In this document: piece by piece, positions 1-43,640 of the stretch
How the letters are laid out: every line of letters begins with the position of its first letter
Position numbering within the stretch: position 1 is the first letter of the stretch
Source of the DNA: a virus
DNA length: 43,640 nucleotides
Virus record (IMG/VR): IMGVR_UViG_3300010296_002064
Coordinates: 1 to 43,640 of that record
Strand: one strand, 5' to 3'
Position numbers and translations under genes: made by a program
The notes under the pieces: generated by a model
Told to the model about the DNA's origin: nothing
Database searches by the model: none
What the model saw: the letters and a program-made list of their open reading frames with translations, nothing else

Positions 1-487
1 GCATGAAATAATTCTTAACCCAATCTTTCTTTTTCTTTTTGCGACTAGTCTTGAAGTCGATGATAGACAGTTGTCCATCGAATTCGGCAACACAGTCTAC
101 GCGACCAGCAACGCCTAAGTGAGTTGAGTAGAGAGGTGCTTCCTGTGCGTAGACTGTGCCGATGAATCCATCGAGAATTGGTTTCATAATAAGAAACGAC
201 TCAATCACATCGGGGGTATAACCCTCTTTGTAATTTTCATCGTTATCAATATACTTCTCGATGATTTCATGAACCTTTGTCCCCCGTGACGATGCACGGT
301 GGGAGATACGATTTGCTTCTTCCTCACCAACCCGTTTACGCCATGCGGCGATACTGTCCCGCGAAAGAATGGACAGGACAGTGGTAATAGACGGAAGGTC
401 AATCCCTTCGGGGGTCTTATACTTACGACCCTTCTCCGTGGTGACGGTTTCCATCTCATTGAGTTGTGTTGGTTGATGATTAAACAT
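1..487 (-). CDS. PD-(D/E)XK exonuclease, partial (C-terminus outside window)
   Basis: The first 162 codons are present and the frame runs off the left edge. I read an N-terminal part with TPEGIDLPSITTVLSIL, then HEIIEKYI, and a RecB-like nuclease core: GVAGRVDCVAEFDG followed by LSIIDFKTSRKKKK. The Asp in GRVD and the D-x-K of IDFKTS match motifs II and III of the PD-(D/E)XK fold, as in RecB, MGME1 and Cas4-type exonucleases. A single-strand or end-processing exonuclease role in replication or recombination is inferred from the fold. The start is the ATG at 487, which overlaps the end of the upstream metalloprotein-like gene by 8 nt. Confidence 0.75.
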   Translation of the reverse strand, partial: MFNHQPTQLNEMETVTTEKGRKYKTPEGIDLPSITTVLSILSRDSIAAWRKRVGEEEANRISHRASSRGTKVHEIIEKYIDNDENYKEGYTPDVIESFLIMKPILDGFIGTVYAQEAPLYSTHLGVAGRVDCVAEFDGQLSIIDFKTSRKKKKKDWVKNYFM

Positions 488-1070
488 TTCGTATCTTTTC
501 CATTTTCTTTCGTGCGGCATTCCACTGAGCATAGGTCAATGGTTGACGAGCCTTACCACACTTGAGTTTGCGTTTGGCGAACTCTTCCTTGAGTATCTTC
601 TTGGCATCTGCACCGATGAATGCACCGACCAGTTCCAACAAGGCACGGCGGAAAGAACGACCATGATGCATGTGACCCAAGCAGTGTGTCAACTCATGCA
701 ACAGTGTGTATTCGTCCAACCCTGCTTTACTATCTAGGACTACCGACCAACCGTCACTCCAACCAGCGAAACCTCTACCCGTGTTGCGTTCTTTGAGAAC
801 GACTGCGGGTTGTTTCATAAGGGGACGGTCTGTGCGACTTTCCAGTTTCCAAACCTTCTGCCACTTCTTGGTCTTGTAGATTTGTTTTGCTCGTTTCTGT
901 GCTTCTTTCAAGTCTTTGAACTTTTTTATGTTGATACGTTTCTGAAACGCCCACTCTGCCTGATAAGTCTTGGACTTTTCAGTATCATTACGACCATTAG
1001 CACCACGGTTCTGTTTGAACCGATGCTTTCGCAGATATTCATTATACGCCTGTTTCAAGTTTACATCCAT
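480..1070 (-). CDS. SprT-like zinc metalloprotein (HExxH)
   Basis: This 196-residue protein has a basic N-terminal half and a C-terminal zinc-metallopeptidase signature, LLHELTHCLGHMHHGRSF, giving HExxH plus a downstream His as a third zinc ligand (about residues 125-137). SprT and related putative metallohydrolases have this arrangement. The substrate is unknown; cleavage of DNA-bound or host proteins is only a family-based guess. It overlaps the genes on both sides and lies immediately downstream of a second HExxH protein, so the two are co-transcribed. No signal peptide is visible, so it is probably cytoplasmic. Confidence 0.6.
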   Translation of the reverse strand: MDVNLKQAYNEYLRKHRFKQNRGANGRNDTEKSKTYQAEWAFQKRINIKKFKDLKEAQKRAKQIYKTKKWQKVWKLESRTDRPLMKQPAVVLKERNTGRGFAGWSDGWSVVLDSKAGLDEYTLLHELTHCLGHMHHGRSFRRALLELVGAFIGADAKKILKEEFAKRKLKCGKARQPLTYAQWNAARKKMEKIRNV

Positions 1071-1507
1071 TGTGCCAGCATCTCCTTTGCTTCTTGTGCT
1101 ACTTGTGCTTCACGACCATACGCATCGATTTCCCACGGTTGGTCATCATACTTCGTATTCGTATGATACTCACCATCCCACTCTGCAACTTTGACCAGAC
1201 GGTCATCGATAATCTTGATACCGTGGTCTTTCAAACGACCACTTGCAATCTGTTGAGCATGAACCATCTCATGAGCGATATTCACTTTGATGGTATCGAT
1301 GTCGAGCGCTTCGCCTTGAACGTGCGTAGCAATCTCGATATCAATATCATCCTCGTCACCATAACAGTAACCACCAGCATCTGCATCACATTTTGTTTTG
1401 AGTTCGATGCGAAGGTCACCTTCATACTGGTCAAGGACAAGAACAGCGGCTACAGCGTTGATGTAATCCTCAACGTCACATCCATTGTCTTCCAAGTAAA
1501 TTTCCAT
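1061..1507 (-). CDS. small HExxH metallopeptidase-like protein
   Basis: This acidic protein of about 148 residues has a zinc-binding helix NIAHEMVHAQQIASG (HExxH) and a later PWEIDAYGRE whose Glu could be the third ligand, as in gluzincin-like or phage metallopeptidases. The upstream half is Asp/Glu-rich. I chose the ATG at 1507 because AGAGAGG lies 5 nt before it; an in-frame ATG at 1525 would sit upstream of that Shine-Dalgarno. A sigma70-type promoter ends 28 nt upstream, making this the first gene of its unit. The function is unknown. It may have been paired with the neighbouring SprT-like gene by operon shuffling, as the two show little obvious similarity outside the motif. Confidence 0.6.
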   Translation of the reverse strand: MEIYLEDNGCDVEDYINAVAAVLVLDQYEGDLRIELKTKCDADAGGYCYGDEDDIDIEIATHVQGEALDIDTIKVNIAHEMVHAQQIASGRLKDHGIKIIDDRLVKVAEWDGEYHTNTKYDDQPWEIDAYGREAQVAQEAKEMLAQWM

Positions 1508-1534
1508 AACAACCTCTCTTCTCACTATACCTTT

Positions 1535-1563
1535 ATATTAAAGGCCTCGGCAGAAATTGTCAA
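1535..1563 (-). promoter_or_regulatory. early sigma70-type promoter
   Basis: On the minus strand TTGACA is followed by a 17-nt spacer and TAATAT. It lies upstream of the small HExxH gene and has the same geometry as the other early promoters in the window. Confidence 0.7.
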
Positions 1564-1592
1564 GAACTTTGTTTCACAATAATATCAATGAC

Positions 1593-2162
1593 TTAGACAG
1601 GGGCGCCCGAAACTTCGAGTCCTTCAAGAACTTTCAGGACATTCTGTGGAGATGATTCGCCATATGGGTCTTCACCATGATTGTCTGCAAACCCTGGCTC
1701 TGGTAAGAATTCCTCAACCACACCGTTTTTGACAATCATCGCATAACGCCATGACCGCATACCAAATCCGATATTCGACTTGTCAACCAACATACCCATC
1801 TTGCGAGTGAACTCACCCGTGCCATCTGGCACGACTTTGACATGTTCGAGGTTCTGGTCTTTTGCCCAACAGTTCATTACAAATGTGTCATTCACTGATA
1901 CGCAGTAAATATCATCGATACCATACTTCCCAAACTCACCTTCTGCCACGAGTTTCTCAAAGTCAGGTAATTGATATGTCGAACATGTTGGAGTAAATGC
2001 GCCTGGCAGTGAGAACACCACCACACGTTTTTTCAAATCTTGACTACCGAACAGAAACGAACTACTCACGTTTCGCCATTCAAATGGGTTGTCTCCACCC
2101 AGTTCATCATTACGAACACGGGTTGGAAATGTTACTTGAGGTAATGTTACACCTTTAATCAT
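1593..2162 (-). CDS. peroxiredoxin (Prx5-like)
   Basis: This thiol peroxidase of 189 residues reduces peroxides through the catalytic Cys in PGAFTPTCS (about residue 60). The motif, the following TYQLPDFEKL and the GFGMRSWRYAMIV segment match the Prx5/AhpE-like branch. The usual reductant is glutathione/glutaredoxin or thioredoxin; none is encoded nearby. It is cytoplasmic, with no signal peptide. The ATG at 2162 overlaps the stop of the small gene upstream (ATGATTAA junction). Peroxiredoxins are known auxiliary genes of marine T4-like phages and probably protect the infected cell from oxidative damage (inference). Confidence 0.88.
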   Translation of the reverse strand: MIKGVTLPQVTFPTRVRNDELGGDNPFEWRNVSSSFLFGSQDLKKRVVVFSLPGAFTPTCSTYQLPDFEKLVAEGEFGKYGIDDIYCVSVNDTFVMNCWAKDQNLEHVKVVPDGTGEFTRKMGMLVDKSNIGFGMRSWRYAMIVKNGVVEEFLPEPGFADNHGEDPYGESSPQNVLKVLEGLEVSGAPV

Positions 2163-2316
2163 CTGTTAAAACCTTTTCACTATTTAACATTGCTTCGATA
2201 TATTCGTCATCATTGTCTTTCACCCAATGAGGACGAGCTTCCTCGCCTAGAGTTTCCTCATAGTCGATATCTTGGGTAGAGAAGACTCTACCAATCCAGT
2301 TTAATAATTTAATCAT
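2155..2316 (-). CDS. small acidic protein, 53 aa
   Basis: A short open frame begins MIKLLNWIGRVFSTQD and ends SEKVLTDD. It fills the gap between the peroxiredoxin and the first hydroxylase-like gene and overlaps both: its ATG shares an AATGATTAA junction with the upstream gene, and its stop overlaps the peroxiredoxin ATG. GGAAG precedes the start. The N-terminus is an amphipathic or hydrophobic helix and the rest is acidic. I do not recognise the family. Coupling on both sides argues that it is translated. Confidence 0.6.
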   Translation of the reverse strand: MIKLLNWIGRVFSTQDIDYEETLGEEARPHWVKDNDDEYIEAMLNSEKVLTDD

Positions 2317-2932
2317 TAATCTTCCAATCAATCACTAAATGAATACGTTCACAGTCTGTCGGATTATCAACAGAATGTTCTATAGAATGTTCTATCTTGT
2401 ATACTTTACCAACTTCCATATGTATCTCGTCACTACCGTTACGAAACTTAATATCAGGATGTGTAATAATAGGAATATGTATACGTTTCTTATTACCAGT
2501 TCTTTCGTCTGCGTGTGGATGAATCCTAGAGTGAGGATTCATTAAATTAAAAATCATTGTCATACATTGTCCATCACCAAACTCATTTCTGACAACTTCG
2601 AAAAGTTCATCGAAAAACTTTTTGTTGTAATATTTTTCGTAGAATTTGCCTTTAATGGTTATGTCATCATTTAAGTCGCCTTCATTTAGAAACTCAACAA
2701 CATCATGATTATTACCAACGTCTGAAGTAGTAATAATCTCTTCAATACTTTCATAGTTATTTTCATAGTCTTTCCTCATATTTAACAAAAGTGGCAGTCT
2801 ATCCAATTCTCGAAAGAAAGGAATATATTTTTTACTGAATTTTGAAAATTCATCTATCCAGTCTGCATCATCAATATTAGAGAAGAGATTAATATAATAA
2901 CTTACATCAACTTCACCAAGAACTTTAATCAT
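2309..2932 (-). CDS. aspartyl/asparaginyl beta-hydroxylase-like oxygenase, copy A
   Basis: The C-terminal double-stranded beta-helix carries PHADERTGNKKRIHIPI, ITHPDIKFRNGSDEIHMEVG and EHSVDNPTDCERIHLVIDW. The H-x-D, the later His and the Arg of ERIHL match the iron and 2-oxoglutarate ligands of the AspH/cupin-type Fe(II) oxygenases. The substrate is unknown. It is one half of a tandem duplication with the next gene upstream, which shares the order LGEVDVS, THPDIKFRNGSDEIHMEVGK, DW. GGAGACC lies before the ATG, and the start overlaps the upstream stop (ATGATTAA). Confidence 0.75.
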   Translation of the reverse strand: MIKVLGEVDVSYYINLFSNIDDADWIDEFSKFSKKYIPFFRELDRLPLLLNMRKDYENNYESIEEIITTSDVGNNHDVVEFLNEGDLNDDITIKGKFYEKYYNKKFFDELFEVVRNEFGDGQCMTMIFNLMNPHSRIHPHADERTGNKKRIHIPIITHPDIKFRNGSDEIHMEVGKVYKIEHSIEHSVDNPTDCERIHLVIDWKIND

Positions 2933-3569
2933 TTGGTCTCCAATCCATTATCAGATGAATACGTTCATAATCTGTTGGATTTATGACTGAGTGTTCTTTT
3001 TCATGGTCAAACAAATAAACCTTGCCGACTTCCATATGTATCTCGTCACTACCGTTACGAAACTTAATATCAGGATGCGTGATAAGTGGTATGTGTATAC
3101 GCCTTTTGTTTCCTGTTGTATCATCAATATGTGGTTCAATATTTGAATGTGGATTCATAAGGTTTAACAAAAACATACTGATTGTTCCGTCACCGAATTT
3201 ATCAGATAGTAATTTTTTTATATCGGTCAGTAATCTTTCATCATAAAACTTTTCATACAACCTACCTTTCAAGGTAACATAATCTTCGCCAAGACCACCG
3301 CCTGTTCTATAGTCCACTGCGTTATCAATCGACCAATTACTTGCGGCTTCCTCAACAGTATAATCGTCTCTAAATTTAGTTACATGTGTCCTCTTGAGAG
3401 AATATAACATAGGGAGTATTTCAAGTTCTTGGAAGCCTGGAACATAATGTTTAGTGAATTTGTTGAATTCACCCATCCAGTCTGTATCATCGATATTTGA
3501 AAAGAGATTGACGTAATCACTTACGTCAACCTCTCCCAAGACTTTGATGTTTTTAAGCGACGAGTGCAT
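2925..3569 (-). CDS. aspartyl/asparaginyl beta-hydroxylase-like oxygenase, copy B
   Basis: This 214-residue protein is paralogous to the next gene downstream. It has PHIDDTTGNKRRIHIPLITH, the shared NGSDEIHMEVGKVYLFDHE, then EHSVINPTDYERIHLIMDW: the H-x-D, distal His and Arg pattern of Fe(II)/2OG hydroxylases. The catalytic core is much more conserved between the copies than the N-terminal halves, and 50 nt are identical. The ATG at 3569 overlaps the end of the DUF932 gene and has only a very close GGAG, so translational coupling is likely. The substrate is unknown. Confidence 0.75.
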   Translation of the reverse strand: MHSSLKNIKVLGEVDVSDYVNLFSNIDDTDWMGEFNKFTKHYVPGFQELEILPMLYSLKRTHVTKFRDDYTVEEAASNWSIDNAVDYRTGGGLGEDYVTLKGRLYEKFYDERLLTDIKKLLSDKFGDGTISMFLLNLMNPHSNIEPHIDDTTGNKRRIHIPLITHPDIKFRNGSDEIHMEVGKVYLFDHEKEHSVINPTDYERIHLIMDWRPND

Positions 3570-4511
3570 ACTCCACCGCTTTTTCTACAGCACGGACTTT
3601 GCGTGTCTGGTTTGAACCAAACCATGCAGAAGTCAAACGTGTATCTGCCTCACGACCCATCTGGTGGTCAGTCAGGTAGGTCACACTGTTGAGTGCCTGC
3701 CACCATGTTCCTTCACCAAACTCTGCGCCAGGCTGAGTTTCCAGAACCTCGTATGCTTTTTGAGCATTGGTAGTCAGGTCTTCAACAGTTTTGACATTGA
3801 CTTCCTTCTTACCTTGATAGGTGCGAGGGAATACTTCATTGTAGTATTGAATCAATTCGCTAATACCAAAACGTTTGGATGAAAGAAACTCTGCGGTCTC
3901 TTTGTATTGTGCAAACTTTTCAGATGCAATACCCAAAGTCTCTTTTACTGAGTCAGGGTTGAATGTGGTGCGGTGGTTCAAAGATACCGAATTTGCAACC
4001 TTCTGACCAAGTGACAGTGACAGTGTGTTGTTGCACACTACACGAATCGGTGTGAACCGAATGTCGATTGACTTACCATATTGGTGTGGATTAGAGAACA
4101 AGAGATATGAGTCAACTTGGTCACCACCAAGAATGTCAAAGGTATCTTTTACCTTTGCAAGACCCCATACCATGTTACCGTCTTTGAGTGAACCAGCGGT
4201 GTGCATTTCCATGTCACCCGCAAGGACATACTCAGAGAAGAACTCAAATGCTTCTTCATTCTGAACAGGATTCCATCCTTTACCGATGACATCCAGAACC
4301 TTGTTGTCAGAGGAACGGACAAGTGCTTGTTTGCCATCAACAGGAATATCCGTGCCACCATTATTTGCAAACAGCGGAAGTTTTTCAACCGTCCAGTCCA
4401 GACCAGCCTTCTCCATCATCTGACGGGGAGTCAGGTCATTCGATACGGAACACCAAGTCCGTGCCACGGAACTTCTCCCGCATACGCCATTGTTTCTACT
4501 GCATGTGCCAT
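3553..4511 (-). CDS. DUF932 protein with an apparent N-terminal frameshift
   Basis: The long frame (3553-4467) matches the phage/plasmid DUF932 family: TPRQMMEKAGLDWTVEK, then FTPIRVVCNNTLSLSL and TWWQALNSVTYLTDHQMGRE. It lacks a proper start. An ATG at 4511 with a strong AAGGAG begins another frame reading MAHAVETMAYAGEVPWHGLG, which is the expected family N-terminus (PWHGLG motif), but it stops soon after. Joining the frames near 4444-4449 by a -1 shift restores a plausible full-length protein of about 318 aa. It is either a sequencing deletion, a real inactivating mutation or programmed slippage. The role of the family is unknown; members occur on phages and plasmids. A strong early promoter lies directly upstream. 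Confidence 0.75.
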
Positions 4512-4545
4512 AATCAATCTCCTTCTAGTTTGTGATTATGTTCTT

Positions 4546-4574
4546 ATATTATCACAACAAGAATAAAATGTCAA
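4546..4574 (-). promoter_or_regulatory. early sigma70-type promoter for DUF932 gene
   Basis: TTGACA, a 17-nt spacer and TAATAT, with 34 nt and an AAGGAG before the ATG at 4511. The TGA of the -35 box is also the stop codon of the oxygenase gene at 4571. Confidence 0.8.
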
Positions 4575-5062
4575 GTCTTTTTTCCAAAAAAAGTTAAAGA
4601 AACTCTATCTTTTCCGCCAAAGTTCGGATTGTGATAAGTCTGTGCGTCAAATGCGACTGCACGATTTGGTTGCCACTCTACATATTCATCTTTGATTGTA
4701 GTTCCCTGTCCTTCGCGTCCAGACATATACAGAACACCAGAGCGTTCAAAGTTTTTATCAATGTGTTGGGGAATATTCATTCCATATGTCATTGGTTCAG
4801 GAAAACTCTTTTGAGGGTGTTTGAAGAAAGTCATCAACTGAACCTCGATACCTAGTTCGTCTCTTATCTTCTCTGCAATCTCTGAATGAATGTCTTTCAG
4901 ATTGTCACTGCGATAACAACCTAACCAAGATTGAACTGCGTAGTATGCACCGCCTCGTCTTTCCCCATAGTCATATGCATTATACATTCGACATTGGTTA
5001 TAATCTTCATATAACTCGTCCCAGAGTTCTTCATCTAGGAAATTATCGATTATCTGTATCAT
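4571..5062 (-). CDS. 2OG-Fe(II) oxygenase, prolyl-4-hydroxylase-like
   Basis: This protein of about 163 residues begins MIQIIDNFLDEELWDELYED, a start typical of small phage 2OG oxygenases. The beta-helix core has IPQHIDKNFERSGVLYMSG (H-x-D), AQTYHNP (distal His) and DRVSLTFF (Arg that binds 2-oxoglutarate). The substrate is unknown. The ATG at 5062 was chosen over a TTG at 5077, which would only add residues inside the end of the cyclase gene. It overlaps that gene by 20 nt and is the last gene of the late curli/cyclase operon. Its TGA stop forms part of the next promoter. Confidence 0.75.
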   Translation of the reverse strand: MIQIIDNFLDEELWDELYEDYNQCRMYNAYDYGERRGGAYYAVQSWLGCYRSDNLKDIHSEIAEKIRDELGIEVQLMTFFKHPQKSFPEPMTYGMNIPQHIDKNFERSGVLYMSGREGQGTTIKDEYVEWQPNRAVAFDAQTYHNPNFGGKDRVSLTFFGKKT

Positions 5063-6875
5063 GTGTGTATATCTCAATCAATTCATCTTTACCCTTGACC
5101 TTGATTTTACCTATAGGTCTTGACTTGATATCGGTGAGTTGTTCCATTGTGTAACTGGAATAGATTGTTTTGAAATCAACATAGTCTTCTCTTGCGGCAG
5201 TTGCTTCGAGTCTTGCGGCAAGGTTGACGGCATCTCCAATGACCGAATAGTCAAATCTGCTTTCAGAGCCCATGTTTCCAACAATACAATCGCCAGTATT
5301 AATGCCAGTCCCCACATTAATAGGCGGGAGACCACGAGACTCATATTTCTTTTTAAGTTCATTTGTCTTCTCCTCTATCTCGATAGCAGACTTCACTGCC
5401 ATCTCTGCGTGATTTTCACATGGTAGAGGGGCGTTCCAAAACGCCATAATACAATCGCCCATATACTTATCTATAGTTCCACCGTTGTGTAGAATGATGT
5501 TGGTCATCTCGTTCAGGTATTCGTTGATTAGATTAACTAATCCTTCGGGGTCATCGTTGTTTTTGTAGTGTTCTGATATCGGGGTGAATCCACAGATGTC
5601 CATGAACAAGAATGTCATCTCTTTGCGTTCACCACCAAGTTTCATCAGTGACGGGTCGTTGGCAAGCATATCAACCATGTCAGGTGATAGGTATGTTCCG
5701 AACTGACCCTTAATCATTTGTTTCGCCTTGAACTGTGTGTAGAACTGGACAAACGAACCGTGTGCAAAGATTATAACAAATGTTATAACAGGGAAGATAG
5801 GGTCAAGGAGCATAAAGGTATTATCGAATATCAGTGACGCACCATTCACAAAACTTGAACTGATAATCAGGAAAACTACCCCCGAAATGATGATAGAAAG
5901 TTTAGATAACATGAATAGTATCAATATTGATACCACAATCGTTGCTAAAAGTTCATAAAACTTGAACTCTGGCATTCGTGTGATAGTCACACCGTCAATC
6001 ATAGTCTTCAACAGGTTCGCCTGAATGTCGTGCGGATACATTGCACCGACAGGGGTTGATACGACAGATGTCCCCTTAAAGGTCGCACCCAGTATCGCAA
6101 TACTTCCCGCTGGTATCTGGTCTATCTCTGTGAAGGAATATCTCTTGAACTCGTTCCAGAATGCGATACGCACATTACTATTATCGTCTGTCTGCACCAC
6201 ATCGAACTTCGGTATGCGAACAAACCGTATTCCATAATCATCTGTCTTGATTTGATATGATATATCACCCGCAGCCACGCGAAGGATATCCAGTGCAAAG
6301 GCAGGATACATGCGTCCCTCGAAGTTTTCAATCAGAGGAATTCTTCGTGTGATACCATCGATATCCTGTGTTGCAGAGATTGTTCCATGACCCATTGCAG
6401 TTGCCATGAAGTCAGGTAGTGCAAACAACATCCCGTCTAGTTCAGGTCGGAACTCTACCGCATCACGGTCACCGAATGTTGCCACGCCTACGGGTGTTGG
6501 TCGAGATTCTATGTTTGTCTTATCACTTGGTGCAATAGCAATTACCGCTTGCATTTCAAATAACATATTTGAAAATGCGTCATCCCCTCCGAACCTGTCT
6601 GGTTCTGATAATAAGATATTGATACCTAATATTGACTGGTCGCCGAGTTTTGCCAACTCGTCTGCCATCGTTTCGCGGGGGATTGGATACTGACCGAACT
6701 TCTCTAGAGTCGGTTCGTCAATATCGATAAGGACAATCTGTTCGGATTGTTTTGATTCCTGTCCTCTCTGCATCGAATCAAAGAAAGACAATCTCGCACT
6801 TTCAAGGAGAAAAGGGTCGAGCAGTCTCAAGGTTATCATCAACCCCAGTGTAATAAGGACATGCCACATTCTCAT
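5043..6875 (-). CDS. CHASE2-domain receptor adenylate cyclase (class III)
   Basis: This 610-residue membrane signalling enzyme predicts ATP to cAMP conversion. The order is: N-terminal membrane helix (about 5-22), a periplasmic CHASE2 domain (about 30-300, with IVLIDIDEPTLEKFGQYPIP), three closely spaced membrane helices (about 310-395), and a C-terminal class III cyclase domain. The key residues are visible: metal Asp426 in FMDICGF, GTIDKYMGD with Lys470 and Asp474, the adenine-selecting Asp in FDYSVIGD (about 542), and Asn and Arg in NLAARLE (about 551 and 555). The Lys/Asp pair favours ATP over GTP. It lies downstream of a FecR-domain gene, a pairing known from bacterial CHASE2 cyclases. 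A receptor cyclase is unusual in a phage, and all core residues look intact. Confidence 0.9.
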   Translation of the reverse strand: MRMWHVLITLGLMITLRLLDPFLLESARLSFFDSMQRGQESKQSEQIVLIDIDEPTLEKFGQYPIPRETMADELAKLGDQSILGINILLSEPDRFGGDDAFSNMLFEMQAVIAIAPSDKTNIESRPTPVGVATFGDRDAVEFRPELDGMLFALPDFMATAMGHGTISATQDIDGITRRIPLIENFEGRMYPAFALDILRVAAGDISYQIKTDDYGIRFVRIPKFDVVQTDDNSNVRIAFWNEFKRYSFTEIDQIPAGSIAILGATFKGTSVVSTPVGAMYPHDIQANLLKTMIDGVTITRMPEFKFYELLATIVVSILILFMLSKLSIIISGVVFLIISSSFVNGASLIFDNTFMLLDPIFPVITFVIIFAHGSFVQFYTQFKAKQMIKGQFGTYLSPDMVDMLANDPSLMKLGGERKEMTFLFMDICGFTPISEHYKNNDDPEGLVNLINEYLNEMTNIILHNGGTIDKYMGDCIMAFWNAPLPCENHAEMAVKSAIEIEEKTNELKKKYESRGLPPINVGTGINTGDCIVGNMGSESRFDYSVIGDAVNLAARLEATAAREDYVDFKTIYSSYTMEQLTDIKSRPIGKIKVKGKDELIEIYTHDTDNR

Positions 6876-6925
6876 TTTGTATACCTATCTTACAAACACC
6901 TATACAAAAACCCGTTTTCGTATAT

Positions 6926-8032
6926 CTATTGTTTAATATCTATAGTGGTATTACCACCACCGTTGACCGTGATAGGGTCAAGTTCCTTTCCGTCAACGTC
7001 TAGATTGATAGATGTCTCTTCACCGCTTGACACAGATATCTCTATGATAGATTGAACATTACGAATCATTGTAATCTTGTCACCCTCAACAACAGTGTTG
7101 ATTTGAGTCACAGTGTCAAAACCCTCGCTCGTTCCTTCTACTACAGTATCACCCTTATCCTCTTTCTCTTTCAACAATTCTGCATCTAGGTCAGAGTAAC
7201 TATCTAGTAAGTTTTCGAGGAGTTCCACATCAAGGAAATTGATATCAAGTTCAGTAAATTCCAGATAGTCACGTTCAAACTCCTCGTTTTCTAGTAATTG
7301 TTCATCGAGAAAGTCAATATCAAGAGGATTGATATTCTTACTATTATTCACTGTCGTATAGAACTCTTGTTCTGACATTCTCTCTCGTGGTGGATTAATA
7401 ATCAAGATGTTATCCAACATATCTAGAGTCAGGTCTAGAATGGCAGGATTGGTGGGAGGCATCTCAGTCACAGAGGTTGTGGTGGATTGAAACGGTTTAT
7501 TCAACACCACCTCACCAGTCATAGTTGCAACAATAATCTCACCCGATGATATCCCATTCACATCGGGTAACAACACTACAAGTGTTCGACCAAACTCGTC
7601 CACGGTCACGGTGAAGTCCGTGCCGCGAATACCGATTGAGGCAGTCGGTGTTCTCAATCTAATATTCTCTTTCTCAATCGTCCCAAGTTTACCTGTAATG
7701 AAACGAGCAGTTCCCTGCGCGAATGTCATTGCAAGGTCAGACTTAGTTGGGTCATCATCAAACACCACATTGTCAATCACAATGCGTGTGTGTTCGGTCA
7801 TGCGAAGTTTCGAATCATCGACAAACTTCACTTGCATACGACCCTCGCCCGTGCGAAGGTCATCTTTTGATATTATGTCGAACCCCTTTTCAGGTTCGAT
7901 TTCGTTTGTGTCTCTAACTACTTGTCTCCAGCCGACTGCACGGTCTATGAGACCTACATCCTTACTGACAGCCGGTAGCGGTGCCAGAATCAGACTGAGA
8001 AACACATAAGGTATTATCAGTATGCGTGTCAC
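6926..8032 (-). CDS. secreted FecR-domain protein
   Basis: About 368 residues. An N-terminal hydrophobic signal sequence ends near PLPAVSKD, so the protein should be exported. A FecR domain follows (about 60-150) with the hallmark RTPTASIGIRGTDF. The C-terminal half is very acidic with repeated LDIDFLDEQLLENEEF-like segments, and ends in a beta-rich tail (TVNGGGNTTIDIKQ). I chose the GTG at 8032 because GAGGG lies 5 nt before it; the frame also opens at a TTG at 8050 inside the preceding gene. FecR proteins of this type often sit next to CHASE2 cyclases and are thought to act in the periplasm as ligand or scaffold. The next gene here is such a cyclase. Confidence 0.85.
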   Translation of the reverse strand: MTRILIIPYVFLSLILAPLPAVSKDVGLIDRAVGWRQVVRDTNEIEPEKGFDIISKDDLRTGEGRMQVKFVDDSKLRMTEHTRIVIDNVVFDDDPTKSDLAMTFAQGTARFITGKLGTIEKENIRLRTPTASIGIRGTDFTVTVDEFGRTLVVLLPDVNGISSGEIIVATMTGEVVLNKPFQSTTTSVTEMPPTNPAILDLTLDMLDNILIINPPRERMSEQEFYTTVNNSKNINPLDIDFLDEQLLENEEFERDYLEFTELDINFLDVELLENLLDSYSDLDAELLKEKEDKGDTVVEGTSEGFDTVTQINTVVEGDKITMIRNVQSIIEISVSSGEETSINLDVDGKELDPITVNGGGNTTIDIKQ

Positions 8033-8699
8033 CTGAACCCTCGATTTCAATGCTCAATGTATCTGTCTGCAATGTTGATTCTTGGATTACTTCGATATCC
8101 CAGTAGTTTGTTGTTCCAACGCCATCGATTGTTACAGAGTGACCGTCATATCCGTCACCGTCATAATCGATTGATACATTGTCTCCAGCGAAGTCAATGC
8201 TATTTGTTGCATTGTTGATGTCAATATCAGCGGTTATGCTGTTATAGTCACCGTCAACAATCCAGTCAACATCTGCGCCCGTTGCTTGGTCGTTGTTACC
8301 AATGCTCAAGTCCAGTGTGTTATTACCACCGTCCAAATCGATTACTACATTGCCGCTACCAGCACCATAGGTGTCAGTTCCGTCAATGTCGATTGTGACT
8401 GTGTTGGTGTCGCCATCGATGTTCAAATCAACATCACTGTTGTCACCTATAATAGCACCAAGAACTTTGTTGGTATCACCAACGGTATCGATACTCAGAT
8501 TGATGTCACTACCATCAACCTTCATTTTAGTCGTGTCATCAGCATTGTCACTAATTCTGTTTCCACTACCGTCTTGAGTAATATCGATATCTGCACCTGA
8601 CCCTACTTGGTCGATGTAGACCGCATTATCAGCCCATACAGGCGATGTCCCTGCGTTTACTAGGAACAGCATCACAAAAATTCTTTGTAAAGTGTTCAT
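7962..8699 (-). CDS. curlin-like secreted repeat protein (CsgA/CsgB-like)
   Basis: This 245-residue protein has a clear signal peptide (MNTLQRIFVMLFL...SPVWA, cleavage before DNA). The mature part is repetitive and rich in Asp, Asn, Gly, Thr and Ile. It starts with VYIDQVGSGADIDITQDGSG, close to the curlin repeat pattern I-x-Q-x-G-x-x-N, followed by degenerate units such as GDTNTVTIDIDG and DGDYNSITADIDI. Two Cys lie near the C-terminus. It is far more acidic than enterobacterial CsgA. Its position 1 nt downstream of csgG supports a role as CsgG substrate. Alternatives are a secreted adhesin or calcium-binding beta-solenoid. Fibre formation is inference. Confidence 0.7.
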   Translation of the reverse strand: MNTLQRIFVMLFLVNAGTSPVWADNAVYIDQVGSGADIDITQDGSGNRISDNADDTTKMKVDGSDINLSIDTVGDTNKVLGAIIGDNSDVDLNIDGDTNTVTIDIDGTDTYGAGSGNVVIDLDGGNNTLDLSIGNNDQATGADVDWIVDGDYNSITADIDINNATNSIDFAGDNVSIDYDGDGYDGHSVTIDGVGTTNYWDIEVIQESTLQTDTLSIEIEGSGDTHTDNTLCVSQSDSGTATGCQ

Positions 8700-8700
8700 C

Positions 8701-9513
8701 TTACTCTCCTTTGAATGTCCAGAACTTTTTTCTATTTCCGAGTTTTATAAGTTCCAAGACACCTGTTTCAATCGCCCGTTGAGTGGCAATCGAAACGCTT
8801 TCGTTTCGGGCAGTCCCAGACTCAATCTCAACGAGTCGAGTGCCCTGTTCCACATAACGAAATACGTCTCCGCCAAACGCGACAGATAGTATGGTCTTAC
8901 TTGTTATGACATCAAGTAATACCTCACCAGTCGCAACACTTATCAACCTCATGTTGATTGTCACTGTGTCACGACTAAACTCTCGTGAAGAGCCGATGCC
9001 GAGATATCTCGCACCCGCACCTCCGCTTTCGGTAGAGTGGTCATATCCCACAATACCGCCTGCAATTATCATACCAGCAAAGGTCAATGCCGGTAATTTT
9101 TTTGCACCATCACCTTCATAAGAACTTCGTGTCTGTCTTATGAGTTGTCTCTCTCTCGTTAACCAATCTAGTGCAGACCTATCAACCACCTTAAAGAACT
9201 GACCGTTAGCCGCACGAGTCAAAGCACGAATCAGATAAACTTCTGGTGCTTGGGTAACCGCAGAACTAAATGATGTTCCGCCGCTTGCATTTTGTCTCTT
9301 CTGTCCCGTTTGGTCGGTAAACGCATATAGCGCCACCGTTGGTCTTCGTATCGGAGGTTCAATATTTTGCAATTCTTCTGTAAGAAGATTCAATTGAACT
9401 TTCGCTGGTTCTGGTTGCGCGGGGACATCCCATTTGTCACCGCCTAGTGTGGTGCAACTAGAAACCAAAATCGCCGATAGGAATAACAATGACAGTCTGG
9501 CTACCATCTTCAT
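8701..9513 (-). CDS. csgG: CsgG, curli outer-membrane secretion channel
   Basis: A 270-residue lipoprotein close to the length of E. coli CsgG (277). It has a lipobox LVSSC with lipidated Cys20, then RPTVALYAFTDQTGQ, FFKVVDRSALDWLTRERQLI, the strongly conserved GGIVGYDHSTESGGAGARYL, and SVATGEVLLDV. In bacteria CsgG forms a nonameric outer-membrane pore that exports curli subunits from the periplasm. Its start overlaps the 3' end of the csgF-like gene by 56 nt, indicating translational coupling. The conserved transmembrane-hairpin region (TVTINMRLISVATGEVLLDV) is present, so it looks functional rather than decayed. Confidence 0.95.
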   Translation of the reverse strand: MKMVARLSLLFLSAILVSSCTTLGGDKWDVPAQPEPAKVQLNLLTEELQNIEPPIRRPTVALYAFTDQTGQKRQNASGGTSFSSAVTQAPEVYLIRALTRAANGQFFKVVDRSALDWLTRERQLIRQTRSSYEGDGAKKLPALTFAGMIIAGGIVGYDHSTESGGAGARYLGIGSSREFSRDTVTINMRLISVATGEVLLDVITSKTILSVAFGGDVFRYVEQGTRLVEIESGTARNESVSIATQRAIETGVLELIKLGNRKKFWTFKGE

Positions 9514-9991
9514 CAGTTACCGTTAACTCCACTTTATTTTCTACATCATCTTTTACATATGAGATACCCGCACCTTCGATTTCAAATTCACCTGAATTGC
9601 TTGGGTTCTCACCGAACATCTCTTCGACAAGTTGTCTGGATAGTGTAGAGTAAATTCGACTTTCTACGTTTCGTATAAACTTAGCAAGTGTCGTATTCTT
9701 TGCGTCTCGTTCTAATTGTTTTTGTAGGTCTTCTAATTCTTGTTTTATTGCTTCTTTGCGTGAGGTCTCTTGGTTCTCAATCGTTAGATAGTGTGATGAC
9801 TGATTGACACCACTGAATGACGGGGATTTGAAGTTGTGTTCGATTGGTGCTGCTACAACTGGTGACATCATCAGTGCCAGTAGTAAACCTAAAACGAATG
9901 CCTTAAATAAATCCGAACCCGACCATATGCGAGAACCCACGGACTTCCTCATCATTTCCCACGCTCTTTGTTCTCTAGGTGTTCTCTTCAT
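9458..9991 (-). CDS. csgF: CsgF-like curli assembly factor
   Basis: 177 residues. A long basic N-terminus leads into a hydrophobic export signal (AFVLGLLLALMMSPVVAA). The mature start, IEHNFKSPSFSGVNQSSHYL, resembles the CsgF N-terminus that plugs the CsgG vestibule (E. coli FRNPNFGGNPNNG). Next come a charged helical linker, ESRIYSTLSRQLVEEMFG, and a beta-rich C-terminus, VELTVTDEDGSQTVIVIP, parallel to CsgF. The start could be the ATG at 9991 or the paired ATGs at about 9955-9952; the latter give a more typical signal length. It overlaps its neighbours on both sides. CsgF couples secretion to nucleation at the cell surface. Confidence 0.85.
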   Translation of the reverse strand: MKRTPREQRAWEMMRKSVGSRIWSGSDLFKAFVLGLLLALMMSPVVAAPIEHNFKSPSFSGVNQSSHYLTIENQETSRKEAIKQELEDLQKQLERDAKNTTLAKFIRNVESRIYSTLSRQLVEEMFGENPSNSGEFEIEGAGISYVKDDVENKVELTVTDEDGSQTVIVIPIGDFGF

Positions 9992-10223
9992 CTTCTTTTC
10001 TCTTTACTTCAATCGCTGTATCGAGTTTCTGTTGTAGACGAATTATATCATTGTCCAACATACGAACACGGTCAATCAAACCAATCAGTGTAGTTTGAGT
10101 TTCAGATAGAAAGACTTCAATCTTCTCTGTAATTGTTTTCCAGACGAAATAAATCATATACAACATACCAACCGCCGCTACAATAGGAAAACCGAAATCT
10201 TTAATTGCGGTTACAACATCCAT
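9975..10223 (-). CDS. small membrane protein, paralogue 2 of curli operon
   Basis: 82 residues: one N-terminal membrane helix (DFGFPIVAAVGMLYMIYFVW) followed by a charged, coiled-coil-like tail (LIDRVRMLDNDIIRLQQKLD). The layout and the GFPI-A motif match the gene just upstream, so the two are probably paralogues. The shape recalls BhlA/YvrJ-type holin-like proteins, but no family can be assigned. The overlap with csgF (17 nt) and the 1-nt contact with the upstream paralogue place it firmly in the late operon. A role in membrane permeabilisation or in assembling the curli export apparatus is speculation. Confidence 0.65.
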   Translation of the reverse strand: MDVVTAIKDFGFPIVAAVGMLYMIYFVWKTITEKIEVFLSETQTTLIGLIDRVRMLDNDIIRLQQKLDTAIEVKRKEDEENT

Positions 10224-10504
10224 CAGTCTCTCCTCGCATCGTTTTTACCGTCTGCGCGGGAGATACGATTCAGGTCTGGTCTTATTCCTAAAACGACACA
10301 CATAGTTGTGTCAAGACGAATCAGGTCATGATTCATCGTCTTCACTCGATTATCGAGCGCTGATACGATACCGTGTATTCCCTTCACCTGACCGATAACA
10401 CCATCCATGATATATCGTAGGGTCAGAAACATAAAAAAACCACCAATTAAGGCGGCAGCAATAGGGAAACCCAGTTCAGCAATGATTGTGAACACTTGTT
10501 CCAT
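10223..10504 (-). CDS. small membrane protein, paralogue 1 of curli operon
   Basis: 93 residues. It is the first gene after the late promoter at 10521. It has an N-terminal hydrophobic helix (ELGFPIAAALIGGFFMFL), then IVSALDNRVKTMNHDLIRLD, a short amphipathic helix parallel to the RVRMLDNDIIRL helix of the downstream paralogue, and a basic tail. The topology is probably a single pass with a cytoplasmic C-terminus. It could be a holin-like or YvrJ-like protein; no catalytic motif is visible. I do not recognise an exact family. Confidence 0.65.
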   Translation of the reverse strand: MEQVFTIIAELGFPIAAALIGGFFMFLTLRYIMDGVIGQVKGIHGIVSALDNRVKTMNHDLIRLDTTMCVVLGIRPDLNRISRADGKNDARRD

Positions 10505-10520
10505 TTACTTACCTCATGCC

Positions 10521-10528
10521 TATTTATA
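10521..10528 (-). promoter_or_regulatory. T4-type late promoter for curli/cyclase operon
   Basis: TATAAATA on the minus strand, 17 nt upstream of the first ATG (10504) and 22 nt downstream of a terminator. It would be read by gp55 (encoded in this window) with the gp45 clamp, placing the whole curli-FecR-cyclase block under late control. Confidence 0.8.
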
Positions 10529-10549
10529 CGCAAAGAGGTCTTAATGGAT

Positions 10550-10580
10550 AAAAAAATGAGACGCTAACCGTGGGCGTCTC
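10550..10580 (-). terminator. Rho-independent terminator
   Basis: On the minus strand a GAGACGC/GCGTCTC stem of 7 bp with a 9-nt loop is followed by A and seven T residues. It ends the transcript from the oxygenase-like genes at 10.65-12.1 kb and insulates the late promoter just beyond. Confidence 0.85.
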
Positions 10581-10649
10581 GCGGGTCTATTACGCGACCA
10601 ACCGTTGGGGATTACTCCGACCAGAGCGAGTTTCAAGACATCATCGGGT

Positions 10650-11111
10650 CTATTCGACTATGTGAAGTATAACTCGTTCCTCGTCAGTAAAGTTATACCC
10701 CGCATATGTTCTACTTCCATCATATGTAAGAACCTCACCCATTTTCCATTTTCTTAGTTCGTAATCGTCTGAGAATATCATTCCAGTTTCACCTTCTGGA
10801 ATAATCAATGGTATGTGATGAACTACTGCATCATCATAGTATTTGATTTTTGTATTGACAGGAACAAACGATTTAGGATAGAGAGTTATAAAGTGCGCGG
10901 CTCGTATTCTCTCATCTATCAATAGTTCAAAAGTATTTGGTATCAGGTAACTGATTTTAGAAGGTCTACCATATTTGAGTATGACAGTATCCCACCCCTT
11001 ACCAAAAGAGTTCTGTTCTTTATTTGGTATTCTCTTTGATTTGTCTTTTACTACACGATAATCTGTTAGAAGAGTATCGGTGTTAGACAGCAATTTTTCT
11101 GCCAGACTCAT
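10650..11111 (-). CDS. cupin/AspH-like protein, metal ligands uncertain
   Basis: About 153 residues starting [12 protein letters not shown]. The C-terminal half looks like the AspH-type beta-helix: AHFITLYPKSFVPVNTKIKY, VVHHIPLIIPEGETGMIF, MGEVLTYDGSRTYAGYNFT, EERVILHIV. The usual H-x-D before the HIPL strand is not visible (VNTKIKYYDD instead), so it may be a non-catalytic or altered member. I chose the ATG at 11111 because AAGGAAG lies just before it. It overlaps the TauD-like gene upstream by 29 nt, and transcription ends at the terminator at 10550-10580. Function unknown. Confidence 0.55.
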   Translation of the reverse strand: MSLAEKLLSNTDTLLTDYRVVKDKSKRIPNKEQNSFGKGWDTVILKYGRPSKISYLIPNTFELLIDERIRAAHFITLYPKSFVPVNTKIKYYDDAVVHHIPLIIPEGETGMIFSDDYELRKWKMGEVLTYDGSRTYAGYNFTDEERVILHIVE

Positions 11112-12111
11112 ATTCTTCCTTTCGAATATCATCAACCAAAGATAAGAACTCAGTCCCATCCATTACTTTACCGTCCACTGTATATTCGTCCTTGTGACCC
11201 TCGCCTGGATATAGTTTGTCCATATACGAGATATTGCGCCACAACTTACGCATATTACCATCCGTGATATCAGTCGGGCGGGCATGTAGAGTGATGTTCT
11301 GTTCCATATAGACAACCTGACCGTCCTTCCAATCGTGGGTGTAGATATATTCAGGACGATTTATTTTCTCCCACAGATAGTCCTTGAACTTTAGACTTTC
11401 CTCTTCGGTCATACCATCGAACTTATGGAAGAGAGTGCCAGGAAAGTGAATACCCTTCACACCAGACGGCGTTGACTGTTGTAGTTTACACATCATACCA
11501 TCAACAGGAACTTGATTGTATCTGACCATCTGTTTCTGTTCGTCAATCAGATTACCCGTAAAGTTCTCTCTGTTCCAACGATACACACTCTGGAGTTCAT
11601 CAACCATCGTTTTGTCTTCGTGGTTCAGTTTATCGTATGCTTCTTTGGTGCATAGGAATGCGGTCTGTGACCCTTCGGTATGTTCAACCGACACCAGACC
11701 AATGATGCGGTCTCCGTCATTGAGGGCAACTTGGTCACTATGCCAACCCAATACACCATTCGCAAAAACACCCTTCGGTCTACCTTTCTTGTTTCTTTGA
11801 TAGGTAACAACCGACATGGTGTTGCGATAGTCTGGTTCAATCTCTGATGAACCGTTGAGAATATTTAATCGAAGACTATTCCAGTGATGTCCCTTCATCG
11901 TTCCTACCGATGTAGCAAGGTGAACGATTGAGTGTGCGGGACTACCCCACTGCATCTGAACATCATAGGTTCTCTTCTGGTCTAGTTTTTGGTCTACCAG
12001 AACGACAGACTCATTCGCGATAAGTCTACCCAAGTCTGCGATATTCTCATCAGAGTAGATATCAAAGTCATATGCTTCGACTGCGTTGTTTTTTAGAGTT
12101 CTTACTTTCAT
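11083..12111 (-). CDS. TauD/TfdA-family 2OG-Fe(II) dioxygenase
   Basis: 342 residues, the usual length for taurine/gamma-butyrobetaine-type dioxygenases. [12 protein letters not shown] gives the H-x-D iron ligands (about residue 123), QNITLHARP the distal His, and [10 protein letters not shown] the Arg that binds 2-oxoglutarate. The N-terminal segment [18 protein letters not shown] fits the family start. The substrate cannot be inferred; members act on sulfonates, betaines, amino acids and others. Cytoplasmic. It is the first protein gene downstream of tRNA-Pro and the tmRNA, so it may be read from the same late promoter. Confidence 0.85.
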
Positions 12112-12132
12112 ACAACTATATATCCAATTTGT

Positions 12133-12209
12133 TGGTCGGGGTTGGAAGATTCGAACTTCCGACCTCTCGCTCCCAAAGCGAGCGCACTACCAGGCTGTGC
12201 TAAACCCCG
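12133..12209 (-). tRNA. tRNA-Pro (anticodon TGG)
   Basis: 77 nt with encoded CCA. The acceptor strands CGGGGTT and AACCCCG pair fully and the discriminator is A. The anticodon stem CTCGC/GCGAG encloses loop TTTGGGA with anticodon TGG at 12173-12175; the T-arm is GGAAG-TTCGAAT-CTTCC. It directly follows the coding piece of the tmRNA, with only a few nt between, so both are probably cut from one precursor. It reads CCA and other CCN codons. Confidence 0.95.
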
Positions 12210-12212
12210 TTA

Positions 12213-12475
12213 AGAGTGGGGACTTCTGTTGCTAGGCGTCCCCTGACCCCGAAGATTATGCCGCGAGGGCGTAATCCTCATGTGCGTAATTATCGTTTGC
12301 ACTTACGAGTTTGTTACGGTTAAGGTCGCTTCCACACCTATTCTCCACATTCCTAATCAATACCTGTCGAACCTATTTCGCCCCCTTCAAAAACCGTCAC
12401 CGTGACGGCGATTTATGGTGGAGGCGGGGGGTATCGCACCCCCGTCCAGTCTACCTTTCGGTTTGCTTCATCGAA
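12213..12475 (-). ncRNA. ssrA: circularly permuted (two-piece) tmRNA
   Basis: The gene order is acceptor piece, intervening segment, coding piece. The acceptor piece (about 12475-12416) has T-arm GGGGG-TGCGATA-CCCCC and ends CGCCTCCACCA. The intervening segment (12415-12386) holds the hairpin CCGTCACGGTGACGG. The coding piece starts at 12385 with GGGGGCG, which pairs with CGCCTCC over 7 bp (one G-U), followed by the tmRNA hallmark GGTTCGACAGG. The resume codon is at 12300-12298, and the tag (12300-12256) reads ANDNYAHEDYALAA then TAA. A GGGGAC/GTCCCC hairpin (12218-12243) closes the coding piece. Product: rescue of stalled ribosomes with a degradation tag ending in ALAA. I could not assign helix P2 with confidence, and the outer ends are approximate. 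A late promoter lies just upstream. Confidence 0.9.
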
Positions 12476-12481
12476 TATTTT

Positions 12482-12489
12482 TATTTATA
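12482..12489 (-). promoter_or_regulatory. T4-type late promoter for tmRNA and tRNA-Pro
   Basis: TATAAATA on the minus strand immediately before the acceptor piece of the tmRNA; it overlaps the stop of the 68-aa gene at 12485. It would start transcription near 12475-12470. Confidence 0.65.
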
Positions 12490-12691
12490 CTCCAAGAATA
12501 TTTCCTGCTTTATTCTGGTCAAGAGTGCCACCATCGCGCATGTGCGTTTCTAACTGTTCAAAGTAGAATGCGGCATCATCATGACCATACTCTTCAAGAA
12601 CTTCTTTACATGCCTTGAAGAACAACATAGTCTTCATCAGATTTCCATCACCCATTGGTTTGGATTTTTTAGCGGCTCTTTGGTTCGACAT
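12485..12691 (-). CDS. hypothetical protein, 68 aa
   Basis: It begins MSNQRAAKKSKPMGDGNLMK and continues as a helical, charged protein (KTMLFFKACKEVLEEYG, AFYFEQLETHMRDGG). No known motif, signal or membrane segment is visible. The ATG at 12691 is preferred over an in-frame TTG two codons earlier. It overlaps the upstream small gene by 23 nt, and its stop lies on the late promoter of the tmRNA. Family not recognised. Confidence 0.55.
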   Translation of the reverse strand: MSNQRAAKKSKPMGDGNLMKTMLFFKACKEVLEEYGHDDAAFYFEQLETHMRDGGTLDQNKAGNILGV

Positions 12692-12875
12692 TTTCAATAA
12701 ACTCCTTCATCAATCCGAACATCTTGACCATCTGGTCTTCTTCTTCTATCCCTGCGGGGACACAAATTGCTTCCTTATAAAGTTCACGGAACTTCACTGC
12801 CGCCAAATCACACATCTGTTCTGACGGATACAATATCTGTATATTCATCGAAGCGACAATCAGAAGAAACTTCAT
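12669..12875 (-). CDS. hypothetical protein, 68 aa
   Basis: The sequence starts MKFLLIVASMNIQILYPSEQ, a short hydrophobic stretch, followed by MCDLAAVKFRELYKEAICVP and an acidic C-terminal helix. It may be membrane-associated or have a weak signal, but neither is convincing. The ATG overlaps the stop of the gene upstream (ATGA junction) and the end overlaps the next gene, so it is part of a tightly coupled early unit. Family not recognised. Confidence 0.5.
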   Translation of the reverse strand: MKFLLIVASMNIQILYPSEQMCDLAAVKFRELYKEAICVPAGIEEEDQMVKMFGLMKEFIENVEPKSR

Positions 12876-13150
12876 ATCACTTCATCCACAACATTCATAA
12901 CAGCGGCATCTGAATAACCGCCAATGTGCCACTCACGAACCTCATACATTGACTTGTCTTCTCTCCAGTCATAGACCGTGGCGAGAGTTCCATCATTGAA
13001 CTTGATTGCCCATTCTGCTTGGACTTTACCATCATCAGACGCAAACCCTGTAGGTTTACCGAACACCTCAACCAAACGATTGTATGATGTGTTGATTGTT
13101 CCTTGTAGGTGTGTTCCTACAACATCGAAATCACCAGTAATAAAATTCAT
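12872..13150 (-). CDS. conserved-looking phage protein, 92 aa
   Basis: It begins MNFITGDFDVVGTHLQGTIN, then NRLVEVFGKPTG, DGKVQAEWAIKFNDGTLATV and YDWREDKSMYEVREWHIGG. The small alpha/beta layout with W-x-I-x-F-x-DGT-x-A-T-[VI]-YDW is one I associate with small phage hypothetical proteins of unknown role. The ATG at 13150 is supported by AAAGGAAAA just upstream; longer frame extensions have no such signal. Transcription probably starts at the promoter at 13275-13303, leaving an untranslated leader of about 120 nt (13151-13270) in which I see only weak hairpins and a doubtful 21-codon frame. Confidence 0.65.
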   Translation of the reverse strand: MNFITGDFDVVGTHLQGTINTSYNRLVEVFGKPTGFASDDGKVQAEWAIKFNDGTLATVYDWREDKSMYEVREWHIGGYSDAAVMNVVDEVI

Positions 13151-13274
13151 AAATTTTCCTTTCTTGAATTTCATATTCAAAACAACATTATAAAATATCA
13201 TTGGAAACACGCACCCTACACCTCAATCGAGGAACTTTACTGTAGCCAACCATCCTTAATTCCGATGATAACTT

Positions 13275-13303
13275 ATAGTATCATAACAAAAATAAATTGT
13301 CAA
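13275..13303 (-). promoter_or_regulatory. early sigma70-type promoter
   Basis: TTGACA, 17-nt spacer and TACTAT, with TG before the -10. The TGA inside the -35 is the stop codon of the gene at 13300. It drives the small genes below 13150. Confidence 0.75.
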
Positions 13304-13530
13304 GCCATTTCTTGAATTTTTTGTTCGATTTCATTCAAGGGTTCGGGTGTGGTGTTTTCTTTTTCAACAGCAACTTTCCGAGCTTCAACCAGACGAGCAA
13401 CCCTTCTTTTAACTGATTTAGGTATTGCACCACCACCAGAATACTTGTCTGCCCACATATTCATTTCTGCGTCAATATATTTGACACCCTTCATTGCAGC
13501 ATCTGTTGTGCGTTTTAATTTACGATTCAT
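13300..13530 (-). CDS. hypothetical basic protein, 76 aa
   Basis: It starts MNRKLKRTTDAAMKGVKYID and is helical and charged (SVKRRVARLVEARKVAVEKE, LNEIEQKIQEMA). The central GGGAIPK could be a loop. GGGAGAG lies before the ATG at 13530. It overlaps the DUF3310-like gene upstream by 11 nt. It could be a small nucleic-acid-binding protein by charge, but no motif supports this. Family not recognised. Confidence 0.55.
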   Translation of the reverse strand: MNRKLKRTTDAAMKGVKYIDAEMNMWADKYSGGGAIPKSVKRRVARLVEARKVAVEKENTTPEPLNEIEQKIQEMA

Positions 13531-13804
13531 TGTCATCTCTCCCATAGGTATCATGAACATGAAGTTGAATGAGTGCATAGTGCAACACTTTCAACAGGTC
13601 TTTACGATTGTAACCATCTTTGTTACCATATCGTTGTGCATACTTTAGAATATTACCGATACAGAAACCATCACCATGACCACCGTCAATGATAAATTCG
13701 GTTGCTTGATATTTGTTCTGTGAGTAGTGTTCACTGTATGTCGCATCAACATATGCAGTCAACTCGTCAAGATACATGTCTTCATCGTATTTGTATTGAA
13801 TCAT
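13520..13804 (-). CDS. DUF3310 (SaV)-like protein, 94 aa
   Basis: It contains HYSQNKYQATEFIIDGGHGD, FCIGNILKYAQRYGNKDGYN and RKDLLKVLHYALIQLH, the G-N-x-x-KY-x-x-R-x-G-x-K and D-L-x-K pattern of the small DUF3310/SaV family that is frequent in phages. Its function is unresolved; nucleotide binding has been proposed from family annotations. The ATG at 13804 overlaps the stop of the hydrolase gene (TAATG), and GGTGGAAG gives a Shine-Dalgarno. Confidence 0.7.
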   Translation of the reverse strand: MIQYKYDEDMYLDELTAYVDATYSEHYSQNKYQATEFIIDGGHGDGFCIGNILKYAQRYGNKDGYNRKDLLKVLHYALIQLHVHDTYGRDDNES

Positions 13805-14400
13805 TACTTCCACCTATAAAATATATGTTCACCAATCTGACCCACCATGTGCATACCCTTTGCAGTTGCCCAACGAGGACTCACATAGGTTGCATGATAG
13901 TGTGTCGCACCTTCTGTTATACCACGAAATTCATCGTGTGTCAAGAACATTCTTGCGATATACTTAGATTTTTCCCATGACCTACCTTGACGGGGTTCAT
14001 CATCACGACCATCACAATACCAAGAAAATTGACATTGATTACGTTTAGGATATTCTTTACCACTCGAAGCGGTATACATCTTCGCCTCATAGACTACATC
14101 ACATACTGTATTAGGCCATCTAGGGTCATTGACACGGTTCTGAGTCACATCTGCGACAGCATACAAACCAGCATCAAGTTCGTTTCGTGCCTCATGATAT
14201 AGGTTCAGTGCCATACACAACAGGTCATCATCTGTGTAAGGCAGTTCTTCGATTAACAGAGAGTGTGGTTCTGTTACGACTTGTTGAACGACAACCTCTT
14301 TATCCTTCAAGAACATATTAACTGCAATGTTTATAACACTGAATACAGAAAACGCTAGTAGACCTACTAGGGCAATCTTTGTCATAGTTTGATTTTCCAT
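13804..14400 (-). CDS. membrane-anchored SleB-type cell wall hydrolase
   Basis: 198 residues. An N-terminal membrane helix or signal-anchor (about 8-30, IALVGLLAFSVFSVINIAV) is followed by a Hydrolase_2/SleB domain: MALNLYHEARNELDAG with the catalytic Glu, YAVADVTQNRVNDPRWPNTV, and NQCQFSWYCDG. SleB-family enzymes are lytic transglycosylases that cut peptidoglycan. An uncleaved anchor plus catalytic domain suggests a signal-arrest-release type endolysin or a membrane-tethered lysis factor (inference). The ATG lies only 6 nt after the -10 of a perfect promoter and has no Shine-Dalgarno, so the mRNA is probably leaderless. Early expression of a lysin would be odd. Confidence 0.85.
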   Translation of the reverse strand: MENQTMTKIALVGLLAFSVFSVINIAVNMFLKDKEVVVQQVVTEPHSLLIEELPYTDDDLLCMALNLYHEARNELDAGLYAVADVTQNRVNDPRWPNTVCDVVYEAKMYTASSGKEYPKRNQCQFSWYCDGRDDEPRQGRSWEKSKYIARMFLTHDEFRGITEGATHYHATYVSPRWATAKGMHMVGQIGEHIFYRWK

Positions 14401-14406
14401 TTTTAT

Positions 14407-14435
14407 ATTATATCAAAACCAGATAGGTTTGTCAA
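14407..14435 (-). promoter_or_regulatory. consensus sigma70 promoter, leaderless start
   Basis: TTGACA, 17 nt, TATAAT with TG before the -10. The ATG at 14400 falls at the expected start of transcription. The TGA of the -35 is the stop of the oxygenase gene at 14432. Confidence 0.85.
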
Positions 14436-15094
14436 CCATTTTCTATATCATAGATTAGGTCTTGTATTGCATCATATGCTTGGTCGTGTCTCTCTGACAT
14501 TAGTCCATAGGGAAACTTAAACGCAAGAGTGAAACGGGGACATTCAGTCCATGCAGCGTGCCAACAGTGGTGTTCTTCTTCGTCCTTGCGACCAAATCGA
14601 TACCACCGAGCCTGCCATCCCTTGACATCTTCATGTTTAACAAACTCTTCATTCTTCTTATCATAATAAGTAAAGTATCCATCACCACTTTCACTCCATG
14701 TGAGAATGATTTGATACCCAAAGGCATTCCAGTTTGTGTGCCAACCGACAAACCCTTTGGGTGGGTAGTATGATGTCAGAGAGTTATTGTTCGCACCGAA
14801 GATACGAACCAGTTCATTCTTTGTCCATAGTTTGAGTGGTTCAAATATTTCGGGAAGAACGGATGCACCATGCGACACCTGAAACCCATATCCCTCTTCA
14901 GGAAATCCAATGTGGTCTCGTTCCATAACTTCCCACAGATGGTCGGGTTTACAATACTGTTCACCTTCACCGATTGGAGCAGGGCCGAGATGTGAACTAA
15001 GTTCTACCATCGCATCGGTATGCGGTAGAAATCTATCAAGTGTGTCATCCAGAGTTTTGAGAAACTCTTTGTTACGGATTACAATCTCAGTCAT
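14432..15094 (-). CDS. 2OG-Fe(II) oxygenase-like protein with H-x-N
   Basis: 220 residues. The core reads GWHTNWNAFGYQIILTWSES, then GDGYFTYYDKKNEE, WYRFGRKDEEEHHCWHAAWT and CPRFTLAFKF. WHAAW gives the distal His and RFTLAF the Arg of a 2OG-type beta-helix. The first ligand motif is H-T-N instead of H-x-D, so iron binding may be altered; a related H-x-N form occurs in marine T4-like phages, as far as I recall. Substrate unknown. It overlaps thyX by 8 nt, and its stop codon is built into the next promoter. Confidence 0.65.
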   Translation of the reverse strand: MTEIVIRNKEFLKTLDDTLDRFLPHTDAMVELSSHLGPAPIGEGEQYCKPDHLWEVMERDHIGFPEEGYGFQVSHGASVLPEIFEPLKLWTKNELVRIFGANNNSLTSYYPPKGFVGWHTNWNAFGYQIILTWSESGDGYFTYYDKKNEEFVKHEDVKGWQARWYRFGRKDEEEHHCWHAAWTECPRFTLAFKFPYGLMSERHDQAYDAIQDLIYDIENG

Positions 15095-15740
15095 CGAGCG
15101 CTTCTATGATATCAGGGAAGTGGACACCGATAATGTCCCAGCACATATCTGCGATTTCGATATGTTCAAGTTGAGTTCCATGACCACGGCGAAGTTGACA
15201 ATAGTGAATCCAACTACGCAAAGTTCCAGACATATAGAGAGTGGACATTGTATTACCTTCGGGTAGAACTGCTCTCGCTTGTTCCTTTGCAATCCCTCTT
15301 TCTAATGCCCATTTATATGCGTCTTCTGCATTCTTAATCAATTTTTCCTGAACTGTATCCCACATTTCGCGCAGTTCTTCATCATCTGTTGGCATAGAGT
15401 TCTGACGGTTCTTCAAGTCCTGAAGTCTTGCATCACGTTTCTGCCATTCAGTCGCCTCTGCATATCGTTGAGAAAACTCTTGAAACGAGAACGAGCGATG
15501 TCGTAACATCTGTCGTGCAATATCACGAGTCGTTTTGATTTCAAGAGTCATATGCACCATCTCAAATGGTGACCAATGATTTTCTTTAATCAGATACTTC
15601 AACAGTTTTGGGGCAGTTGCAGTGTTGTTTTGATTTGTTGGATTACTTACTCGTGCGGTATACGCAATCAATTCAGCGGCAGTCTTACAGTCCGTGATTG
15701 CAGACGGTTTACTCAACGCTATAAGGTTAACTTCTGTCAT
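15087..15740 (-). CDS. thyX: flavin-dependent thymidylate synthase
   Basis: 217 residues; makes dTMP from dUMP with FAD, NADPH and methylene-tetrahydrofolate. The ThyX motif RHR-x5-S-x-R is present as RHRSFSFQEFSQRY (from residue 80). Other conserved parts are HWSPFEMVHMTLEIK, KEQARAVLPEG, and the substrate-binding LRSWIHYCQLR. Cytoplasmic, homotetrameric in the family. It overlaps both neighbours. With the dCMP deaminase at 28.7 kb it supplies thymidine nucleotides for phage DNA synthesis. Confidence 0.97.
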   Translation of the reverse strand: MTEVNLIALSKPSAITDCKTAAELIAYTARVSNPTNQNNTATAPKLLKYLIKENHWSPFEMVHMTLEIKTTRDIARQMLRHRSFSFQEFSQRYAEATEWQKRDARLQDLKNRQNSMPTDDEELREMWDTVQEKLIKNAEDAYKWALERGIAKEQARAVLPEGNTMSTLYMSGTLRSWIHYCQLRRGHGTQLEHIEIADMCWDIIGVHFPDIIEALDD

Positions 15741-15951
15741 TTCTCAGATACTCCGATGCTTGGTTGATATCATAGTCTGTGATATGTATGTCATGCTTAC
15801 TACGCATATATTCCAACGCTTGTTTCAATGCGATTGCAGAACCCTCTGACATTCCCTCGTCAAGTCCACGCATGTAACCACGAAAGAGACCAAACCAAAA
15901 GGAAAAGAATACTGTCAATAGGACAATGATTGTATGTAATAATGCGTCCAT
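15727..15951 (-). CDS. small membrane protein, 74 aa
   Basis: An N-terminal membrane helix (MDALLHTIIVLLTVFFSFWF) is followed by a soluble tail with GYMRGLDEGMSEGSAIALKQ and a helical end. Single-pass, probably inner membrane. It starts 2 nt after the stop of gp41 and overlaps thyX. I do not recognise the family; small membrane proteins between replication genes are common in T4-like phages. Confidence 0.6.
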   Translation of the reverse strand: MDALLHTIIVLLTVFFSFWFGLFRGYMRGLDEGMSEGSAIALKQALEYMRSKHDIHITDYDINQASEYLRNDRS

Positions 15952-15953
15952 GT

Positions 15954-17333
15954 TTACTCCAACTTAAAATTCTTGAATCGTTCTGCGGCTTCTGATTTAT
16001 CGAATACTGGTCGAGCATCAATGACATTATTATCATCACCATCATCATCATCTGATAGACGCATCTTAGAACGGTCAACCTTCACAGTAAATCTATTATA
16101 TTTGGTCGGGTCGTTGTATCTGTTCTTCAACTGTTTGACTAGTATCTTACCCAGATTGTTTAGTTCATCGTTTGAGATGAGTGCGAACATGAGGTCTGCG
16201 GTAGCGGGTAGTCCAAAAGATTCGGATGTGTCTTCAAGCCCAACATCGTCATTAGAATAACCTGAACGAGTCGTCTGCGTTGCAGATACAATCGGAACGT
16301 TGAACTCGACTGCGAGTCCTCTAATTTCTTCTGCAATACTTTTAATGTATGAATATGAGTTGATAGCACCGCCCATTCCTTTCATGCGTGATGAAGCACA
16401 AATGTTCAGATAGTCAATAAAGATAATCTCTGGAACAAAGTTCTTCTTGAGTTTCAGTTCGTTCAACAACGCACGGAAGTGCGATGTATTTGCCTGACCT
16501 GTAGGATATTCTTTGATAATAAGTTTACCCTGTGTCTTGGCAGCAATCTGTGATACCTTGTCAGTGAACATATCTTTCGACAGGTTCTCCAACTGGTCAA
16601 TCGGAACATTCAACAAGTTCGCGTCAATCCGTTCTGCGATGCGTTCCTCTGCCATCTCCATAGTAATATACAATACATTACGTCCCTGTGAGAGACCCGA
16701 TGCAGCGGCATGACACATGAACAATGACTTACCAACACCAGTCCCCGCAAGTGCGATGTTCAATGTCTTGTTAGGCAGACCACCCTTAGTAATCATATTG
16801 AAATGTTCAAGGTCAAACGGAATACGTTCTTCCTGTTCATGATAGAAGTCATAACGACCATCTACATTCTCAAGATAGTCGTGACCGATATTGGTATCAA
16901 AGGTGACACCCAACGCTTTACTCAAGACATCAGGTATTGCATTCTTTTGTAGGGTTGCATGTTTACCATCGATGATAGAGATACTCTCCATCACCGCATT
17001 GAATACTGCACGGTCTTGACACCACTTCTCTGTGCGTTCAATCAACCACTCTAGGTTTTCAGGTTCGGGTGTAAAGATATTTGGTAGGAGTTCAAGTGCA
17101 ATGCGATAGTCATCTTCACCCAGACGATTGTTCTGGTCTATCTCAATCTTGAATGCTTCGAGAGTCGGAAGTTTATTGTAATCCGCAACAAACTTCGCAA
17201 TCTCCTTAAAGAGACCACGGTATACACCTTCGAAATAATCAGGCGCAATGAACGGAAGAACTTTACGCATATACTCTTCATTAGTCAGTAAGTTCCTCAA
17301 TACTGTCTGTTCCAGATTGATATTCATCTTCAA
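15954..17333 (-). CDS. 41: gp41-like replicative DNA helicase (DnaB family)
   Basis: 459 residues, the usual size for T4 gp41. An N-terminal helical domain is followed by a RecA-type ATPase: Walker A LAGTGVGKSLFMC, VLYITMEMAEERIAERIDAN, Walker B IIFIDYLNICASS, and PIVSATQTTRSGYSND (sensor Gln). It unwinds DNA 5' to 3' on the lagging strand and partners the primase. The frame opens at a TTG with AAAGGA 5 nt upstream; an ATG two codons later is the alternative. It overlaps the 139-aa gene by 53 nt. Confidence 0.95.
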   Translation of the reverse strand: MKMNINLEQTVLRNLLTNEEYMRKVLPFIAPDYFEGVYRGLFKEIAKFVADYNKLPTLEAFKIEIDQNNRLGEDDYRIALELLPNIFTPEPENLEWLIERTEKWCQDRAVFNAVMESISIIDGKHATLQKNAIPDVLSKALGVTFDTNIGHDYLENVDGRYDFYHEQEERIPFDLEHFNMITKGGLPNKTLNIALAGTGVGKSLFMCHAAASGLSQGRNVLYITMEMAEERIAERIDANLLNVPIDQLENLSKDMFTDKVSQIAAKTQGKLIIKEYPTGQANTSHFRALLNELKLKKNFVPEIIFIDYLNICASSRMKGMGGAINSYSYIKSIAEEIRGLAVEFNVPIVSATQTTRSGYSNDDVGLEDTSESFGLPATADLMFALISNDELNNLGKILVKQLKNRYNDPTKYNRFTVKVDRSKMRLSDDDDGDDNNVIDARPVFDKSEAAERFKNFKLE

Positions 17334-17700
17334 GAAGTTCCTTTACTTGTTCGTGCATTTCATCAGCGGCATACATTTCACCTGTTTTATCATCAGATGC
17401 AATCATAGACCCATCGTGGATGGACTGTTCGATTATTGAAGATAGTATTCTACCACAATATATCTGAAATGGCAAGTCTTCATCTATATCTAAATCGGGG
17501 TCAGGTGTGAATACAATTTCCATATCATATTTGAGATATCCGTCATCACCTTCTTCAACAATCTTAACACTGCCATATCTAATTACTGTCTCAGGATATT
17601 CTTCAAGAAGACGAACATCCCAACCATCAGCGGCATCTGATTGAGGAATTATCTTATAGTGGACATCCTCACTTAATTTTTCTTCGATATCATTCGGCAT
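17281..17700 (-). CDS. hypothetical acidic protein between uvsX and gp41
   Basis: 139 residues, strongly acidic, with IRYGSVKIVEEGDDGYLKYD and EIVFTPDPDLDIDEDLPFQI, then a helical tail. No catalytic motif, signal or membrane segment is visible. It sits where T4 has gp40, between uvsX and 41, and overlaps both. The position suggests a replisome accessory role, but sequence similarity to gp40 is not apparent to me. A possible internal promoter for gp41 lies within it at 17447-17475. Confidence 0.6.
   Translation of the reverse strand: MPNDIEEKLSEDVHYKIIPQSDAADGWDVRLLEEYPETVIRYGSVKIVEEGDDGYLKYDMEIVFTPDPDLDIDEDLPFQIYCGRILSSIIEQSIHDGSMIASDDKTGEMYAADEMHEQVKELLEDEYQSGTDSIEELTD
17447..17475 (-). promoter_or_regulatory. 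possible internal promoter for gp41
   Basis: TTGCCA, 17 nt, TAGAAT inside the 139-aa gene, about 115 nt before the gp41 start. Weaker than the other early promoters because the -35 has one mismatch. Confidence 0.4.
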
Positions 17701-18721
17701 CTACAATCTCATCCATGTCTACTTTTTGTGCGAGTCCGATTGAGTATTGGGACTTGATGAACTCTGCGAAGTCTGTTCCTTCGAAGATTGGAGTCCAAAA
17801 TTCCTTCGTGAGCGTTTCTGCCTGACGAACTTTCTTCTCGTCACCAGAGACACTATACCATCCATTAGAAGGCTTAACAACGTAACCACCAGCCAAAGCA
17901 ACATCAAGGAGACCACTAAACTGCTGGACACCACCTTCCCAAGAAACAGAGATAGGGATTTTACTTTTCTCTTTAACATAACGTGACTTCTCTACATTAA
18001 TGATGAAGTGGTAACCTTTAATCTCTGTGCCTTGTTTGTCTTGTTGGCGACCAAGAATCCAAATGTTATCGGCACTATAGTAGATACCTGTGCCACCACC
18101 TACGATATCTTTCGGGAAGAGACCAATCTCTTTGTATGTATGGTTGACGGCCAGCATTGGAATGTTCTTCATGGTCAGGTAGGGGGTTACCATACGAAAC
18201 AAACCTTTCAATGCTTTAGCACGGGACATATCTGCCACCGACTTTTCATTGATTGCATCCTCAAGTTCTTTCTTGGATGCGAGATTACCAATCGAATCGA
18301 TAACGATGATTACATCATCGGTTCGGTCAAGTTCTTCAAGTTGTGCAATTAAGTCAAACTTGAGTTCCTCGACATTGGCGATGGGCGTATGCAACACCCT
18401 GCTAGTGTCAATCCCGAACTGCTCGAAGTAAGATTGGGGCGAACCAAACTCACTATCATAAAAGAGCAGAACTGCATCTTCTTTCTCTTTCAGGTATGCA
18501 CCCGCCATCAGCAGGGCGAAAGAGGTCTTGAAGTGCTTGCTTGGGCCTGCGAGGACTGTAAGTCCTGGCGTGACACCACCGTCAATACTTCCGCTCAACG
18601 CAACGTTCACCATTGGAACATTGGTTGGCACCATATCTTGTTCAGTGAAGAACTTACTATTCGACAGAACCTCTGTCGTCTTTATTTTCGAGTTCTTCTT
18701 CAGTTTGTCCATAATCGACAT
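17690..18721 (-). CDS. uvsX: UvsX, RecA-like recombinase
   Basis: About 343 residues from MSIMDKLKKNSKIKTTEVLS. RecA-fold ATPase: Walker A LAGPSKHFKTSFAL, LLFYDSEFGSPQSYFEQFGI, Walker B VIIVIDSIGNLASKKE, and the DNA-loop region DMSRAKALKGLFRMVTPYLT. It forms filaments on ssDNA for strand invasion and recombination-dependent replication with UvsY and UvsW, both encoded here. GTGAGG precedes the ATG at 18721; an upstream in-frame ATG at 18742 is less well placed. It overlaps the sugar dehydrogenase gene by 65 nt. Confidence 0.95.
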   Translation of the reverse strand: MSIMDKLKKNSKIKTTEVLSNSKFFTEQDMVPTNVPMVNVALSGSIDGGVTPGLTVLAGPSKHFKTSFALLMAGAYLKEKEDAVLLFYDSEFGSPQSYFEQFGIDTSRVLHTPIANVEELKFDLIAQLEELDRTDDVIIVIDSIGNLASKKELEDAINEKSVADMSRAKALKGLFRMVTPYLTMKNIPMLAVNHTYKEIGLFPKDIVGGGTGIYYSADNIWILGRQQDKQGTEIKGYHFIINVEKSRYVKEKSKIPISVSWEGGVQQFSGLLDVALAGGYVVKPSNGWYSVSGDEKKVRQAETLTKEFWTPIFEGTDFAEFIKSQYSIGLAQKVDMDEIVDAE

Positions 18722-19556
18722 TGTTTGATTCCTCACGTTCATCTAATTCATACTGTTTACGATATTCATTGTTTATACTAACACATTTGTCAACTAATGT
18801 CAAGTCATTATCGAACATTGTGAATGCTTTTGTGTCTTTGGGGAAACATGCTCCACCGAATCCACGCTTGCCATCATAACCTGGCACGCGAGTGTGACCA
18901 ACACCGATACGTTCATCTCTACCAATTGCATTCACAATAGTTGGGAAGTTGCATCCAAATCTTTGGATTGAATCATAGAGTTGATTAAAGAAAGTAACCT
19001 TCGTTGCAAGGAATGAGTTCACGCCATATTTAACAAATGAGGCCTCAGCAGCAGACATAAACAAAAACTCTTTCGCTGTGCAGAGACTATAGATGTCATA
19101 CAGTTGTGCAAGACCTTTACATGCGTCAGGATGACCACCAATAATATGATAGTCTGCAAGAATAAATGCTTCTTTTGCACTGGACTCTGTGAGGAATTCT
19201 GGATTAAAGGTTAATCGTTTGATATCATCTTCAAAGACAGACCCTACGATTCGGTCAACGACATCAGGTGGGATAGTTGATTTTACAACAACACCACCTT
19301 CGGTATGTTCCAGTAATTTCAAAACAGCATCTTCAACAATTGATGCATCTACGAACCCACTATCCGCCATTGGTGTCGGCGCACAAATAAAAGTTACATG
19401 TGGATTCCAATCTATCAATTGGTCAATTGTTGTATTATGTTTTGGGTCAACATAAAACTTTTCAATTTCATCATGGGTAAATGCATAATCAACTGCACTG
19501 CCGACAAACCCATGTCCAACAACACCCATACGCATTTTTTTAACTTCTTCACTCAT
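18657..19556 (-). CDS. UDP-glucose/GDP-mannose dehydrogenase-like protein
   Basis: 299 residues, shorter than the usual 390-450 because the C-terminal nucleotide-sugar domain is reduced. The Rossmann motif is MGVVGHGFVGSAVDYAF; next come VVVKSTIPPDVVD, LTFNPEFLTESSA, and the catalytic Cys in RGFGGACFPKDTKAF. Predicted to oxidise a UDP-hexose at C6 to the uronic acid with two NAD+. It directly follows a uronate epimerase-like gene, so the pair could supply a UDP-uronic acid for surface glycan modification (inference). GGAG precedes the ATG. A possible uvsX promoter lies inside the gene. Confidence 0.85.
   Translation of the reverse strand: MSEEVKKMRMGVVGHGFVGSAVDYAFTHDEIEKFYVDPKHNTTIDQLIDWNPHVTFICAPTPMADSGFVDASIVEDAVLKLLEHTEGGVVVKSTIPPDVVDRIVGSVFEDDIKRLTFNPEFLTESSAKEAFILADYHIIGGHPDACKGLAQLYDIYSLCTAKEFLFMSAAEASFVKYGVNSFLATKVTFFNQLYDSIQRFGCNFPTIVNAIGRDERIGVGHTRVPGYDGKRGFGGACFPKDTKAFTMFDNDLTLVDKCVSINNEYRKQYELDEREESNNVDYGQTEEELENKDDRGSVE
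18775..18803 (-). promoter_or_regulatory. possible internal promoter for uvsX
   Basis: TTGACA, 17 nt, TAGTAT within the dehydrogenase coding region, about 54 nt before the uvsX ATG. The overlapping coding function weakens the inference, but the geometry equals that of the other early promoters. Confidence 0.5.
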
Positions 19557-20494
19557 TAATTTACTCCGTAATACTCTTTATACCAACGAACAAATGCTTC
19601 AACGCCTTGTTCGATATTCACTTTGGGTTTGTAACCCAGTTCTCGGAGTTTCCCAGTGTTACTCCAAGTTTCCAACGTATCCGCTGGATGACGGGGAGCG
19701 AGTTCAATGTCTGCTTCCCTACCTAACTCTTTACTTATACACTTAATAAAGTGCATCAGTTCTACTTGTTTACCTCGACCAATGTTGAAGATTTCATTGG
19801 ATGGGACATCTTCAAACAATATCGTCTTGATACCATTGACAATATCACCGACATAGGTGAAGTCTCTTTTCATTTCACCATAGTTGAATGCCTGAATTGG
19901 TTTACCCTTCACGATATTATCAGTGAATTGAAATAGTGCCATATCTGGTCTACCCCACGGGCCATATACGGTAAAGAACCGAAGACCCACATTGTTCAGA
20001 CCAGAGATTTTGAATTGACATTCATTCACCCACTTGGTATATGCATATGCGTTCAACTGGTGACCAGTCACTTGGTCTTCTACCCAACCTGTAGGCGGTA
20101 TGGGCGTTCCCCCATAGACAGAACTGGTTGATGCATACACAATTTTCTGAACATTATACATCTTACATACTTCAATCAGGTTTTGTGTTGCATCAATATT
20201 ATCCTGATGATAGATTTGTTCTTTACCAAACGAGTCACGCACATTTGCACGAGCGGCAAGATGGACAACCATATGCGGTTTGAGCGTATTGAACGCTTGG
20301 TCAAGGTCATCAAAGTCCTTGAGGTCACACTCATAGACTTCATGTCCAAAATATTCTACACGATTCTTTTTGAGTGCAGGGTCATAGAATGTATTATAGT
20401 TGTCCAAACCGACAACATCAAACCCGTCTTCCAGAAGTGAATCTGCAAGGTGACTTGCGATAAATCCCGCAGCACCAGTTATTAGTATTCGCAT
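19556..20494 (-). CDS. NAD-dependent nucleotide-sugar epimerase (UDP-glucuronate 4-epimerase-like)
   Basis: 312 residues of the extended SDR family. NAD-binding GAAGFIASHLADSLL, VVHLAARANVRDS, active-site IVYASTSSVYGG and the YxxxK in NAYAYTKWVNE, then LRFFTVYGPWGRPDMALFQF. The substrate-contacting parts resemble UDP-glucuronate 4-epimerases (RFFTVYGPWGRPDM). Its stop meets the start of the dehydrogenase-like gene, so it probably interconverts UDP-GlcA and UDP-GalA made by that enzyme. Cytoplasmic. Role in lipopolysaccharide change or virion glycosylation is inference. Confidence 0.88.
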   Translation of the reverse strand: MRILITGAAGFIASHLADSLLEDGFDVVGLDNYNTFYDPALKKNRVEYFGHEVYECDLKDFDDLDQAFNTLKPHMVVHLAARANVRDSFGKEQIYHQDNIDATQNLIEVCKMYNVQKIVYASTSSVYGGTPIPPTGWVEDQVTGHQLNAYAYTKWVNECQFKISGLNNVGLRFFTVYGPWGRPDMALFQFTDNIVKGKPIQAFNYGEMKRDFTYVGDIVNGIKTILFEDVPSNEIFNIGRGKQVELMHFIKCISKELGREADIELAPRHPADTLETWSNTGKLRELGYKPKVNIEQGVEAFVRWYKEYYGVN

Positions 20495-20757
20495 ACTTTA
20501 ACAACTCCATGATTTTTTCTTATTGCATATTTACTATCTTTTGGAATACGTCTCGTCTCTAGAACTTCTTTGATATAATCTTTGAACATTTCTGCACCTT
20601 TGTAACCCCGCGATGGTGGATACAAATTATCTTCATTACCCATGAAAAAAATACACATCATGGCCACATCTTCAAATGCAACTGCCTTACCATTATACTT
20701 GAGTATCTTATCTTTTTCAGATTTTCTACCCTGAACTATTTCAAACTTCTTAACCAT
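20482..20757 (-). CDS. hypothetical protein, 91 aa
   Basis: It starts MVKKFEIVQGRKSEKDKILK and contains AFEDVAMMCIFFMGNEDNLY, then PPSRGYKGAEMFKDYIKEVL. Basic with a helical C-terminus; no known motif. The ATG at 20757 overlaps the stop of the primase-like gene (ATGGTTAA), and its end overlaps the epimerase start. Position suggests co-expression with the primase-like gene. Family not recognised. Confidence 0.55.
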   Translation of the reverse strand: MVKKFEIVQGRKSEKDKILKYNGKAVAFEDVAMMCIFFMGNEDNLYPPSRGYKGAEMFKDYIKEVLETRRIPKDSKYAIRKNHGVVKVCEY

Positions 20758-21682
20758 TTCTGTAAATATACTCCAATGCTCTGTCTGCCTCTTTGTCAAG
20801 AGGACGGTTCTCATACCAGTTACCAGTCTCACGGTCTAACTCAGAACATAACTGTGATATCTGACTCGCACTGATTGGATAACCTTTAGATACTGCGTTA
20901 CCAGCAATCGCAATCATAATCTGATACATCTTGTGATACCAACCTGTTCCCGTGATTGCACGATACTCTTGTTCCAACCGTTTAGGAAAGAAAGGACAGT
21001 CACGATATGATGTCCAGTTTATATCGGTATTATCTAGGGAGTTTTTACGATGTTCCATTACCGCCTTCTGTAGTTCAGGAGGCAGTCTGTCCATGAAAGT
21101 CTTACCCTGTGTCTCCACATATGAGTGTTTGTTCATCAACATGTCAGGGTCAATCTTGACACCCTTGTTAGTAAAGATAAAGTTGTATGCACTAGGATAC
21201 TGCGCGGGAACGTAATACATGCGCGACAGGTCTTTGGTCTGTTCATCTCCCAACTCATCAAACTCTTTGTTCATCGCAAACCAGAAGTGTGGTAGGTCTT
21301 TACTATGAACCTCACGGGTCAATGGAAAGACCAATCGAAACTTTGGTTGTTCTAATGTGGATGATGCAGTCGAATAACAGATGTAATAATACTCACCAAA
21401 CTTCTCTTGCAATACAGACTCTAGGTCACCAACCACCACGAAATCGTCAACATCAAGAGCAGCCCAACCACCCCATACATCAACATTCTTATTAGACCTC
21501 GTAGTGTCGGAAATATAACGAGCAGGACTAATAAGAGGAGAAGAATTACTTCCACCTTTTTCACCTTTCTGTTTTGATAACGAATATAACAAAGACTCAA
21601 GACCGTCCCAAGAGTCGAACTCCTGAACACGGTGAGTCTTGTTGTCAAACGTATTCTTGAATATTGTCAAAGAATAATTCAT
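20750..21682 (-). CDS. AEP-type primase-like protein
   Basis: 310 residues. WGGWAALDVDDFVVV supplies a D-x-D-like acidic motif and YYICYSTASSTLEQPKFRLV resembles the motif II region (YTSRSHTPE-x-PR-R-V-like) of archaeo-eukaryotic primase-polymerases and some plasmid replication initiators. A helical C-terminal domain follows (GTGWYHKMYQIMIAIAGNAV, DKEADRALEYIYRNG), as in primase C-terminal helicase-recruiting domains. No TOPRIM gp61-like primase is seen in this window, so it may prime lagging strands (inference). The ATG lies 7 nt after the -10 with no Shine-Dalgarno: probably leaderless. Confidence 0.55.
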   Translation of the reverse strand: MNYSLTIFKNTFDNKTHRVQEFDSWDGLESLLYSLSKQKGEKGGSNSSPLISPARYISDTTRSNKNVDVWGGWAALDVDDFVVVGDLESVLQEKFGEYYYICYSTASSTLEQPKFRLVFPLTREVHSKDLPHFWFAMNKEFDELGDEQTKDLSRMYYVPAQYPSAYNFIFTNKGVKIDPDMLMNKHSYVETQGKTFMDRLPPELQKAVMEHRKNSLDNTDINWTSYRDCPFFPKRLEQEYRAITGTGWYHKMYQIMIAIAGNAVSKGYPISASQISQLCSELDRETGNWYENRPLDKEADRALEYIYRNG

Positions 21683-21688
21683 TATGTA

Positions 21689-21717
21689 ACTATATCATAC
21701 CCTTCATCATTTGTCAA
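21689..21717 (-). promoter_or_regulatory. early promoter, leaderless start of primase-like gene
   Basis: TTGACA, 17 nt, TATAGT with TG before the -10. Only TACATA separates the -10 from the ATG at 21682. The -35 lies in the last codons of the upstream oxygenase gene. Confidence 0.8.
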
Positions 21718-22180
21718 GCATGAATACAACAATCACACAACGGTCTTGGTCAGCCAGTTCGGGCATGTGTAACTCTTGTCCATTATACCAGACAAATCGA
21801 TTGTTCTTAAATTCTACAAGTTCTCCGTTGTAGTATGTTCCCGTGTTACCCCAGAGATAGATGACACCCGCCCACGGATATGTATCTGTATGTGGTGTTA
21901 ATGCTCTATCTGGATTACTCTGTAACCATTCTTTCTCTTTTCCGTCTATACGATAGAAGTGAAGTCGGTCAACTATCTTACCCGTTGTCTCTTCAATCTT
22001 GCGAGTGACTTCAGGATATTTTGTTTTGATATCAAGAGTGCGGAGTCCTGTCCACCCTTCTTTTACATTCATCAAAAAGTTTGACGAACTTAATGTCTGA
22101 TACTGAACGTTTTCTGCTTCTCTACGGATTTCCCAGAAATCATCAAGAAAGTCATCATGTATGTTCAAGTCATTAGTCAT
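21707..22180 (-). CDS. 2OG-Fe(II) oxygenase-like protein, 157 aa
   Basis: It begins MTNDLNIHDDFLDDFWEIRR. The oxygenase core shows RALTPHTDTYPWAGVIYLWG (H-x-D), GTYYNGELVEFKNNRFVWYN, GQELHMPEL (distal His) and DRCVIVVFML (Arg). This is the small phage 2OG type related in layout to the gene at 4571. Substrate unknown. The ATG at 22180 overlaps the end of the sulfotransferase-like gene, and the final codons carry the next promoter's -35 box. Confidence 0.72.
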   Translation of the reverse strand: MTNDLNIHDDFLDDFWEIRREAENVQYQTLSSSNFLMNVKEGWTGLRTLDIKTKYPEVTRKIEETTGKIVDRLHFYRIDGKEKEWLQSNPDRALTPHTDTYPWAGVIYLWGNTGTYYNGELVEFKNNRFVWYNGQELHMPELADQDRCVIVVFMLDK

Positions 22181-22700
22181 TATAGAATAATTCGAAGTCC
22201 CTTGCATACGCTTGTTCTATTAACGATTTTTCTGTGGCGGTCAGTTCTCTGGGTTCATAGTTGCCCATCATGTCGTGACTTAGTTTCATACCAAAGTCCT
22301 TCTCCATCTCACTCAGGTTCTCAAATCGATAAATCTTGTCAACATCTATCTTACCATTTCGTGTTACATAGTGTGTTTGGTCATAGATTATATATGGTGT
22401 TTTCTTTTTCTTAAAACCATACCCCTTCGGTTCGATAACGGTTCTCAGAAAGTCTTCGAGTGATTCAAACTTCTGTCCCTGTCTCTGTGCATGATAGTAA
22501 TAACTCAATGCGCGAGAGTATGGATTACGAACCACCGCGAAACTATGGGCATCTGATATGTCATTGAGATACCTCAGTTCATTGATTGACTCATGGTGCA
22601 GACCCGATAGTCGATTCCAGTTCTCATGTCCGTTCTCAACCAACCAGTTCCACACACTTGTCCCTGCTGTCTTGGGAATGTGAACAAACAGCAACTTCAT
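22173..22700 (-). CDS. sulfotransferase-like protein (Sulfotransfer_2 type)
   Basis: 175 residues. The N-terminal FVHIPKTAGTSVWNWLVENG is the 5'-phosphosulfate-binding loop of PAPS-dependent sulfotransferases, and FAVVRNPYSRALSYYYHAQR is the 3'-phosphate-binding motif. A C-terminal helical part ends near ELFYND. Predicted transfer of sulfate from PAPS to a glycan or another acceptor; with the UDP-sugar genes nearby this may modify a surface sugar (inference). It overlaps the oxygenase genes on both sides by 4-8 nt. Confidence 0.8.
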   Translation of the reverse strand: MKLLFVHIPKTAGTSVWNWLVENGHENWNRLSGLHHESINELRYLNDISDAHSFAVVRNPYSRALSYYYHAQRQGQKFESLEDFLRTVIEPKGYGFKKKKTPYIIYDQTHYVTRNGKIDVDKIYRFENLSEMEKDFGMKLSHDMMGNYEPRELTATEKSLIEQAYARDFELFYND

Positions 22701-23275
22701 AGAGGATACCTGTCAGTCAATATGTGAACCCTATCAACGGGACTTGCGTTTCTCACGCCGTGTCTACCCACAATATTATTGAGTTCGTATATCTTACCCT
22801 TTTCCAGATTCCATGTTTCACCGCTGTGTCTGAACCTTACGTCAGGATGTGTAATCAAAGGAATGTGATACCTCTTGGTGCGGTGAAAGATTTTGAAGTC
22901 TGGTTTGTCGATATGGTCTGGTATGATTTTACCTGACGGTAAGTTTACCAAGATACCTGTCACCATCTTGGCAGGGCCTTCTATCTCATCAAGGTATGCA
23001 TATATTCTATCCAGTTCCTCTTTGTATTCTTCGTAAGGAGGGAATACTTTGATGTCATTGAACTCATCATCTTTGTCAGGGTCATACCCACTGATGTTAT
23101 GACACCACTGAAACGGGACAGCACGAGCCTGTTTATGAACACTCTTCTGTCGTTGTTTCCATTCGTCCCACTCTTCAGGTGTTATGCGAGAGACCCGTTC
23201 TGCAAGTGCATCAACGTTTATCTCACCCACAACACGGAGTGTCCAATCAGGTTTGGTTCTGTAAGCTTTAGGCAA
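22697..23275 (-). CDS. aspartyl/asparaginyl hydroxylase-like oxygenase, copy C
   Basis: About 192 residues, related to the tandem pair at 2.3-3.6 kb: [16 protein letters not shown] near the N-terminus, [20 protein letters not shown] (H-x-D), [20 protein letters not shown], then [16 protein letters not shown]. The order [16 protein letters not shown]-x-H matches the others. The open frame extends to 23398 inside the polymerase gene, but the first plausible start after its end is a TTG at 23275; the start is therefore uncertain. Substrate unknown. Confidence 0.65.
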
Positions 23276-25739
23276 AGAACATATCCAACTGTGCTTTAGG
23301 TTCTGCGCTCCAACCAACCGCATCGAGGATTGGTTCAAGCGGGTCAAGGAAAGTCTTCTCAAACATCTTGTCGTAGTCCACATATTTTGCGAGTGCAAGT
23401 TCGCGTGGTAGATTGACGGGATAGGATATCACATTCTCCTTGATTGGGTTTGGTGTCTTCAAGTAGATGAACTTTACCTTCTCACCATTCTTGACTGTCT
23501 CATAACGAGGCATCTGTTTTGTATAGTGATTATATAGTAATGCACCACGAACATGAATTGGTGTAGACTTCTTGTAGATAGTCTTACGGTCAGACCACTT
23601 GTCTATGTCTGACACCCCACGAGGAAATGAGATATCCTCGGCGGGTAGACCAGTGAACTCATTTCGGAAGTCACGAATGAAGGATTGTGTTTCTGATTCT
23701 GAACCCTTGACCAATATACGAAACATTTCTTTCATCTTATCGCGCACGACTTGGGGAGTAGATGACTTGATTGCCTCGATACCCATCATCTTGAGTTTAG
23801 GTTCTGCATACTGCACACCCTCAGAGTTATGAACATTGAGAATGTATCGTTTCTTTGCAACCCAGATACCACGGTCTGCAATCACCTCACGGCCCATCTC
23901 CATACGATTGACGTATGCGTTGGTGTAGTCTGCAAGTTCCTGATAGGACTTTTCCAGAACAGTCTCGAAGTGGTCACGACAAATCTTGTCAAGAAACTTC
24001 ACAGGGTCTTTGGGGTTGAACTGATTGACAATCTTACTCATATTAATATAGAGCGAGTCAGTGTCAATCGCAATCACATAGTCAGAGTCATCAGTCTTGA
24101 GAAGAGTATTCATCTCTTTGTTGACTGCACGTTCTGCCCACTTGATTGACAACTGACCCGCAAGTGTGATGGACTCCGCAACTCTTTGGTCAAAGTAACG
24201 AAACCATCGGTTACCCAACGCACCATACAAACTGTTCATGAGGATTTTAATCGCCATCTGTTGATTGTCCAGTGTTGCGATTTTGTTTGCAAGAGTCTTG
24301 GTGGGAGTTTGTTCATACTCTTGTTGCGCCTCCAACATCTGATTCTTGATGACACGGCGTTCAGAGTAATACTGTTTAATGACACTAGGAATGATACCTT
24401 CTCTATCTCGTCTGAAACGAACACCCGAAGGTGCGAGTGCATATTCGGGGTCTGTGTCGGTAACCCCTCGCAACATATGTTCAACCGAAGTGTGAGTGAT
24501 ACCATCCACCACAGTTTCGGGAGACATATTGTATTGCACAATAATATTAGGATACAGAGAATTGAGGTCAAAGGAAGTAACCCAATCATGTGACCCGACT
24601 TGAGGTTCTTTTACATAACCACCCGCATAGTCGCCCTTTGGTTTTTCAACCTTTGCGGGAACTGCAATCTTTTGTTGATTGAGAATCCGATAGATGATTG
24701 TGTCCCAGATAGTAGTCGTTCCAAGAACCTCTTCATAGTTCACCCCACCTTTGTATGCAAGAGTAAACGCAAGGTCAAGGAGACCCAACTTCTCGTCCAG
24801 TTTGTCTACCAGTTCAACGTCTCGAATATTATAGTCGATGAACTTCTGATAGTCTTCCTTATAGAGAGTATACAGATTACCATACTCTTCATAGGATAGT
24901 TTACGTTCACCCAGAACGACAAACGCAATGTGGTCAAGTCGATAGGACTCTTGTTGACCTAGAGTATTGTAGGTGAACTTTTGAAATAGATTGTAGTAGT
25001 CCAACTGCGCGACACCCATGATGTCATAGGTATTTGTTTCTTTCATACCGAACTTGTTTGCGCGGGCAGTCTTCTTATTGACCACACCCCACGGAGAGAA
25101 CTTCTTGATAGACTCCTCACCGATTACTTTACGAGTGCGATTGATTAGATATGGAAGGTCAAAACCTTTACTGTTCCAACCTGTCACCACATCAGGCATA
25201 CCGTGTTGTGACCAGTAGTCAATGAAACGAGAGATGAGTTCCAACTCGTCTTCGCATGGAATGAAGTATACTCCATCAGGTGCTTTGTAGTCACCTAGAC
25301 CCCAGACACGGAAAAAGTCTTCCTTACTGGATTTGATACAGATAGAGATAACAGGATAGTCTGCTTTGTCAGGTTCGGGGAAACCCTCATCTGACTGAAC
25401 CTCGATATCAATAGTCGATACAATGATATCATCACGGACATATTTAATTTCGTTGGGGAATCGTTGTGCGATGAACTGTGATACGAAGTTGTTCATACCA
25501 TAGGTCTTGAAGTTGTCAACGTGTTCATATCGTTTGGTGAAGTCGGTTGCATCTCGCATGGAGTCAAACTCGATGGGTTCAACCGAAGCGCCTTCCAGAG
25601 AAGACCACCCACTACCTGTGTCACCATTCACAAAGAGTGTGGGTTTGAAAGGGATTTTCTTTTTGACCGCTTGACCACCAGAGTATCCGCGATAGAATAA
25701 CTGGTTACCGAAACGGTCTACAGATGTGTAAAAGTCCAT
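23268..25739 (-). CDS. 43: DNA polymerase gp43 (family B)
   Basis: 823 residues, a little shorter than T4 gp43 (898). The 3'-5' exonuclease is intact: Exo [13 protein letters not shown] (Asp111, Glu113) and [13 protein letters not shown]. Polymerase motif A is [20 protein letters not shown], motif [21 protein letters not shown], motif [13 protein letters not shown]-terminal clamp-binding tail ends KAQLDMFFA, a typical sliding-clamp peptide. Works with gp45, gp44/62 and gp41. GAGG precedes the ATG, and a perfect consensus promoter lies 24 nt upstream. Confidence 0.98.
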
Positions 25740-25763
25740 AGTTTTTCCTCATGATACATTTAC

Positions 25764-25792
25764 ATTATACACGAGTGCGCGACATTTGTCAA
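25764..25792 (-). promoter_or_regulatory. consensus sigma70 promoter of gp43
   Basis: TTGACA, 17 nt, TATAAT: no mismatch. The TGA of the -35 is the stop codon of the glycosyltransferase-like gene. Confidence 0.9.
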
Positions 25793-26544
25793 TCAATAAT
25801 TTTGTATCCATTTCTTGTGGTGGGGTTTCTCTCCCATGGCGCTTTTTTTACCCCAACATGTTCTTGAGTGATTCCTATTGACTTAGATATAACCTGTGTC
25901 GATGCAAGTTTGAAAGGACTGGCCTTTGCATTATTGTTGTATGTGTTGTAAAGGTCAGACGCTGTTCTTCCCACATTTACATGTGGTGGATTGGGATGAT
26001 GACACATCCATGTATATCTGCCCCAGTCTTCACGATTGTTTGACAGATATGTTTTGACTAACCTCTCTACACATCCGTAAGGGCCACCATTCAAAGGGAA
26101 TTCCTGTTTCAACAATAAGTCATTCATAAAGATAGCGGCGGGTCTTGAAAATGAATAACAGGACATGAACAGTCCGTGGTTCGCATACGATAATCCATTC
26201 TCCATTGTGAAGTCAAATTGTCTTTTGAATTCATCCGCATCAAGTAGATATGAATCGTGTTCCATGACATAGAATCTTGACCGACTCTCTGCCCGTTTCT
26301 TGATGAGTTGCCAGTGAGAAATATCTCCTGCTCTCTCAGATGGAGAACTCATCTTACCCTTCTGCATTCCGTGAAGGAGAGGTTTCCAGTTGTAAAGAGG
26401 TTCAAGGTCTGAAATCGTATCAGGTGTATAACACTGAATGACTTCAATGTCAAGTAAATCTTGTTTTGACCAAGACTCTAATGCAATCTCTGTGTATTTG
26501 ACCGACACTGGATTGTTCAGGTCGGCAATCATATATGCTTTCAT
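25789..26544 (-). CDS. glycosyltransferase-like protein
   Basis: 251 residues. It begins MKAYMIADLNNPVSVKYTEI, with LESWSKQDLLDIEVIQCYTP and a central FYVMEHDSYLLDADEFKRQF whose E-x-D-like acidic motif lies where GT-A glycosyltransferases (for example family 25) bind metal and nucleotide sugar. The rest (NGGPYGCVERLVKTYLSNNR, YTWMCHHPNPPHVN) has no known motif. A sugar-transfer role is tentative, based on layout and on the UDP-sugar enzymes upstream. Its start follows a strong hairpin at 26558-26579. Its stop is embedded in the gp43 promoter. Confidence 0.5.
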   Translation of the reverse strand: MKAYMIADLNNPVSVKYTEIALESWSKQDLLDIEVIQCYTPDTISDLEPLYNWKPLLHGMQKGKMSSPSERAGDISHWQLIKKRAESRSRFYVMEHDSYLLDADEFKRQFDFTMENGLSYANHGLFMSCYSFSRPAAIFMNDLLLKQEFPLNGGPYGCVERLVKTYLSNNREDWGRYTWMCHHPNPPHVNVGRTASDLYNTYNNNAKASPFKLASTQVISKSIGITQEHVGVKKAPWERNPTTRNGYKIID

Positions 26545-26557
26545 AATAAAATATTTA

Positions 26558-26579
26558 GGGGGACAGTTACCCGTCCCCC
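26558..26579 (-). terminator. hairpin terminator after micro-ORF
   Basis: GGGGGAC/GTCCCCC stem of 7 bp with an 8-nt loop on the minus strand, followed by TAAATATTTTATT. The tract is U-rich but not a pure run, so termination may be partial; it sits 13 nt before the glycosyltransferase-like ATG. Confidence 0.6.
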
Positions 26580-26587
26580 CTCATATA

Positions 26588-26671
26588 TCAACTAATAAGT
26601 GGTTGAATAATTGCTACCATCATGGCAACAGTTGCAACACCTAGTGCTGACAAAAGATTAATATCGGTCAT
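26588..26671 (-). CDS. membrane micro-protein, 27 aa
   Basis: A short frame with a good Shine-Dalgarno (AGGA, 7 nt before the ATG) reads MTDINLLSALGVATVAMMVA and ends IIQPLIS. Almost the whole chain is one membrane helix. It occupies the gap between hsp20 and the hairpin at 26558. No family is recognised. The strong ribosome site and clean placement argue for translation. Confidence 0.55.
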   Translation of the reverse strand: MTDINLLSALGVATVAMMVAIIQPLIS

Positions 26672-26685
26672 TTTATTTTCCTCGT

Positions 26686-27096
26686 TTAATCGATATTGAT
26701 TTGACGAGGCTGCTTCTCTTCTGGGATTTCTAACTTCAGTGTTACTGCAAGTAGACCATCCTGAAAAGATGCTCCAGTTACTTGGACATACTCTGACAGA
26801 CGGAATCTACGTTCAAAGTTACGAGTCGAGATACCACGGTGGATAACTTCACGACCCTTTGATTGGTAGGTGCCTGTAATTTTCAGAGACCGCTCCTTCT
26901 GTGAAATCTTGATATCATCTTTACTGAAACCCGCAATAGCGAGTTCAATTAGATATTCGTTATCATTTTCTTTGATGATATTGTGTGGAGGATAGTGGTC
27001 GTTTGCGTGTGACGCAGCGAACTGCATATCATCCAATAGTCTATCAAATCCAATGAAAGCGGATTTCGGGAATAAAGTTTTTTCTAAATTGGTCAT
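26686..27096 (-). CDS. small heat shock protein Hsp20
   Basis: 136 residues of the IbpA-like alpha-crystallin family: HNIIKENDNEYLIELAIAGF, DDIKISQKERSLKITGTYQS, RNFERRFRLSEYVQVTGASF, DGLLAVTLKLEIPEEKQPR. The A-x-x-x-N/D-G-L-x-V-x-L signature is ASFQDGLLAVTL. An ATP-independent holdase that protects nascent phage proteins; common in marine T4-like phages. GGAGATGAAGAGAC precedes the ATG, and a promoter lies about 60 nt upstream, divergent from the small plus-strand gene. Confidence 0.95.
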   Translation of the reverse strand: MTNLEKTLFPKSAFIGFDRLLDDMQFAASHANDHYPPHNIIKENDNEYLIELAIAGFSKDDIKISQKERSLKITGTYQSKGREVIHRGISTRNFERRFRLSEYVQVTGASFQDGLLAVTLKLEIPEEKQPRQINID

Positions 27097-27158
27097 GTCT
27101 CTTCATCTCCTGTTAAGCAAGACAGTTAGAGAACCCGTTATCGGCATTCTCATTACTA

Positions 27159-27186
27159 TATATAATGTATAGATTTTGAATGTCAA
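27159..27186 (-). promoter_or_regulatory. early promoter of hsp20
   Basis: TTGACA on the minus strand followed at 16 nt by TATATA (TATATATAGT run). The same AT-rich stretch contains TATAAT on the plus strand (27161-27166), so a divergent, overlapping promoter for the plus-strand gene is likely, with a weak -35 (TTATCG, 27138-27143). Confidence 0.6.
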
Positions 27187-27203
27187 GCCCTGAGAGAAAA
27201 AAA

Positions 27204-27344
27204 ATGGCACAAAAAATAAAAACTGCGACTCGAATTGAACCAACCGTAAAAGGCACAAGTATTGGTCGTAAACCAATCTTTAGTTCAATGAATAAACACA
27301 AGAGACGCAACCACAAAGCATATCGTGGTCAAGGAAGACCTTAA
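27204..27344 (+). CDS. small basic protein, 46 aa, the only plus-strand gene
   Basis: The frame reads MAQKIKTATRIEPTVKGTSI, then GRKPIFSSMNKHKRRNHKAY and RGQGRP. It is very basic, with 13 Lys/Arg among 46 residues. Small proteins ending KHKRR..KAYRGQGR are, as I recall, recurrent in marine T4-like phages; function unknown, nucleic-acid binding possible by charge. No coding frame lies opposite it. It is divergent from hsp20 and converges on the cupin gene that ends at 27353. The Shine-Dalgarno is weak (GAGA). Confidence 0.7.
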   Translation: MAQKIKTATRIEPTVKGTSIGRKPIFSSMNKHKRRNHKAYRGQGRP

Positions 27345-27352
27345 ACTCTTTC

Positions 27353-27949
27353 TTAAACAAAGAATGCGGGGTCGCAGTCAGGGTCACTCTCAAACCCAAA
27401 TGAGAATGTGCATCTGGAAACTTTAGGTTCTAACTTATGCCAAGTTCCTCGTGGTATCCAGACTGCATCGCCTGGCGTCATAACACGAACCTCATCCTTG
27501 TCGGTAGGTTTCTCATCATACCCGATTGTAATCTTACAGTTGTTGATAACCTGAACAAGAAAGACATCCATACTATCTTTGTGACGAGGATATGACCCAG
27601 AGTATTGACCGAAACCAACAAATGCGATGTTGGTAACATGCGGCGGGCCCTTTTTATATTCGTGTGGTTTTTTCTTAGGCGCTTTGGGAATTAGAAAATC
27701 TACCAAATCTTTATGGATATCTTTTGCAAACTGTGGTGCAGAATCTCGACAATGAAACCTATTCATACCCAAACGTTGTTTCTCACGATTCCAGTCGTAG
27801 AGTTCGTCTGGATGGGTATCGACTAATTTCATTAGTCTTTCCCAATTATATCCTTCGGTATCTACGTTTGTCCACCAATGTTTTTTATTCCGAATCTCGT
27901 CAGTATGTAATTGAAAATCTATTTGTTTCCAATGTTGTATTTCGGACAT
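27353..27949 (-). CDS. cupin/JmjC-like oxygenase
   Basis: 198 residues from MSEIQHWKQIDFQLHTDEIR. The beta-helix core shows GSYPRHKDSMDVFLVQVINN (H-x-D), VMTPGDAVWIPRGTWHKLEP (distal His) and RCTFSFGFE. PGD-x-x-x-IP-x-x-x-WH is the classic cupin/JmjC strand pattern. It may hydroxylate a protein residue or ribosomal protein, as family-8 cupins do, but the substrate is not visible. GGGAAC precedes the ATG. It overlaps the end of regA by 31 nt. Confidence 0.75.
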   Translation of the reverse strand: MSEIQHWKQIDFQLHTDEIRNKKHWWTNVDTEGYNWERLMKLVDTHPDELYDWNREKQRLGMNRFHCRDSAPQFAKDIHKDLVDFLIPKAPKKKPHEYKKGPPHVTNIAFVGFGQYSGSYPRHKDSMDVFLVQVINNCKITIGYDEKPTDKDEVRVMTPGDAVWIPRGTWHKLEPKVSRCTFSFGFESDPDCDPAFFV

Positions 27950-28290
27950 AGTTCCCACTGGTCTTTATCTTTGTAACCAATAATCTTGATTTGACGAAGA
28001 GGCGCACAGTCTTGTGCAACTTCTTTATTTTGAATTTCTACTAAACCCCAATCTGACAATAACGTTGCGATAGTATTACGTCTCTCAACATCAGACTGTT
28101 CTAGGTTTGCTTTCTTACCATCAAGCATAAACAATTCTTTGAAGTGGACAATATAGTATCGTCCTTGTTTATGAAGTATATGACATGATTGAAATAGTTT
28201 ATTTTCTTTGCGTGATGCAACGCCGATGCGGGTCAGAGTTTCACGAACTTTGAGGAAGTCATCGGGTTCTGCCAGAGTAATCTCTAACAT
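27919..28290 (-). CDS. regA: RegA translational repressor
   Basis: About 123 residues, equal to T4 RegA (122). Conserved blocks are MLEITLAEPDDFLKVRETLT, RIGVASRKENKLFQSCHILH, GRYYIVHFKELFMLDGKKAN and WELCPKYNIGNK. RegA binds ribosome sites of early mRNAs and shuts off their translation. The ATG at 28290 aligns with the T4 start; a longer frame from a GTG is not needed. It lies directly after gp62, as in T4. Confidence 0.95.
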   Translation of the reverse strand: MLEITLAEPDDFLKVRETLTRIGVASRKENKLFQSCHILHKQGRYYIVHFKELFMLDGKKANLEQSDVERRNTIATLLSDWGLVEIQNKEVAQDCAPLRQIKIIGYKDKDQWELCPKYNIGNK

Positions 28291-28315
28291 GTTCACAGGA
28301 CTCCATGATGCTAAT

Positions 28316-28684
28316 TTACTTTCTTCCACCTTTATTCACCTTTTCTCTTATTGTTTGTAATTGAGAAGGTGATAGGAGTGACAATACTTGTCTTGCTTTT
28401 TCATTACTATAACCATAGTATTCCTTCACCAACTCAAGGTCATTTTCTAATTCAGGTTTTACCCATTTGGAAAAACGTTTCCGTTTCCTAATTATATTTA
28501 TAAGAAATTGATATTGTAGACGGTTGTCTAGGTGGTGATATTTGTTCATCTCATTTGCAAGAACAACAGTATCAGGAAAGTAAGAAAGACTACGGTTGAC
28601 CATAAACCCATTATAGGTCTTCTCGTCTTCCATCACATCTTTCTTTGTATAGTTTATCGAATTCACATAATCAAAGGGATTCAT
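28316..28684 (-). CDS. 62: gp62 clamp-loader small subunit
   Basis: 122 residues, shorter than T4 gp62 (187) but like marine T4-like versions. It begins MNPFDYVNSINYTKKDVMED, with YNGFMVNRSLSYFPDTVVLA and NEMNKYHHLDNRLQYQFLIN, and a basic tail. Together with four gp44 subunits it loads the gp45 clamp. The order gp44, inserted genes, gp62, regA is the T4 order widened by an insertion. CTGGAG precedes the ATG. A promoter at 28707-28735 lies within the deaminase gene just upstream. Confidence 0.9.
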   Translation of the reverse strand: MNPFDYVNSINYTKKDVMEDEKTYNGFMVNRSLSYFPDTVVLANEMNKYHHLDNRLQYQFLINIIRKRKRFSKWVKPELENDLELVKEYYGYSNEKARQVLSLLSPSQLQTIREKVNKGGRK

Positions 28685-29083
28685 CTAAATCTCCAGTTGT
28701 TCAAGTAGTATATCACACTGTTTGAGGAAAGTCAATCCTTTGTTGTCTCGATATCCGTGTCCGTATACAACTCTTGATATGCCGGCTTGGTAGATGAGTT
28801 TTGCACAGTGGATGCATGGGGCGCATGTTGTGTATAAAGTAGACGCCTTCGCTGATTCATTTGATTGCGCCACTTTTGCAATAGCATTCGTCTCTGCATG
28901 TAATACCTCTTCTTTCGTTTTTAGATTATTTCCATACTCATCTGTTGTCTCGCATTGGTTAGTCCAACCCGAAGGCATACCATTATATCCAATAGAAATA
29001 ATTCGATTATCTTTTACAAGGATAGCACCAACTTGCATTCGTTGTGCTGATGACAGTTTTGCATAGACACTCGCTGTTGTCAT
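28685..29083 (-). CDS. cd: dCMP deaminase
   Basis: About 132 residues. Zinc-site motifs: VLHAETNAIAKVA (H-A-E) and TLYTTCAPCIHCAKLIYQAG (P-C-x-x-C); substrate loop ISIGYNGMPSGWTNQCE. It converts dCMP to dUMP, the substrate for the ThyX encoded at 15.1 kb. I prefer the ATG at 29083 (AAGG 5 nt upstream, family-like N-terminus MTTASVYAKLSSAQRMQVGA); a TTG at 29107 with GGAG is possible. The frame extends upstream only inside the neighbouring gene. Confidence 0.93.
   Translation of the reverse strand: MTTASVYAKLSSAQRMQVGAILVKDNRIISIGYNGMPSGWTNQCETTDEYGNNLKTKEEVLHAETNAIAKVAQSNESAKASTLYTTCAPCIHCAKLIYQAGISRVVYGHGYRDNKGLTFLKQCDILLEQLEI
28707..28735 (-). promoter_or_regulatory. internal early promoter for gp62/regA
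   Basis: TTGACT, 17 nt, TATACT with TG before the -10, inside the 3' end of the deaminase gene; 22 nt and CTGGAG to the gp62 ATG. Confidence 0.65.
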
Positions 29084-29099
29084 ATGCGCCTTATCCCAC

Positions 29100-29309
29100 T
29101 TATCCAAACTCGAACTCCATCTGTTTAGGAATCCATTCACCATCGACATTGACAAGAACCATAGGGTCTCGTTCTATGTCGTTTTTTAGTTTAGGAACAA
29201 GAACCACAACTTGGTTAGTTTGTTTATCTAAACGATTACCGTGGTCATCGTAATACCAACTTCGTTCTTCTGGAATGTGGTCGTTATCGCCAATTTTAAC
29301 ATATTTCAT
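29100..29309 (-). CDS. hypothetical protein, 69 aa
   Basis: It begins MKYVKIGDNDHIPEERSWYY and continues DDHGNRLDKQTNQVVVLVPK, VLVNVDGEWIPKQMEFEFG. A small beta-rich layout; no known motif. GGGGGT precedes the ATG at 29309. It lies between the membrane micro-protein chain and the deaminase gene. Family not recognised. Confidence 0.6.
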   Translation of the reverse strand: MKYVKIGDNDHIPEERSWYYDDHGNRLDKQTNQVVVLVPKLKNDIERDPMVLVNVDGEWIPKQMEFEFG

Positions 29310-29311
29310 GT

Positions 29312-29524
29312 TTACCCCCAATGTCTGATTACGCCCGCGATGATAAAGAAACAGGTAATCCAATTGACTAACTGTAGCACCATCTTTATATATAATCCTC
29401 GTCTCGCCTGCCGTTGAGTTAAGACAGGAGTTTTGGGTTCGTCTTCATCGGTTCTCCCGATATAGTAATCGAGAGACCGAGCCATTATTTTTTCCCAAGT
29501 TTTATATTTCATCTCTTCAGGCAT
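29312..29524 (-). CDS. small membrane protein, 70 aa
   Basis: It starts MPEEMKYKTWEKIMARSLDY, has an acidic middle (YYIGRTDEDEPKTPVLTQRQ), then a C-terminal membrane helix MVLQLVNWITCFFIIAGVI. The ATG at 29524 overlaps the stop of the preceding micro-ORF; this choice fits the coupled chain better than an ATG at 29536. A tail-anchored protein of unknown role. Confidence 0.6.
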   Translation of the reverse strand: MPEEMKYKTWEKIMARSLDYYIGRTDEDEPKTPVLTQRQARRGLYIKMVLQLVNWITCFFIIAGVIRHWG

Positions 29525-29591
29525 CGTTGTTGTCATCCCAATAGACAGCAGCATAGATGCTAATAACTAGGAATAATACTAACCATTCCAT
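29517..29591 (-). CDS. membrane micro-protein, 24 aa
   Basis: Reads MEWLVLFLVISIYAAVYWDD, ending NNDA. One membrane helix with an acidic C-terminal end. Its ATG lies inside the last codons of the 26-aa frame upstream and its TGA overlaps the next start, so translation would be by coupling. Too short for homology; reality rests on the unbroken chain of overlaps. Confidence 0.5.
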   Translation of the reverse strand: MEWLVLFLVISIYAAVYWDDNNDA

Positions 29592-29659
29592 ATCGAAATG
29601 ACTCCGATACCGAAGAAGATTAACCAAAACGCGATTAGTCCAACTTTGTCTCTATCCAT
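29579..29659 (-). CDS. membrane micro-protein, 26 aa
   Basis: Reads MDRDKVGLIAFWLIFFGIGV, ending ISIWNG. A positively charged start and one membrane helix. Its ATG overlaps the TGA of the 30-aa frame upstream (TGATG). Function unknown. Confidence 0.5.
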   Translation of the reverse strand: MDRDKVGLIAFWLIFFGIGVISIWNG

Positions 29660-29751
29660 CACGCCACCCAAAATAAAGTTCCAACGAACACAACCAACAC
29701 GATACACACTTTTAGTGATACCTTGTCAAGAATAAATCCAAACTTTTCCAT
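29659..29751 (-). CDS. membrane micro-protein, 30 aa
   Basis: Reads MEKFGFILDKVSLKVCIVLV, ending VFVGTLFWVA. A short amphipathic start then one membrane helix. Its ATG overlaps the stop of gp44 (TAATG) and its own stop overlaps the next ATG (TGATG). Function unknown. Confidence 0.5.
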   Translation of the reverse strand: MEKFGFILDKVSLKVCIVLVVFVGTLFWVA

Positions 29752-30689
29752 TATACATACTCCACATTTGCCATACACTCGGTAAGGCACGCTACTAAAT
29801 TCAGTTCGTGGTCTGCAACAAACGCATTCTTGTATTGATAATCAGCAAGAATGAGAATGAGTTGCGGAACACTCTCTGGTTTGACATTACCTTCCACACT
29901 GTCATATACACCACGGAAGATAGATGCGGGTTCAAGGTCGATATTGTTCACGACCCACTGACGCATTTTCTTGAAGTCTTTTTCCTTCAAGTGTTTATAT
30001 AGGTCAGTATATTTACTGTTGTCCTCAACGATGATATCAGTAGTGATACTACCACCGATACTGCCCCGTTGCAGTTCGTTCAGACCTCTACGAAAGTCGG
30101 GGAAGTGTTTCATCACCAGATTGGCAACGGTCTTACCATTATACTCAATACCCTCGTCACGAAGGATATCACGACAACGGGAGAAGAACTGTTGTCCCAA
30201 TGTCGCACGGTCTTTGTTGGTCTTCACATTGAACTCATACACACCGCACCGTGAGTGTAGGGGTTCGATGACACGGTTCTTGAAGTTACATGTCAGAATG
30301 AACCGACAGTTCTGTGAGAACTCTTCGATGAACCCACGCAGGGCTGGTTGTGTGGATTGAGGATTGAGGTAGTCTGCCTCATCAAGAATAACAACTTTAT
30401 ATCCACCTGACAGAGAGACAGACGATGCGAACTGTTTGATTTTACCACGCAGTGTGTCGATGTTACCTTCTTCTGAACCATTGATTACAATGTAGTCCAG
30501 TCCCAGTTCGTTACAGATAGCACGAGCAACTGTAGTCTTACCCAGACCAGCCGTGCCAGTAAACATCATGTTAGGGATTTCACCAGAGTCAACAATCTTC
30601 TGAAATGTTTGTTTCAGGTCATCTGGTAGGATAGTCTCTTGGACAGTCTTGGGTCGATACTTCTCAACCCATAAGAATTCTTTACTCAT
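29751..30689 (-). CDS. 44: gp44 clamp-loader large subunit
   Basis: 312 residues, as in T4 gp44 (319). AAA+ ATPase: LWVEKYRPKTVQETILPDDL, Walker A MFTGTAGLGKTTVARAI, Walker B VVILDEADYL, sensor 1 RFILTCNFKNRVIEPLHSRC (including the SRC arginine finger), and sensor 2 in HFPDFRRGLNELQRG. Loads gp45 on primed DNA with gp62. The ATG overlaps the end of the DNA methylase gene; the stop is coupled to a chain of micro-ORFs. Confidence 0.97.
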   Translation of the reverse strand: MSKEFLWVEKYRPKTVQETILPDDLKQTFQKIVDSGEIPNMMFTGTAGLGKTTVARAICNELGLDYIVINGSEEGNIDTLRGKIKQFASSVSLSGGYKVVILDEADYLNPQSTQPALRGFIEEFSQNCRFILTCNFKNRVIEPLHSRCGVYEFNVKTNKDRATLGQQFFSRCRDILRDEGIEYNGKTVANLVMKHFPDFRRGLNELQRGSIGGSITTDIIVEDNSKYTDLYKHLKEKDFKKMRQWVVNNIDLEPASIFRGVYDSVEGNVKPESVPQLILILADYQYKNAFVADHELNLVACLTECMANVEYV

Positions 30690-31390
30690 AACAATATCCC
30701 TTCAATAAAATTCGTATTCTCAATTCTTTCTTTTGCGTAACCAAAGTAAGTATCGTCTAGTTCAATACCTATAAAATCTCTACCTAGAGACTTACAGGCA
30801 ACACCTGTAGTGCCAGTTCCCATGAATGGGTCAAGCACTAAACCATCATCTAATGCCTCTAAACAGTTTAACGCAATCTGTTCAGGCATAACCGCAATAT
30901 GGCCAGTGTCCTTTCTTCTGGCAGTAGGGACACATTCCCAGACATCACTGAGACGTTTTTGATTATTAATTTTAGTCTTACTGTCTTTGGTCAACCAGTA
31001 TACTCTTTCACTGAAAGGAAAGAATCTCATCTTATCACAGTTCGCACTCTTCTTCATATTCCAAGTGATTTCTTGTTTCAATATAAAGTCACTTTTGAAT
31101 ATCCATTCCAGTGGATGTATCGCAATACCATCAAGTATTCTAACCTTGTGATTGTAGAAGAGACTACCAGTCGGTGAAAGTATCTCAAAACATTTACTGA
31201 GAAACTCAATCTGCCATTTCTGATAATCTTCCTCATTCATATTGTTATTAGAATAAGTTCCATGTTTGGTAGTATTGCTACGCATATTTCCGATATTATA
31301 TGGTGGACTTGTAACGATTGCGTCAACAACCACTCCTGATTCAATCAGGTCATCCATAACATCCAAACAGTCACCTTGAAGTAGTCTCAT
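30686..31390 (-). CDS. DNA methyltransferase (N6-adenine/N4-cytosine type, beta class)
   Basis: 234 residues. Motif IV TSPPYNIGN near the N-terminus and motif I LDPFMGTGTTGVACKSLG near the C-terminus, with GIELDDTYFGYAKERI: the beta-class order. TSPPY occurs in both N4mC and some N6mA enzymes, so the base is not settled. No adjacent nuclease, so it is an orphan methylase, perhaps protecting phage DNA or regulating it. It is inserted between gp45 and gp44. GGAGAAAGT precedes the ATG, and it has its own promoter. Confidence 0.9.
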   Translation of the reverse strand: MRLLQGDCLDVMDDLIESGVVVDAIVTSPPYNIGNMRSNTTKHGTYSNNNMNEEDYQKWQIEFLSKCFEILSPTGSLFYNHKVRILDGIAIHPLEWIFKSDFILKQEITWNMKKSANCDKMRFFPFSERVYWLTKDSKTKINNQKRLSDVWECVPTARRKDTGHIAVMPEQIALNCLEALDDGLVLDPFMGTGTTGVACKSLGRDFIGIELDDTYFGYAKERIENTNFIEGILL

Positions 31391-31412
31391 ACTTTCTCCA
31401 TAATAAAAATCT

Positions 31413-31441
31413 AGTATATCACATCAATACACTATAGTCAA
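31413..31441 (-). promoter_or_regulatory. early promoter of the DNA methylase gene
   Basis: TTGACT, 17 nt, TATACT with TG before the -10; 22 nt and GGAG to the ATG at 31390. It lies directly after the terminator at 31445. Confidence 0.75.
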
Positions 31442-31444
31442 TAT

Positions 31445-31480
31445 AAAAATGGGGTGAGCGGAAAGGAGACGCCCACCCCA
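31445..31480 (-). terminator. terminator between gp45 unit and methylase
   Basis: On the minus strand a TGGGGTG/CACCCCA stem is followed by TTTTTATA. The loop carries GGCGTCTCCTTTCC, repeated with one extra base 31 nt away (see repeat). Confidence 0.75.
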
Positions 31481-31505
31481 CCAAGTCGGCGGAAAGGAGG
31501 ACGCC
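31458..31505. repeat. imperfect direct repeat pair near the terminator
   Basis: GCGGAAAGGAGACGCC at 31458-31473 and GCGGAAAGGAGGACGCC at 31489-31505 differ by one inserted G. Each has ends (GCG/CGC, GGCG/CGCC) that can fold into a small hairpin exposing a pyrimidine-rich TCCTTTCC loop on the transcript. Confidence 0.7.
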
Positions 31506-31509
31506 AGAC

Positions 31510-31725
31510 TTATTCTTTGGTGTCCTCGACACCTTGTTCAGATTGATACTCTTCACAGATTTGGATAATCTGGACTGCTTGGTCGCGGAGTTGTCCAATG
31601 GTAGAGAGTTCCTCACCTTTGAAACCGCCTCGTTGAACTACTGTATCAATGACTGCAACGGTTGAACGAGAAACGCGATTGCCTAGTTCGTAAATTGCAG
31701 TATGGTCTTTCTGTGCTTTTGCCAT
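31510..31725 (-). CDS. hypothetical protein, 71 aa, after gp45
   Basis: It begins MAKAQKDHTAIYELGNRVSR, with STVAVIDTVVQRGGFKGEEL and a helical Gln-rich end, followed by an acidic tail. The ATG overlaps the gp45 stop region, and the gene is followed by a terminator, so it is the last gene of the gp45 transcript. A helical, possibly regulatory protein; family not recognised. Confidence 0.6.
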   Translation of the reverse strand: MAKAQKDHTAIYELGNRVSRSTVAVIDTVVQRGGFKGEELSTIGQLRDQAVQIIQICEEYQSEQGVEDTKE

Positions 31726-31727
31726 CA

Positions 31728-32405
31728 TTATGCTCCGTAAGTTGATGATTTTTCAAGTGCAATAAAGTATTCAATCGCAGATTGTTTACTCGTAAAGTGT
31801 GAGATTAATTTAGAGGAAATCCCAACCTCAAAGTCTTCGTTGACAACTTTCACATTACCAACGTTCAGAATAAAGTTGAAGTCAACCCCTTCTGGATAGT
31901 CACCCTCTACCTCGATAGAGAATGCATTGGATGTTGCATCCTTACTGTCTACAACAGACAAACGAATTGCACCAGTTGTCGGGGTGATGGAAATCTCCTC
32001 ATGACCCAATGCGGCAGCGGCACGTTTGACTTTACCCAATGTATCAGTATCTAGGGTAAACTTAACCTCTGCTTCTGGCATATTGATATCCTTGCCAGGC
32101 GATGTCAACATCTCTGGGTCAGAGAAGAAATACTTCACAGAGGAACGACCAGTAGAGTCACCGACTACAACATAGTCTTTCTCAAATGAAAGACGAGGAG
32201 AGTCAACCAATGATAGAACATTCAGAAACTCATTCAAGTCATAGATTCCAAAACCTTGTGGAAACTCTTCATTGAGTTGTGCAGTAGATAGAACATTACG
32301 AGCGACTGAAATAGTCTTGATAACACTACCTTCTGTGATTACGATGTTAGGATTGATTGTTGCATAGTTCTTCAACACTTGCAACGTGGTATCTGTTAGT
32401 TCCAT
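31728..32405 (-). CDS. 45: gp45 sliding clamp
   Basis: 225 residues (T4: 228). Clamp-fold landmarks: ELTDTTLQVLKNYATINPNI, GIYDLNEFLNVLSLVDSPRL, ISITPTTGAIRLSVVDSKDA and a C-terminal SAIEYFIALEKSSTYGA. A trimeric ring that tethers gp43 and activates late transcription with gp55. AAAAGGAA precedes the ATG. The promoter at 32436 is a perfect consensus. Confidence 0.95.
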   Translation of the reverse strand: MELTDTTLQVLKNYATINPNIVITEGSVIKTISVARNVLSTAQLNEEFPQGFGIYDLNEFLNVLSLVDSPRLSFEKDYVVVGDSTGRSSVKYFFSDPEMLTSPGKDINMPEAEVKFTLDTDTLGKVKRAAAALGHEEISITPTTGAIRLSVVDSKDATSNAFSIEVEGDYPEGVDFNFILNVGNVKVVNEDFEVGISSKLISHFTSKQSAIEYFIALEKSSTYGA

Positions 32406-32435
32406 AATAAATTCCTTTTCTAATTTATAAAGTGT

Positions 32436-32464
32436 ATTATACTACATCCCGATAGGATTGTCAA
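32436..32464 (-). promoter_or_regulatory. consensus sigma70 promoter of gp45
   Basis: TTGACA, 17 nt, TATAAT. The TGA of the -35 is the stop codon of gp46. Confidence 0.9.
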
Positions 32465-34182
32465 GCAGCTTTTAACTTGGAGAAGTTCTTTTCTTTCACG
32501 AACTCCAGTCTGCGTTGGAATGCTGCGTCTTCCAGTTCAGATTTGTGAGAGATGACAAACACATTTGTGTCCTCACCCAGACTTGCGATAATCTTCATCA
32601 GGTTCTCGATACCCTCTTCATCAAGGGATGAGTCAAAGGTCTCGTCAAGAATAAGAAGATTTGTTGCAACACTATTCTTCATCTTGGCAATCTGTCTCCA
32701 AGTAAATAGTAACGATAAGTCAATACGTTGTTTCTCTCCCTCACTGAATGAGTCATAGGAGAATGCGTCACGATGTCGTGACCGAATTGTTTCGGTGAAA
32801 CTTTCATCCAAATCAAAGTGAACAAAGAAGTCCAAAGTCTGTAGATACTGATTGGTCAGATTATTGATAACGGGTAGATACTGTTTAATAATCTTAGTCT
32901 TGATACCAGTATCCTTCAACAACTCTGCACTGATACGATGATATGAATTCTGTTCGTTCAATCGATACTTCTCGTCTTGCAAACCTTCTTTCTCTACACG
33001 AAGGTTTTCGAGTTCAGTGTTCGCTTCTGTGAGGTCGCCAGTTTCCTCGTTGAGATTGACCAGTTCATCGTTAATTCCATCGATTGTCCGATTGATTGCC
33101 CTAATCTCTTGATTATTAGCGTTAACCTTTGATTGCCATTCCCGTAGGCAATCCATCTGGACTTGGAGGGCTTCCTGTTTTGATAACAAAGACTGTCTTT
33201 GCGCTTCACCCATGTCGAGTGCGTTCTTGATAGTCCCAGCTTTGGTCTTACACCTGTCAAGATGATAGTTCTTGGTCTTATCATCAATCTCTTGTTCACA
33301 TGTGGGACAAGTTTGATTCTCTTCGAAGAACTTTGCCTGTTTGACAACTTCTTTCTGTTGGGTCTTGAACTGTGCAACATATCTGTCAAGTGAGGTAATG
33401 TCTTCTGATACCTTAATTGTTTTCTCATTGACATCTGGGGACTTCTCTGTAATATCTTTTGTTAATTCATCATTCTTGTCATTCAGGACACGAATGTCTT
33501 CCTGTAAAGATTTGATGGTGTCGAGTTTTTCTTTCTTCTGCTGGGCAGTTATTGAACTCAAGTCACGAAGATACTTCTTCTGCGAATTAATTTTAGTCTC
33601 GACAATACTCAACTTGTGACCGTTATCACCAATCTGGTCTTTCAGGATAGACATTCGTTCCTTTAACAATCCGTTCATCTTACTGAACACATTGATATCA
33701 AGTAAGTCTTCAATCACTTCACGCCTGGCTTGAGAGGTAAGTTGCATGAACGGCACAAAGGACGAAGACCCAAGAACCACGATTTGATGAAAAGACTTGT
33801 GGTTCAACTTGATAATATTGTTCTCAAGCATCTGTTGATATTCCCGTGCGTGAGAATTTTGATTCACCATATTTCCATTGACCCAGATTTCAAACTTATT
33901 AGGTTTGATACCACGGACAACCTTATACTTCTGTGAACCAATTCTAAACTCCACTTCGACCAACAGACCCTTTTGATTGATACTGTTGACGAGTTGAGGT
34001 TTAGAGATTTTACGGTGAGGTTTACCAAACAGTCCGAATGACAACGCATCCAACATAGTCGATTTACCCGCACCGTTATGTCCCACTACCAAAGTGGTGG
34101 GTGACATATCAAAGTCAATCTCGGTAAGATTATTACCCGTTGACAAAAAGTTTTTGAATCTTAGTTTTTCAAAGTTAATCAT
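32461..34182 (-). CDS. 46: gp46 recombination nuclease subunit (Rad50/SbcC-like)
   Basis: 573 residues (T4: 560). Walker A VVGHNGAGKSTMLDALSFGL, a long coiled coil (about 190-420) with a zinc hook NQTCPTCEQEIDD, the ABC signature FSEGEKQRIDLSLLF, and Walker B NLLILDETFDSSLDEEG. With gp47 it resects DNA ends and degrades host DNA. The ATG is 7 nt after the -10 box and has no Shine-Dalgarno: predicted leaderless. Confidence 0.97.
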   Translation of the reverse strand: MINFEKLRFKNFLSTGNNLTEIDFDMSPTTLVVGHNGAGKSTMLDALSFGLFGKPHRKISKPQLVNSINQKGLLVEVEFRIGSQKYKVVRGIKPNKFEIWVNGNMVNQNSHAREYQQMLENNIIKLNHKSFHQIVVLGSSSFVPFMQLTSQARREVIEDLLDINVFSKMNGLLKERMSILKDQIGDNGHKLSIVETKINSQKKYLRDLSSITAQQKKEKLDTIKSLQEDIRVLNDKNDELTKDITEKSPDVNEKTIKVSEDITSLDRYVAQFKTQQKEVVKQAKFFEENQTCPTCEQEIDDKTKNYHLDRCKTKAGTIKNALDMGEAQRQSLLSKQEALQVQMDCLREWQSKVNANNQEIRAINRTIDGINDELVNLNEETGDLTEANTELENLRVEKEGLQDEKYRLNEQNSYHRISAELLKDTGIKTKIIKQYLPVINNLTNQYLQTLDFFVHFDLDESFTETIRSRHRDAFSYDSFSEGEKQRIDLSLLFTWRQIAKMKNSVATNLLILDETFDSSLDEEGIENLMKIIASLGEDTNVFVISHKSELEDAAFQRRLEFVKEKNFSKLKAA

Positions 34183-34188
34183 TTAGTT

Positions 34189-34217
34189 ATAATATCACAC
34201 TGGTTAGGAGTTGTCAA
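34189..34217 (-). promoter_or_regulatory. early promoter of gp46, leaderless start
   Basis: TTGACA, 17 nt, TATTAT with TG before the -10; only AACTAA separates it from the ATG at 34182. The -35 lies in the last codons of the 51-aa gene. Confidence 0.8.
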
Positions 34218-34359
34218 GCGATTTGTTTTTTTCTTCCGTCATCCCACACCAGTTACACTCATGACCAATTTCAGTTCCAATGACATCCTTTTCGACACGA
34301 CAGTAGTGTTCCCAAAATCCTTCGGGTGGTTTGAACCCGTCACTAAACCCCAGACCCAT
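34204..34359 (-). CDS. small zinc-ribbon-like protein, 51 aa
   Basis: Reads MGLGFSDGFKPPEGFWEHYC, then GTEIGHECNWCGMTEEKNKS, ending LDNS. A C-x-x-C (CNWC) plus an upstream HYC could form a treble-clef or zinc-ribbon knuckle, but only three Cys and two His are available, so metal binding is tentative. The start follows the stop of gp47 directly, with GGAG upstream. The gene encodes the -35 of the gp46 promoter in its last codons. Confidence 0.6.
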   Translation of the reverse strand: MGLGFSDGFKPPEGFWEHYCRVEKDVIGTEIGHECNWCGMTEEKNKSLDNS

Positions 34360-35418
34360 CTATACAATCTCCATACTTTGCGCTTCTTTCATAAGGTCAG
34401 ATACCTCTTTCTTGATTCGGTCTCTATCCAAATCAGTATTGACAGCATCTATATAGTTGAACACTAACGTCTGTGTATCCTCTACAGAGATGTTCTCATC
34501 TTCAACATTTTCACCAATGAACTCCTTGAAATCTTCTGCGATTTTCAGTTCATGAATCTTCTGCGCCTGCACACGGTCAACAAAACGTTCAAACTCATAT
34601 GGGTCACCCTTGTTGACTACAATTAATTTGACAAACTTATTATCAAGATATGATAGGTCTTTGAACTTATTCATGTTCTCATGGTCATAATAAATTTTTT
34701 CAAAGATTGTAATGGGATTACGAATCGATTCAAGTTCTCTTGTTTCTGTATCAAATACATGAAAATACTTTGCATCATTGCAGTCGTTCCAGAAGAACTC
34801 CATCTGACTTCCCAGATAGTGGATGTTACCCTGTGATGACTTTGCATGGAAGTGACCAGACAAAACCATTTCAAAACGGTCAAAGTGTTTCTTGTCCATA
34901 CCGTCTTGACATGGCATACCCTTCTGCATTTCAAACCCTTGCAGTTCTAAGTGAGCACCTACAATATCTGCTTTACATTTTGACAAAAACTTTAAGGTGT
35001 CTTCCTCATTCTCCTGATTAATCCACGGAATGAGTGCGACCTTTACACCATCATAATTCAATACACTTGGTTCAAGAACAAGGTTGACCTCATTCATGTA
35101 GTGTCCTTGTAACTCTTTAAGTGAATTTAGTTCGTTTGTATTCTTGTAGTATACATCATGATTGCCTGGAATAATATCCATAGTGATACCATGTTTACGC
35201 ATAGGTTCAAGAAAGATTTTACGATTGTGTGATAACGCTTTGAAGTTTACGGTCTTACGATTATCGTAATAATCACCCAAGTGTAAAATGTGTTTGATGT
35301 CGTTCTCTAACAAATGTGGAAAGAACACCTCATTGTAGAAGCGTTCTTGGTAATCCATAAAGATGTCAGAGGAGTTGCGAATACCCGCATGGGTATCATT
35401 TAGGATTGCTATCTTCAT
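34360..35418 (-). CDS. 47: gp47 recombination nuclease subunit (Mre11/SbcD-like)
   Basis: 352 residues (T4: 339). Calcineurin-like phosphoesterase motifs in order: ILNDTHAG, HLGDYYDNRK, IPGNHDVYY, DIVGAHLE, VVLSGHFHAKS. All metal ligands are visible. The C-terminus, acidic with SVEDTQTLVFNYIDAVN, would bind gp46. Forms the nuclease that processes ends for recombination-dependent replication. It overlaps the small gene upstream by 23 nt. Confidence 0.97.
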   Translation of the reverse strand: MKIAILNDTHAGIRNSSDIFMDYQERFYNEVFFPHLLENDIKHILHLGDYYDNRKTVNFKALSHNRKIFLEPMRKHGITMDIIPGNHDVYYKNTNELNSLKELQGHYMNEVNLVLEPSVLNYDGVKVALIPWINQENEEDTLKFLSKCKADIVGAHLELQGFEMQKGMPCQDGMDKKHFDRFEMVLSGHFHAKSSQGNIHYLGSQMEFFWNDCNDAKYFHVFDTETRELESIRNPITIFEKIYYDHENMNKFKDLSYLDNKFVKLIVVNKGDPYEFERFVDRVQAQKIHELKIAEDFKEFIGENVEDENISVEDTQTLVFNYIDAVNTDLDRDRIKKEVSDLMKEAQSMEIV

Positions 35419-35530
35419 TTGCGACTCTCTTCAATGCCTCTGCCATGCTCAATCTTACAGAACTCATGTTCTGCATTTTAATCGCTTTTTTACGCAACTT
35501 GCGATGCGCCACTTTTTCTTTTTTATCCAT
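35396..35530 (-). CDS. small basic protein, 44 aa
   Basis: Reads MDKKEKVAHRKLRKKAIKMQ, then NMSSVRLSMAEALKRVANED. A basic helical protein, perhaps nucleic-acid binding by charge. The ATG overlaps the stop of the 54-aa gene (TAATG), and its end overlaps the gp47 start. Family not recognised. Confidence 0.55.
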   Translation of the reverse strand: MDKKEKVAHRKLRKKAIKMQNMSSVRLSMAEALKRVANEDSNPK

Positions 35531-35694
35531 TAATAGTCTAATCTCCTTGCATCCACTATCGTCTGACAATCTTCCAACCACTGTTGAAAAGACAGGTTGT
35601 CCTTATACAACTCGCGTTTCTCTGGTGTCCCGAAGTAATCGAGAACCCATTGCGCTTGTTCAAGGGTCTTCCCGTGATAGGATAGATTTTTCAT
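35530..35694 (-). CDS. hypothetical protein, 54 aa
   Basis: Reads MKNLSYHGKTLEQAQWVLDY, FGTPEKRELYKDNLSFQQWL, ending IVDARRLDY. A small helical protein; no motif. It starts 6 nt after a TATAAT box, so it may be leaderless, although the AGGAAA in between could act as a weak ribosome site. First gene of the gp47-gp46 transcription unit. Confidence 0.6.
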   Translation of the reverse strand: MKNLSYHGKTLEQAQWVLDYFGTPEKRELYKDNLSFQQWLEDCQTIVDARRLDY

Positions 35695-35700
35695 TTTCCT

Positions 35701-35729
35701 ATTATACCAAACTTGACAATATTAGTCAA
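35701..35729 (-). promoter_or_regulatory. early promoter of the gp47 unit
   Basis: TTGACT, 17 nt, TATAAT with TG before the -10. The -35 overlaps the final codons and stop of gp55. Confidence 0.85.
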
Positions 35730-36321
35730 CAATAAAATTACTTAAATCAGAATCCGCTTTGACTGTGCGTCTCTTACGTTCCTTTTTAACAATATCTTTC
35801 CACTCAGAGTCTTTCTCTTTGACCTCATCAATCCGAATACGAAGTTGGTCAACAAATGCCTGTGCGACTGAGGCTGATTGTTCATCACCCAGTTCATTGT
35901 CGAGGAAGTTCTCAATACCAGATTGATTGATATACTTCATCTTAATATCCTGTTGTTTCTTTTCTTTTTCAATACGGCGTAAAAATGCAAACCATGAAAT
36001 CTGTGTAAAGTATGCAAACGCATTTGGTTTACCCGTGCGTGTCGCTGCCTCTAGATTATAATTCTCAATCGCCTTGAGACAATTCTCTACCGCATCCATC
36101 ACCATCTCTTCGCGATATGTGTATCGAACAAAGTTTGATTTGTGCGACAATCCCTCACAGATTTTGAGAAAACATTCCGCGATATAGTCAGGAACTTTGG
36201 GTAGATTATTATTTCCCGATTTACGTTCTTTATCCAACAAAGTAACATAGTCTACTACTGCCTGTGAAAACTGTGCATTATTTACATAATGTGGTTTATC
36301 TTTTGGTTTTACTTTTGTCAT
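35722..36321 (-). CDS. 55: gp55 late-transcription sigma factor
   Basis: 199 residues (T4: 185). It begins with KPKDKPHYVNNAQFSQAVVD and contains the sigma region 2-like core: FVRYTYREEMVMDAVENCLK, ATRTGKPNAFAYFTQISWFA, FLRRIEKEKKQQDIKMKYIN. The C-terminus would contact gp45. It directs host RNA polymerase to TATAAATA late promoters, four of which are seen here. TGGAG precedes the ATG. Confidence 0.95.
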   Translation of the reverse strand: MTKVKPKDKPHYVNNAQFSQAVVDYVTLLDKERKSGNNNLPKVPDYIAECFLKICEGLSHKSNFVRYTYREEMVMDAVENCLKAIENYNLEAATRTGKPNAFAYFTQISWFAFLRRIEKEKKQQDIKMKYINQSGIENFLDNELGDEQSASVAQAFVDQLRIRIDEVKEKDSEWKDIVKKERKRRTVKADSDLSNFIVD

Positions 36322-36344
36322 AATATTCTCCAGATTTAATTCAT

Positions 36345-36373
36345 ATTATACTACATTTTTTTTCTCATGTCAA
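36345..36373 (-). promoter_or_regulatory. consensus sigma70 promoter of gp55
   Basis: TTGACA, 17 nt, TATAAT; 23 nt and a TGGAG to the gp55 ATG. Confidence 0.9.
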
Positions 36374-36386
36374 CTAAAAATAATGC

Positions 36387-36415
36387 TTGACAAAAGTTGT
36401 AATTCATGTTATACT
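36387..36415 (+). promoter_or_regulatory. plus-strand sigma70-type promoter
   Basis: TTGACA (36387-36392), 17 nt, TATACT with TG before the -10, on the plus strand. It faces away from gp55 and would transcribe from about 36422 into the 3' end of the LSm-like gene in antisense. No plus-strand gene follows; small inverted repeats (AGGGTTGAATACCCT, then CCCTA/TAGGG) lie just downstream. Confidence 0.65.
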
Positions 36416-36445
36416 TAAGCTGCCTTTTGGGGAGGGTTGAATACC

Positions 36446-36931
36446 CTAGTGAAGTTTCTTAGGGTCAAACTGAATTACGTTACTGTAATCACTATCGTCC
36501 TTCAATAGTTTTAGATAATCTTCAATACCTTTCGCAGATGCTTTCACTTTCTTAGTGATACTTTCAATATCTTCGGAAGTGGGGTGCGAATCTTCATAAT
36601 CCCTTTCCCTCTGTTTATTCATCTGCGCCATCTCATCAACTGCCTCATCATATTGTGCAATGAGAGTTTTTGGTGGAAATCCGATACCAACAACATGATT
36701 ACCATTTAAGACAATTAGGTCTTCTGGATTCTCTTGATATACCATCCACGGCCGGAACGAATAATATCGAACACCCGTTTCAGCCATTTCACCCATAACA
36801 AGTTTCATAGGTTTTCGAACTACAATCTCAAGTTCTTCTTCGTTGTGCCATTGAATAATCTCACACACAACTTCTTCACCTGACACGAGTTTGAATTGTC
36901 TGACTTCGTATTGTTCTTCGTTTATATCCAT
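36446..36931 (-). CDS. LSm-like domain protein, 161 aa
   Basis: It begins YEVRQFKLVSGEEVVCEIIQ, with LEIVVRKPMKLVMGEMAETG, RYYSFRPWMVYQENPEDLIV and LNGNHVVGIGFPPKTLIAQY. The G-E-x-V-x-C/G-E-I strand followed by V-x-x-P-M-x-L looks like an Sm/LSm barrel, as in Hfq-like proteins, followed by a helical charged tail. RNA binding is therefore possible but unproven. AAGGATATACT precedes the ATG. A late promoter lies upstream and a divergent plus-strand promoter lies beyond its 3' end. Confidence 0.55.
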   Translation of the reverse strand: MDINEEQYEVRQFKLVSGEEVVCEIIQWHNEEELEIVVRKPMKLVMGEMAETGVRYYSFRPWMVYQENPEDLIVLNGNHVVGIGFPPKTLIAQYDEAVDEMAQMNKQRERDYEDSHPTSEDIESITKKVKASAKGIEDYLKLLKDDSDYSNVIQFDPKKLH

Positions 36932-36956
36932 AGTATATCCTTATGTTTTACATAAC

Positions 36957-36964
36957 TATTTATA
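36957..36964 (-). promoter_or_regulatory. T4-type late promoter of the LSm-like gene
   Basis: TATAAATA overlapping the stop codon of the radical SAM gene; 25 nt to the ATG at 36931. Confidence 0.7.
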
Positions 36965-38612
36965 TGTAAGATAACTTTTCCTTTTTGTAGTTATCAAGAA
37001 ATTCCATCATCGTCCCTACTTCATCTAGTTTGTATCGCCATGAATCTGCTTTGTAATAGTGTTTGAAATTCTCAGGTGTTTCATATTCTTTCATTGCTAC
37101 GGGTTGACCCTGAAAACAATATGTAGGGTCGTGTCCAAGTCTCATATATTTTTCAGCTAAAAAATCTTCTACCCATTCTAAAGCGTCAAACCAGTCATAG
37201 TCACCACTAGGATGAATCCAATAATTAAACATTCGTTTTTTCTCAGGATTTAATCCGTCTCTACTCATGATAGTGTTTTCATATAATTCGCGATGAATGG
37301 GATTTAATATTGTGATATCATTTGAAAAAGTGTAACCGTAATCTATAAAATTTTTCGTTATAGTGTTATCTATCTCATCAATAATACTACCATCGTCCTG
37401 TTGCAAAAATAGAGGTAGATATGAGATAGTGTGATTAGACCAATACTTATTTAACCAATCCTTCGATGCATCTAATGTTTCAAATGTCTCGAATGGTAGT
37501 CCCGCAATCATAGTCATAGAACCCGTGTAAAAGTATGGAGAGTTTTTGTTAAAATATTCTTCGACCTCAAGTAATCCTTCTTTTGTCTCTTCGGGCGGCA
37601 TTCCCTTTCCCATGACCTTTGCTGACTCATAATTAAATGATTCAACACCATAACTGTGTGATGTATAACCCGCAGCAATCATGTCATCCCATGTTTCCTT
37701 ACCGTGACGAATCAATAAGTCTGCTCGTGCATATCCATGAAGTTGTGTTTGAAACGGAAGTCTTCTTACTGCATCACCCACCATCTTCATTTTTTGTTTA
37801 CTGTCATTTACTGTATCATCTGTGATATAGTAGTTCTTTACTCCCCAACGTTCATAGTTTTCTAACAGTTCATCGTGGACACTATCACCATCACGCATCT
37901 GATTACCCTTCAATCCAATGAGGGGGTATGAACAATACTTACATGCAAAACGACATCCACGACCTAATTCAATATTTAACATTTCATTAGGTTTGATAAA
38001 GTCTCTATCCTCATAAGATATCGCAGCATCTCGTTTAGGGTAACATGGATAATCATCATATCCATCAATAATCTCTAATCCAGTCGTAGATTTTTTTACT
38101 ATAGGTTTTTCTTTCCCTGCTGTCAAATGACCTAAAAGTGCGTCCATCGCATATTCACCGTTTCCAGCGATGTAATAATCTACGCCAGGCAAACAGGTAA
38201 TACAATATGATTTTACTCCACCCGCAACAAATTTTACCCACGGCCATTTCTTTCGAATATATTCCATGAGTCTTACAAACTGTGCGGCAGAATCTCTGTC
38301 TAATTGGAAGATGACACTGACGCCAATGAATACAGTATCTTTTGTTATTCTTTTATCCACATATTCACGAAGTTCTTCATCAGAAAAATGATACATGTAA
38401 TCAAGACATTCTATATCCCACCCTTGTTTTCTTAGATATGTCGCGACTCTATGTGCGCCAAATGCTCGATAAAAATCGGGGATAGATTGTATCCCTGCGT
38501 ATGCATTTCCAAATTTACTACTTGTCCTGTCTGCTGTTCTTTCTTTTTTGTTTTTTTGGAACATGTTTTTCATCATGCCAACTCGAAAGCCGCCAAACAT
38601 CAATCCGTGCAT
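36960..38612 (-). CDS. radical SAM protein with B12-binding-like N-terminus
   Basis: 550 residues. The N-terminal part (about 40-200) has the layout of B12-binding domains (DKRITKDTVFIGVSVIFQLD, WVKFVAGGVKSYCITCLPGV), then the cluster motif NIELGRGCRFACKYCSYPLI (C-x3-C-x2-C), ITDDTVNDSKQKM, and YTSHSYGVESFNYESAKVMG. The rest is a TIM-barrel plus C-terminal extension. Predicted to cleave S-adenosylmethionine and modify an unknown substrate. The ATG overlaps the stop of uvsW (TAATG). Confidence 0.9.
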   Translation of the reverse strand: MHGLMFGGFRVGMMKNMFQKNKKERTADRTSSKFGNAYAGIQSIPDFYRAFGAHRVATYLRKQGWDIECLDYMYHFSDEELREYVDKRITKDTVFIGVSVIFQLDRDSAAQFVRLMEYIRKKWPWVKFVAGGVKSYCITCLPGVDYYIAGNGEYAMDALLGHLTAGKEKPIVKKSTTGLEIIDGYDDYPCYPKRDAAISYEDRDFIKPNEMLNIELGRGCRFACKYCSYPLIGLKGNQMRDGDSVHDELLENYERWGVKNYYITDDTVNDSKQKMKMVGDAVRRLPFQTQLHGYARADLLIRHGKETWDDMIAAGYTSHSYGVESFNYESAKVMGKGMPPEETKEGLLEVEEYFNKNSPYFYTGSMTMIAGLPFETFETLDASKDWLNKYWSNHTISYLPLFLQQDDGSIIDEIDNTITKNFIDYGYTFSNDITILNPIHRELYENTIMSRDGLNPEKKRMFNYWIHPSGDYDWFDALEWVEDFLAEKYMRLGHDPTYCFQGQPVAMKEYETPENFKHYYKADSWRYKLDEVGTMMEFLDNYKKEKLSYI

Positions 38613-40093
38613 TATTTCAAGTCCACTTTGTAAATCTTATGGGGAAACTGTTCTTTGGTATATATCTTGATTCTTTCTGCGCTGTGTCGTAGGGTAAAGT
38701 TCTTGTGTGACCTAATATGCATGTCATCCGCAATGTCGTAGAGTTGTGTGACCGACCCATCATCTGACTGACGCAAACCCCGTCCTATCGATTGCAAAAC
38801 TTTAACTTGAGACTTACTAGGACTAGCAAAGACAATGTTATGCAGATTCCTAATGTTGATGCCTGTGCTAAAAGTGCCGAGTGATGCAACGATGATAGCA
38901 TTTTTCTGTTTCTCCACGATGCCGCGAATCTGTTCGCGGTCAGTTGCGTCCACCTCACCCGACACATAGAAAATCTTACGACCTTCCTCTGCCTTATCTC
39001 TCATCATGTCAAAGAGAATCTTACCGTGTTTCTCTACGAACTGAAAGAGAACCAGAGTGTTACCAGTCTGGTCAAGTGCGAGATTGGTGATGAGTTTATT
39101 TCGTTTCTCGTTCTGAACGATATAGTCAATCTCTTCCTGATAGGTTGCGTCCTTCAACATATGACATACATCATTGTGATATCGCAATAACAGGACAGAT
39201 ATATTTAGTTTCGCAAGTGTTCCCTTCTCTTGCAAATCCCGTGTCATAGTGACACGTTTAGTTGGCCCGAACAGACCCTCTAATACCAGTTTATTAGTTT
39301 CAGTGCCATCGAGCGTGCCAGTGGTGCCGAAACGGTATTCTGCGTTGAGACATTTGTTCATGATACCTGACAGGGATTTTGCCTTGAACAAATGCACCTC
39401 GTCTCCAAATACGCAACCGAAGTTCTCGAACCATTCCTTTGGGAACTTGTAGATAGATTGCCATGTGGAGATGACGATTTGTTTGTCAGTGTTCTTGTCT
39501 TTGCCTGAATAAATCTTATGACATAGGTCAGGGTCAAACCCATATTCTTCAAAGTCCTTATGCATCTGTTCGACCAGACTTGTTGTGGGAACAACAATGA
39601 GAACCTGTTTATCATAGTTATCGATATACCACCGCAACAGATTATAGATGATAAATGACTTACCCGAACCTGTGGGTGACAGAAGAATCGCCCGTTTTTT
39701 CTCGATACTGTGGGTAACTGCATCATATTGATAGTCGCGTAGTTCAAAAGGTAGACCTAGTTCACTCTGAAACTTGATGAGATTCTGGTGTTGAACGTGA
39801 TTAGTTTTTGCGGGATGACCGTATGCGGTCTCCTGTAGTTGGAGAGGATACATGCGGTCAGAACAGAACTTCTTCAGATGGTCGTAGAGACCAACATTCA
39901 GTTCGCGAGTGACCTGATTGAATAGTTTGATTTTCCCGTCCCACTTGCGTGACTTATACATCGGCATGAATTTATAGCCTGGCACATAGAACGAAAAGTA
40001 GTCGCGCAGTTCGGGGAGTTGGTGTGCTTCACAGTCAACCAACATCATAGAATGGTCTTTGAGACCGACTGTGATAGTATTAGGTAAACTCAC
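38612..40093 (-). CDS. uvsW: UvsW, SF2 helicase
   Basis: 493 residues (T4: 503). Walker A LLSPTGSGKSFIIYNLLRWY, Walker B FGDEVHLFKAKS, motif III GTTGTLDGTET, motif V VASLGTFSTGINIRNLHNIV, motif VI LQSIGRGLRQSDDG. A branched-DNA helicase that unwinds R-loops, favouring recombination-dependent replication. It starts with a GTG overlapping the TGA of the small membrane-protein gene upstream. Confidence 0.96.
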   Translation of the reverse strand: MSLPNTITVGLKDHSMMLVDCEAHQLPELRDYFSFYVPGYKFMPMYKSRKWDGKIKLFNQVTRELNVGLYDHLKKFCSDRMYPLQLQETAYGHPAKTNHVQHQNLIKFQSELGLPFELRDYQYDAVTHSIEKKRAILLSPTGSGKSFIIYNLLRWYIDNYDKQVLIVVPTTSLVEQMHKDFEEYGFDPDLCHKIYSGKDKNTDKQIVISTWQSIYKFPKEWFENFGCVFGDEVHLFKAKSLSGIMNKCLNAEYRFGTTGTLDGTETNKLVLEGLFGPTKRVTMTRDLQEKGTLAKLNISVLLLRYHNDVCHMLKDATYQEEIDYIVQNEKRNKLITNLALDQTGNTLVLFQFVEKHGKILFDMMRDKAEEGRKIFYVSGEVDATDREQIRGIVEKQKNAIIVASLGTFSTGINIRNLHNIVFASPSKSQVKVLQSIGRGLRQSDDGSVTQLYDIADDMHIRSHKNFTLRHSAERIKIYTKEQFPHKIYKVDLK

Positions 40094-40230
40094 AACTTGA
40101 ACAGGATGAGAATAAGTAGGATGTTAGTCAAAAATATTTCAACCGCAAGGATGGTGTGATACCATACCCAGCGTGACTGATATACCTTGTTTACTTTGAA
40201 GGTTTCTCTAACTTCATCAAACCATTTCAT
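40090..40230 (-). CDS. small membrane protein, 46 aa
   Basis: Reads MKWFDEVRETFKVNKVYQSR, then WVWYHTILAVEIFLTNILLI, ending LILFKL. An amphipathic N-terminus and a C-terminal membrane helix. GGGAG lies before the ATG at 40230; its stop overlaps the GTG of uvsW. It fills the gap between uvsY and uvsW. Family not recognised. Confidence 0.6.
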   Translation of the reverse strand: MKWFDEVRETFKVNKVYQSRWVWYHTILAVEIFLTNILLILILFKL

Positions 40231-40231
40231 T

Positions 40232-40681
40232 TTATGCTCCCGCTTCGAATTGCCTCCAGCGTATCATGTTACCGATTGTCTGGTGTCGCCAGTTCAGGTT
40301 ACTAACTATTTCTTCGAGTGTATCTATAATCGTTTTAAGATACTGAATTTTCATTTCAGAGTCTTGGATATCTTTATCAGAGTCATAGTAATATTCTTTG
40401 AAGTTCTTGGTGGTTGCATTTAGACCATCATACGGGTCATACTCCCATCCACGGGATTCGATATCTTCTTGAGACATCTTACCTTCATAGTAGAGATATT
40501 TATCTTTGAGGAGAGTCTTCTGGTCAAACTCTGCCTTCTTGAGACGTAGTTTGGTCAGAGATAAGTATTCGAGATACTTCGAATGTAACGCAGGGGTCAC
40601 ACGCGAGGTCTCGTCTAGTTGATGTTTTGCGATTACGGAGTCTTCTTTCCACTCCGCAAGGATACTTTCTAAATCAATCAT
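40232..40681 (-). CDS. uvsY: UvsY recombination mediator
   Basis: 149 residues (T4: 137). MIDLESILAEWKEDSVIAKH, HSKYLEYLSLTKLRLKKAEF, YLYYEGKMSQEDIESRG and the characteristic C-terminus IGNMIRWRQFEAGA. It loads UvsX on gp32-covered ssDNA. The ATG lies 6 nt after the TATAAT of its promoter and has no Shine-Dalgarno: predicted leaderless. Confidence 0.92.
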   Translation of the reverse strand: MIDLESILAEWKEDSVIAKHQLDETSRVTPALHSKYLEYLSLTKLRLKKAEFDQKTLLKDKYLYYEGKMSQEDIESRGWEYDPYDGLNATTKNFKEYYYDSDKDIQDSEMKIQYLKTIIDTLEEIVSNLNWRHQTIGNMIRWRQFEAGA

Positions 40682-40686
40682 AATGT

Positions 40687-40715
40687 ATTATACCAAAGTT
40701 TATATAAAAAGTCAA
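40687..40715 (-). promoter_or_regulatory. early promoter of uvsY, leaderless start
   Basis: TTGACT, 17 nt, TATAAT with TG before the -10. Five nt (ACATT) separate the -10 from the ATG. The -35 overlaps the end of the structural gene at 40712. Confidence 0.85.
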
Positions 40716-41239
40716 ACTATTTCGAATTGTGCAAACCTAAATGATGCGTCAAATGTCAAGATACTAGTTGCGCCTGTTGTTGACTGGAAGTCGATTGTTC
40801 CTAGTGATGTGGGGACACAATCCTTATATCTTATTTTCTTGGTTGTATTGTTGTGACTGGATAGAACCGACAACGTGATATCAGCATATGTAGGGGCTTT
40901 GGTCATCGCGTCACCCGCAGACACTTGACCGTCATTGATGATACGAATCATCCAGTCATACATTTCTTTGTATGAAGTCATATCCTCATCGAGAATAATC
41001 TGGAATGAGACTTCAGAGAAAGTTATCTTGTCTCCCGCGAGAGGGACAGATGTAATACGGCGACTAGGTAATTCTACAGGAGATAATGTCGCGCCTGGAT
41101 GATTGACTGACTGACAAAAATATTCCAAGTTTGGATAACGTGTTCTGTTTATGATAACACGAAAACCCGTTGGTTGGAGATAATTCAGATTCGTTGTCAG
41201 TGTTTCATCTGATATCTGAACAGTTGATGTTACTGGCAT
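40712..41239 (-). CDS. tail-tube/baseplate-type structural protein
   Basis: 175 residues. NYLQPTGFRVIINRTRYPNL, FCQSVNHPGATLSPVELPSR and KITFSEVSFQIILDEDMTSY, then KEMYDWMIRIIND and LTFDASFRFAQFEIV. The strand order and the YDWM helix resemble the gp19/gp54 tail-tube fold of T4-like phages. It may be the baseplate-tail tube junction protein (gp54 or gp48) rather than the tube. A late promoter (41263) and AAGGGG precede it, consistent with a virion protein. Confidence 0.6.
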   Translation of the reverse strand: MPVTSTVQISDETLTTNLNYLQPTGFRVIINRTRYPNLEYFCQSVNHPGATLSPVELPSRRITSVPLAGDKITFSEVSFQIILDEDMTSYKEMYDWMIRIINDGQVSAGDAMTKAPTYADITLSVLSSHNNTTKKIRYKDCVPTSLGTIDFQSTTGATSILTFDASFRFAQFEIV

Positions 41240-41262
41240 AGTTACCCCTTATAATATACTTC

Positions 41263-41270
41263 TATTTATA
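41263..41270 (-). promoter_or_regulatory. T4-type late promoter of the tail-tube-like gene
   Basis: TATAAATA on the minus strand, 23 nt before the ATG at 41239. Confidence 0.75.
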
Positions 41271-41281
41271 AGAGTTTTGCG

Positions 41282-41794
41282 TTACATGTTCTGTAGTTTA
41301 TCAAGAGTTAGATATTCAAAAGTGATACCTTGAAGTGCAACCTGTTCTTTGATTACCTGACAACGTTTCTCCAGATACTCGATTTTTTTCAATGTTGACT
41401 TACCACCATCTTTGTTATAGTCATATACCAACCAAAAATTCTTACCATAACAACCGCATATCAAGTTCATGAAAACATGAGAGAGTTTATCAAAGTGCGA
41501 CTCCGCATTCCCCAATTGTTTACACTCGACATGAACAAGGTTATCTTTATGTATCAACTCAAAATCACCTTCACGGGGTAATCCAAAATGACAGTTGAAT
41601 TTTGGTTTTGTGGTGATACCTCGAATATTACTATTTGATTTCAAGACATCTTCTGTGATATCCTCAAATAGTTTACCCGAATGTGTTGCAGATTCCCCAG
41701 CATGAGGTCTCCAATCCATCACAATATCTTCACCCCAAAGAGAGTTTTGAACCTTTACTTGGTCACCATATTTTTCAATCAATTTAGTATTCAT
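41282..41794 (-). CDS. PD-(D/E)XK nuclease-like protein
   Basis: 170 residues. The nuclease core is GKLFEDITEDVLKS (motif I Glu), LPREGDFELIHKDNLVHVEC (motifs II and III: D...E-C-K) and KQLGNAESHFDKLSHVFMNL. The GDFE...VECK pattern fits restriction-endonuclease-like or archaeal resolvase-like nucleases. Substrate unknown. Its ATG overlaps the stop of the DUF4338-like gene (ATGA). No methylase adjoins it. Confidence 0.7.
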   Translation of the reverse strand: MNTKLIEKYGDQVKVQNSLWGEDIVMDWRPHAGESATHSGKLFEDITEDVLKSNSNIRGITTKPKFNCHFGLPREGDFELIHKDNLVHVECKQLGNAESHFDKLSHVFMNLICGCYGKNFWLVYDYNKDGGKSTLKKIEYLEKRCQVIKEQVALQGITFEYLTLDKLQNM

Positions 41795-42924
41795 CGTATA
41801 ATATCAATCTCGTCTGCGTTCACATTCCATGACTCTACAACAGTTCGCAGACGATTATCCTGTTTTAGAGTTTCATATCGATTAGATGCCTTGTTGCGCC
41901 ACCACTCTGTCACACTCTCAAGACTGAATCGGTCAAAGTTCTCTTTCTTGACCAGTGTGTCTGTCTCAAGATTGAGATACTGTTGCACATTCTCATACCC
42001 ATAGGTAGAGTAGTAAGAGCGTTTCTTTTCGGTGAGACCCTTTGCATCAATGAAGGTCTGACAGAACTTCTTATATTCACCCTCATCAAACTCTTTCAGT
42101 GAGTTCTTGATAATCGCGACCATCTTGGTCTGTGTCTTCAGTTTACGAGATGAGGCGTCTGAAGGAACAAGAGGGACACCATCATTCTTCTTGATGAACC
42201 AATCACTCAAACTGCGATAGTTGTCATCATTAATTAGAGGTGCGAAGTTAGAGTCTGTCAGACCATTGTGTCTCAAGAATGGTTTCATACCATCGTATTG
42301 AGACGCAGACTTAGTTGACCCATACAGAGATGTAGTCTCAAACATACAGATGTTCGCATCGTATTTCTCATTGAGACGTTCCCGTGCCATATGGGAGCAA
42401 CAGATAGCGGCAAGTAACTTACCACCAAGATAGTTGAAACCAAACGGTTGGGTCGGAACAATATTGAACCCCATGATGCACGAGTCATTGAAACGTTTCA
42501 TCACATCGGGATTCAATGTGTCCAGTGGTTTACCCAACCAGTCATTGCGTGGTTTGGAGTTGATAGTCGGTGACCCGAAACGAATCATACCAACGACCAG
42601 ACCAGTGTTCTTTTCTTTCACAATAAAGTTTAGTTGTTTGCCTGGGATTGATGACTCGACTGGTGCGGATGTGGTAATCTCCATATACTGCATGAACTCA
42701 TTGAGTTTGGGTTCATAGATAGTGAACTCCATATCACGAGGGTGGATATCAAACTTGTTGAAGATGTCTTCTTCTGGCCCCATGCCAGGCAGAGAGTTGA
42801 AAGCAGTTCTTTCCATGCGTTCCAGTTTGACTGTTCGCATGTAATCGTCAATACGGTCAAAGTTCGCGAAGAACTCTGTAAATACATTCGCAGCGTATAG
42901 TGCGTCTTCCTTATTCAAAATCAT
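41791..42924 (-). CDS. large conserved phage protein, DUF4338-like
   Basis: 377 residues. After a helical N-terminus it reads LNFIVKEKNTGLVVGMIRFG, NDWLGKPLDTLNPDVMKRFN, CIMGFNIVPTQPFGFNYLGG and KLLAAICCSHMARERLNEKY, then CMFETTSLYGSTKSASQYDG. This order (I-R-F/L, NxL-x-x-x-x-x-F-x-I, S-H-x-A-R, x-E-T-x-x-x-G-x-x-Y-x-x-x) resembles the GNAT-like DUF4338 domain known from Druantia systems. Assignment is tentative; the C-terminus is helical and charged. GAGG precedes the ATG. Confidence 0.45.
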   Translation of the reverse strand: MILNKEDALYAANVFTEFFANFDRIDDYMRTVKLERMERTAFNSLPGMGPEEDIFNKFDIHPRDMEFTIYEPKLNEFMQYMEITTSAPVESSIPGKQLNFIVKEKNTGLVVGMIRFGSPTINSKPRNDWLGKPLDTLNPDVMKRFNDSCIMGFNIVPTQPFGFNYLGGKLLAAICCSHMARERLNEKYDANICMFETTSLYGSTKSASQYDGMKPFLRHNGLTDSNFAPLINDDNYRSLSDWFIKKNDGVPLVPSDASSRKLKTQTKMVAIIKNSLKEFDEGEYKKFCQTFIDAKGLTEKKRSYYSTYGYENVQQYLNLETDTLVKKENFDRFSLESVTEWWRNKASNRYETLKQDNRLRTVVESWNVNADEIDIIR

Positions 42925-42948
42925 AGTTGTGCCTCATCGTATAATAAC

Positions 42949-42977
42949 ATTATACTCTATATAGCATCGATTGTCAA
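42949..42977 (-). promoter_or_regulatory. consensus sigma70 promoter of the DUF4338-like gene
   Basis: TTGACA, 17 nt, TATAAT, just after tRNA-Gly; 24 nt and GAGG to the ATG. Confidence 0.9.
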
Positions 42978-42985
42978 GGGAAAAT

Positions 42986-43059
42986 TGGAGCGGACGGAGA
43001 GAATCGAACTCCCATCAGTAGGTTGGTAACCTACGGCATTACCATTATGCTACATCCGC
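42986..43059 (-). tRNA. tRNA-Gly (anticodon ACC)
   Basis: 74 nt with encoded CCA. Acceptor strands GCGGATG and CGTCCGC pair (one U-G), discriminator U73 as in Gly tRNAs. Anticodon stem GTAGG/CCTAC with loop TTACCAA, anticodon ACC at 43025-43027. T-arm GGGAG-TTCGATT-CTCTC. The A at position 34 is unusual, since bacterial Gly tRNAs read GCC, TCC or CCC. It would read GGU codons. Confidence 0.85.
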
Positions 43060-43077
43060 ACAACTTATATATACAAC

Positions 43078-43209
43078 TTAATGCAAGACTTTTTCGGCAT
43101 TCTGTGCTAACTTAGCAGCGACTTCCAACCAGTATTCCTTCGCCCAGTCAGACTGAGCGTTCTCGTATGCCTTCATGGCATTACAGAGAAGACGAGTATA
43201 ATCAGGCAT
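43078..43209 (-). CDS. hypothetical protein, 43 aa
   Basis: Reads MPDYTRLLCNAMKAYENAQS, then DWAKEYWLEVAAKLAQNAEK. A single amphipathic helical protein. The ATG overlaps the stop of the gene upstream (ATGCCTGA). No family. Confidence 0.55.
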   Translation of the reverse strand: MPDYTRLLCNAMKAYENAQSDWAKEYWLEVAAKLAQNAEKVLH

Positions 43210-43438
43210 TGAACTTAGTATCCGTTACTAGTTTGCCTGCACTAATTTTGTGGGACTTGATTTGAAACGTTTTGTCTGCATCATTTTCTTTTGCAAACTT
43301 CGCAGTAGCAATACATTCACGCAGTTTTTTGTCTGCTTGTTTATGAACAGATTCAAGGGACAAACCATCGAAACGTTTTCCACCTTTACTACCATCTTCG
43401 TAAGTAATTTCCAAATCAGCGTAATACATATGTGTCAT
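43202..43438 (-). CDS. hypothetical protein, 78 aa
   Basis: Reads MTHMYYADLEITYEDGSKGG, with KRFDGLSLESVHKQADKKLR and a basic beta-rich end. GGAG lies before the ATG. It overlaps the neighbours on both sides by 4-8 nt. A small alpha/beta protein; family not recognised. Confidence 0.6.
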   Translation of the reverse strand: MTHMYYADLEITYEDGSKGGKRFDGLSLESVHKQADKKLRECIATAKFAKENDADKTFQIKSHKISAGKLVTDTKFNA

Positions 43439-43596
43439 TGATAATCTCCAATCGCATTAATAACTTCTACACCATATTCATTGACCAATGTCTCTACACG
43501 AGCATCACGGTCTTCTTTGATACGAAAGTAGTAACCTTCTACTTCCCCACCAGTAACAGAGGTATCGACCTCTACAAAAAATTTACCTAACTTCAT
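43435..43596 (-). CDS. hypothetical protein, 53 aa
   Basis: Reads MKLGKFFVEVDTSVTGGEVE, then GYYFRIKEDRDARVETLVNE, ending YGVEVINAIGDYQ. The stop overlaps the next ATG (ATGA), and the ATG overlaps the stop of the truncated gene upstream (TAATG). No known motif. Confidence 0.55.
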   Translation of the reverse strand: MKLGKFFVEVDTSVTGGEVEGYYFRIKEDRDARVETLVNEYGVEVINAIGDYQ

Positions 43597-43640
43597 TACT
43601 CAACCTCATATTCTACAATAACAACATTCTCTGCGAAACC
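43596..43640 (-). CDS. C-terminal fragment of an upstream gene
   Basis: The last 14 codons (GFAENVVIVEYEVE) run off the right edge of the window and end in TAA overlapping the next ATG (TAATG). Nothing more can be said about the product. Confidence 0.5.
   Translation of the reverse strand, partial: GFAENVVIVEYEVE

Follow-up and report, generated by a model that had tools for sequence, protein, structure and literature searches.

A Phage-Borne Two-Piece tmRNA Gene With a Putative T4-Type Late Promoter in a T4-Like Marine Phage

Results

Identification of the tmRNA gene and its genome context

The window analyzed here is the record of an uncultivated virus (43,640 bases), a 43.6-kb fragment of a T4-like phage. 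It carries on its minus strand, at 12489-12215 with the promoter box included, a circularly permuted tmRNA of the alphaproteobacterial type. The best explanation for the whole is that a T4-like marine phage carries a functional gene for a two-piece tmRNA, probably transcribed from a gp55-dependent late promoter; judging from sequence comparison, we place the probability of this reading at about 0.78. The T4-like replication set in the window consists of gp43 polymerase, clamp loader subunits (gp44), gp45, gp46/47, gp41 helicase, and UvsX, and the T4-like late genes gp55 (late sigma factor) and gp19 (tail tube) are also present. The nearest sequenced phage, as determined with the polymerase, was Phage C48C1 (Kyanoviridae), at 62.5% identity.

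Anatomy of the tmRNA

The original prediction had described an acceptor-first gene order, a 7-bp stem, a hairpin spacer, a coding piece, a tag, and a promoter box, and this anatomy was correct throughout; that all of these features lie on the minus strand had not been stated. The acceptor piece, or 3' half (about 12416..12476, with the start predicted from the box + 13), contains the 5' strand of P2, the T arm, the acceptor strand CGCCUCC (12426-12420), and, at its 3' end, an encoded ACCA (12419-12416). The intervening spacer (30 nt, 12386..12415) has no ORF and consists of a hairpin, CCGTCA/TGACGG with a predicted energy of -9 kcal/mol, followed by T5. The coding piece, or 5' half (12215..12385), is made up of GGGGGCG, the 3' strand of P2, a pre-tag region, the tag, and a 3' hairpin (GGGGAC/GUCCCC, 12243-12238 / 12223-12218). 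GGGGGCG and CGCCUCC form the acceptor stem with 7 of 7 pairs, the third being G-U, and the P2 strand UAUUC (12477-12473) pairs with GAAUA (12343-12339) in the coding piece. The tag reading frame (12256..12300, minus strand), ANDNYAHEDYALAA followed by TAA, is intact and has a degron-like C terminus, so the claim that the phage RNA has a tag of its own was borne out. A tRNA-Pro (UGG) gene (12133..12209, minus strand) lies 5 nt 3' of the coding piece. Downstream of both RNA genes and on the same strand are a TauD-type dioxygenase gene (11083-12111) and an aspartyl/asparaginyl hydroxylase gene (10650-11159), both of which possibly share the late transcript.

We considered the spacer hairpin as a terminator and rejected it. 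Terminator-like sites were no commoner than in shuffled sequences, and close relatives have 12-nt spacers without the hairpin.

Evidence for a two-piece tmRNA

Two Rfam models matched the locus in cmscan far over their cut-offs, as the claim of a permuted tmRNA had implied: alpha_tmRNA with 126.2 bits (E 3e-34, cut-off 50) and tmRNA_permuted with 122.6 bits (E 1e-23, cut-off 47). The one-piece, beta, and cyano tmRNA models did not appear in the output, in which only the best overlapping match of each clan is retained. ARAGORN, the other program proposed for checking the prediction, reported the neighboring tRNA-Pro and missed the tmRNA. By our count, the same program reported no tmRNA in 26 of 60 viral loci with a recognizable acceptor stem, tag, and spacer. 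The frequency of tmRNAs in phages is therefore underestimated where ARAGORN, which misses many such genes, is relied upon.

Pairing between the two pieces was assessed in 45 distinct box-bearing phage tmRNAs by swapping halves at P2, that is, the 5' end of the acceptor piece against coding pieces. Cognate halves had a mean score of 13.0 versus 10.8 for swapped halves, and 0 of 2000 permutations reached this difference. The stem of the hairpin behind the tag was kept in 118 of 125 distinct sequences by means of 57 different stems. For neither PK1 nor the second pseudoknot was the crossing helix recovered, and cofolding of the pieces as two strands, in which the coding piece was entered one base short, gave z = -1.3 without recovering P2. 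Gene anatomy and compensatory pairing, together with the conserved promoter position described below, are demonstrated by the sequences.

The putative late promoter

The box, an exact copy of TATAAATA at 12482..12489 on the minus strand, overlaps the stop of a 70-aa ORF upstream of the tmRNA (12485..12697, minus strand; GTA TAA ATA), such that five of the eight box bases fall within the coding end and stop codon of that ORF. Late promoters of T4 have this box about one helical turn before the start and no -35 element (PMC2988020). With the T4 spacing (box + 13), the start in the window is predicted at about A12476. The best match to a -35 element at 15-19 bp from the window box was 2 of 6.

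The window has five copies of TATAAATA on the minus strand and none on the plus strand, with approximately 1.2 expected per strand. One of them (41263..41270, minus strand) precedes the gp19-like tail tube gene (40712-41239), a second and independent late-gene use of the box. In a 144-kb relative (G001), 18 of 22 copies are on one strand, compared to 3.4 expected, and they precede tail sheath, tube cap, baseplate wedge, gp2, and tail-fiber genes, among others. Because copies precede late structural genes, the box appears to be the late promoter of this phage group, as in T4 (PMC2988020). The presumed reader of the box is a gp55-like late sigma factor (phrog_234; 35722..36321, minus strand). 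A gp45-like sliding clamp (31728..32405, minus strand) is also encoded; its role in T4 is that of late-transcription activator (PMC2988020). No gp33 was recognized anywhere in the 43.6-kb fragment. The 70-aa ORF was examined as a candidate gp33 and rejected, having no match to the gp33 of Melnitz or Mosig, to PHROGs, or to Pfam.

Conservation of the box among viral tmRNAs

Comparison loci were collected by an ORF search, by a tag-pattern scan, and from the phage Melnitz; the promoter was not a selection criterion. Among 90 distinct viral tmRNAs of the permuted type, an exact TATAAATA was located at a distance of 55-71 nt upstream of the acceptor strand in 51, and neighboring control stretches contained it in 0-1 of the same 90, although the sequences are related and the counts are not independent trials. 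In most of these tmRNAs the predicted start (box + 13) is no more than 1 nt from the first pair of P2. This coincidence suggests that the promoter determines the 5' terminus of the acceptor piece. L190 (8155-9168) contains two tmRNA-type loci in tandem, separated by about 0.9 kb, and a separate TATAAATA precedes each of them by 67 nt.

Conservation of the ORF end could have kept the box in place, but this explanation was rejected. Homologues of the 70-aa ORF without an adjacent tmRNA end in GTG TAAAAA, GTT TGA, GTA TGA, or GTC TAG and have no box. Relocated tmRNAs, in contrast, retain it: in L019-L021 the tmRNA is 1.3 kb away behind a different ORF with the box directly ahead of it, and in L086 the box is again immediately upstream. 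The box accompanies the tmRNA when the neighbors change, and thus belongs to the tmRNA and not to the neighboring gene. The original proposal of a T4-type late promoter is supported by this conserved spacing across phages, by the gp55 gene in the window, and by the boxes before late structural genes.

Early, late, or composite expression

The box could alternatively be a plain sigma-70 -10 element, or the tmRNA could be transcribed by read-through from upstream; in either case synthesis of the RNA would be early or continue all through infection, in line with the proposal for Melnitz. Outside the window's clade, a -35 element 17 bp before the box is usual (TTGACA-17-TATAAATA), and 25 of 51 logo sequences match all six of its bases, with 0.1 expected. 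The sigma-70 and late start sites would coincide, and the Melnitz promoter was called early by its authors from BPROM (PMC9004378). The window itself contains a weak sigma-70-like match, TTGACC-16-TATTCT, slightly upstream of the box; this match is no better than those in shuffled sequences and was not seen at loci with a relocated tmRNA. However, the window's clade has no -35 element at the right distance, and TATAAA does not have the conserved final T of the sigma-70 -10 element. Moreover, among promoters anchored by a good -35 element, those of tmRNAs used TATAAATA in 32 of 46 cases and TATAAT in 2 of 46, whereas other such sites on the same contigs used TATAAATA in 13 of 232 and TATAAT in 53 of 232 (Fisher P 9e-21 for TATAAATA). 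We consider a purely sigma-70 or read-through origin improbable.

The promoters of most relatives, with TTGACA and TATAAATA, are read here as putative composite early/late promoters. That of the window's clade looks late-only, since a -35 element is absent at the right distance. The copy in the window is probably made late in infection, a timing inferred from the fixed distance at which tmRNA genes lie behind the late-gene switch across about 90 relatives.

ORFs within the spacers of relatives

Spacers of at least 100 nt carried a Shine-Dalgarno sequence and an ATG-initiated ORF of at least 25 aa in 31 of 50 distinct cases, compared to a mean of 1.9 and a maximum of 7 in shuffled sequences. 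One hydrophobic family of 38-44 aa occurs inside the spacers of L037, L097, L161, L164, L177, L194, L204, L210, L215, L218, L219, and L257. Its pN/pS was 0.23 in frame, whereas the other frames gave 0.95 and 1.93; the stop codon of the family lies 0-1 nt ahead of the coding piece. The 38-aa spacer peptide had no match in sequenced phages, and ten spacer peptides had no convincing match in PHROG. A literature search on the intervening segment of tmRNA gave no hits, which is weak evidence of novelty.

A second family of spacer ORFs, with the motif INN(Y/I)S..(H/Q)A.LI, is present in L043, L095, L134, L136, L162, L236, and L237; most members terminate with GAK or GVK, and their stop codon falls 13 nt into the coding piece (GGGGGCGAAATAG). 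Within the Melnitz spacer (L002, 4868-5009) lies a 54-aa ORF that is not annotated; it has a Shine-Dalgarno sequence and runs into the coding piece. At 29 residues, the tmRNA tag of L157, L184, and L205, ANDNVSNVFSFVDFGSLKNYVNEDYALAA, is double the usual length.

Discussion

Phage-borne permuted tmRNAs have already been published for Melnitz and Mosig (PMC9004378), and the RNA described here therefore joins a known class and is not new in itself. The Methylophilales phage Melnitz (MZ577097; PMC9004378) is likewise a marine T4-like phage with a permuted tmRNA of the alpha type; its tag is ANDNYVPVDYALAA, and TATAAATA lies 66 nt before the acceptor strand. Melnitz differs in having TTGACA at 17 bp, which would make a composite promoter, recorded as early by its authors, whereas the window has the late box only. 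The Melnitz spacer, at 142 nt compared to 30 nt in the window, includes an ORF and reportedly a glutamine riboswitch as well. The SsrA of Pelagibacter phage Mosig (MT647606), another marine T4-like phage with a permuted tmRNA, has no TATAAATA in front. Gene order, acceptor stem, tag type, and 3' hairpin are shared with the two-piece tmRNA of alphaproteobacteria (RF01849; Caulobacter). In contrast to that RNA, the window tmRNA is phage-borne with a putative T4-type late promoter, and its tag was unmatched in two scans of bacterial genomes, both run without a positive control. The promoter resembles T4 late promoters (PMC2988020) in its box and in having no -35 element, as in the late-only form, and would differ from those of T4, RB49, S-PM2, and Syn9 in driving expression of a structured RNA that has its first helix right at the point where transcription starts.

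The permuted form had also been taken as a hint of the host. Rfam agrees that the RNA is of the alpha type, but inference of the host from it is weak: Melnitz carries such a tmRNA and yet infects an OM43 methylotroph, a non-alphaproteobacterium (PMC9004378), so the RNA type does not settle the host.

Two-piece tmRNA is known to arise from a single precursor transcript, on which RNase P and tRNase Z probably act; it accepts alanine and works together with SmpB (PMC3985003). For the window tmRNA we infer late timing, processing, function, and benefit along the following lines. Transcription would begin at about A12476, the first pair of P2, with the polymerase supplied by the host and the late sigma factor and sliding clamp by the phage, so that the promoter itself would fix the 5' end of the acceptor piece. 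A single transcript would include tRNA-Pro as well as the spacer and the coding piece. From this precursor, RNase P and the 3' processing enzymes of the host would excise the spacer and detach the tRNA, and the RNase P cut at tRNA-Pro would presumably free the 3' end of the tmRNA. The two pieces would pair through the acceptor stem and P2 before alanine charging. The charged tmRNA, with host SmpB, would rescue stalled ribosomes, and the tag, (A)ANDNYAHEDYALAA, would target the products to host ClpXP. The host would have to supply SmpB, since none was found in the 18 viral records searched. No phage-encoded SspB was found, nor was RegB, the latter in a search without a working control that bore on the original suggestion that the RNA may serve at a time when many messages are cut. 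The benefit would probably be that translation is kept running late, when the host tmRNA is no longer renewed.

Two other scenarios concern the function of the RNA. It could be a functionless passenger that the phage acquired from a host, for instance when a prophage excised imprecisely at ssrA, which is a common integration site; host capture was suggested for Melnitz (PMC9004378), and the gene is missing in the related phage C48C1. Yet permuted tmRNAs turn up in numerous divergent phages; their helices show compensatory changes, their tags are intact, and a phage-type promoter moves with them, which makes a passenger very unlikely. Alternatively, it could interfere with host trans-translation as a decoy or competitor, either blocking or redirecting it, in the manner of the tmRNA without a CDS that is reported for phage DS6A, a form that inhibits the endogenous tmRNA (PMC11915505). 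A tag with no match in a scan of bacterial species genomes, run without a positive control, is consistent with such a role. However, the tag frame is intact and conserved with variation, its LAA end is that of ClpXP degrons, and the acceptor stem and CCA are complete; we give the decoy only a slight chance.

The principle of a composite promoter is already known, as overlapping early and late promoters were proposed for middle genes of RB49, S-PM2, and Syn9 (PMC2984593). We found no description in the literature of a composite early/late promoter on tmRNA genes. The new element is the apparently late-only promoter on a phage tmRNA, for which comparative support is good. On balance we favor, with some reserve, a broader reading in which the permuted tmRNA genes that marine T4-like phages carry would be dedicated phage expression cassettes. 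Their promoter, late or composite early/late, would start at the first P2 pair, and in many relatives a small protein gene would be nested in the discarded spacer and end at the RNase P site, so that one transcript would yield a rescue RNA along with a small protein, often a membrane protein. In this scheme the window would be the minimal form, late-only and with no nested gene.

The late-promoter finding bears on the question of when, and for what reason, a phage makes a ribosome-rescue RNA of its own. The published guess for Melnitz was early expression to destroy host proteins (PMC9004378). The conserved, putative late box qualifies the "early" label given to the Melnitz tmRNA promoter. Present at a fixed distance in over half of the phage tmRNAs sampled, and the sole recognizable promoter in the window's clade, the box predicts that these RNAs would be expressed late or in two phases.
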